Virus record (IMG/VR): IMGVR_UViG_3300023215_001378
Location: 1 to 35,454 of that record
DNA length: 35,454 bases
Origin: a virus
Strand: one strand, 5' to 3'
In this document: positions 1-35,454 of the stretch, piece after piece
Layout: every line of letters begins with the position of its first letter
Position numbering within the stretch: position 1 is the first letter of the stretch
Position numbers and translations under genes: made by a program
Notes under the pieces: model-generated
The model's input: only the letters and a program-made list of their open reading frames with translations
What the model was told of the DNA's origin: nothing
The model's database searches: none

Positions 1-148
1 GATTGCTATTGAGTTTCATACCAATGGCGGTGGCCCTGGTGCTACCGGTGTTGAAACGTTATCCCGTGCTCATAACAAGCCGCTAGGGGCTGAGCTGTGC
101 CGTGTGACGGCTGACTTGCTGGGCATTCCTAACCGTGGCGCTGAGCCT
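1..148. repeat. Inverted repeat copy A (partner 1251-1398)
   Basis: Bases 1-148 are the reverse complement of 1251-1398, with two mismatches at 136 and 143, both near the inner end. Position n pairs with 1399-n. The partner lies inside the amidase gene. Similarity stops at 149, about 12 bases before the Rz1 stop codon. The copy may be a real inverted duplication flanking the holin-spanin cassette or a chimeric contig end. The two mismatches argue mildly against a simple fold-back artefact. Confidence 0.9.
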
Positions 149-181
149 AGCTGGAAGAACCTAGCGATTTTCACCGGCTGA
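2..181 (+). pseudogene. Amidase fragment (inverted, truncated)
   Basis: This open frame encodes a piece of the same amidase as the 1080-1658 gene, matching its residues 88-136, including the zinc-ligand His in IEFHTNGG. It then diverges to GAEPSWKNLAIFTG and a stop at 179-181. The C-terminal catalytic Glu region is missing, so the fragment cannot be an active enzyme as it stands. The 5' part lies outside the window, so I cannot say whether it had a start. It converges on Rz1 and overlaps its last codons on the opposite strand. Confidence 0.6.
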
Positions 182-442
182 GCCTGGCTTCAGGAACAGC
201 TCGTGGACAGCGGCGCGGTCTGCGTTGGCACGACGGCGAAGTGATTCATAATCGGCAAGCAGCTGAAGTAGATCCCGGTTATGGGAAACGCGGCGCTCTG
301 GTTCATTAAGGGGCGTTACCAGATGGGCCGGTAGCTCGGGGATCATTACCATCGGCACCGTTACCCCCCCGGGGGATGTCGCGCACCCAGTCACTAACAG
401 CAGCAGGCAGAGGCTGACTAGCCCAATCATGTGTCGTCGCAT
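161..442 (-). CDS. Rz1: Rz1-like outer-membrane spanin lipoprotein
   Basis: This 93-residue protein has a lipoprotein signal: a basic start, a leucine-rich hydrophobic stretch and the lipobox LVTGC with the lipidated Cys at residue 20. The mature part is short with several prolines near its start, as in o-spanins. The gene starts inside the Rz frame in another reading frame and runs 145 bases past its end, the partly nested Rz/Rz1 arrangement. In the family, Rz1 in the outer membrane pairs with Rz in the inner membrane and disrupts the outer membrane in the last step of lysis. An in-frame Met at residue 5 is an alternative start. Confidence 0.85.
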   Translation of the reverse strand: MRRHMIGLVSLCLLLLVTGCATSPGGVTVPMVMIPELPAHLVTPLNEPERRVSHNRDLLQLLADYESLRRRANADRAAVHELFLKPGSAGENR

Positions 443-743
443 CGTCTCTCTCCAGTTGCCGCGCCGTGTCGCGCATCATGTCTACTAGCTCAGCGTCACG
501 CTGCAGCTGCTCATCACGTGCCGAGAGCACCGCGCTCAGCGTGTCGATCTGCTCACGCTGCCAGCGCTGGTGCTCCTGCAGGATCGCCACCTGATCGTGG
601 GCTCGAGCCAACCGGCTCTCCGTCACCGAGAGCTGCAACGCATACTCACGCGCCTGCATGCCCGCATAGACCGTGATGCCCAACAGCCCTGCAATCATCC
701 AGCCTGATAAGTTGCCCATGATGCGCTTGATCATTTCAGCCAC
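306..743 (-). CDS. Rz: Rz-like inner-membrane spanin
   Basis: This 145-residue protein has one N-terminal membrane segment (about residues 13-29, around WMIAGLLGITVYAG). A long charged helical region (about 35-100) follows, suited to a periplasmic coiled coil, then a Gly/Pro-rich tail. Its start overlaps the holin stop by 13 bases, so translation is probably coupled, and Rz1 is embedded in its 3' half. Position after amidase and holin, topology and nested Rz1 together give the assignment; sequence similarity among spanins is usually weak. Met4 or Met9 could also be the start. Confidence 0.85.
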   Translation of the reverse strand: MAEMIKRIMGNLSGWMIAGLLGITVYAGMQAREYALQLSVTESRLARAHDQVAILQEHQRWQREQIDTLSAVLSARDEQLQRDAELVDMMRDTARQLERDDATTHDWASQPLPAAVSDWVRDIPRGGNGADGNDPRATGPSGNAP

Positions 744-1054
744 CTGCCAACCAGCTTTTCGTAGAGTTCATCCGCACGGTTACCGAACCACTCCGTGCCT
801 TTGAACGCGATGAAGGCACCGATCGATGCCGCCAACCCACCCGGTAGCCCCAGGTAGTGCAGCACCGGGAACAGTCCGAACGTCAGGCAACCGCACAAGA
901 TGGCCTCCAACCACGACTGCCGCGCCTTGTTGCCCGCGTGCAGGCCACGAATCAGCGCCACGACGAACGCCAAACCACCGGCATAGATCTGCGGCCAAGC
1001 CAGCGCGATATAGGTCAGCAACTGCTGCCAAAGGTTAGGGTCACGTCCCGGCAT
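731..1054 (-). CDS. Lambda S-type holin
   Basis: A 107-residue protein with three hydrophobic segments (about 14-36, 51-69 and 71-86). The pattern GLAFVVALIRG, GLPGGLAASIGAFIAFKGTE, then a charged C-terminus resembles class I holins of the lambda S family. Holins accumulate in the cytoplasmic membrane and open large lesions at a set time. This would release the amidase upstream, which has no export signal. The gene begins 25 bases after the amidase stop and overlaps Rz. The ribosome site is weak (a GAG about 10 bases upstream), which may help keep expression low. No clear dual start is visible. Confidence 0.85.
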   Translation of the reverse strand: MPGRDPNLWQQLLTYIALAWPQIYAGGLAFVVALIRGLHAGNKARQSWLEAILCGCLTFGLFPVLHYLGLPGGLAASIGAFIAFKGTEWFGNRADELYEKLVGRWLK

Positions 1055-1079
1055 GAGAGAGCTCTTTGTCGAATGAATG

Positions 1080-1658
1080 TCACGCCGCCCGCGCCGCGTC
1101 CGCGATCACGCCCGCTACTGCATCCACCAACGCGTTGTACTGCAGCTTGAACTGATACAGGTCGTTCGCGTTAGAAAGGAAAAACAACTCAAAGATGATG
1201 CCGCCGCCATCGCTCACGAACGCCAACCGCTCGTGATAACCAGCGTTCTCAGGCTTAGCGCCCCGGTTAGGAATGCCCAGCAAGTCAGCCGTCACACGGC
1301 ACAGCTCAGCCCCTAGCGGCTTGTTATGAGCACGGGATAACGTTTCAACACCGGTAGCACCAGGGCCACCGCCATTGGTATGAAACTCAATAGCAATCTC
1401 AAACTGCTTAGCGATACGCACTGCCTCGCCTAACGGCAGGTTCTCCCCCGGCTCACCATCCAGCGCATGCTGAATGCCCAAGCACCTCAGCCGCACGCTA
1501 ACGTCATCGCGGAACAACTGAACGATATCCGCTTCCTTGTAGCCATTCGCCACGATGCCCGGCACCGTGCTGCTATGCCCAGCCGATATCATTACCGACC
1601 GGCGCTGGGGTGGCCGCTGCGGCACCGTTTTCACGTGATCAATCCACCGCATGCCCAT
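1080..1658 (-). CDS. Endolysin, N-acetylmuramoyl-L-alanine amidase
   Basis: This is a 192-residue zinc amidase of the Amidase_3 type, cutting the bond between MurNAc and L-alanine in peptidoglycan. The visible ligands and catalytic residues are H28 (ISAGHSS), E42 (GYKEAD), H93 (IEFHTN) and E157 (IIFELFF). The start at 1658 is chosen because GAGGAGGTGG sits just upstream; the open frame extends to 1721 without one. There is no signal peptide or signal-anchor segment, so release should need the holin. A 148-base part of the gene is duplicated in inverted form at the left window edge. Confidence 0.9.
   Translation of the reverse strand: MGMRWIDHVKTVPQRPPQRRSVMISAGHSSTVPGIVANGYKEADIVQLFRDDVSVRLRCLGIQHALDGEPGENLPLGEAVRIAKQFEIAIEFHTNGGGPGATGVETLSRAHNKPLGAELCRVTADLLGIPNRGAKPENAGYHERLAFVSDGGGIIFELFFLSNANDLYQFKLQYNALVDAVAGVIADAARAA
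1251..1398. repeat. Inverted repeat copy B inside amidase
   Basis: This is the partner of bases 1-148 and encodes amidase residues 88-136. The 1102 bases between the copies hold the complete Rz, Rz1 and holin genes and the amidase 3' end. Recombination between the copies would invert this cassette. Confidence 0.9.
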
Positions 1659-1750
1659 CGGCCACCTCCTCAAATAAAAATGCCCCGCACAGCCGAAGCC
1701 ATGCGAGGCACCGCCCACCACGGCGGGAGCACTGGTTGTCTAGCGCCCAA

Positions 1751-1780
1751 CAAAAAGCCCCAGCGGGTAAGCTGGGGCTT
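1751..1780 (-). terminator. Intrinsic terminator upstream of lysis genes
   Basis: A 10-bp perfect stem, AAGCCCCAGC with GCTGGGGCTT, has a 6-base loop and is followed on the minus strand by TTTTTG. It lies between the Q-like gene and the amidase. In lambda the corresponding tR' stops late transcription until Q modifies RNA polymerase, so this is a candidate target of the Q-like protein. No strong late promoter was found in 1781-1918, although TTGACT occurs on the minus strand near 1893-1898. A second imperfect hairpin (GGCATCAA with TTAATGCC) lies near 1836-1858. Confidence 0.85.
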
Positions 1781-1918
1781 CGTGGTGCAGGCGCATCTAC
1801 TAGACAGTAGCTGAATGGTGGGCCATGACTGCGGTGGCATCAAGCCGTTTTTAATGCCAAACGAAAAAACCAATCGCAGCGTTGGGCATGGTTAGTCAAG
1901 CATCGAAACACTTGACGT

Positions 1919-2296
1919 TTAACCACTCTTTTTCTGCTTACTGCGGCTCCGCAGGTGCTCCCTTAGCTCGATGTGTAGCTTGTGAAGGCGGTCGTAGTAC
2001 GTGCGCTCAGCCAGCCCCAGACGTGCCGCTTTCGCGTCGTTGTAGCCGTTCCACAGGTAATGCTCGTGGGCCAGCACCTGAAGCTCATCGCTCAGCCCGT
2101 TGACCGCCTGCTGCACTTCCCAGGCTGCCTCATCCATATCACCAAGGCCCATCAAATCCTTCGAGCCCTTGGACCCGCCTGACGGCATCACGCCCCCAAA
2201 CTCCGCCAAGCGTCCCAGAGGTGAGCATTGACGCATTCCCCGGCCTTTCAGCTGATCGGCCCAGTGGTGCAACAAATCGTCGATCTCTTTCAGCAT
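1919..2296 (-). CDS. Q-like late gene antiterminator
   Basis: A 125-residue basic protein ending in a helix-turn-helix-like region (about 85-115, NDAKAARLGLAERTYYDRL) and a lysine/arginine-rich tail. The AERTYYDRLHK pattern resembles sigma-region-4-like helices in phage antitermination Q proteins. Position supports this: it is the last early gene before a terminator and the lysis cassette, as in lambda. The start at 2296 has CGGAG 7 bases upstream; the frame extends to 2386 but overlaps the previous gene. A Q protein would load onto RNA polymerase near the late promoter and let it pass terminators. Confidence 0.65.
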   Translation of the reverse strand: MLKEIDDLLHHWADQLKGRGMRQCSPLGRLAEFGGVMPSGGSKGSKDLMGLGDMDEAAWEVQQAVNGLSDELQVLAHEHYLWNGYNDAKAARLGLAERTYYDRLHKLHIELREHLRSRSKQKKSG

Positions 2297-2333
2297 TGGT
2301 TTGCTCCGTGGTGGGTCGGTAACAGCCAACAGT

Positions 2334-2681
2334 TTAGGCAGAAGGTGCGCCGCTGAGGTACTGCGCACGAGAGAATAGCGGCTCAATCATGCGCATGAAC
2401 TTCATATACTCGTGCGGATCGTTACGAACCAGAACCGCCCATGGCATCGTGGAAGAAATATCCTCCACCTGGAAGACATACGCATACTCACTGAACAAGC
2501 CCTCACGATCAGCCTGCTCAGCGTTCTCGCTAGGAACCCAAGCGGTGTAGACCATCTCGAGGTCTTCGCTGAGCTGCCATCCCTTTGCCTTGAGAAGATC
2601 ATCCATAGAGCCATAGTAACGGATGAAGTTTTCAAACATTCGCTCGGCCAAGCCATCTTCCAAAAAATGATAAACCTTCAT
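2334..2681 (-). CDS. Unknown 115-residue phage protein
   Basis: I do not recognise this protein. It is acidic and soluble-looking, with no signal peptide or membrane segment, and mixes aromatic and charged residues (FENFIRYYGSMDDLL, then EYAYVFQVEDISS). The start at 2681 is well supported by AGGAG 7 bases upstream. It is the first gene after the putative origin and lies 37 bases before the Q-like gene, so it probably shares the early transcript. Confidence 0.75.
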   Translation of the reverse strand: MKVYHFLEDGLAERMFENFIRYYGSMDDLLKAKGWQLSEDLEMVYTAWVPSENAEQADREGLFSEYAYVFQVEDISSTMPWAVLVRNDPHEYMKFMRMIEPLFSRAQYLSGAPSA

Positions 2682-2709
2682 GCTGTTCTCCTTTTGGTGG
2701 TCGCTTCTA

Positions 2710-3004
2710 ACCCTAGATCAATTCACCCCAACCCTAGACACACCGTAGACACTTAAAACTTTAATACTTACATAGCTTTATAAATAACTGTCTAGGGTGT
2801 CTAGGGTGTCTAGGGGTCTGCCTATATAGGGAATCTTGAAAAGGTCGTGTGGATAACTACCTAGTAACAGCGTGCGCGCACCCGCGCGCGCGTATGAAAC
2901 CCTAGACACCCTAGACAGCTACGCATAACCCATTGTTTAAGATTGGTTTTCATTGTCTACCCTTGGCATAGAACAGCCTAGACATAGCCTAGTCACCCTA
3001 GACA
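2710..3004. other. Putative iteron-type replication origin
   Basis: This 323-base gap (2682-3004) is densely structured. The unit ACCCTAGACA occurs exactly at 2731-2740, 2899-2908, 2908-2917 and 2995-3004. Near copies lie at 2710-2717, 2742-2751, 2976-2984 and 2987-2995. The inverse unit TGTCTAGGG is tandemly repeated with a 9-base period at 2789-2816, and a weaker inverse copy is at 2954-2962. Between the clusters lie an AT-rich stretch (2751-2790), the exact DnaA box TGTGGATAA (2848-2856) and an alternating CG tract (2871-2892). It directly follows the primase and helicase genes, so an origin is the best reading. The binding protein is unknown. Confidence 0.75.
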
Positions 3005-4723
3005 TTAATCATCGAGCGGTGAGCCGCCATACGGCTTGACCCAACCCTGGCACTTATCCCAGCTCGCAGGGTTCCAGCCCGCTTCTAATGCCTGGTCCCT
3101 AAACGCCTTGACCAAGGCACCCAGCTTTTTACCATCGCTCAGGTCTACCCCATCAGGTGGGTTCGGGAGGAAGAAGATAGAGCGCTTTCGGGCGTTATCC
3201 ATGTCATACCACCAGAGCTGCTTATCCGTCTTGAGCACCTGCGTACTGATAAACAAAGAGAACTTCGTTTCGCTCATGGTGTGCTCGCGGTTCTTACTGC
3301 ACCACTCAAGGTAGAGGTCGTGAACATCCTGCGTCCTAGCCACCGTGAAAGGAACACCTAAGACGCCATCCCGCCATGCCACCAAGAAATTCTCCCAGCT
3401 TGCACGGCTCAGTGCCACCAGCCGCTCACGGGCGGGCGTCTTCGGCGGCCGTGTGCGTTCGTCAAAGTCGCCGGTGTCATAGTTGAGTAGGTAGTGATAA
3501 AACGCCTCGATGCCGCCATTCACCAGCTCGCGGCCTATCGCTTTGCTCGCTTCAGGAGGCAGTGTCTTCTCGGGCCAAATCACCAGCATACGCCGGTCAT
3601 GCTCGCTGATCGGCCACGGCATGATCTCATTGGAGAGAAACGCCGCATTCATGTAGTTGGCCTGTTCCCAGCCGTTCATGAATTTAGCCTCAACGCGCAT
3701 CGTCTTGCCGGTGACCATGTGCTTGATCTTGCCGACCTGGTTATAGCGCTGGTCGCGGCTCACGACCTCCTCGAACACACCGTAAAGCTTACTCTCCTGC
3801 CACTGGTTCCAGTTCATCTCCAGCTGAGCCTGCCCCACCGTGGCCGAATAGATGCCGTAGATCGCCCCCATGATATCCGACAACAGCAACGACTTGCCCG
3901 ACCCTTCGATCGTCGAGTGAGCCAGCACCGCAGTATCTAGCTTGGCGCCTAAGTTCTGCAGCGGGTAAGCCAGCCAGCACGTCAGCCAGTGCGTCGCGTC
4001 TGGATCGTTGCTACATAGCCACTGAATCAGGTAATGAATCGACTTGCATCGCTCGGGCGCATCGACCGGCTCCAGTGGCAGCCCCTCAAACGTGTTGATA
4101 TGCTCGCCTGGGCTCTGCGTCATGCCCGGGTCGAAGATCAAGCAGTCATGGGGAATTTGCCGACGCTCTGGCGAATTGATCCAAAGCGACCACGCATCCC
4201 CCAACGCCAACTGCACCGCCCTGGCGGGCAAGCGCTGCTTTAGCTGGCGGTCCCATATCTCTTGGGTACCGTCCAAATAAACGTAACGCTCAGTCGGCGG
4301 CATGCCCATTTTGCCGCGGCTCGCCTTTTGCTTACCCGCCAGCTTCGCCTCTGCCACCTGCATGCGCGCCTGGTCCGGGTCGATCAGCTTCTTATCCTGA
4401 CGTTCCACCCACTCTTTAGCTAACGACTTAGAGGTCAACGCCTCAAACGCACCCCACTTGATCAACCGCCGTCGCACCAGGTCATATACCTGCTTCTCAC
4501 CTTCCAGCAGCGCAAAGCGTCGATGAACGCTTTCGCTATTCCATTCTGGCGCCTCCCCCACTCCCCCCGAAGGTGCAGCAGCGGCCACCGGTGCCGGGGG
4601 CTGCCATTCAGAGGGGGCCGGGGGGAGTTCTGCATCATTCGCCGCGTCGGCTAATTGCGCGCTAATTTGCTCACGCACGGCCGCAAGGCCACGCGCTGCA
4701 TGAAGATCGTTCCAATCCGGCAT
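3005..4723 (-). CDS. SF3-type replicative helicase / primase-helicase
   Basis: This 572-residue protein has a Pro/Ala-rich linker (about 34-60), then a C-terminal ATPase. The Walker A-like loop is IEGSGKS (272-278), Walker B-like LYGVFEEV (313-320), a sensor-like FLSNE (362-366) and an arginine-finger candidate in HDRRML (375-380). This order matches superfamily 3 phage primase-helicases (D5-like, DUF5906-like), which unwind DNA at the origin. Its ATG overlaps the stop of the primase in TAATG, so the two are translationally coupled. The gene ends at the last iteron of the putative origin. Confidence 0.85.
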   Translation of the reverse strand: MPDWNDLHAARGLAAVREQISAQLADAANDAELPPAPSEWQPPAPVAAAAPSGGVGEAPEWNSESVHRRFALLEGEKQVYDLVRRRLIKWGAFEALTSKSLAKEWVERQDKKLIDPDQARMQVAEAKLAGKQKASRGKMGMPPTERYVYLDGTQEIWDRQLKQRLPARAVQLALGDAWSLWINSPERRQIPHDCLIFDPGMTQSPGEHINTFEGLPLEPVDAPERCKSIHYLIQWLCSNDPDATHWLTCWLAYPLQNLGAKLDTAVLAHSTIEGSGKSLLLSDIMGAIYGIYSATVGQAQLEMNWNQWQESKLYGVFEEVVSRDQRYNQVGKIKHMVTGKTMRVEAKFMNGWEQANYMNAAFLSNEIMPWPISEHDRRMLVIWPEKTLPPEASKAIGRELVNGGIEAFYHYLLNYDTGDFDERTRPPKTPARERLVALSRASWENFLVAWRDGVLGVPFTVARTQDVHDLYLEWCSKNREHTMSETKFSLFISTQVLKTDKQLWWYDMDNARKRSIFFLPNPPDGVDLSDGKKLGALVKAFRDQALEAGWNPASWDKCQGWVKPYGGSPLDD

Positions 4724-5751
4724 TAGGCCACCTCGCCTAGCTCAGCAAATACGGCACGGCAGCCATATTCAAACGCCAACGCTTCCGCTTTGGTTCTGCC
4801 GGGATTCCCTTCCGTCTCCACGTCATCATCACCGCAGATCACCAACTGCGCTTGCGGGTACAAGTCGCGCAACTGAGGCACCACACGGGCCATGTTGCCC
4901 GCATCCAAAGCTACCGCCACCGGCCACCCCATCGCCTCATGAACGCTGGCCCCGGTGGCATACCCTTCCACCACACCAATAATGCTAGGCGGCTCCTGCC
5001 AAGCAATACGGTGCCAGCAACCACTCTTACGGCCAAACTTTGGAAACAGCTTTGTTCCCTTTCCGTTGATCACTTGCAGCGACCACAGCACACCGCCGCC
5101 ATCGTAAAGCGGCAGCACCACATCACCCACACGAAGCTGAAACAGATGTAAGTGGTCCGGACGAGGCGAAGGCAGCTGGTCAAAGAAATCCTTCACCTCA
5201 CTGCCCGCCCACACGCTGGCCGCTTCTACGTTGGCATCAATGCTCACCAGCACCGCCCGCTTCACGAACAGCACACCATGAGCACCCACGCCTTTGGTTT
5301 CCAGGTACGCTGCTGAACCTTCCGCCGTTAAATGCCTTTCAACTACCTGCTGGCAAGCCCGAGATACCGCCTGTTGCATACGGGCCAACTTCGCCTGATC
5401 GGCTTCTACTTGCGCGGCTGCCTTACGGCGTCGCTCCTCCTGCTCAGCCTTCAAGCGCTTCCGATCTTCCGGCGTCATCGCCTTTCGCTCACGCTGCCAG
5501 CCGTTATCACTCGCCAGCTTGATGATGGTGCCCAATCGCACATGGCCCACCTGCAAGCTACGCCACACGCTTTTGGCATCCGCCGCGTTATAGCTCGCCC
5601 CGCCTTGGCTCCATTCGTCCCAGGCAAACCAACCATCATCGCCATACTCGGTCTTGACGGCGTTGCCGATGCTGACCCACGTATCGCGGTCATCGGCGGG
5701 GATGTGTGTCAACGCTAAGCGCAATTCGTCTATGCTAAGGAGGTCATTCAT
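4723..5751 (-). CDS. Toprim-domain DNA primase with PriCT-2-like N-terminus
   Basis: A 342-residue protein. The N-terminus (about 8-83, IPADDRDTWVSIGNAVK then WRS at 63-65) resembles PriCT-2 domains of phage and plasmid primases. A charged helical linker (90-125) follows. The C-terminus is a Toprim fold with E262 (VVEGYATG), D283 and D308-D310 (CGDDD), which bind metal for primer synthesis. No cysteine zinc-finger is visible. It is directly upstream of the helicase and coupled to it, and follows the early regulators. Confidence 0.85.
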   Translation of the reverse strand: MNDLLSIDELRLALTHIPADDRDTWVSIGNAVKTEYGDDGWFAWDEWSQGGASYNAADAKSVWRSLQVGHVRLGTIIKLASDNGWQRERKAMTPEDRKRLKAEQEERRRKAAAQVEADQAKLARMQQAVSRACQQVVERHLTAEGSAAYLETKGVGAHGVLFVKRAVLVSIDANVEAASVWAGSEVKDFFDQLPSPRPDHLHLFQLRVGDVVLPLYDGGGVLWSLQVINGKGTKLFPKFGRKSGCWHRIAWQEPPSIIGVVEGYATGASVHEAMGWPVAVALDAGNMARVVPQLRDLYPQAQLVICGDDDVETEGNPGRTKAEALAFEYGCRAVFAELGEVA

Positions 5752-5774
5752 ACTTCACCCCCAAAGGCAGAATT

Positions 5775-6035
5775 ATGCAGCTTACACCTACCCATATTGA
5801 AATTTTGAAACGTGCAGTCCCTTTGAAACAGACAGAGATTGATGCAAGCCAAATGGATGCAACATTTGAGGAAGTGATCAAATGCTGCGAAGAGCTTGAA
5901 CAAGAGAGCATGCTTGATTTTGAGGATCCAAGAACTCAGCTTGGTACAAATCGCGAACTTCCTAGCTTTAAAAACACCAATCAAAAAATTTGGATTACTA
6001 TCTATCCCGCTGGCTTGAGAGCAATTGGTAAGTAG
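5775..6035 (+). CDS. Unknown small plus-strand orphan protein
   Basis: I do not recognise this 86-residue protein. It has normal composition, is acidic in the middle (EEVIKCCEELEQES) and ends in IWITIYPAGLRAIGK, with no membrane segment. It is clearly AT-richer than its neighbours and lies on the opposite strand inside the minus-strand early operon, the signature of a recently acquired moron. The ribosome site is weak (AAAGGCAG about 8 bases upstream). The opposite-strand frame here is low-complexity and Cys-rich, and less plausible. No clear promoter was found; expression from the primase side is unlikely. Confidence 0.6.
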   Translation: MQLTPTHIEILKRAVPLKQTEIDASQMDATFEEVIKCCEELEQESMLDFEDPRTQLGTNRELPSFKNTNQKIWITIYPAGLRAIGK

Positions 6036-6046
6036 AGTTAATTGCA

Positions 6047-6247
6047 TCACCGCCCCTCCAACACAGACTGACAGGTCACACACAGCTGAACCCCCGGCAG
6101 CGCCTTGCGGCGCGCTGCCGGGATCGGCTCGTCGCACTCCTTACAGATCGCACGGCTAGCCAGTTCACTCGGGCGGTGCTCGCGGGCCTTCAACGCCTGC
6201 TCAGTACGCCACTCGATGTAGTCGTTGGCGATATCGGCCTTATCCAT
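6047..6247 (-). CDS. DksA/TraR-type C4 zinc-finger protein
   Basis: A 66-residue protein with the four-cysteine zinc finger CKEC (C35, C38) and CVTC (C56, C59), plus an N-terminal helix DKADIANDYIEWRTEQAL. This is the short TraR-like form of the DksA family. Members insert into the secondary channel of RNA polymerase and alter promoter choice. The start overlaps the CII-like gene end by 8 bases and has an excellent GGGGAGGTG site. In a phage early operon it could bias host transcription. Confidence 0.85.
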   Translation of the reverse strand: MDKADIANDYIEWRTEQALKAREHRPSELASRAICKECDEPIPAARRKALPGVQLCVTCQSVLEGR

Positions 6248-6749
6248 GGCTCACCTCCCCATCGAACCGCTGGGCGCAGACCAACAACGCCTGCACCGCG
6301 CCAAACAGTTGGCCTTTCAGCTTTTCCAGCTCCGCCTTCTCGTGGTCGTGATACTTGCCATCGCGGCGGTGCTCGCTGATCCGCGTGAGCAGTTCAGACA
6401 CCTGGCTGGAGAGGTTCGCCACCGAGTTCAGCAACTGTTGCTCGCTGCACTCGTCCGTCGCCTCCTGGTACTCGAACCAATGCGCCCCCGGCACCAGGGC
6501 CAGCAGCGAATCCAGAATGCGCGGGTCACGGGTGGCTTCCAGCACGTGCTCGAGGTCATCGATGGTGAGCTTGTGATTCTCGGCGTTGGGGTTCAAGCGA
6601 TGCTGCAGCGTGGTAGCAGGCAGACCGTAGATGGCGGCAATGGCCTTGCCGCCGCCTGGATAGTCGCGCGCTGCGTGGTACAGCGCCAAGCTGAGGGGCA
6701 GGATTTCGCGCTCAGCGCGCTCCTTTGATGTGGGCCAGCGTTTAGACAT
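6240..6749 (-). CDS. Phage regulatory protein, CII family (CP76-like)
   Basis: A 169-residue protein. The N-terminal half (about 10-85) has a helix-turn-helix-like region, GGGKAIAAIYGLPATTLQHRLNP, then LTIDDLEHVLEATRDPRIL. This pattern is typical of the CII-type regulatory family called Phage_CP76. The C-terminal half is helical and charged. The start is supported by GGGAG 7 bases upstream. It is the second gene after the immunity switch, the position of lambda cII, and a TTGC-N6-TTGC motif lies upstream. The family is not homologous to lambda CII by obvious sequence, so the analogy is positional. Confidence 0.8.
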   Translation of the reverse strand: MSKRWPTSKERAEREILPLSLALYHAARDYPGGGKAIAAIYGLPATTLQHRLNPNAENHKLTIDDLEHVLEATRDPRILDSLLALVPGAHWFEYQEATDECSEQQLLNSVANLSSQVSELLTRISEHRRDGKYHDHEKAELEKLKGQLFGAVQALLVCAQRFDGEVSHG

Positions 6750-6820
6750 GGCATTACTCCCGTTTCTATGCCATGCAACCCGCCCGCCAATCGGTTATAT
6801 TGGGGACGTGCTGCATTTCA

Positions 6821-6834
6821 TTGCATTGGTTTGC
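6821..6834 (+). promoter_or_regulatory. CII-box-like motif TTGC-N6-TTGC
   Basis: TTGC at 6821-6824 and TTGC at 6831-6834 are separated by exactly six bases, the lambda CII recognition pattern. They lie between the cro-like and cII-like genes and point toward the repressor gene, the geometry of lambda PRE. No good -10 hexamer follows at the lambda spacing (GGCCTG at 6848-6853). The link to the CII-family protein is therefore inference. Confidence 0.35.
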
Positions 6835-6839
6835 GCACA

Positions 6840-6876
6840 GCAGAGCGGGCCTGTGGTGGGCATTCAACCGCTCTGC
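6840..6876. repeat. Inverted repeat in cro-cII gap
   Basis: GCAGAGCGG (6840-6848) and CCGCTCTGC (6868-6876) form a perfect 9-bp inverted repeat with a 19-base loop. An 11-base direct repeat, CCTGTGGTGGG, occurs at 6850-6860 and 6896-6906. A further hairpin (AAGCCGC with GCGGCTT) overlaps the end of the cro-like gene. This gap (6750-6937) holds no credible gene. Confidence 0.6.
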
Positions 6877-6937
6877 ACTTCGCCGGGGGAGTAAACCTGT
6901 GGTGGGAAGACCTCCCCTGGCACCTCCAAGCCGCTGG

Positions 6938-7189
6938 TTAGGCGGCTTTGTTATTTAGCTCTTCTGCAGTGACGCCGTAGTGCATCAGCACCTCTGACAA
7001 GGAGACGTTGCCTTCACTGGCTTTGGCTAGCTTGCGCATGTACCTCAATGAAGCTGCCTTTCTGGCTTTCAGCACATGCACTCTCAAATAGCCCGCTGAA
7101 GTACCAACACGTACAGCATAAGCTTCCAGTGGGTTCACGCCTCGCGCATCAGTTCGGTCAAGCTCTCGAAGATAGTCATATAACTTCAT
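6938..7189 (-). CDS. Cro-like early repressor
   Basis: An 83-residue protein with a helix-turn-helix-like segment (about 21-46, LEAYAVRVGTSAGYLRVHVLKARKA), reminiscent of Cro/YdaS-type proteins. The start at 7189 is preferred because GAGG precedes it; the frame extends to 7228. It diverges from the CI-like repressor across a palindrome-rich operator region, the standard Cro position. It would bind the same operators and favour lytic growth. It could instead act as a YdaS-like antitoxin, but no toxin partner is seen. Confidence 0.75.
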   Translation of the reverse strand: MKLYDYLRELDRTDARGVNPLEAYAVRVGTSAGYLRVHVLKARKAASLRYMRKLAKASEGNVSLSEVLMHYGVTAEELNNKAA

Positions 7190-7199
7190 AGCAGCCTCG

Positions 7200-7264
7200 A
7201 TACTACCTATATGGTATTGGCTTATCAATACCCAAATGCTCGTTTACCTTTTAGGTAATGTCAA
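7200..7264 (-). promoter_or_regulatory. Early promoter/operator region between cro and cI
   Basis: Two palindromes of form TACC-N5-GGTA lie at 7204-7216 and 7245-7257 (the latter extends to TTACCTTTTAGGTAA, 7244-7258), with a half-conserved third at 7229-7241. On the minus strand a consensus TTGACA at 7259-7264 has GAGCAT 17 bases on, with the second palindrome in the spacer. Alternatively TTGATA (7223-7228) has TAGTAT (7200-7205) at 17 bases, with the first palindrome in its spacer, but that would leave almost no leader before cro. Either way a protein on the palindromes should block the cro-side promoter. Confidence 0.65.
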
Positions 7265-7277
7265 GGAAACTTGGCTC

Positions 7278-7910
7278 ATGGATATCAAAACTACGCGCCG
7301 CATGCGCGTTCAGAGCCTCATCAAAGAGCGTGAACTGACCCTCAAGGCTTTTGCGGACAAGATCGACCGCAGCCAAGGCCAGGTAAGTGCCATTGCAGGA
7401 GCCTCAGCCCACAAGGGCATTGGGGACGCATTGGCACGTCATATCGAAAACTGCCTCCACCTTCCCCACGGTCACCTTGATCAGCCCATCGCAGACAACA
7501 ATGCCTCGGTCATCACAACTACGACTTCGCGCCAATTACCCGTGCTTGGCCTAGCATCGGCAGGGAAGCTCATGGAAAACATCCAGGAAGCGAATGTAAC
7601 AGAATACGTAATTGCTCCAGGCCCGACTGGCCCTCAAGCTTTTGCCCTTCGTATCGAAGGGATCAGCATGGAGCCCCGCTTCCAAGAAGGGGACAAAATC
7701 GTTATCGACCCTGACCTGGAATGGAAGAACGGCGATTACGTCTATGCCATGCGCATTTCGGATAATCACGGCACTTTCAAGCAGCTGCGTTGCGAAGATG
7801 GCGAGATGTACCTCTGTGCAACAAACCCTAGCTTTGAGCCGCGTTACACACGAATGGATGGTGAGTGGACCATTCTTGGAAAGGCCAGATGGCGAGTAGA
7901 AGACCTCTAG
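7278..7910 (+). CDS. CI-like repressor with LexA/S24 autoprotease
   Basis: A 210-residue protein with an N-terminal DNA-binding region (about 11-60, LTLKAFADKIDRSQGQVSAI) and a C-terminal S24 peptidase. The expected cleavage site A95-G96 (LASAGK), nucleophile S130 (GISMEP) and general base K168 (GTFKQL) are all present, so RecA-stimulated self-cleavage and SOS induction are likely. The start at 7278 follows AAGGAAA; an upstream frame start at 7236 overlaps an operator and has no ribosome site. It is followed after 20 bases by the protease gene, which probably shares its transcript. Confidence 0.9.
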   Translation: MDIKTTRRMRVQSLIKERELTLKAFADKIDRSQGQVSAIAGASAHKGIGDALARHIENCLHLPHGHLDQPIADNNASVITTTTSRQLPVLGLASAGKLMENIQEANVTEYVIAPGPTGPQAFALRIEGISMEPRFQEGDKIVIDPDLEWKNGDYVYAMRISDNHGTFKQLRCEDGEMYLCATNPSFEPRYTRMDGEWTILGKARWRVEDL

Positions 7911-7930
7911 AATAATATTAGGGATTATCA

Positions 7931-8824
7931 ATGCGTGGAATTGATACACACATCAAAGAAGTACTGAACGAAACGGCGCACAAGCTCGAGCAGCACAACC
8001 TACTTGAGTGTGCTGTAATCGCTTACGTCGGCCCAATTCATCCGCAAATTCTCGACTCATTTATTAGCAAAATCGAGCAAGTGCGAGCCCGCATTGACAA
8101 GGTACCTGATCACCCGAATCCGCGACGACTTGCAATAGTTCTCACTACTGGTGGAGGAGTGGTTGAAGTCGTCGAAAAAATGGTTCAAGTGACACGTCGA
8201 CATTTTGATGAGGTTTTCTTCATTGTCCCAATGGAGGCAATGTCGGCAGGCACAATTTGGTGTATGTCTGGTGATAAAATTTTCATGGATTACACAGCAT
8301 CTCTTGGCCCAATAGACCCTCAGGTGCAGAACCCAGAAGGCCATTTCGTGCCCGCTCTGGGCTATATTGACAAGGTCAACGAAATTATCAGCAAGGCGCC
8401 TGGCACGATCAGCGACGCTGAAGCGATGATGATCAATCGCCTTGACTTGGCCACGTTGAGGCGGTACGAGCAGGCAAGAGATCTATCTATAACTCTTCTC
8501 AAAGAGTGGCTAGTACAATACAAATTTAAGAATTGGACTCAACATAGGACGCATAACCCTGGCACCAATGTCACCAGCGACCAAAAGGAGCAACGCGCAC
8601 GCGACATCGCGACGCAACTCAGTGATAATAACCTTTGGCATTCACATGGTAGGATGATCAGTATTGACACCTTACGATCTAAGCTCCATCTTGAGATCGA
8701 AGATTATACGGAACAAAGAGAGTTTCGAGAGCATCTAAAAGCGTATGCAGGGATGCTAGTAGAATACATAACACATAATAATCAACCATTTATAGTCCAC
8801 ACCACGACGGTAGGAGCAACATGA
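7931..8824 (+). CDS. SppA/ClpP-fold serine protease (SDH-proteinase-like)
   Basis: A 297-residue protein with a Clp/crotonase-type core. An oxyanion-loop candidate TTGGG is at 72-76, the nucleophile candidate S105 sits in EAMSAGT, then SLGPIDPQ (124-131), and a late HSHGRMI (237-243) offers candidate His residues. This order matches serine dehydrogenase proteinase/SppA-like proteins. No signal peptide or membrane segment is seen, so it is probably cytoplasmic. It lies between the repressor and a strong terminator and overlaps the next gene, so it should be expressed in the lysogen. It is AT-richer than the phage backbone. Its role is unknown; superinfection exclusion or defence is inference from the rex-like position. 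Confidence 0.8.
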   Translation: MRGIDTHIKEVLNETAHKLEQHNLLECAVIAYVGPIHPQILDSFISKIEQVRARIDKVPDHPNPRRLAIVLTTGGGVVEVVEKMVQVTRRHFDEVFFIVPMEAMSAGTIWCMSGDKIFMDYTASLGPIDPQVQNPEGHFVPALGYIDKVNEIISKAPGTISDAEAMMINRLDLATLRRYEQARDLSITLLKEWLVQYKFKNWTQHRTHNPGTNVTSDQKEQRARDIATQLSDNNLWHSHGRMISIDTLRSKLHLEIEDYTEQREFREHLKAYAGMLVEYITHNNQPFIVHTTTVGAT

Positions 8825-9027
8825 TGAAGACTCTAGCTCAAAGAGTCTCTGAGCGTTTGGATGTAGAAATGCACTCAAGCAACCGCCCAAATGCTGAAAG
8901 ACTCACTAAACTTTCTGAGCAATTTGCCTCTTTAGAGAGCAAAGGACATGTTCAAAAAGACAGATTTAGCGCTATGCCACCCACTGCGCTACATCCGCTA
9001 GGGTCCTCAAACCTTCAGCTCATGTAA
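8821..9027 (+). CDS. Unknown small partner of the protease
   Basis: A 68-residue protein I do not recognise. It starts in the ATGA overlap with the protease stop and has AGGAGC upstream, so the two are translationally coupled. The sequence is charged and helical (QRVSERLDVEMHSS, AERLTKLSEQFASLE) and ends in a Pro-rich tail without a membrane segment. The tight coupling suggests that it binds, regulates or is a substrate of the protease. A second Met (8824) could be the start. Confidence 0.7.
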   Translation: MMKTLAQRVSERLDVEMHSSNRPNAERLTKLSEQFASLESKGHVQKDRFSAMPPTALHPLGSSNLQLM

Positions 9028-9035
9028 GATCGAGT

Positions 9036-9066
9036 CAAAAAAGACGGCCTTCGGGCCGTTTTTTTA
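9036..9066 (+). terminator. Terminator of the repressor-protease operon
   Basis: ACGGCC (9044-9049), loop TTCG, GGCCGT (9054-9059) and a seven-T run, with an A-run before the stem. This strong intrinsic terminator separates the lysogenic operon from the next early promoter. The A/T symmetry could make it work in both directions. Confidence 0.92.
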
Positions 9067-9068
9067 TA

Positions 9069-9119
9069 TACCAATGATACCCCAAAGGTATTTACAAAAT
9101 ACCAAACAGGTATTAGCCT
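9069..9119 (+). promoter_or_regulatory. Second early promoter with repressor-type operators
   Basis: TACC-N5-GGTA palindromes lie at 9078-9090 and 9100-9112, matching the two in the cro-cI region; a half site is at 9069-9072. A candidate -35 TTTACA (9091-9096) and -10 TAGCCT (9114-9119) are 17 bases apart, with the second palindrome inside the spacer. This would be the counterpart of lambda PL, driving the plus-strand operon from 9155 and silenced by the same repressor. The -10 is poor; TATTAG at 9111-9116 is an alternative. Confidence 0.65.
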
Positions 9120-9121
9120 AG

Positions 9122-9148
9122 CTCCTACACGCCCACCACGTGTAGGAG
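9122..9148 (+). promoter_or_regulatory. Hairpin covering a ribosome binding site
   Basis: CTCCTACACG (9122-9131) and CGTGTAGGAG (9139-9148) form a perfect 10-bp stem with a 7-base loop. The 3' arm contains the GGAG ribosome site for the ATG at 9155. In RNA this would hide the site and reduce translation of the first gene of the operon. If transcription starts near 9126, part of the 5' arm is lost and the stem is shorter. A protein-binding DNA palindrome is the alternative. Confidence 0.7.
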
Positions 9149-9154
9149 AAAGCT

Positions 9155-9346
9155 ATGCCAACCAATGCAAAATCATGCCGGGTGTACATGCACCCGGCCG
9201 CAGGTAACAGCCACATCGCCATCGCGGCCATGCAAGCCACTACAGGCCGTATTGCCGCCCGGCGCGCTGGCTCTAAATCCCGCACCATCTATCTGCTCAC
9301 GCCTGAAGAAGCGGCCCGCTATCGCCGCCAGGGTGGTGCGGCATGA
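9155..9346 (+). CDS. Unknown small basic early protein
   Basis: A 63-residue basic protein, not recognised. It contains AIAAMQATTGRIAARRAGSK and ends in TPEEAARYRRQGGAA. It is the first gene of the repressor-controlled plus-strand operon. The start has AGGAGAAAGC upstream, but that site lies in a perfect hairpin. Its stop overlaps the next start (ATGA), so translation is coupled. Confidence 0.7.
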   Translation: MPTNAKSCRVYMHPAAGNSHIAIAAMQATTGRIAARRAGSKSRTIYLLTPEEAARYRRQGGAA

Positions 9347-9669
9347 ACACCATCACCCAACTTCCCGTTCCGGCGCTGACCCAGGCGCACCGCGATGCCA
9401 TGGCTTACATCCAAGAGCTGGCCATCACGATCACCCTGCAGGGCGTCTATTGCGTCAGCGCTGAATACGCAGGCGTAGGGCATGTTTTCCGTGCCAGCGT
9501 GCTGCTGTTCAGCGAACTGGCGAAGGACAATTTCAAGGCGCACCAGTCCTACACGGTTTATTTGCCCGGCATCGAACGCTGTGCTGGCCATGCTGCACTG
9601 GATGAACTGCAGGCCGTCGCCCGTGCGCTGGAAGCCCTCCTAACCCCACCCACAGGAGACGCCGCATGA
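9343..9669 (+). CDS. Unknown early protein, 108 residues
   Basis: Not recognised. It is a soluble mixed alpha/beta-looking protein: a helical start (ALTQAHRDAMAYIQELAITITLQG), a strand-rich middle (CVSAEYAGVGHVFRASVLLFS) and a helical end with DELQAVARALEALLT. It overlaps the genes on both sides by four bases, so three genes in a row are coupled. No signal or membrane segment is seen. Confidence 0.75.
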   Translation: MNTITQLPVPALTQAHRDAMAYIQELAITITLQGVYCVSAEYAGVGHVFRASVLLFSELAKDNFKAHQSYTVYLPGIERCAGHAALDELQAVARALEALLTPPTGDAA

Positions 9670-9986
9670 ACGCCCCCCAACGCCCTCAGCCGCCCCGCGT
9701 GCTCGGCCAGCGCTACACGTTGCAAGAAGCGGCTGCGCTGCTTGGCACTGGCCGCAACACGCTGTGCAAACGCCTGCGCGAGCTCGGCATGCTGGACGCC
9801 CAGAACCTCGGCACACGCCCGCACACCAGCACCGGCCGCCTGATCGTCGAGCTGAAAGCGTACGAGAACCCAGGGCTCGGCACCGAGCGCCTCTATGGCA
9901 AAACGCTGGTGACCGAGCGTGGCCTGCTCTACATCGCCAACCGCCTGAACATCCGCATCCAGCGCGACGCCGCCAACGACGGCTGA
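9666..9986 (+). CDS. KilAC-domain antirepressor-like protein
   Basis: A 106-residue protein whose main part (about 16-100) follows the KilAC (ANT) pattern: YTLQEAAALLGTGRNTLCKRLRELGML, then LYGKTLVTERGLLYIANRL. In phage antirepressors this domain forms the C-terminal DNA-binding half. Here the usual N-terminal Bro/Rha-type domain is absent, so it is a stand-alone KilAC protein. It is coupled to the preceding gene by a four-base overlap. A role in regulating early genes is likely, but the target is unknown. Confidence 0.75.
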   Translation: MNAPQRPQPPRVLGQRYTLQEAAALLGTGRNTLCKRLRELGMLDAQNLGTRPHTSTGRLIVELKAYENPGLGTERLYGKTLVTERGLLYIANRLNIRIQRDAANDG

Positions 9987-10069
9987 GCCATTACCCGTTT
10001 CGCGACGTTGCCCACGCAACGCCGAAAACCCCGGCCAAACGGCCACCACCACGTAAGAGGAAACCAACC

Positions 10070-10429
10070 ATGGCAAACGAACCGACTTCCACCGATATCA
10101 ACGCCCTACTGGACGACCTGGACGCTGGCATCTTCCGCGAAAAGCTGGCCCGCGCCCTTTCGGATGCCGCCGCAGGCTGCGTCCAGCACGGCAAAGCCGC
10201 CGACGTCACCATCAAGTTCAGCCTGAAACAGATCGCGGACAGCTCGCAGGTCGATTGTGCCCACAAGCTCAGCTATGTGGTACCCACGGCAAAGGGCAAG
10301 CGCAGCGAGGAAAACACCACCAAAACGCCGCTGTACGTCGGCAAAGGCGGCAAGCTCACGCTGTTCCCCGAGAACCAGGGCAAGTTCGACTTCCAGCCGG
10401 AAGGCCAAGGCACCACCCAACGCGCCTAA
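10070..10429 (+). CDS. Unknown conserved-looking early protein, 119 residues
   Basis: Not assigned to a family. The start at 10070 follows AAGAGGAAACC; the open frame runs upstream to 9764 but is an overlap shadow there. The N-terminus is helical (INALLDDLDAGIFREKLARALSDAAAGC). A strand-rich middle follows (KAADVTIKFSLKQI, then HKLSYVVPTAKGK), and LYVGKGGKLTLFPENQGKFD lies near the end. It may act with the DUF2303-like protein that follows. Confidence 0.75.
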   Translation: MANEPTSTDINALLDDLDAGIFREKLARALSDAAAGCVQHGKAADVTIKFSLKQIADSSQVDCAHKLSYVVPTAKGKRSEENTTKTPLYVGKGGKLTLFPENQGKFDFQPEGQGTTQRA

Positions 10430-10486
10430 CCAGCGCACGGATTCACCCAACCCCCACCAACGCAAACCAATGCAAAAGGAATGATC

Positions 10487-11290
10487 ATGGACCACCAAGC
10501 CATCGAAAAGATTGAAGCCCTCGTTCACGCCGCGCAGATCGGCAACCCCGGCACCGACACCCCCACGATGCTGGTACCGAAGGGCTACGAGCTGCAGTCG
10601 CTGGAAAATTTTCAGCAATCGCCCGCTCGCTTCCGTGGCAGCTTTACCACTAGCTCCATTGAAGACTACGCCGCCTACGTCAACGAAGAGGATGAATCAC
10701 GCGTCTTCGTCAACGTAGACGCCATGTCAGCCAAGGCGTTTTTTGACCTGGGCAACGCCAATGAGCCAGGCCACGGCGACCACACTGCCACGCTCAGCTT
10801 GGAAAAAACCAGCGCCTTTGTGGCGTGCCTGAATGCCCACGAAAGCGCGTTTGGCCAGAAAGAGCTGGCCCACTGGATTGAGGACTGGCACCACTGCATC
10901 ACCGGCATCGATAGCAACGGCGTCGAGATGACTGCTCAAAAACTCGCCGCCGCCGTTCGCCGCATCGAGATCAAGGCCAGTTCCGAGCGCGTATCGGAGG
11001 ATCGCGACTGGGGCAGCAGCCGGTCCGGCATGGACGCGCTGGATGCCAGCGCCGGTGATAGCACACCCGATATCATCCGCTTCCACTGCCTGCCCTATGA
11101 GGGGCTGTCGTTCCGCACGTTTGATATTCGCGTCTCTATCCTCGCTGACGACAGCAAGCCGCGCTTGAAGCTGCGCATTATCGGCCTGGAAGCCGTCAAG
11201 GAAGAGATGGCGAAAGAGTTCAAGGACGTACTGGCCAATGAGCTAGACGAACACAGCACCCTGCTACTCGGTGCTTTCAAGAAGTCGTAA
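10487..11290 (+). CDS. DUF2303/YfdQ-like phage protein
   Basis: A 267-residue soluble protein resembling the DUF2303 family found in phage early operons: a start MDHQAIEKIEALV, then PKGYELQSLENFQ and RFRGSFTTSSIEDYAAYV, with a C-terminal half rich in beta strands. Its biochemical role is not established to my knowledge. The start at 10487 is chosen because AAGGA sits six bases before it; the in-frame ATG at 10481 abuts that site. A strong GC hairpin follows the gene. Confidence 0.8.
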   Translation: MDHQAIEKIEALVHAAQIGNPGTDTPTMLVPKGYELQSLENFQQSPARFRGSFTTSSIEDYAAYVNEEDESRVFVNVDAMSAKAFFDLGNANEPGHGDHTATLSLEKTSAFVACLNAHESAFGQKELAHWIEDWHHCITGIDSNGVEMTAQKLAAAVRRIEIKASSERVSEDRDWGSSRSGMDALDASAGDSTPDIIRFHCLPYEGLSFRTFDIRVSILADDSKPRLKLRIIGLEAVKEEMAKEFKDVLANELDEHSTLLLGAFKKS

Positions 11291-11307
11291 GCCAACCCGC
11301 ACCACCT

Positions 11308-11337
11308 CCCCGCCGCTGCCCACCACCAGCGGCGGGG
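11308..11337 (+). terminator. Strong hairpin after the DUF2303-like gene
   Basis: An 11-bp perfect stem, CCCCGCCGCTG with CAGCGGCGGGG, has an 8-base loop and is followed by CTTTACC. The short T-run makes it a weak intrinsic terminator. It may also act as an RNA-stability element or attenuate expression of the downstream half of the operon. Confidence 0.55.
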
Positions 11338-11360
11338 CTTTACCACCACGGAGCAAACCG

Positions 11361-12008
11361 ATGCACTTTCACCTATTGTTCGACCACCCCCTTTTCGAAG
11401 AGCAGCCAGTAAAAGACGTACTGGAACCGTTCGGCTTCCTCGTGCACACCAACACCTACGAACTCCCCCTCGATGAAAGCGATGGCGAAGAGTTTACGCG
11501 CTACCAAGCAGACCCTTCGGCGTACATCGAGCAGCTGGAGAACACCGCCCCCACGGGTTACACCGAGATCGCCCGCATAGAGAACGAAGACGGCATTCTG
11601 ATCGTATCCGTCCTCGCCAAACACGTCTTTGCCCAATTGCTACTGTGTGCCGACAGCACCTACGCAGGTGACAACAGCCGGATCGCCAGCCCGTTTGCCG
11701 ACGTCTACCACGAGCGGATGCGGCAAATCACGCTGGAAGAGTTCAGCCGAGAGCATGACGACGGCTACACAAAAGGCGAGCTGGCGGCCGCCGCTGAGTC
11801 GTACGCAGGTATTGCGGCCACCGCGATACTGGAAGGCAAAACAGCGACTACTCAATTTCTTACGTCTCAGTGGCCGTTTGCCCGCAAGTGGTGGAAGCCT
11901 ACCGACCCACGCCGCGACCTGGTGAAGGCCGGAGCCCTCATCGCCGCCGAGATCGAGCGCCTGGACCGCGCCGCCGCAAAAGCTGCCGCTGCTGGGGGTG
12001 ACGCATGA
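11361..12008 (+). CDS. Unknown early protein, 215 residues
   Basis: Not confidently assigned. The N-terminal part (about 1-100) is acidic and alpha/beta (HFHLLFDHPLFEEQPVKDVL). The C-terminal part (about 130-205) carries a pattern common in phage accessory proteins: EHDDGYTKGELAAAAESYAG, then WPFARKWWKPTDPRRDLVKA and GALIAAEIERLDR. The start at 11361 follows CGGAGC; the frame extends to 11271 but without a ribosome site. It overlaps the next gene in ATGA. Confidence 0.75.
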   Translation: MHFHLLFDHPLFEEQPVKDVLEPFGFLVHTNTYELPLDESDGEEFTRYQADPSAYIEQLENTAPTGYTEIARIENEDGILIVSVLAKHVFAQLLLCADSTYAGDNSRIASPFADVYHERMRQITLEEFSREHDDGYTKGELAAAAESYAGIAATAILEGKTATTQFLTSQWPFARKWWKPTDPRRDLVKAGALIAAEIERLDRAAAKAAAAGGDA

Positions 12009-12250
12009 ACACCCAGCAACAGCACCCCGAAGCCAGCCCGCAGTACCCGCAGTTTCGCTTCATCGAGTTCAACAAGCGCCGCCAGATGCGCGGTGCCGAG
12101 TGCGCCCGTATCGAGATCATCTATGCAGAAGGCGATATGGATTGCATCTGGATGAGCGCCGGCGAACTGCAAAACAACATCCGCACGTGGGGCCCACACG
12201 CAGCACTGACCGAAGCCCTCAAGGCCTACGGGCAAGGGGGCCGGGGATGA
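12005..12250 (+). CDS. Unknown small protein, 81 residues
   Basis: Not recognised. It has a Gln-rich start (NTQQQHPEASPQYPQ), then RFIEFNKRRQMRGAECARIEIIYAEGD, and ends in LKAYGQGGRG. The final 27 bases are repeated exactly at 13043-13069, where they end a 23-codon remnant of a similar gene. It is coupled to both neighbours by four-base overlaps. Confidence 0.7.
   Translation: MNTQQQHPEASPQYPQFRFIEFNKRRQMRGAECARIEIIYAEGDMDCIWMSAGELQNNIRTWGPHAALTEALKAYGQGGRG
12224..12250 (+). repeat. 27-base direct repeat, copy 1
   Basis: This is identical to 13043-13069. It encodes the end of the 81-residue protein and provides the ribosome site and ATG for the gene at 12247. The interval between the copies holds the 73-residue gene and the exonuclease. 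Confidence 0.9.
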
Positions 12251-12468
12251 AAGCCCTTATCAAAGCGGCCCGCATCCAGCAGCTCAAGAAGCGCGCCCGC
12301 CGCCTGTACATCGCCTATGTAGAAGCCCACGACCACCTCGGTTGCGGCCACCACCTGGCGGACCATCTCACCGGCGGCCGCCGCAAGCGGCTCGCCAAAG
12401 CATTCAACGCCACCGTGGACCGGCTAGCAGCCCTTCGCGCTAACCCACCTAAGGAGCGTCTGCTATGA
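12247..12468 (+). CDS. Unknown small basic protein, 73 residues
   Basis: A very basic protein (ARIQQLKKRARRLYIAYVEAHDHLG, then GGRRKRLAKAFNATVDRLAAL), possibly nucleic-acid binding. It has two His and one Cys in CGHHLADH but no clear zinc motif. The start is in the ATGA overlap with the preceding gene and the end overlaps the exonuclease start. The longer frame from 11998 is a shadow. Confidence 0.7.
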   Translation: MKALIKAARIQQLKKRARRLYIAYVEAHDHLGCGHHLADHLTGGRRKRLAKAFNATVDRLAALRANPPKERLL

Positions 12469-13001
12469 CTCAAATTATCGATATCAGCATCGACTTAGAA
12501 ACGCTTGGCAAATCCACGAGTGCCATCATTTTGGCGATTGGCATCGCTGACAGTAACGGCATTGGTTTTACTGTGATGCCAAGCGTCGCTGAGCAGCTCC
12601 AGGAAGGCCGAACTTTAGATGACGATACGCTCCTGTGGTGGCTAGGCCAGAGCGACGCAGCACGCAACGCTTTGAAAGGGCCTCGCGTAAGTCTTAAATC
12701 AGCTCGCATGACTATCACTGATTTCTTTAGCGAAGCCATAGAGCACTACGATGAATATAGAGTTTGGGGCAATTCTCCCAGCTTCGATTGTGAGATTCTA
12801 GGCAGCTTTCTTGGCAGCAAGCCATGGCCTTTTTACCTTGAGCGGGATGTACGTACTGCCCGTGAAATACTGGAAAGTCGCACCAAGCCGACTACACCGC
12901 ATTCTGCGCTTAGCGACGCCCAAGCGCAGCTTGAAGATGTGTTGCGTTATCGCCAAAAAAGGAAGGCACCCTGGGCAATAGAGCCAGAGGTGGGCAAATG
13001 A
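12465..13001 (+). CDS. DEDDh 3'-5' exonuclease
   Basis: A 178-residue RNase H-fold exonuclease. D10 and E12 (SIDLETLG), D108 (SPSFDCEIL) and H146-x4-D151 (HSALSD) give the full DEDDh set for two-metal hydrolysis. LDDDTLLWWLGQ matches the small phage exonuclease/Rv2179c-like group. It may process RNA or single-stranded DNA during phage growth. It overlaps the preceding gene by four bases, and its stop overlaps the small remnant ORF at 12998. Confidence 0.85.
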   Translation: MTQIIDISIDLETLGKSTSAIILAIGIADSNGIGFTVMPSVAEQLQEGRTLDDDTLLWWLGQSDAARNALKGPRVSLKSARMTITDFFSEAIEHYDEYRVWGNSPSFDCEILGSFLGSKPWPFYLERDVRTAREILESRTKPTTPHSALSDAQAQLEDVLRYRQKRKAPWAIEPEVGK

Positions 13002-13069
13002 ATCAACAGCATTCACATTGGCGCGCTCAATATGCTCTAAAAGCCTACGGGCAAGGGGGCCGGGGATGA
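12998..13069 (+). pseudogene. 23-codon remnant of the 81-residue gene
   Basis: The short frame begins in the ATGA overlap with the exonuclease stop, starts MNQQH and ends LKAYGQGGRG. Its ending is identical to that of the 81-residue protein and its beginning (MNTQQQH in the full gene) is similar. This looks like an internally deleted duplicate. It could still act as a translational coupler for the gene at 13066. Confidence 0.5.
13043..13069 (+). repeat. 27-base direct repeat, copy 2
   Basis: Exact copy of 12224-12250, offset by 819 bases. It supplies the ribosome-site context and ATG of the gene at 13066 just as copy 1 does for the gene at 12247. Homologous exchange between the copies would delete the exonuclease cassette. 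Confidence 0.9.
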
Positions 13070-13560
13070 GCTACGAAGCATGGCGTATTTCATTTCAAAA
13101 CTCTGAGCAGGCCGCGAAGGCGGCCTTTGAAGAAGCCCAGCGATATAAGCGAATGTTCAACATGTCGATCGACAGCATTGTTGAACTGACTGAAGCCGTG
13201 GGTATCCGCAAAGAAGATCAAACCATGGGCGGCACCGTCCAGACGTTGGCCGCGATTGAGAAGCTAAAGGCGCGGCGGGATAAGTGGAAAGCACGGGCGC
13301 TGGAGGCTGAACAGGGGAACCGTGGAGAACCGTCACCCAGCACTACTCTTGCCCTCCGCGATGTTCTTCAGCAATCAATAGGCATGGAAAAAGCAGCGCT
13401 ATTCATAGAACAGAAAGCCAATAGCTATAACGAAGAGCATGGCGACACAGACCCATCGACTGGCCATCGTGAATACCCTGGTGATGGTGAAGAGTATTAC
13501 AACGAGCTGATGGAACTAGCTGAAGAGCTTCGCCTACAAGCCAACGGGGGCACCCAATGA
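13066..13560 (+). CDS. Unknown coiled-coil early protein, 164 residues
   Basis: Not recognised. It is mostly helical and charged: FQNSEQAAKAAFEEAQRYKRM, then a Lys/Arg-rich coil IEKLKARRDKWKARALEAEQ. An acidic end contains DTDPSTGHREYPGDGEEYYN. No signal or membrane segment is seen. It starts in the second copy of the 27-base repeat and ends overlapping the methyltransferase start by four bases. Confidence 0.7.
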   Translation: MSYEAWRISFQNSEQAAKAAFEEAQRYKRMFNMSIDSIVELTEAVGIRKEDQTMGGTVQTLAAIEKLKARRDKWKARALEAEQGNRGEPSPSTTLALRDVLQQSIGMEKAALFIEQKANSYNEEHGDTDPSTGHREYPGDGEEYYNELMELAEELRLQANGGTQ

Positions 13561-15275
13561 AACGACTGCCTCCCCACTGGCGCACCCAGTACGCCCTAGA
13601 CTACCAGGGTGAAATCAACGTCGATCTATTTGCGGGCGGCGGCGGTGCGAGCACCGGCCTAGAGATGGGCTTGAAGCGCCCCGTGCACGTCGCCATCAAC
13701 CACGATCCCGACGCGATCAGCATGCACACAGCCAACCACCCGGGCTGCGAACACTACCAAAGCGATGTCTACGAAGTGGACCCGCTTACCGCCACACGCG
13801 GCCAGCCGGTTGGCTGGCTGCATGCCAGCCCCGATTGCACCCATCACAGCCAAGCCCGCGGTGGGCAGCCACGCAAACGCGCTATCCGCTCGCTAAGCTG
13901 GGTCGTTCACAAATGGGCAGGCCTAGTTCGCCCCCGCGTGATCTCGCTGGAGAACGTTGAGCAAATACTGCAGTGGGGCCCACTCGTCGCCAAGCGCTGT
14001 AAAGCCACCGGCCGCGTTATGAAAATCGACGGCACCGTTGCCGCACCAGGTGAGCACACGCCGATCAATGAACAGTTCCTAGTGCCCTGCAAGAAGCGCC
14101 GCAGCCAGAACTGGCGGCACTTTATCGGCGGTTTGCGCGCCCTGGGATATGTCGTCGAGTGGCGCACCATTGCCGCGTGCGACTTTGGCGCACCCACTAC
14201 CCGCAAACGGCTTTACCTCATTGCCCGCCGGGATGGTCAACCCATCGTCTGGCCTGCAGCTACTCACGCACGCAAGCCCGCCAAGGGCCAACAGCGCTAT
14301 GCATCGGCGGCATCCTGCATCGACTGGTCGGATCTAGGCAAAAGCATCTTCAACCGCCCGCGCCCACTCGCAGAGAACACGCTGAAGCGCATCGCCAAGG
14401 GCATTGATAAGTTCGTGATCAATTCTTCCCAGCCCTTCATCGTGCCGATCGCCAACTACGGGTCCGGCGAAGTCGTTCAACCCATCAGCGAGCCGCTACG
14501 CACGATTACCGCATGGCCCAAAGGCGGCAGCTTCGCCGTGGCATCTCCTTGCTTAGTCCAGCTCGCTCACGGCCAAGGCAAACCCGGTGGCGTTCAACGC
14601 TGGGGAATCGGCAGCCGCGACATTGAAGAGCCGATGAACACAATCACCGCCAGCAGTGGCATGGCAGTGGCAACCGCGTTCATGGCGCAAATGAACGGCG
14701 GATTCTACGAAGGCGCAGGCCGCGCCGCCGATGACCCGCTAAGCACGATCACCGGGCGCGGTACTCAGCAGCAGATCGTGACAGCGCACCTGATGGTACA
14801 GCGCAGAAACCAAAGCGGTGCAGACGTAAACGAACCGCTGCACACCATCACCGCCGGGGCCAACCACCACGGCTTAGTGCATTGCACCCTATCGCCTCAG
14901 GTAGAAGAAAGCGCCCTGCAGGTGGCCGCATTCCTAATGCGCTACCACAGCACCGGTGGCCAGTGGGCAGGCCTGCAAGAGCCGATGACCACCATCACCA
15001 CCAAAGACCGGCTGGCGTTAGTGACCGTCTATATCAAAGGCACGCCCTACGTCATCGTGGATATCTGCCTTCGCATGCTCAAACCCCGCGAGCTCTACCG
15101 CGCCCAAGGGTTTCCCGATAGCTACATCATCGATCGCGGACACGATGGAAAACCGTTCACCATCACCGCGCAAACCCGCATGTGCGGCAACAGCGTCAGC
15201 CCGCTGCCCATGGCCGCGCTCGCGGCCGCTAACGATCACCAAGTCATCGAACGTCACATGGAGGGCGTGGCATGA
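13557..15275 (+). CDS. C5-cytosine DNA methyltransferase with repeated PLxTIT modules
   Basis: A 572-residue enzyme that should transfer methyl groups from S-adenosylmethionine to cytosine C5. Motif I is DLFAGGGGASTG (23-34), motif IV SPDC with nucleophile C94, motif VI ENV (132-134), motif VIII TTRKRLYLIARR (214-225), and the C-terminal motifs are RELYRAQGFP (511-520) and GNSVSP (544-549). Between VIII and the C-terminus are five spaced copies of EP(L/M)xTIT (311, 357, 392, 425, 474) where a target-recognition domain should be. No restriction partner is visible, so self-protection against host restriction is likely. Confidence 0.9.
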   Translation: MKRLPPHWRTQYALDYQGEINVDLFAGGGGASTGLEMGLKRPVHVAINHDPDAISMHTANHPGCEHYQSDVYEVDPLTATRGQPVGWLHASPDCTHHSQARGGQPRKRAIRSLSWVVHKWAGLVRPRVISLENVEQILQWGPLVAKRCKATGRVMKIDGTVAAPGEHTPINEQFLVPCKKRRSQNWRHFIGGLRALGYVVEWRTIAACDFGAPTTRKRLYLIARRDGQPIVWPAATHARKPAKGQQRYASAASCIDWSDLGKSIFNRPRPLAENTLKRIAKGIDKFVINSSQPFIVPIANYGSGEVVQPISEPLRTITAWPKGGSFAVASPCLVQLAHGQGKPGGVQRWGIGSRDIEEPMNTITASSGMAVATAFMAQMNGGFYEGAGRAADDPLSTITGRGTQQQIVTAHLMVQRRNQSGADVNEPLHTITAGANHHGLVHCTLSPQVEESALQVAAFLMRYHSTGGQWAGLQEPMTTITTKDRLALVTVYIKGTPYVIVDICLRMLKPRELYRAQGFPDSYIIDRGHDGKPFTITAQTRMCGNSVSPLPMAALAAANDHQVIERHMEGVA

Positions 15276-15370
15276 AGGAACACACTTTTGGCATTAAGTC
15301 CGAAACGATGCCAAGCCAAAGCGCCCCTGCAACCTGCACACTTCCAGGAGGCGACCATGCTAGCCATTGA
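15272..15370 (+). CDS. Possible 32-residue coupled peptide
   Basis: A short frame starts in the ATGA overlap with the methyltransferase stop (MKEHTFGIKSETMPSQ...) and ends just inside the xis-like gene. It has no recognisable domain. Its arrangement resembles the other coupled genes here, but the length and lack of features make it uncertain. Confidence 0.3.
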   Translation: MKEHTFGIKSETMPSQSAPATCTLPGGDHASH

Positions 15371-15650
15371 TCACGTCACCATCGAGCGCTTCAGCGAGCT
15401 GACCGGCTACAGCGAGTTTGCGATCCGATCGAAGATCAAGCGCGGGGATTGGCGGCAAGGTGAGCAGTTTTTCAAAGCGCCGGACGGGCGAATACTAATG
15501 TCACTTGAGGGGTATGCACGGTGGGTAACCAAGGGAGCAGTTACGAAGGGGTCCGGATCGCTTCGAGCCGCAGTATCGAAATCGACTTCTACTACCAGGG
15601 CACCCGCTGCCGCGAACGGCTCAAGCTCGAGCCCACCCCCGCTAACCTGA
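15357..15650 (+). CDS. xis: Excisionase-like protein
   Basis: A 97-residue protein with a winged-helix-like N-terminal part (about 1-60, DHVTIERFSELTGYSEFAIRS, then KRGDWRQGEQFFKAPDGRI and GYARWVTKG) and a Ser/Ala/Pro-rich tail. This pattern fits small phage excisionases, which bind attP arm DNA and direct the integrase to excise. The start at 15357 follows AGGAGGCGACC. It overlaps the integrase start by 130 bases in another frame, so the tail is encoded in double-use DNA. Confidence 0.75.
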   Translation: MLAIDHVTIERFSELTGYSEFAIRSKIKRGDWRQGEQFFKAPDGRILMSLEGYARWVTKGAVTKGSGSLRAAVSKSTSTTRAPAAANGSSSSPPPLT

Positions 15651-16702
15651 AGAAAGCGGCGCGCCATCGCGCCGCGGTCATTTCATCGATCGATGCCGGC
15701 ACGTTTGATTATCAAGTCACCTTCCCCCGCAGCAAGAACGCCCGCAAGTTCATGCGCCAGGATCGGGTCGATACGTACTTGCGCACCTGGTTGGCCACCA
15801 AAAAGCCCACTCTCAAAGCCAGCAGCTACAAAGATTATAAAAACACCATTGAGGGTAAGCTGATCCCTGAGTTCGGACACCTGCTACTGGCAGAGCTAAA
15901 GCGTGGCCACGTACGTGATTGGGCATCAAGCCTAACCTGCAGCAACAAACGAATATCGAACCTCATTAGCCCACTGCGAGCAGCGCTGGATGATGCCATG
16001 CACGATGAGATGATTGCAGGCAATCCCCTAGCAGGCTGGCACTACCGGAAAATAGAACCGCCCAAAGAGGTGGACGATATCGACCCGTTCACAGCCGAAG
16101 AGCAAGCGGCGATCCTAGCCGCTCTCCCCAGCGACGGCTTCCCGTTGATTCAGTTTGCACTGTGGAGCGGGCTACGCACATCGGAGCTGGTCGCGCTGGA
16201 GTGGGGAGATATCGACTGGCGGCAAAAGCGCTGCAGGATCACACGGGCAATCACCCAGGCTTCAAAGGGAGAAGCGGAAACCACGAAGACCACGGCAGGC
16301 ACGCGTACCATTGACCTGCTGCCCCGCGCTTTGGAAGCACTGAAAGCGCAGAAGACACTCAGCTACCTGCACCCCAGCGGCCGCGTGTTCCTCAACCCCC
16401 GCACAGGCGAGCCATGGACCGGCGATCAAGCGATACGCAAAACACTATGGACCCACGCACTGAAACGCGCTGGCGTCCGGTACCGCCGTCCCTACCAAAC
16501 ACGGCACACCTACGCGAGCATGATGGTCAGCGCTGGCGAGCCACTCGCGTGGGTATCAAAACAGATGGGGCATACCAGTGTGGTGACCACGGCGCGGATC
16601 TATGCGGGGTGGATACCGACGACGAATAGCCAGGCGGGGATGCTGGCGGATAGGAAGTTTACTGACACCGATAGTCAGCAACTTGTCAGCAATTCTAACT
16701 AA
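15521..16702 (+). CDS. int: Tyrosine recombinase integrase
   Basis: A 393-residue integrase. The N-terminus (about 8-70) resembles the DUF3596 arm-binding domain, the core-binding domain spans about 75-175, and the catalytic domain about 185-365. Active-site residues are R219 (GLRTSE), K256, R328 (YQTRHT), H351 (MGHTS) and nucleophile Y361 (ARIYAGW). The usual His of the HxxR box is Tyr325, a substitution I associate with this subfamily. The start is GTG. It lies next to a tRNA/tmRNA 3' end and should recombine phage and host DNA there. Confidence 0.92.
   Translation: MGNQGSSYEGVRIASSRSIEIDFYYQGTRCRERLKLEPTPANLKKAARHRAAVISSIDAGTFDYQVTFPRSKNARKFMRQDRVDTYLRTWLATKKPTLKASSYKDYKNTIEGKLIPEFGHLLLAELKRGHVRDWASSLTCSNKRISNLISPLRAALDDAMHDEMIAGNPLAGWHYRKIEPPKEVDDIDPFTAEEQAAILAALPSDGFPLIQFALWSGLRTSELVALEWGDIDWRQKRCRITRAITQASKGEAETTKTTAGTRTIDLLPRALEALKAQKTLSYLHPSGRVFLNPRTGEPWTGDQAIRKTLWTHALKRAGVRYRRPYQTRHTYASMMVSAGEPLAWVSKQMGHTSVVTTARIYAGWIPTTNSQAGMLADRKFTDTDSQQLVSNSN
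16674..16692 (+). repeat. Possible left arm-type integrase sites
   Basis: GTCAGCAA occurs at 16674-16681 and 16685-16692, an 11-base period, overlapping the integrase 3' end and about 30 bases before the core. Related TTGGTCAG copies lie on the other side at 16830-16837 and 16842-16849. All share the GTCAG core in one orientation, as expected of arm-type sites, but chance is not excluded. Confidence 0.35.
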
Positions 16703-16722
16703 GTTACTGTTTTATATGATTA

Positions 16723-16754
16723 GGTCGCGGGTTCAATTCCCGCCGCCTCCACCA
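16723..16754 (+). other. attP core: tmRNA/tRNA-like 3' end
   Basis: A complete T-arm (GCGGG, loop, CCCGC), an acceptor 3' strand (CGCCTCC) and ACCA form the 3' end of a tRNA-like RNA. GGTCGCGGG before the T-loop and CCGCCTCCACCA are close to proteobacterial tmRNA (ssrA) ends. No 5' part lies nearby, so this is not a gene but the segment that restores the host gene on integration. Phage tail genes continue to its right, so this is attP and not attL or attR. Confidence 0.8.
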
Positions 16755-16771
16755 GACACCCCTACAAATCA

Positions 16772-16794
16772 AGCACCTACGGGTGCTTTTTTTT
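16772..16794 (+). terminator. Terminator after the attP core
   Basis: AGCACC, loop TACG, GGTGCT and eight T residues form a strong intrinsic terminator 18 bases after the CCA. On integration it would end the reconstituted host RNA gene. It also stops transcripts leaving the integrase. Confidence 0.9.
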
Positions 16795-16829
16795 GCCTGT
16801 CGCCTGAGAATGGCCTGTTTAGGCATAGC

Positions 16830-16849
16830 TTGGTCAGTTTTTTGGTCAG
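16830..16849 (+). repeat. Possible right arm-type integrase sites
   Basis: TTGGTCAG occurs twice with a 12-base period (16830-16837, 16842-16849) on the far side of the attP core. The gap 16795-16929 otherwise shows no gene. Confidence 0.35.
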
Positions 16850-16929
16850 CTTTTCCAGCCTACTTACTGACGCCTTCCTCACTAGCGTTCGATAACACGC
16901 TGGACACAGTGCTGCGAGCACAGCGCAGC

Positions 16930-17253
16930 CTAACCTTCCAAACACGCTTCAGCTGTCACATAACTCCCATCAACCCCATAGTCACCACTAGAGGGGCCGC
17001 GATTGGCTTCGTGAAAGCACTCGCGGCGCTTATCTTCGGGATAGTCGTTCCATATATTGAAGACGCGGCTGCCCGCCTTGCGCTGCTCTTCTACGCAGGT
17101 GATGAAGTCGCTCTCGGTTTGGTTGCCTGCAGTCAGCTCATCCCAGCCGCAGGCGTCTTCAATGTTAAATATCGGGTATTCAGCATCATTGGCCTGCGCA
17201 GTCATCGCAAAAGCAGTGCTACAAAGCGCAGCCGCCATTAGCAGTCGTTTCAT
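16930..17253 (-). CDS. Secreted four-cysteine protein (moron)
   Basis: A 107-residue protein with a clear signal peptide (MKRLLMAAALCSTAFAMTAQA, cleavage after AQA) and an 86-residue acidic mature part. The mature part holds four cysteines (DACGWDEL, FITCVEE, RRECFHE, AEACLEG), suitable for two disulfides in the periplasm or outside. The start at 17253 follows GAGGGACATA; a longer frame to 17304 lacks a signal. Its place beside attP, beyond the tail genes, is typical of lysogenic-conversion genes. Function unknown. Confidence 0.75.
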   Translation of the reverse strand: MKRLLMAAALCSTAFAMTAQANDAEYPIFNIEDACGWDELTAGNQTESDFITCVEEQRKAGSRVFNIWNDYPEDKRRECFHEANRGPSSGDYGVDGSYVTAEACLEG

Positions 17254-17350
17254 TATGTCCCTCAGATCAAAGAGAAACGTCGATCCAGACGTTGTGACGA
17301 CCACGACAGCGGTTTAAGCGAAGTTTGAATGTAGGAGATTGCTGATATGC

Positions 17351-17368
17351 TGTAAGAAATTGCTTACA
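17351..17368. promoter_or_regulatory. Palindrome upstream of the secreted-protein gene
   Basis: TGTAAG-N6-CTTACA is a perfect 6-bp-arm palindrome about 100 bases upstream of the secreted protein start. On the minus strand a weak promoter, TTGTAA with TATCAG 16 bases on, overlaps it. It may be a separate, host-regulated promoter for the moron. Confidence 0.35.
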
Positions 17369-17400
17369 AAAACATCATCTATATTTTAGTGAATGCTTAG

Positions 17401-19062
17401 TCATGCGCGCCGCATAACCACTCGATGATAAAAGGTTTTGCTAATACGCTGACGCCCGCCTAAAAACCAGTAGTCACGGTCATAGGTATGCACCCCCTTG
17501 CCTTCTAGCGGCGATAAAATAGCATGCGGCTCCCAATCTTTACCCAGCTCATCCGTAAATGCCAAATCTAGCGTAACGCTTCGGGTGCGTCTTGGCTCGG
17601 CATCATACGGCCAGAAAGCTGCCGTGGTGAAGATGATCCCAAAGTCACCGGGATTGATGCCCTGTGAAACATAATTGTACACCCTGTCAGATTCCAGCGA
17701 TTCATGCTCACGATAACTTAGTGCCGTCTGCCCCTTCCCTACAAGTTGTCCACGGTACACAGTGCCAGCAAGTGATATATCGCTTGATAGCTCAACATGC
17801 GGGCGAATTGCTGTCCAGTTTCTATCTCCAGAAACGCCGCTGGCCTCTACTCCCACACCATAAAGCGATAGTAAGGCGCTAAATGTAGAAGAGTCGCCCC
17901 AACGACGACGAAAACTTACAGGTCGAAAATCGACGGTGCTTGTTGTTAAAGGGCTTGCGACATTAGCGACTGTTCCTGCTGGGATTTCTGACTCTTTCGT
18001 TGCTGCTGCTACTGGTTGAGCAAATTCGCGACCGTAAAAAATGCACTCATCAAGTTCAAACGTAAGCGCGTAATTAGCCATACAAAGCGGCCCCCAAATG
18101 CCATCAGGTAATGCGGCGGGCACGTTACTGACAAACCCGTCGCTCATGTTTCTTTCAGCCTGAAAGTCAATAGAGCAGGGTATTAGCATAATCGCGTAGT
18201 CGCATTGCCTTGGCTCTTGCTCAAATCCCACCACTGTCGGGCCTTCTACATTGCCTGCAAACGCCACTAGCACGCGATCACCCTGCTCGAACGCCTCGCC
18301 GTTGCAGTCCATGTAGAGGATCGGCACGCCGCTGTAGCTTGAGCGGGCGTTGACGCTGAGCGCCTGCTGGCTGCTGGTGGCGGCATCTAGCGTGATCGAG
18401 CAGGTGTCACCGTCAATGCTGGTGATGGTGGCGGTGCGGTAAGTGGGGCGCCACTTCTGCCAGCCCGGTTTCATAGCCAGATTATAAAACACGCTGGCGG
18501 GCGTACCGGCTAACGCGGGCTGCATGGCACCATCGGCGGTGGCGCTCCACTGGTTCGCGTTCTCAAACCCCGGCTTGATGATAACGTTGCCAACTTCCCC
18601 AGGCACTTCGGCGGTGGCTACCTCACCGGTTAGATCGTCGGTGTAGTCTGCGCACCATGCCTGCATTTGCCGCAGTGGTGGCAGAGAGTTAATGCGGGCC
18701 ACCAGGGCTTGATCGGCAGCAATGCGTAGCTCCTTTGAGCGATTTTCTGCTCGCAAGGCATCTCGCTTGCCCGCTGATTCCAACAACTTGCGCGCAAACG
18801 CATCAAGGTCAACGCTAGAGCCACCCTGTTCAGCCACCTCTTGCTGCCACTGCTCGATGGCGGCATTTTGCTCAAGCGCGGCTTGGTCTACCGCCTGCTG
18901 CGCGGCTTGAATTTTCGCGTCTAGCTGGTTCACTTCGGCGGTTAGCGTTTGGATGCGCGACTCGGCCTGCTGCTTGGCAGATTCGGCACGCTCGCGGGCC
19001 TCAATAATTTCAATCGTGTAGCGCCCCTCGCCGTGGGCCTGCAGGATGCGTGCTTTACCCAT
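17401..19062 (-). CDS. Tail tip protein with N-terminal coiled coil
   Basis: A 553-residue protein and the last gene of the late operon. After a short start (GKARILQAHGEGRYTIEI) comes a long coiled coil (about 22-115, rich in A, Q, E, K). A beta-rich middle follows (about 200-290, with SITLDAATSSQQALSVNARS then VLVAFAGNVEGPTVVGFE), then a Tyr/Trp-rich C-terminus. It overlaps the preceding gene by 8 bases with GAGGCAGACA upstream. Position suggests a tail-tip or receptor-binding role. No similarity to lambda J is evident. Confidence 0.7.
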   Translation of the reverse strand: MGKARILQAHGEGRYTIEIIEARERAESAKQQAESRIQTLTAEVNQLDAKIQAAQQAVDQAALEQNAAIEQWQQEVAEQGGSSVDLDAFARKLLESAGKRDALRAENRSKELRIAADQALVARINSLPPLRQMQAWCADYTDDLTGEVATAEVPGEVGNVIIKPGFENANQWSATADGAMQPALAGTPASVFYNLAMKPGWQKWRPTYRTATITSIDGDTCSITLDAATSSQQALSVNARSSYSGVPILYMDCNGEAFEQGDRVLVAFAGNVEGPTVVGFEQEPRQCDYAIMLIPCSIDFQAERNMSDGFVSNVPAALPDGIWGPLCMANYALTFELDECIFYGREFAQPVAAATKESEIPAGTVANVASPLTTSTVDFRPVSFRRRWGDSSTFSALLSLYGVGVEASGVSGDRNWTAIRPHVELSSDISLAGTVYRGQLVGKGQTALSYREHESLESDRVYNYVSQGINPGDFGIIFTTAAFWPYDAEPRRTRSVTLDLAFTDELGKDWEPHAILSPLEGKGVHTYDRDYWFLGGRQRISKTFYHRVVMRRA

Positions 19063-19774
19063 TGTCTGCCTCGTAAGCTTCCATTGCCGCGCTGGTGGCG
19101 TTCACAAAATACTGGATTTGCCCGACCTCAAACACAGAACCATCGCCATCTATCGCATAATTGCCGGGGCGTAGCAGCAGGTCGACGCTGCAGCGGATGC
19201 GGCGCACGCCTTGGTTGATAGATCGTGTCTGAATGCCTTGCAACACGCGCTGCCGGGGGGCTGCTTGCGGTAGATCGCCGTAGCCACTAAGCGTTAGCGT
19301 GTAGCGGGCGGCGCCTTCATCGCTGCGGATTTGCTCTAGCGGGGCTTGGGCAATGGTTTCTAAATCGCTGAACTCGTCGGCGCTGGGGTAGTAGTAGCCA
19401 AGCTGCACCTGCATGGGCGCGCCGTACTCAAGCGCCGGTAGCACGTCGCTGCCCGCTGGCACGATGGCTTGCATGAATGACTTACCCGTTAGGCGCATGG
19501 TGGCTTGAAACGACGACATAGGCACACGCAGCTCGCCTATCTGCAGCAGGTACACTTCCACCCGTTCTAATGGGTCAAACAGCGCCCCTTGCGGGCCATC
19601 GTCGCAGCCGATGACCAGCGTACCGCCGCTCGCGTTAAGCGCCCAGCTACCCAGCGGCGAGCTATTTAGCACGCTGCCGGGTAGACGCTTAACAATGGGG
19701 ATGCAGTCAATACCGCCCGCTGGCGGCTGCGCTGCACCCAGGGCACGGCTATTAAGCGGATCGGTGTTTAGCAT
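19055..19774 (-). CDS. Tail tip/baseplate-type structural protein, 239 residues
   Basis: Not recognised by family. It is a beta-rich soluble protein (LGSWALNASGGTLVIGCDDG, VEVYLLQIGELRVPMSSFQ, GAARYTLTLSGYGDLPQ). It starts three bases after the YadA-like gene stop with GGAGGTGTAA and overlaps the last tail gene, so the three are co-translated. A structural role in the tail tip is inferred from position only. Confidence 0.65.
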   Translation of the reverse strand: MLNTDPLNSRALGAAQPPAGGIDCIPIVKRLPGSVLNSSPLGSWALNASGGTLVIGCDDGPQGALFDPLERVEVYLLQIGELRVPMSSFQATMRLTGKSFMQAIVPAGSDVLPALEYGAPMQVQLGYYYPSADEFSDLETIAQAPLEQIRSDEGAARYTLTLSGYGDLPQAAPRQRVLQGIQTRSINQGVRRIRCSVDLLLRPGNYAIDGDGSVFEVGQIQYFVNATSAAMEAYEADNG

Positions 19775-21391
19775 TTACACCTCCATGACGTACCCGCGCA
19801 CCACCACCTTGATTTTGTACGCCGTGCCGGTGCCTGCCGTTACCACCGCAACGCGCAACGCGGTGATGCCATCCGTCACAAGCGGGGTATGGGTTTCGCG
19901 CCCACCTACGGCGGTTTTAGTCACCGGCGTGGCTGCCAGGTAGGCGGCAGGGGTAACGTCATCCGGGCCAATCTGGATCTCTGGCGCACCGCCTGGGGTA
20001 TCGGATTCCACCACGACAACATCAAAAGCGTCGGGTAGCAGCACCACATTAGCGGGCAGAGCCACTGACGCAAAGGCGGTTCCATCGGTAAGATCAAGCG
20101 CTGTCGTTGCTACCACCACCTGCATAGCCGCCTGCCGCGTAGCCGTGGGTGGCGGGCCAGCGAATTCGCCTGTTTGGTTGTAAACAGCAGGCACATAACT
20201 CAGCGCATTCAGCGCCAGCCCGCCCACGATATTGGTGGTCGCACTGCGCCCAATGGCAACGCTATAAGGCGGCTGGGCATTTGCTTCAATGCCTAAGGCA
20301 ATCGCTTCAGGTGAAAGCACCGTGGCGCCCGCGCCCAACGCCGTGGCAGCAGGTGGTTGCGCCTGCGCGCCATCGCTCAGGGCGGTAGATTTCTGGCTGC
20401 CAACGGTAGTATTACGACCAATCGCGATACTACCCTCAGCGCTGGCAGAGGAGCCAGGGCCAATGGCAATGGACTCATCAATAGAGGCGCTGCCCAGCAG
20501 AGCAATAGCGCTATCGCCGTCCGCTTGGCTGCCATAGCCTAGCGCCAGCGCGCCTATGCCGCTGGCATAACCGAAAACGGCCAACGAAGATTGCCCATAG
20601 CTCGCGCTACCATCACCAATCGCCGCGGTCGATTGGCCGTAAGCACTGCCGCCCGCTAACGCCAGCGTCCCATCATCATAACTGACACTGCCCTGGCCAA
20701 TAGCAGTGGTGCCCGTTCCAAACGCGCCGCCGCCCGCCAAGGCGAGAGAGCGCACCCCGCCGGATTCCGAACCATCCCCAATCGCCACGCCGAGCGGGCT
20801 GTTAGCCTGTGAGCCAGCCCCAATAGCAACAGCGCCCGGCGCATTCGACGCCGCCCCCGCCACCAACACCAACGCGCCGCCCCCGCTGAGAGCGGCATAA
20901 ACACCACCCGCCAGCGCCACTGCTGCGCTACCAGTGGCAGAAGCCCCGGCGCCAAACGCCTGAGCACCAACCTCAACCGCTTGCGCGGCGGCAAACGCTT
21001 CGCCATTTTGTTCATGCGCGGCACCTAATGCGACGGCGCCACTCGCGCTAGCAGGTGTCAGCCCGCCCACGCCCTGCAAAAAGGCTTCCAACATGCCTGC
21101 CGTTAACCGCGCTTCCGCCCCATCACCCGCCGTAAACGCGGCAGCCGTGGAGCCTTCCTTGGCGCGCGCGATCGTCACCATCGGCGGTGTGGCAGCCGTG
21201 GCATACACCACTTCCCGCTTGGCTTCATTGCCCTGGCTATCGGTGGCAAACAGCGTTAGCGCTACCGCATCAGCGTTTCCGAGCAGAGTGGCGATAACGT
21301 CCGCACCAGTGGAAAGCTCTACCTCGGTGGCGGTGTCGGTCAACGGGGCGGCGATTTGCGCGGCGAAGTTGTTAATAAATCCAAAGCGCAT
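19775..21391 (-). CDS. Tail protein with YadA-like beta-roll repeats
   Basis: A 538-residue protein. Residues 1-100 are an N-terminal domain (GFINNFAAQIAAPLTDTATE...). From about 117 to 395 it consists of 13-16-residue repeats of the AIGxGSxA type (VAIGAGSQA, TAIGQGSVS, SIAIGPGSSAS, IALGIEANA). This is the pattern of the left-handed beta-roll head in YadA-like trimeric adhesins. A C-terminal beta domain (about 440-538) ends in VRGYVMEV. It sits between tape-measure and tip genes with AGGAGGCGTAACC upstream. A trimeric tail fibre or tip spike is likely. Confidence 0.75.
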   Translation of the reverse strand: MRFGFINNFAAQIAAPLTDTATEVELSTGADVIATLLGNADAVALTLFATDSQGNEAKREVVYATAATPPMVTIARAKEGSTAAAFTAGDGAEARLTAGMLEAFLQGVGGLTPASASGAVALGAAHEQNGEAFAAAQAVEVGAQAFGAGASATGSAAVALAGGVYAALSGGGALVLVAGAASNAPGAVAIGAGSQANSPLGVAIGDGSESGGVRSLALAGGGAFGTGTTAIGQGSVSYDDGTLALAGGSAYGQSTAAIGDGSASYGQSSLAVFGYASGIGALALGYGSQADGDSAIALLGSASIDESIAIGPGSSASAEGSIAIGRNTTVGSQKSTALSDGAQAQPPAATALGAGATVLSPEAIALGIEANAQPPYSVAIGRSATTNIVGGLALNALSYVPAVYNQTGEFAGPPPTATRQAAMQVVVATTALDLTDGTAFASVALPANVVLLPDAFDVVVVESDTPGGAPEIQIGPDDVTPAAYLAATPVTKTAVGGRETHTPLVTDGITALRVAVVTAGTGTAYKIKVVVRGYVMEV

Positions 21392-21393
21392 GG

Positions 21394-21738
21394 TTACGCC
21401 TCCTGGGTAATCAGAATGATGAGCTCTTGGCGACGGTCGACAAACTCGCTGGGGATGCCGATAAAGCAGCCATCGGGAATCGAGAGCGTGACGCTGGCGT
21501 GAATCCGCACGAGGCGGCGGGCTTGGTCGATCACGTCACGCGGCAGCCCTAAGAGCGATAGCGTTACCGTGCGGTCGCCGGGGCTGTGGCCTCGGTTGGT
21601 AACGGCTACGCCGCCATCCAGCGTGCTAACCCGGCTAACCCTGCGGTTAACATCGCCCAGGGTCGTGCCGTCGCGGTGCGGCAGCAGCAACGCCCCGCGC
21701 GGGTCGTAGCTCCGCGCGGCTAATCCGATTAGATACAT
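21394..21738 (-). CDS. Small tail protein downstream of tape measure, 114 residues
   Basis: Not recognised. It is basic and beta-rich (YLIGLAARSYDPRGALLLPH, RTVTLSLLGLPRDVIDQARRL, VTLSIPDGCFIGIPSEF). The start at 21738 follows GCGAG; the frame extends to 21804 inside the tape-measure gene. It takes the place where distal-tail or tip-assembly proteins lie in other siphophages. Confidence 0.65.
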   Translation of the reverse strand: MYLIGLAARSYDPRGALLLPHRDGTTLGDVNRRVSRVSTLDGGVAVTNRGHSPGDRTVTLSLLGLPRDVIDQARRLVRIHASVTLSIPDGCFIGIPSEFVDRRQELIILITQEA

Positions 21739-21769
21739 AAGGTTTCTCGCTAAGAGGGGAACGGCGGGA

Positions 21770-24574
21770 TTACAGACCGAGCAGGAACTCGGCACCCTCG
21801 GCATTGGCGCGCATCTGAATTTTTTCCAGCACTTGCCACATGATCATTTCCAGCGCGGGTTCTAAACCATCCGAGCTGATTTTGATAAGCCCGTCGCCGC
21901 TCTGGAGCGCTCGGGTTCTCGCGTTTAGGCTCTTAATTTGCGCGTCGATGAGCCTTTCCTGTTGGTCGGCAGCCTGCTGTTGGATCTCCAGTTGCTGCTC
22001 GATAGCGTCGCGGGCGGCGAAGCGATCGCCAAGGCTGAGATCCCCCAGCGTGCCAAACATGCTAGAAGCAGCGCTGGCCGTAGAGCTAATTGTCTCGCTG
22101 GTGGCGTTCAGAATCGCTTCCACTTTCTTGGCGTCGGTTTCCATCCTGGCAATTTGGAAATCAACGGCGAACTCCATGTTCTTGATGCGCTCGTTGCTGG
22201 CCAGCTCCTCAAGCGCCAGGCTTTGATCCAGCACCGCTTGGCGGGCTTTGAGTATCGCTTCCTCGCTGGATAGCACCTCACCTGTCAGCGACTCTTGCCC
22301 CTGAGCTGCCTCTAAACTGCCGTCCCTTAACTCCAACAAAGCAGCGGTCAGGTCGCGGTACTGCTGTTCGTTAATGTCGCCATTGTTAAACGCTTCTTGC
22401 ACGCGAGAAAGCGCGCTGCGGATCTCTTCGCTGGTGGCGGTAATGGAAGCGGTTCCGCTACCCAGCGCGGTAGCTGCCTCTGACAGGGTGCCGGGCAAAT
22501 CAACGATTTGATTCACCAGCGGGCTATCAATAGCGGATAACCCATTGCGCAACTGCTCCCCCGCACTAGCCACACCTAACGCGGCCTCTACCGCCGCGTC
22601 GCTAATGCGCTTCACCTCCTCCGCGCTCTCCCCGCCGATGCTGCCAGCAGACTCTGCCACCTTGACGGCAGCCGCCACCGCCGCATCGGAAAGCTGTACA
22701 AAATCGGCCTCTGCCTCGCTACCCCAGCCGAAATACTGCCGAATGGTTTCATAACCAGCGGCGATGTTCTCCACGTTGAAGATGGAGAACTCATCACCCT
22801 GGATGCCTTCAATGTTCTCAAGATCGTGGTTAATCTTCTCAGCTAGGGTGATGGGCTGTTCATTAAAAGCGCGCAGTCTTTCTTGCGCATTAGCAAACGC
22901 TTCGCCCAGCTCAAAGGCGACAAAAGCAAGCCCAGAACCACGGCCTAGCAGTTTCATCAGGCTTTCAGAGCGAGTGATGGCCTGCGCTAGCACGCCGCCA
23001 GTACCAGCCAGCGCCCCTATCGCAGTGGTCAGACTGCCGATAACCGCGACGCTTGGCCCTACCACCAGCGCAGCACCACCAATCACGCCTAGCCACTGCT
23101 GTGTATCGTTATCTAGCTCGGTGAACGCCTGAATCACCGGCCCCATTGCTTCCGCAACGCCCTTGAACACCTCGATAGTGCCGCTGGTGAATTCCGAGAG
23201 CGAGCGGAAGCCGCTGCCCAAGCCCTCAATCACGCCTTGCAGGTCTTCGGCGGTGATCTCGATGTTGCCTAAATCACCAAACAGCGCTTCTAGCCCGTCT
23301 GCAAAACCGCTGTAATCGGCATTTTCCAGCGCCTCTGGCAGCGCATTAGCCACCTCAAGGGCTAAGCGCTCAATCTGTTTGAGGTGGCCGTTCAGCTCTT
23401 CAAACAGCGGATCAAGCGCACCAGCAGCAACAGCACCATCCATCTGGCGGAAGATCTCGCCAATGGCGTTGTTAATGCCAGTCATTTCCGTTAGGAATTT
23501 ACCGCCGATGGTGGCGGCCATGTTATCGAAGGCGGTGGCGGTTCGTTGCGCCGTGCGCTCTGCGGTCGCCAGCGCAATAGCTACCTCTTCCGCCACGGTG
23601 CTGGAATTCTGCATCGCGGCGGCTACGTCGATGTTGCCGCGCTCCAGCGAGCCGAGCACCTCCACCATTTTGGATGACTGCTCGATGCCAAATAGCTGCT
23701 GAGCAACGAACAACTTCTCAGCGGCTTCCATGTCCTGAGTGGCCGCCGCCACGTCTTTAAGAATATCGGTACTGCTGCGCAGCACGCCATTCGAGTCACG
23801 CTGAGCAATGCCTAGACGTTCAAGCGTTTCAGTGACCGGCGCGGTGTCAGCCCCTAGTTGAAGCAGGCCGGTGCGAAGCGCGTTGGCCGCCTCAGGGCCA
23901 GATCGGAATACCTCAATCACCGGAATCAGCAATTCAGCCGTTTCCTCAAAGCTCAGCCCCAGCGTGCTGGCGATGGGCGAGAGCATTCCCATACCCTGAG
24001 CCAACTGCTCAACATCGGTGGCATAGGTATTGCTCGATGCGTTCAGCACCTCCAGCAGTTGATTAGCCTCACTTGCAGGGGCCTTAAAGCCTTTGAGCGA
24101 CTGCACCAGAATCTCGCTGGCCTGGGCGGCTTCAACATCACCAGCAATGACCAGATCCAAGCCGTTTTTCACCAAGCCTAGCGACTCAGTGGCGGTAAAA
24201 CCGGCCTGCTTGTAGTTCGCCATGGACTGAACAAGCTGATCAGCCGACACGCCATAAGCGTTGGATAGCTCGTTCAGCTCAGCGGCGTAGCTCTCTGCCG
24301 AGCCGTCACCGTCGCCTAGCGTCTTTTGCAAGTCAGCCAGCGCCGCCTCGAACTTGGTGGCTTCGGAAATCGCCTTCTGCCCAAACGCCACCGCCAGCGC
24401 GGCGGCGGCCACTTCTGCCGCCAGAATTGCTTTGGTTACGTTCGCCAGCGGTGCGGCCACCTGCTCCACCTCGCTGGTAAAATTATCGATCTTGCCGGTG
24501 GCGGACGTGATCCCCGCCCCCATCTGGTCCACGCCCTCAAAAATAATGGCGACGGTTCTTTCTAGGTCTGCCAT
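21770..24574 (-). CDS. Tape measure protein
   Basis: A 934-residue protein in which residues about 75-300 match the TP901-type minor tail core (FEAALADLQKTLG, YGVSADQLVQSMANYKQAGF, TGLLQLGADTAPVTETLERLG). Hydrophobic segments lie near 44-66 and 497-531, with coiled-coil regions toward the end. Such proteins set tail length, fill the tail tube and help DNA cross the membrane. At about 0.15 nm per residue, this predicts a tail of roughly 140 nm. The start has AGAGGTAGCC upstream. Unlike most phages, two morons separate it from the chaperones. Confidence 0.9.
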   Translation of the reverse strand: MADLERTVAIIFEGVDQMGAGITSATGKIDNFTSEVEQVAAPLANVTKAILAAEVAAAALAVAFGQKAISEATKFEAALADLQKTLGDGDGSAESYAAELNELSNAYGVSADQLVQSMANYKQAGFTATESLGLVKNGLDLVIAGDVEAAQASEILVQSLKGFKAPASEANQLLEVLNASSNTYATDVEQLAQGMGMLSPIASTLGLSFEETAELLIPVIEVFRSGPEAANALRTGLLQLGADTAPVTETLERLGIAQRDSNGVLRSSTDILKDVAAATQDMEAAEKLFVAQQLFGIEQSSKMVEVLGSLERGNIDVAAAMQNSSTVAEEVAIALATAERTAQRTATAFDNMAATIGGKFLTEMTGINNAIGEIFRQMDGAVAAGALDPLFEELNGHLKQIERLALEVANALPEALENADYSGFADGLEALFGDLGNIEITAEDLQGVIEGLGSGFRSLSEFTSGTIEVFKGVAEAMGPVIQAFTELDNDTQQWLGVIGGAALVVGPSVAVIGSLTTAIGALAGTGGVLAQAITRSESLMKLLGRGSGLAFVAFELGEAFANAQERLRAFNEQPITLAEKINHDLENIEGIQGDEFSIFNVENIAAGYETIRQYFGWGSEAEADFVQLSDAAVAAAVKVAESAGSIGGESAEEVKRISDAAVEAALGVASAGEQLRNGLSAIDSPLVNQIVDLPGTLSEAATALGSGTASITATSEEIRSALSRVQEAFNNGDINEQQYRDLTAALLELRDGSLEAAQGQESLTGEVLSSEEAILKARQAVLDQSLALEELASNERIKNMEFAVDFQIARMETDAKKVEAILNATSETISSTASAASSMFGTLGDLSLGDRFAARDAIEQQLEIQQQAADQQERLIDAQIKSLNARTRALQSGDGLIKISSDGLEPALEMIMWQVLEKIQMRANAEGAEFLLGL

Positions 24575-24637
24575 GGCTACCTCTTAACTAGAATGACGCC
24601 CACGGGCTATGCCTGGGCAGCCACGGCCCAGTATGAG

Positions 24638-24660
24638 AAAGCCCACTATGCGGGCTTTTT
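24638..24660 (+). terminator. Hairpin before the tape-measure gene
   Basis: AAAGCCC and GGGCTTT form a 7-bp stem with a 7-base loop, followed by T residues on the plus strand and TTTCTC on the minus strand. It lies in the 245-base gap 24575-24819. That gap holds no gene and probably contains the leader of the plus-strand moron; TAGAAT near 24769 is a possible -10. It would reduce late read-through into the tape measure unless antiterminated. Confidence 0.6.
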
Positions 24661-24819
24661 GAGGTTACGTTACTGTTGCTGCGTCAACGTGCTTTGCCTG
24701 CAGTCGGCAATTTTGGCGAGCAAGCCGACAAAAGCTTCGCGCTGCTTCGAAGGGGCCAATTGGCTTGTTTAGAATTGCAGCCCTCCAATACCAAGAAAAA
24801 TTGAGAGGCCAGTTGAAAT

Positions 24820-25179
24820 ATGAATAAAGAACCAAACACAGCGAATCAACAGCTATTAAGCGACTTGAACAGGTGGGACTTAGCAACACCCTCATCCCGT
24901 TCTAAATACGATTGCGCGATCACGCTTATCAAGTCTGCTATAGAAAAGCATCACCCACTCGCTTTTTCATTAGGCACTTATTTCGATAGCGAAATGGACG
25001 AAAAGCCTTGGCACGCTATCATGTGGCCATCAGCATTTCAGGACAGCGCTAAAGGCTTGCGCGTAAAATGTAACGTTGAGCATCTAGGCGAATCGCCCTT
25101 GATAAGTGGCGCAGAGCAAATGCCTGGAAGTCGGATCATATTGGTTTCAGCAATTGACGCAATATGGCTGGTTGAGTAA
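24820..25179 (+). CDS. Unknown plus-strand moron in the tail operon
   Basis: A 119-residue protein, not recognised, with no signal or membrane segment. It has a helical start (ANQQLLSDLNRWDLATPSS), a KYDCAITLIKSAIEKHHPLAF region, then HAIMWPSAFQDSA and IILVSAIDAIWLVE. It is AT-richer than the tail genes and on the opposite strand. Its stop (25177-25179) directly abuts that of the minus-strand gene at 25180. Late transcription would cross it in antisense, so it is probably expressed in the lysogen. Confidence 0.65.
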   Translation: MNKEPNTANQQLLSDLNRWDLATPSSRSKYDCAITLIKSAIEKHHPLAFSLGTYFDSEMDEKPWHAIMWPSAFQDSAKGLRVKCNVEHLGESPLISGAEQMPGSRIILVSAIDAIWLVE

Positions 25180-25716
25180 TTAGCGCTGAAACTGGGCGGG
25201 ACGTTGTAAAGCGTTTAGCTCAGCTTCCAAGCAGAGCTTGAGCATTGAATAAGCTCCTCCCTCTACTGATCTAGCAAAGTCCGCGCATTCTTCTTTCATC
25301 CCGCCATTAACTTGTTGGTAGAGGTTAGCGGCAGCATTGTATGCCGCTTGCTCGGACTCGATGCATAAGTTGTACATTGAAGCGTTGCGAGCACCGTTAT
25401 CCGATGCTGATCTAGCAAAGTCATCACAGTGTCTTTCGGTATCAAAAACAGGCAAGGATTGGCGCTGCTCTCTAGCACTGCGGACCTGTTCGTGACGCTG
25501 AATAACTCTATCTCTAGTCTCGATCTCAGGCTGGCTAGTAGTGCCAACTGGCTTTACCCTGCCACCCCGAATCTTAAGCACTGTTTCTTCAGCACCAGGT
25601 GGGCAGCGTGAATCCTGATACGCCACTTGCCCAGCTGCATTCACGCACTTAATAATATCGGCCTGCGCCGCCAGTGGCAGCGCCAGCAGCACTAGCCCGC
25701 TTGCTATCCCCCGCAT
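25180..25716 (-). CDS. Secreted DUF4124-like protein (moron)
   Basis: A 178-residue protein with a signal peptide (MRGIASGLVLLALPLAAQA) followed by a DUF4124-like start (DIIKCVNAAGQVAYQDSRCPP), then a charged linker and a Cys-containing helical part (RHCDDFARSASDNG, EECADFARSVEG, repeated twice). The start at 25716 is preferred over 25743 because GGGGGCAGGTG precedes it and the signal then begins correctly. It shares the direction of the late operon but is not a tail protein. An envelope role is likely, function unknown. Confidence 0.75.
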   Translation of the reverse strand: MRGIASGLVLLALPLAAQADIIKCVNAAGQVAYQDSRCPPGAEETVLKIRGGRVKPVGTTSQPEIETRDRVIQRHEQVRSAREQRQSLPVFDTERHCDDFARSASDNGARNASMYNLCIESEQAAYNAAANLYQQVNGGMKEECADFARSVEGGAYSMLKLCLEAELNALQRPAQFQR

Positions 25717-25756
25717 CACCTGCCCCCTTTGCCTAATCCTCATTTAACCTAGCACA

Positions 25757-26376
25757 TTATTGGAGGGTTCGCCCTTCTTGGCGCTGGCCGTAATAAAGGC
25801 CCCAAAGGTCTAGCTCTAGGTCGGTCAGCATGGCCAGCGGGAAAAGGTCTGGGCGGACACGAAACAAAAATTCGCCCTTCATGTCGCACAATTGAAGAGC
25901 TAGCTGGATGTCTGGGCGTTTGAAGAGCGCTTGGGCTTTCCCGGCTCGCTTCCCATGCCGGTCAGCGTGGTAATTTTGGTGGTCAGTTCGTAGAACTCCA
26001 CGGGGTACGCTTCCGCCAGCTTGACCGCTACTTGATGTGAGCACTCCGGCGCAACGCTACCCATGGTCAGCAGCTCGATTCGGCGGGCCAGGTCATCAGG
26101 GACGCTGCTGCCGGTACCGATCAGCTCCCGGATGGCGTCGGTCACTTTCTCTGATTTGTCGGAGTTCAGGGCGTCGATCACGGCGTTCTTGTTGCGGTTA
26201 CGGGCGCTGGCTTCGTTCACTCGTGCCAGCTCTTCACCGGTGAGGCCACGCACCCGCCACACCGGCACTTCGCCCTCTTTCGTGCCTTTGAACCACGCGG
26301 CTAGGTCTTTTACCGGCACATCTTCTTCCCGGCGCTTAAACGCTGCGCTGGCGAATTTATCAGCATCAAACTGCAT
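25757..26376 (-). CDS. GT-type tail assembly chaperone by -1 frameshift
   Basis: A G-T-type fusion. The upstream frame is read to codon 147 (GGA AAG). The slippery heptamer G GGA AAG at 25936-25942 lets ribosomes slip back one base and continue for 59 codons to 25757. The extension (AQALFKRPDIQLALQLCDMKGEF, then LTDLELDLWGLYYG) is typical of the T part, which recruits the tail tube protein to the tape measure. The heptamer is identical to that of lambda G-T. Length would be 206 residues. Confidence 0.85.
25900..26376 (-). CDS. Tail assembly chaperone G-like (unshifted product)
   Basis: A 158-residue protein with an acidic/helical body: FDADKFASAAFKRREEDVP, then VWRVRGLTGEELARVNEASA and a helical half with LARRIELLTMGSVAPE. 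The start follows TAGGAGAGCCGC. It precedes the tape measure and follows the tail tube gene, as lambda G does. It should coat the tape measure during tail assembly and is absent from the finished tail. Confidence 0.8.
   Translation of the reverse strand: MQFDADKFASAAFKRREEDVPVKDLAAWFKGTKEGEVPVWRVRGLTGEELARVNEASARNRNKNAVIDALNSDKSEKVTDAIRELIGTGSSVPDDLARRIELLTMGSVAPECSHQVAVKLAEAYPVEFYELTTKITTLTGMGSEPGKPKRSSNAQTSS
25936..25942 (-). promoter_or_regulatory. Programmed -1 frameshift site GGGAAAG
   Basis: On the minus strand GGGAAAG lies in the correct phase (codons GGA AAG) of the G-like frame, 12 codons before its stop. The overlapping -1 frame is open to 25757. This is the lambda G-T slippery sequence. 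Confidence 0.88.
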
Positions 26377-26397
26377 GCGGCTCTCCTATCATGCGTA

Positions 26398-26423
26398 CAA
26401 AAACCCCGGCGCGGGGCCGGGGT
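26398..26423 (-). terminator. Terminator after the tail tube gene
   Basis: ACCCCGGC (26403-26410), loop, GCCGGGGT (26416-26423), with TTTTTG on the minus strand. It separates the abundant tube protein gene from the chaperones and could set their expression ratio. Confidence 0.85.
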
Positions 26424-26446
26424 GGTGGCTTTCTCAGCTAGCGCGA

Positions 26447-27436
26447 TTACTCAAAATCCGCCGTTTCTTGCTCGGCTGAGACGGTGCACGCGATGTTGAC
26501 GTGATCGCCCGCCGGGTAGGTGCGGCCAATGCCCAAGATGCCTAGCGTGAGTGAGTGCGGGCTGCGGTTACGGTCTTGGTACCAACGGAACCATAGCCGC
26601 TGGTTTTTGAGGCGCACTAGCGGGTCGTTGGCGTTGCCCTCACCGTAGTAGGTGAACGACGCTTGCCCCAGCGAGCGGGAAACGCTGCCCAGCGTGCCGT
26701 TGTAGATCTCGGTGGAGTTCACGGAGTGGGAGGTTTCCGCCGGCACCCACGCGCTGGCACGGGGTAGCTCGGCAAAAATAGGCGTGTAACCGCGCACGCT
26801 AACCTTTTTCGCCACGCTACCGGTGTGAATCTTCGGCAGTTCAGTGGCAAAATGCACCTCGCCCACAGTGGGATCCGACTCCCAAACAGGGGCGTCGTAA
26901 CGCTCCTGGTGGAGGCCTACCACCTGATAGATCTGCGTATCAGACACCGGCGCGGCAACATCGCTGCTAACACGCACCTGCCCGATCTCGATGCTGTCCA
27001 CCGGGATAAAGGGCGGGCCACCTGCGCTACCACGCTGCTCGGTAAATGTGCTGCCCTCGGTGCCCGCCACGGCCGCCAGCGCACCGCTTTCATCCACGGT
27101 GATGGAGGTAATCATGTGGGTAGCGGTAGTGGCGCGCTGAATGGTCACATCCGCGCTAGCCACATTCACTAGGCCATCCGGTTGAGCGCCTGAGGCGGTA
27201 GGCATGTACGCCGTAAGCGCAGCCACGGTGACGTTATCGTTTCCGGTACCGGCACGAATCGCGCCACCCGTCGCCAGCCCCCAGGGGCGCACCTCGGCAT
27301 CGAAGCCCGCGCGGCCGCTCCACGGCGCAAACGTGGCTTCAAACACCATGGCATCGCCGGTGTCGCTTAGGTGTTCCCAATCGTTAAAGGATTGGCCGGA
27401 CTCGTATTCCAGTTTGGGATTATCAGTGATCGCCAC
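26447..27436 (-). CDS. Major tail tube protein
   Basis: A 329-residue, beta-rich, Thr/Ala/Gly-rich protein. The start AITDNPKLEYESG with AGGAGAACGCCC upstream, position directly before the G/T chaperones, and isolation between two sets of terminators all fit the major tail protein. Residues about 60-170 look like an inserted surface domain (VASADVTIQRATTATHMITS). It polymerises as rings around the tape measure. Confidence 0.75.
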   Translation of the reverse strand: MAITDNPKLEYESGQSFNDWEHLSDTGDAMVFEATFAPWSGRAGFDAEVRPWGLATGGAIRAGTGNDNVTVAALTAYMPTASGAQPDGLVNVASADVTIQRATTATHMITSITVDESGALAAVAGTEGSTFTEQRGSAGGPPFIPVDSIEIGQVRVSSDVAAPVSDTQIYQVVGLHQERYDAPVWESDPTVGEVHFATELPKIHTGSVAKKVSVRGYTPIFAELPRASAWVPAETSHSVNSTEIYNGTLGSVSRSLGQASFTYYGEGNANDPLVRLKNQRLWFRWYQDRNRSPHSLTLGILGIGRTYPAGDHVNIACTVSAEQETADFE

Positions 27437-27458
27437 GGGCGTTCTCCTGTGTGGTGGT

Positions 27459-27508
27459 TAAAAGCCCGGCGAACGGGCATGAAAAAGCCCAGCGCGGGGC
27501 TGGGCTTT
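27459..27508 (-). terminator. Two tandem terminators before the tail tube gene
   Basis: The first minus-strand stem is AAAGCCCAGC with GCTGGGCTTT (27484-27508), followed by TTTTTC. A second, GCCCG with CGGGC (27464-27478), is followed by TTTTAA. Both lie in the 142-base gap before the tail tube gene. Confidence 0.85.
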
Positions 27509-27578
27509 AAAGGGTTTGGTTTGTCAGTGTTGCATTGAGATAGCGATAACCTGGAATGGGAAGCGTGGAGCGAAAGAC

Positions 27579-29222
27579 CTATGGCACAGCGTCCCAGTAA
27601 AAAATCGGCTTAGCCCCCTGCCTCTCACCACTAACGTCAGCGCGTGTGATTTGTAAGTTTATTTGGAACTGGTGTCCCGATGCCGTTAGCGGTGGCACTT
27701 GAGGTACGGTGACACCATCGAGCAAATTAACTACCCCCTCAGTGGGATCATTAATTTCAAACCTCTCAAGTCTTAAAAAAGAGTTGTAACCAGTGTGGTC
27801 AGCGATCAGAACAATGTCTTCATTTTCCACAAAGGCGTCACCAACACCGGCCAACCCGGCCAAAGCGTCGAGAAAATCTTGCTGAGCAGCGTAGCTGCCT
27901 GTTAGCGCTCGTACTTGGTGGGTGTCTGGTGCGGTGCGCAGTATGAAACCGTCTGTACCATTGAGTGCCACTCCGTCAGTTGTGTAACTAGCTACACCAT
28001 TTATTCGGAGGCGAACTTTTTTATCATGCCCTACTACACTCGGCCCCCCTGTAGCGGGGTATTGGATACGCATGAACGTAAATCGGCGAGTGGGGTAGCC
28101 TCCACGCATGACAAAGTCCATATTAATTTCCAATGGGTTGTCAGTTAAGTCCCTGAACCTAAAGTCACCATCTATCCCTCCGTTAGTAGACTGCTGACCC
28201 AAGACAAAAAATCTTGTGGGGGTTTTCTTAAACGTAACTCCGGGGTTGAAATTAAACTCCGCAATCCAGCCCGTGTTTACCTGACAAGCAACTGACCGGT
28301 TATTGTCGTTGGCGGAGTGGCCGTAGCAATATTTCAAAACCTCGTATTCGTCATCCTGTGGCGATTTCGGTTGGATGTTTCTCGATACCCCCGCCCTAAA
28401 ATCAGCAAAAGCTATAGTGTTGGCTGCAACACTGGCAAAGTCATCGACGTGCGAACCCAAGATATTGCCTTGAACCCATGTATCAGTGCTGGTCGCCAAA
28501 TACGGGCTATCATTACGTATACCCAGTAGCACGCGGAAAGAAATGCCAAAACCATCACCGTCCTCAGTTGGCTCAGTCAGCCACCCAGGGTTTTCTAACT
28601 CAGTGTTATCCAGCGGGTAAAAAAGCTCTACATCTTGCCACCCGGCATCAGAAACGTGTAGCTCCCTCGTAAAACCTCTGCTTCTGCTCCAATTTAACGC
28701 CGTGACTGAGTATGTAGCCGAATGATTTGAATTAACCTTGAACTTTAAGTAAACGCCCCCGGCGCTGCCTATCTCTGCAACCCTTTCCGGCGGTACGATC
28801 AGCCTAAAGTGGTGGTGGTAGGCAGCATCACCTGTTGCATCAATGGCTCCTGGATTATCAACCACAAACTTTAATGCTCGGCCAACCGCGCCGGGAGGTA
28901 AAACCTCTCTCTCTAAAGCTAGTGTGTTGCTGGTCTCCTCATTCATGTCATACGGCGCGCCCCCCCAACCGTAAAGAACGGCGTCAGCTACAATGTCTCG
29001 CTGCATCAACAGTGGTTGCGTGCTTGCCCCTTGCCAGAAATGATACCGGTCGTACCTGAGGTGGCCGTTTATTAACAAGTTCTCAGACGGCTCACGTTCA
29101 CGCTCCCACTCACCAAGCCTAACTTGCTCATAATACTGCGGGTGAGGGTCGGCCTTCGCTTCGTGCTGGGTAACGACCTTAGCCGCTGATTTCGCGCCCT
29201 GCTCAGACTTCCAGAGGCTCAT
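27579..29222 (-). CDS. Adhesin-like structural protein with carbohydrate-binding-like fold
   Basis: A 547-residue protein with a short N-terminal helix containing a HPQYYEQVRLG motif seen in phage fibre proteins. It then has SENLLINGHLRYDRYHFWQG, the NLLxNG start of jelly-roll domains common in phage tail proteins. The rest is beta-rich with many aromatic residues. It is coupled by ATGA to the 107-residue gene and lies between neck genes and the tail tube, unusual for a fibre. It may decorate the neck or tail tube, or be a receptor-binding protein in an atypical place. Its base composition is somewhat AT-richer. Confidence 0.6.
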   Translation of the reverse strand: MSLWKSEQGAKSAAKVVTQHEAKADPHPQYYEQVRLGEWEREREPSENLLINGHLRYDRYHFWQGASTQPLLMQRDIVADAVLYGWGGAPYDMNEETSNTLALEREVLPPGAVGRALKFVVDNPGAIDATGDAAYHHHFRLIVPPERVAEIGSAGGVYLKFKVNSNHSATYSVTALNWSRSRGFTRELHVSDAGWQDVELFYPLDNTELENPGWLTEPTEDGDGFGISFRVLLGIRNDSPYLATSTDTWVQGNILGSHVDDFASVAANTIAFADFRAGVSRNIQPKSPQDDEYEVLKYCYGHSANDNNRSVACQVNTGWIAEFNFNPGVTFKKTPTRFFVLGQQSTNGGIDGDFRFRDLTDNPLEINMDFVMRGGYPTRRFTFMRIQYPATGGPSVVGHDKKVRLRINGVASYTTDGVALNGTDGFILRTAPDTHQVRALTGSYAAQQDFLDALAGLAGVGDAFVENEDIVLIADHTGYNSFLRLERFEINDPTEGVVNLLDGVTVPQVPPLTASGHQFQINLQITRADVSGERQGAKPIFYWDAVP

Positions 29223-29542
29223 AGCGCCACCTCCCAGGCACTGGTGCCGGTGCTAACTAGCCGCAACGCTGTAATACCGCCTAGGACCGCATCAGCGCTG
29301 GCGGCGGTTACATCACCAGCGGGCCATGGGTGCCAAGTAGCCGTATTGTCTTCAATAGCGCTATAGCTGCTTAGGCTGTATTCGACCCGTGCCGATGTGC
29401 CTGGGGTGACCGCTACAGCAGCATCACGGCCAACAGCAGGGATGATAAGAGGCGCACCGGCGCCATCCGTTACTGTTTCGGTATGAAACCAGCGCACATC
29501 GGTGCGGCTGGGCAGGCGCTCGCTGCGCATCTCTTGGTACAT
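29219..29542 (-). CDS. Unknown structural protein, 107 residues
   Basis: Not recognised; beta-rich (VRWFHTETVTDGAGAPLIIP, AAVAVTPGTSARVEYSLSSY, GGITALRLVSTGTSAWEVAL). Its C-terminal GITALR segment also appears near the end of the YadA-like protein, hinting at a shared surface-domain type. It has GAGGACTTCCCC upstream and overlaps the adhesin-like gene in ATGA, so it may be its partner or attachment piece. Confidence 0.6.
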   Translation of the reverse strand: MYQEMRSERLPSRTDVRWFHTETVTDGAGAPLIIPAVGRDAAVAVTPGTSARVEYSLSSYSAIEDNTATWHPWPAGDVTAASADAVLGGITALRLVSTGTSAWEVAL

Positions 29543-29566
29543 GGGGAAGTCCTCTTATTGAAGCGC

Positions 29567-29980
29567 CTACTGCGTGTACGGGTCGCCAATGCGATGCGAC
29601 CAGCGCACGGCTAGCACCAAGTCAACGCCGATAATGTCGCTTCCTTCTTCGGGGTAGTAGATGGTGCCGCCTGCGTAGGCCATATCTTCAGCCAGCCCGC
29701 CCAGCGTGCGGTCGTTGCCAGTGGCCTCGGCAATCAGCGCTGCCAGAATGGTGTTGCCCTGGGTGCTCCACTGGCGATGGTCGCGGTCGGCCTGGTGCAC
29801 GGTCTCCACCGTCACTTCGGTGGTAACGTCCACGCCGCCATAGCGGTTGCGCTCCACGTTGCCATCACTGCCGTCCCAGATGCTGCGGGCGGGCAGCGTG
29901 TCAATGATGCTGTTGGCACGCTCAGCGTTCAGCCGCGCCGCCAGGGCGGCGATGATCTGTTCTCGAATAGGTAGGGACAT
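29567..29980 (-). CDS. Tail terminator / lambda U-like protein
   Basis: A 137-residue protein, helical at the start (LPIREQIIAALAARLNAERA) and strand-rich later (DVTTEVTVETVHQADRD, GVDLVLAVRWSHRIGDP). This shape and its position after a Z-like protein match tail terminators that cap the tube. The start at 29980 overlaps the Z stop region (TGATATG); 30013 is an alternative. Confidence 0.65.
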   Translation of the reverse strand: MSLPIREQIIAALAARLNAERANSIIDTLPARSIWDGSDGNVERNRYGGVDVTTEVTVETVHQADRDHRQWSTQGNTILAALIAEATGNDRTLGGLAEDMAYAGGTIYYPEEGSDIIGVDLVLAVRWSHRIGDPYTQ

Positions 29981-29981
29981 A

Positions 29982-30554
29982 TCACTGCCGTTTGAGTAGT
30001 CGCTCTGCCTCATAGCCCATGCGCTGCATTAAGCGGTTGCCGCTAGGGGCTTGCAGGTCGTCTTTAACATCGGTGAACACCTGGGATGTGGAAGGGCCGT
30101 ACAGCACTTTCAGCCCTTCGCTACGCCCCAGGCCGGGGCCGTACTGCGTGCGAATGGCAATGGCCTGCACGCCGTTAGCAAAACGGATGAAGAACGCACC
30201 AGGCATGCGCTTCTTGCCGCCGGTCGGCTTTACCTGAACACCAATATCCCCCTTCTTGTACTGCCGATGGGGGTAACGGGTCAGCAGCGTTCCGCGCGCG
30301 GGCGTTTGGATCGCGCCGTTCAGGCTGTTAATCGTCGCCCGCTTAATCTTCAGCTTTTCCCGCACGTAGCCCGCTTTGAGCTTGACCTGCTTACGGATCT
30401 CTTTGCTGGCCTCGGTACGGGTGACGCCCAACGTGTGATTGATGGCACGGCTCATGGCGCGCGGTGCGCCATTTTTGATGTGCATCAAGTCGCTTTCGAT
30501 ACGGCGGATCGCCTGCTTATCAACCGTGATCTTAATGGGGCTTATGCTGCTCAT
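29982..30554 (-). CDS. Minor tail protein Z-like
   Basis: A 190-residue very basic protein: SRAINHTLGVTRTEASKEIRKQ, then LKAGYVREKLKIKRAT and RMPGAFFIRFANG. These are features of the lambda Z-type minor tail protein family needed for tail completion. The start at 30554 has GGAGCGATT upstream and overlaps the previous stop in ATGA. The frame extends to 30578 without a ribosome site. Confidence 0.8.
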   Translation of the reverse strand: MSSISPIKITVDKQAIRRIESDLMHIKNGAPRAMSRAINHTLGVTRTEASKEIRKQVKLKAGYVREKLKIKRATINSLNGAIQTPARGTLLTRYPHRQYKKGDIGVQVKPTGGKKRMPGAFFIRFANGVQAIAIRTQYGPGLGRSEGLKVLYGPSTSQVFTDVKDDLQAPSGNRLMQRMGYEAERLLKRQ

Positions 30555-30871
30555 AATCGCTCCGGAGTCACGACCCACGTGACCAAGTAACCGTCATCGC
30601 GGGCTTTCTGGCCTAGCCGCCAGCCCTGCCCCTTGAGCGTCACCACATCACCACGAGCACCCGCGCCAAGCTGGTTGGTGTAGCCGGTTAACTCAGTGCG
30701 GGCCTCCATGATGACGCCCTGCATGCCCGCCACCGTGCGCTCAATGTCGCGGTTAAGAATCACGGTGACAGTCGTGGGTGTGCCGTTGCGAGGTGCAAAG
30801 GTGGCCGGGTCTCCGGCCTCCTCCAGTATCTCCCGTGTGCCCTCGCGCACTTCGTCATCGAAGACGCTCAT
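30551..30871 (-). CDS. Head-tail joining protein FII-like
   Basis: A 106-residue protein with a helical start (FDDEVREGTREILEEAGDPA) and a strand-rich body (TVTVILNRDIERT, ARGDVVTLKGQGWRLGQKA, DGYLVTWVVTPE). This matches the lambda FII-type attachment protein that joins head and tail. It overlaps both neighbours: the previous stop shares its first base and Z starts within its stop. Confidence 0.75.
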   Translation of the reverse strand: MSVFDDEVREGTREILEEAGDPATFAPRNGTPTTVTVILNRDIERTVAGMQGVIMEARTELTGYTNQLGAGARGDVVTLKGQGWRLGQKARDDGYLVTWVVTPERL

Positions 30872-31062
30872 TACTCGTTGCCCGAGCCTTGTGGCGCTGG
30901 CTCGTCTTTTGGTTCGCTGACAGAGGCTGGGGCGATGATGCCAGCATCCACCAGGCGCTTTTCTTCGGCGGCATTTTTGGGTTTGTAAGGCTGCCCGCGC
31001 TTTGCGAGGACTTCAGAGCCTTTTTCGATTTGCCCGCGAATCACAATGTATTGCTTGGCCAT
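30871..31062 (-). CDS. Small head completion-type protein
   Basis: A 63-residue protein: QYIVIRGQIEKGSEVLAKRG, then EEKRLVDAGIIAPA and an acidic Pro-rich tail. It lies between the capsid gene and the FII-like gene, where lambda FI and similar head-completion proteins lie, with AGGAGGCCCC before the ATG. Assignment is by position. Confidence 0.65.
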   Translation of the reverse strand: MAKQYIVIRGQIEKGSEVLAKRGQPYKPKNAAEEKRLVDAGIIAPASVSEPKDEPAPQGSGNE

Positions 31063-31090
31063 GGGGCCTCCTGCTGATAAATGAGTAGTA

Positions 31091-31117
31091 CAAAAAAACC
31101 CCGCGTTAAGCGGGGGT
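31091..31117 (-). terminator. Terminator after the major capsid gene
   Basis: On the minus strand a CG-rich stem (ACCCCGC with GCGGGGGT, 5-base loop) is followed by seven T residues, just past the capsid stop. It would make the capsid transcript more abundant than downstream genes. Confidence 0.9.
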
Positions 31118-31119
31118 GG

Positions 31120-32154
31120 TTAAGCGACTTTCGCGTAGACGAACGCGTCTGGTTCATGGAAGCCTGGTAGCGGTGCCGACTGCATCATTAGCCAACGCAC
31201 GCCCGCATCATCGTCAATCCAGCTTTTCGGGTAGCGTGCCACGTCAAACATGCCGCCTTCGATCGCTGCCATATCCTGAATAGCACCGTAGAGCATGCTG
31301 CAGCGCGAACTGGTAGGGCCAACGATCAAGCCGCCCGCCGGGATCATTGGCGCTTCTTCGCCGCCCTCAGCATCGCTGGGCTGGTACCACTCTTCATAGG
31401 CGTAAAGATCCATGCCGGGGTCATTTAGGTAGCCAAGGTAGGTGACGCCATCCGGCAGTTCTTCCGGGCGAATCATTCCCAGGTCTACGCGGCGCGTATT
31501 CAGCTTTTTGAGGACGATCTCATTGCCCATAAACGCATCAGCAGCCTCAGAACTCATGACGCAGGCGTTAGCGGTGCGACCTGACTTCTTGGCGATGCGG
31601 CTCTTGTATTTTTTCAAGTCTGCGATCGGGTCGGCTGTTGCCTCAGACCACTGCACCGCCTCCGTCACCAAGTGCTCATCGTCCATTTGGAAGTCGACGA
31701 TATCGTCTACACCCTCACCTTTGACCGGTACCGTGCCCGTGGTGAGCGCTTGAGCGCGCATCCACTCTTCACGGCGACTGATCTGGTCATCCAGGTCTTC
31801 CATGTCGCGAGCCAACTGGTCACCTGCGCGGTCCAGCGGCGTCCGTTCGGAGTAGATGTGCTCACTTGGCTGGCGTTGATTCAGCAGCATGCCCGCATTG
31901 GTTTCCAGCTTTGGCTTCACATAGGCGGGCTTATAGCTACGCATCACACTACCAGAGCGATCCACAATAACGCCGGGGCGATTTGGACGAACAAACGGCG
32001 CCATCTTGCGGTTGCCCTTGATGATGTCGATATCCACGTGGGCGGTGGTGAAGTTCACCGGTTCGGCACCAAAGAAGATTGTGCCCAGGAAGCGGCGGCT
32101 GGGCTTCATCTGCCGAATCGCAGCGAGCATCGTGCGTGTTGCAAATAGGTCCAT
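31120..32154 (-). CDS. Major capsid protein, lambda E family
   Basis: A 344-residue HK97-fold capsid protein of the lambda E type: RFLGTIFFGAEPVNFTTAHVD near the start, KMAPFVRPNRPG, then a helix (AGDQLARDMEDLDDQISRRE) and a C-terminal region with MFDVARYPKSWIDDD. Length equals that of lambda E. It follows the decoration gene, has GGAGTACCCCC upstream and ends at a terminator. Confidence 0.92.
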   Translation of the reverse strand: MDLFATRTMLAAIRQMKPSRRFLGTIFFGAEPVNFTTAHVDIDIIKGNRKMAPFVRPNRPGVIVDRSGSVMRSYKPAYVKPKLETNAGMLLNQRQPSEHIYSERTPLDRAGDQLARDMEDLDDQISRREEWMRAQALTTGTVPVKGEGVDDIVDFQMDDEHLVTEAVQWSEATADPIADLKKYKSRIAKKSGRTANACVMSSEAADAFMGNEIVLKKLNTRRVDLGMIRPEELPDGVTYLGYLNDPGMDLYAYEEWYQPSDAEGGEEAPMIPAGGLIVGPTSSRCSMLYGAIQDMAAIEGGMFDVARYPKSWIDDDAGVRWLMMQSAPLPGFHEPDAFVYAKVA

Positions 32155-32216
32155 GGGGGTACTCCGTGATAGAAAGGTGGTTCAGCTGGCCAGCTTGGTC
32201 GAATAGGCGCTGACGA

Positions 32217-32573
32217 TTAGCCGTGAACGAACAGGCTGAACGGGCGCAATGCCTTGCGAACTGAAGCGACGGTATGACCATCGCCCAACGTCAGTGCCGA
32301 GGCGCGAAGGTCGCCAGTCAGCATGGTTTCAGCAGGTACGGCGCCTTCGGTAGCGTCAACAGCTTCCCAGAGCACTACGCTGGGCTTTTCACTGCCGTCT
32401 CCTGCTGCAGCTTCACTCAGCTTGAACTCTTTACTGGCAGTCACTTCACCTAGCACGCTGCCCGCCGCTAGCACCTGCCCTGCTGCGATCGTGACCGTGG
32501 CGAACCGGCGTGGAAAATCACCGGCAATCAATAAGCCCATCTGGGGATGAGCGGTCTGTGTTGTACTCGGCAT
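32217..32573 (-). CDS. Head decoration protein, lambda D family
   Basis: A 118-residue protein with PRRFATVTIAAGQVLAAGSVLG, SVVLWEAVDATEGAVPAET and LTGDLRASAL, the pattern of lambda D-type decoration proteins. These bind as trimers and stabilise the expanded capsid. It has GAGGAGACATTCC upstream and lies between protease/scaffold and capsid, as in lambda. Confidence 0.9.
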   Translation of the reverse strand: MPSTTQTAHPQMGLLIAGDFPRRFATVTIAAGQVLAAGSVLGEVTASKEFKLSEAAAGDGSEKPSVVLWEAVDATEGAVPAETMLTGDLRASALTLGDGHTVASVRKALRPFSLFVHG

Positions 32574-32608
32574 GGAATGTCTCCTCTACAGCGCTTGTAG
32601 CGTTTGGG

Positions 32609-33004
32609 TTACTGGGTTTTCCAGCGGCGCGAAATAGCGGATACCGCCTGTTGCTCTTCATCAGCCTCTTTGCTGGTCTTCGGTGGCGTCGCTGGTGGTG
32701 CCTGGGTGCTATCACCCTGCATGCCTGCTAGCGAAACACCGCGATCCTGGGCGGCCTTGAAGAGAGAGAGGCCGGTCGCCTCTACGCTGTCGCCGTTAAC
32801 CAGCGCAGCAGCCACTTCTTTTTCAAAGCCAGGCATTGCCAGCGCTTGAATGCCCATGCACCGCTTGCGCTCTGCCTCGGTGGCATCAGCCCGCACTTTC
32901 TCGACATCCACGGTGTCAGCGGCGGCGATTTGAATCGTCTTGGGGTCGGTACCGGCTTCGATCGCGGCCTGAAGCTCAGCGGTGGTTTTCACAGTCGTCA
33001 TCAT
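32609..33004 (-). CDS. Nested capsid scaffold (Nu3-like)
   Basis: The last 131 codons of the protease gene can be translated alone from ATGATG at 33004. A strong in-frame AAGGAGCGTC site sits right before it. The product (MMTTVKTTAELQAAIEAGTD..., helical, acidic, with a Lys/Pro-rich tail) fits an internal scaffold that guides shell assembly and is then degraded. Lambda Nu3 is made inside gene C in the same way. Confidence 0.75.
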   Translation of the reverse strand: MMTTVKTTAELQAAIEAGTDPKTIQIAAADTVDVEKVRADATEAERKRCMGIQALAMPGFEKEVAAALVNGDSVEATGLSLFKAAQDRGVSLAGMQGDSTQAPPATPPKTSKEADEEQQAVSAISRRWKTQ

Positions 33005-33838
33005 GACGCTCCTTGTAGTGCTAGTTGGTGACGTTGAGCCCGCAAGTTCGGCAATTAGGCTCTCTAATGAACCGAGGCGGTCGGCCATGCCGGCCTCAAC
33101 GGCAAGCGCGCCAGTGGCGATACCGCCCTGGCGGAAACGGTCGTTGACTTCTTCGCGTGGAATATTGCGGTTGCGGGCCACTTTGTCGAGGAACACGGAG
33201 GCCAGCTCATCGGTGCGGGTTTGTAGTTGGGCGCGCCCCGCTTCCGTTTCCATATCTGGTCGCTTGTTGGGTGCATTGCTGGAAACAATCTCATAGCTCT
33301 TCTCGCCAGGGCGGTCTTCTCGCTTACGCAAGCTAAGCACCACGCCCACGCTGCCCAGCTGGGCAGTGTCGTCCACGATCACTTCATCAGCAGCGCTGGC
33401 TATCCAGTACATGGCACTGGCGGCTTGCCCGCCTACATAAGCCTTGATTGGCTTGGTGCCACGCGCCTGGTAGATCATCTCGGCCAGTTCGTTAATGCCT
33501 GTGGCTTCGCCGCCAGGGCTGTCCGCGTTTAGGACAATGGCTTTGATCTGCGGATCATCCAGTGCGGTTTGAATATCCGTCGCTAGCACCTGCGTACTGG
33601 TGGCACCGCTGATCTCGGTGAAAAGATTCGCATAGCGAAAGATGGGGCCAGTGACAGGAATGACGGCTACGCCATCGCGAACGGTGACGTTGCGGGTGTT
33701 ATCCAGCGAGCGGCCCAAACGGGCTTCCAGTGCTTGAACGTCACCCTGGCGATCCGCCACCGCCATCAGGCTATCTAGCGCGTCGCCAGTCATCAGCCAC
33801 GGGCGTGACGCCGCCAGCTCAAAAGCAGTGCGGGGCAT
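32609..33838 (-). CDS. Capsid maturation protease, S49 family (lambda C-like)
   Basis: A 409-residue protein with an S49 (SppA-like) protease in residues about 55-265: ADSPGGEA (oxyanion loop 105-112), nucleophile S141 (GQAASAMYW) and the Lys base probably K192. The C-terminal part is the scaffold. The linker is Ser/Thr-rich (267-278). The start has TAGGAGCCGCTT upstream. It processes head proteins before DNA packaging. It lies after the portal gene and its terminator. Confidence 0.9.
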   Translation of the reverse strand: MPRTAFELAASRPWLMTGDALDSLMAVADRQGDVQALEARLGRSLDNTRNVTVRDGVAVIPVTGPIFRYANLFTEISGATSTQVLATDIQTALDDPQIKAIVLNADSPGGEATGINELAEMIYQARGTKPIKAYVGGQAASAMYWIASAADEVIVDDTAQLGSVGVVLSLRKREDRPGEKSYEIVSSNAPNKRPDMETEAGRAQLQTRTDELASVFLDKVARNRNIPREEVNDRFRQGGIATGALAVEAGMADRLGSLESLIAELAGSTSPTSTTRSVMMTTVKTTAELQAAIEAGTDPKTIQIAAADTVDVEKVRADATEAERKRCMGIQALAMPGFEKEVAAALVNGDSVEATGLSLFKAAQDRGVSLAGMQGDSTQAPPATPPKTSKEADEEQQAVSAISRRWKTQ

Positions 33839-33863
33839 AAGCGGCTCCTAAGGGTTAGCAATG

Positions 33864-33886
33864 AAAAGCCCGCACAATGGCGGGCT
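33864..33886 (-). terminator. Terminator overlapping the portal stop
   Basis: AGCCCGC (33867-33873) and GCGGGCT (33880-33886) form a 7-bp stem with a 6-base loop and TTTT on the minus strand. It overlaps the portal stop codon and precedes the protease gene. Confidence 0.8.
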
Positions 33887-35454
33887 AGGTATCTTCGGTT
33901 TCGGTGGGCGACTCTTGCACTTTGCCGCCTACATACACAGGAACGCCGTTATCGCGTTTCCACTTGATTTCTCGTGCGCGGTCCTGGGCGATGTCGCCCC
34001 AGTCTTCGCCGTGATGCGACATGGTTTCCAGCGTTTCGTTGCTGGTACCGTTGGCGATGCGCTCGGTGGCTGCTCTGGCGTCTACCAGCTCATTTAGTGA
34101 GCCCATGGGCTCCCCGATCCAGATCGCGCGCGTATACGCACGGCGTTTGGCGGGGTCGCGGTAACCGGGCAAATTGATCATGCCGCTAGCCACCATCTCA
34201 TCAACCACCAGGTCATAGGCGGGTTGGCACCATTGCGTCGTCAAATGATGGCGACGCTGCCGAATAAACTTCCATAGCTGATTGAAGGCAGCGCGGGCTG
34301 CGGTGTAGCTTGTGCTGAAGTGCATCAGCACCACTTCAGAGGGCTGGTCCAGCGCCGCTCCAATCTGTTTCACCACCGCCACAAAGAATGGGTCGAACTG
34401 AGCGTTCGGCCTTGCAGGGTTGATCGGTACCGGTTCAGCGCCTTCCTCTAAATCCCACACCGCGCCTTCACCTAACGCAAGGCTGTCGCCTTCAGGCTCG
34501 TGGCTGCGTTCGCTCTGCACCACGGGGCGCGATGGTTTATTAGGGTCGTTGCTCTGTTCATCCCATAGCGTGGCACCGCCCAAGCCCGGGTCATCCTCCT
34601 CGTTTCTTTCATGCTTGATGGCCACGGTGAACATCGCGCTGATAACGGCTGCAGTCAATTCTGCCTGACTGAACCGCTCCAGTTTTTGAAGCGCTTCCAA
34701 CACCGGCGCGAGATAAGGCACGCCACGCGTGAGCCCAGGCCGATCTTTTTCGTTCATCAGGTGCAGAATGCGGCGGCGGCCGGTCTCGGCACCAAATACG
34801 GGCACCCATTCCCACGTTTGCTTTGTTAAGTAGTCATTTGGGTACCCATCGCACACGCGCACATGGGTTGGCTTTCCCAGCCTACCCACACGAATGCCGT
34901 CAATTTCATTGGCAGTATTCAGGTCAGCTAGTGGGTTGCCTACGCGCTCGGCTTCTACCAGCTGCAGCTTCAGCTCAAACAATCCGCCGGGGTGGCGCTC
35001 CATAGGCGTGAAACCAAACACATCGCCGCTGACCAGTGCGCTCACAAACGCCAAACGCTGCAAGCTATAGAAATCTAGCGTCGCTTCGGCATCGCATTCA
35101 GTGGGGCTTTCAGCCCACAGTCGGAAATGACGTGCCAACTGCTCATTCAGCGCTTTGGTCTGCTCATCATTTAATCCCAGCGCTTCGCCATCCACGTTAG
35201 GGCGCACCGTCAGGCCCATGCCTACCACGTTGGTAGCGGCTCGGCTAATCGCGGCTCGGCCTAGCAGGTGATTGCGGTAAGCGTCGCGCGAGCGGCCAAT
35301 CAGCGTTTCACGTTCACTGGTTGGCGTATCCTGCCGAGGGCTGCCCATGCCAGGAATCCAGCTCAGCATGCTACGCAGCATGCGGCTGGCCCCCCGGTGC
35401 CGGGTTTCGCTGCCTACGTTGGCACGCGATGCGGGCTGGCTGGACTTGAGCTTT
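33885..35454 (-). CDS. Portal protein, lambda B family (5' partial)
   Basis: At least 522 codons of a lambda-type portal: GRSRDAYRNHLLGRAAISRA, then TNVVGMGLTVRP, GDVFGFTPMERHPG, ILHLMNEKDRPGLTRGVPYLAP and VVLMHFSTSYTAARAAFN. The first in-frame ATG within the window is at 35381. The frame stays open to the window edge, and the upstream residues (SRANVGSETRHRGASR) look like normal portal N-terminus, so the true start is outside. Portals form the dodecameric DNA gate at one capsid vertex. Terminase genes should follow beyond the edge. Confidence 0.9.
   Translation of the reverse strand, partial: KLKSSQPASRANVGSETRHRGASRMLRSMLSWIPGMGSPRQDTPTSERETLIGRSRDAYRNHLLGRAAISRAATNVVGMGLTVRPNVDGEALGLNDEQTKALNEQLARHFRLWAESPTECDAEATLDFYSLQRLAFVSALVSGDVFGFTPMERHPGGLFELKLQLVEAERVGNPLADLNTANEIDGIRVGRLGKPTHVRVCDGYPNDYLTKQTWEWVPVFGAETGRRRILHLMNEKDRPGLTRGVPYLAPVLEALQKLERFSQAELTAAVISAMFTVAIKHERNEEDDPGLGGATLWDEQSNDPNKPSRPVVQSERSHEPEGDSLALGEGAVWDLEEGAEPVPINPARPNAQFDPFFVAVVKQIGAALDQPSEVVLMHFSTSYTAARAAFNQLWKFIRQRRHHLTTQWCQPAYDLVVDEMVASGMINLPGYRDPAKRRAYTRAIWIGEPMGSLNELVDARAATERIANGTSNETLETMSHHGEDWGDIAQDRAREIKWKRDNGVPVYVGGKVQESPTETEDT

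Follow-up and report, generated by a model that had tools for sequence, protein, structure and literature searches.

What is the role of a gene pair that lies between a CI-like repressor gene and a terminator in the DNA of a temperate phage, in the slot that in lambda is occupied by rexAB? The window, namely the whole stretch of 35,454 bases of IMG/VR sequence analyzed here, carries genes for a lambda-type portal and minor tail, for an integrase and for a CII-like regulator; for 8 kb of its tail region, no match was found in the phage collection. In the immunity region, the repressor gene is followed after a 20 bp gap by a gene for a predicted serine protease, whose stop overlaps the start of a 68-aa gene (ATGA), and then by a hairpin with two 12-nt stem arms (9038-9049/9054-9065) that are 92% complementary and precede a run of T's (Table 1). 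This arrangement agrees with a preliminary description of the sequence, which had placed the overlapping pair between a CI-like repressor and a strong terminator.

Table 1 Features of the immunity region of the window and loci compared for the cI-distal slot
Feature	Position	Strand	Basis or remark
Candidate OR: two TACC-N5-GGTA palindromes	7204-7216, 7245-7257	.	Between divergent gene 6938-7228(-) and cI
CI-like repressor	7236..7910	+	Peptidase_S24 domain PF00717 E 3e-20; phrog_4
SDH-type ClpP-fold (predicted) serine protease, 297 aa	7931..8824	+	PF01972, phrog_11747, residue conservation, relative's model
Protease residue codon, S105	8243-8245	+	
Protease residue codon, D129	8315-8317	+	
Protease residue codon, H239	8645-8647	+	
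68-aa partner protein	8821..9027	+	Predicted helix or helical hairpin and C-terminal tail; profile match
Rho-independent terminator-like hairpin with T run	9038..9065	+	
Candidate OL: two TACC-N5-GGTA palindromes	9078-9090, 9100-9112	.	Upstream of rightward operon from ~9155
Alternative-occupant locus of the cI-distal slot	L143 3236-4542		
Alternative-occupant locus of the cI-distal slot	L145 3324-4181		
Alternative-occupant locus of the cI-distal slot	L147 3222-4268		
Alternative-occupant locus of the cI-distal slot	L148 3196-3531		
Degraded copy	L060 3001-4075		Protease frameshifted, small gene kept
Degraded copy	L061 3014-3184		Protease absent, small gene kept
Degraded copy	L063 3041-3952		Protease IS-truncated, small gene kept

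Five copies of the palindrome TACC-N5-GGTA are present in the window (at 7204, 7245, 9078, 9100 and 35223), against 0.12 occurrences expected by chance, and four of the five bracket the block of cI, the gene pair and the terminator. With such palindromes on both sides of the block, the rexAB position that had been proposed for the pair is a literal one. Judging from their position and symmetry, we regard the palindromes as candidate CI operators. Since the palindrome at 7245-7257 would otherwise fall inside cI, and since an RBS-like AAGGAAA lies upstream of 7278, the true start of cI is probably the ATG at 7278 and not the listed start at 7236. The pair had also been described as AT-richer than the phage backbone. 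The GC content is indeed 46% over 8001-9000 compared with about 57-62% across most of the remaining window; however, a few other stretches of the window also fall to 49-50%.

The protease passed the cutoff of Pfam PF01972 (SDH_protease; 54.4 bits, cutoff 31.3) and matched phrog_11747 over its full length (E 1.2e-63, 216 bits), whereas its score against the NCBIfam equivalog NF047768 (Clp_like_SDH) was 61.6 bits, far under the cut-off of 250. S105 sits in the motif EAMSAG and is invariant in 47 of 47 protease relatives, as are G75, G76, D115, D129, H239 and R241; in SDH-type proteinases, the residue order is Ser-Asp-His. A structure model of a relative that is 57% identical to the window protease (L008) had pLDDT >90 over most of the protease, and its comparison with ClpP chains gave a Z of 14.7 and an rmsd of 3.2 with 177 residues aligned. 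Foldseek matches of this model also included SppA and the stomatin-specific protease PH1510-N, and the best matches among viral models were proteins named serine dehydrogenase proteinase. By way of this relative's model, the window protease is predicted to have the ClpP fold. The fold and the serine of the "SppA/ClpP-fold" protease in the preliminary description therefore stand, while the SppA label is loose, as the profiles give an SDH-type protease and ClpP is the best structural match (Z about 14). The protein is probably an oligomeric cytoplasmic peptidase, in which Ser105, His239 and either Asp129 or Asp172 would be catalytic.

The protease thus resembles SDH-type ClpP-like proteinases in its Pfam score, its conserved Ser, Asp and His and its ClpP-like fold, but differs from them in its NF047768 score, its obligate-looking small partner and its distribution as phage cargo. 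ClpP, SppA and NfeD1b (PH1510-N) belong to the same fold class by structure comparison, yet the identity is only 12-17%, and neither a signal peptide nor an adjoining AAA+ partner or stomatin gene was seen for the protease. A PDB sequence search returned nothing relevant. PHROG 11747, which is annotated as of unknown function, comprises the phage members of the family; it records neither a function nor a partner, and the partner and the linkage to the immunity region are described here. We also considered and rejected a head maturation protease of the ClpP type. That a capsid-maturation enzyme has merely been misplaced would be in line with the weak similarity to phrog_53 and NF045542, but the chance of this is very nearly negligible: the phrog_53 score is 26 bits compared with 216 bits for phrog_11747, the gene is located in the immunity region, on the opposite strand from, and far from, the portal (33885-35381) and tail genes, and most relatives are not beside head genes.

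No Pfam, PHROGs, NCBIfam or PADLOC family matched the small protein, and neither protein of the pair matches a system component of PADLOC 2.0.0. Nevertheless, an ORF of about 56-86 aa trails nearly every close protease relative in genome contigs, plasmids and phages. These small proteins have in common a helical part at the N terminus and a C-terminal tail with a G followed by (Y/F)-x-(L/I)-(P/A), the family motif of the tail being G-x-x-x-(K/P)-x-x-(Y/F)-x-(L/I/x)-(P/A). A profile made from 36 sequences adjoining protease relatives in genome contigs, with the window left out, recovered the 68-aa gene at E 2.7e-7. The same profile matched 15 of 47 viral or window loci at E 0.01 or better, while a background of ~2,460 short ORFs gave a single match at E<=1, which itself overlaps the pair position in locus L101. 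In comparisons of the E. coli-type copies, the protease has a dN/dS of about 0.05 and the small gene one of 0.2-0.3, the latter from few changes. Because of the conserved adjacency, the shared tail, the profile match and the dN/dS, the 68-aa gene is, judged from sequence, a real gene that belongs with the protease, as had been described. We also modeled the two proteins in a tethered form by in-frame read-through of the natural stop codons (TAA or TAG as Gly). In these models, the stretch 331-340 had a pLDDT of 58 with a shallow alignment of the small protein and 88 with more rows, and the final tail stayed near pLDDT 50.

The association with the repressor was then quantified in viral contigs, in line with the preliminary proposal to search for the pair across prophages and for its linkage to repressors. 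Among proteases distinct at <95% identity with >=500 bp of upstream sequence, a CI/S24 repressor ends <=500 bp upstream on the same strand in 19 of 36, in contrast to 7 of 775 other ORFs (>=150 aa) of the same contigs; the linkage is thus conserved. The 19 of 36 is a lower bound obtained with a CI profile built from the same set, and locus L079, for example, has an unrecognised HTH gene at this place. Furthermore, proteases that are 94-100% identical adjoin CIs that are merely 21-37% identical: the proteases are 100% identical in each of the locus pairs L071/L072, L095/L097, L089/L112 and L093/L121, where the CIs share 24%, 25%, 30% and 30% identity, respectively. Near-identical proteases behind unrelated CIs indicate that the pair is a swapped cassette that moves independently of the repressor.

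This exchange bears on the question of whether the protease regulates lysogeny or induction by trimming CI or an antirepressor and thereby setting the induction threshold. ImmA/ImmR in ICEBs1 is a model for such a protease-type regulator, and the pair adjoins cI in many phages and has an M78/IrrE-HTH gene nearby in one chromosomal locus (L022). However, the same protease is found behind unrelated CIs, which disfavors a role as CI co-regulator; moreover, most chromosomal loci are without any CI, and the CI carries its own S24 domain. We therefore consider an induction regulator decidedly unlikely. In three further loci (L114, L115 and L110), the pair adjoins an integrase-like gene and not a repressor, as judged from ORF translations; this is possibly a second cargo site in some phages.

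The slot itself could be compared among E. coli prophages. In seven loci (L001 and L058-L063), the pair or its remnant lies behind a LexA-type cI, either directly or one tiny gene later, and the E. coli loci with the pair represent at least two kinds of prophage, lambda-like and DEAD-helicase-type. Phages whose cI is 92-99% identical carry in the same slot a DUF6978/DUF1828 pair, an NYN-domain protein, a 348-aa protein of unknown type, or nothing (Table 1); the DUF6978/DUF1828 pair resembles the PADLOC candidate PDC-M24A/B. Because near-identical cI genes are followed by differing occupants or none, the cI-distal site is a cargo site.

Three of these loci hold degraded copies in which the protease is lost or broken and the small gene is kept (Table 1). 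This is compatible with the protease being harmful and its partner harmless, although the events are few. It is also what is expected of a toxin-antitoxin or addiction module, in which the small protein would inhibit a toxic protease mainly for the retention of the prophage or plasmid, possibly with abortive infection as well. The tight two-gene unit and the existence of plasmid copies agree with such a module. Given the small number of independent decay events, and given that most chromosomal hosts have no need of an addiction module, we hold this explanation to be rather unlikely.

Beyond phages, the two genes are conserved together in at least seven phyla, with taxa taken from record titles. 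Relatives sharing 41-57% identity belong to Pseudomonadota, Bacteroidota, Gemmatimonadota, Nitrospirota, Bacillota, Verrucomicrobiota, Desulfobacterota and further groups, many of them being from MAGs; a Bacteroidota MAG (G006, the genome of L011) gave five SDH-like protease matches, which vary in their similarity. The occurrence within taxa is patchy. Of 5426 complete E. coli genomes, 17 contain most of the pair; in the Pedobacter family sample it is present in 2 of 151 genomes, and in a Pseudomonas genus sample in 1 of 298, that one being the seed itself. With such patchy occurrence in hosts, the pair is not confined to unlinked host housekeeping genes, the outcome that the preliminary description had named as refuting its reading.

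Many of the chromosomal copies adjoin ordinary genes (PNTB, Mg-chelatase, MFS, 3HCDH), which makes the defence-island signal weak, and some have defence genes nearby (PD-T4-7, type I restriction). In locus L007 (5217-6131), a PD-T4-7-like defence protein is encoded upstream of the pair's closest Pseudomonas relative, at a distance of ~1.8 kb. The stand-alone copies beside ordinary genes, together with the ClpP fold, are what would be expected if the pair were host-benefit cargo (a moron), i.e., a stress or quality-control protease that aids the lysogen apart from phage exclusion; lysogen-expressed slots also carry fitness genes. There are three points against this explanation. First, the presence of the pair is very patchy. 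Second, the other occupants of the slot include nuclease-like and defence-candidate genes. Third, a dedicated tiny partner is conserved with the protease. We consequently see host-benefit cargo as unlikely, but with an appreciable minority chance of being correct.

Meanwhile, the pair is also present on plasmids. On two Rhizobium plasmids (L002 3065-6850 and L003 3045-7070), it directly follows an operon of multiubiquitin, a ThiF adenylyltransferase and DUF6527, and there the protease might take part in a ubiquitin-like pathway of bacteria. An obligate tie to this operon was rejected, as the operon did not recur among the neighbors of the other loci. Clustering of the neighbors across loci likewise yielded no conserved third partner; only the small gene and CI recur.

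Since the pair recurs in the same spot of many unrelated phages and stands alone in many phyla, it is probably a portable protection module. In a temperate phage, it would serve as portable two-gene cargo of the immunity region, and the 20-bp gap and the common terminator suggest co-transcription of the pair with cI in the lysogen. The conserved C-terminal tail of the small helical protein would dock on the protease as a pseudosubstrate inhibitor, an activator or a substrate adaptor. The pair would most likely act against superinfecting phages, either by excluding them or by abortive defence: upon infection, the control by the small protein would be relieved or redirected, and the protease would then destroy a phage or host protein. 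We put about even confidence in the reading that this is a lysogen-expressed exclusion or putative defence module, in which the tail of the partner controls or targets a ClpP-like protease. Our confidence falls somewhat short of even for the broader proposal, namely that the pair is an undescribed cross-phylum anti-phage system, in which a tiny tail-bearing partner holds or aims the protease, and that its capture into the rexAB slot by temperate phages has happened repeatedly, so that it serves there as a lysogen exclusion system.

In favor of exclusion or defence, we count the cross-phylum conservation, the CI linkage, the cassette swap, the cI-distal slot and its other occupants, together with the patchy spread, the purifying selection, the invariant Ser and His, the ClpP fold and the flanking palindromes. 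Against it, we count the lack of a PADLOC match, the chromosomal copies beside ordinary genes, the dependence of the partner's role on conservation and adjacency, and the low confidence of the terminal tail in the tethered models. Overall, the interpretation in the preliminary description is partly supported.

Comparison with known systems places the pair close to RexAB in layout. As with lambda RexA/RexB and the RexAB-type system of P. putida (PMC12894663), two genes lie directly or nearly directly behind CI. The order OR - cI - gene pair - terminator - OL is also that of lambda cI-rexAB, with the operators here being candidates, and expression in the lysogen is implied here, from the sequence layout, as it is for RexAB. 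The scans of Pfam, PHROGs, NCBIfam and PADLOC matched the pair to no Rex family. RexA-type proteins bind DNA and lambda RexB is a membrane protein, whereas the present pair combines a predicted ClpP-fold protease with a protein of 68 aa that shows no obvious membrane segment. The location has published precedents: in P. putida, RexAB-type defence genes follow a CI-like repressor (PMC12894663), and P2-like prophages of Vibrionaceae have an antiviral hotspot next to cI (PMC9122126). The pair had been thought to be new, and this stands within the literature searched: we found no description of it in accessible work on SDH or ClpP-like proteases in exclusion or defence, the rex slot or the ubiquitin-like operon, a scope that excludes most subscription journals and preprints.

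If the proposed function is correct, the exclusion repertoire of lysogens would gain proteolysis by an enzyme of the ClpP fold that has its own mini-partner, PHROG 11747 would receive a function, and the lambda rexAB slot would be a site of exchangeable cargo that occurs with many types of CI. Elsewhere in the window, 13557-15275 encodes a C-5 cytosine DNA methylase of 572 aa, with Pfam domain matches in three separate stretches.
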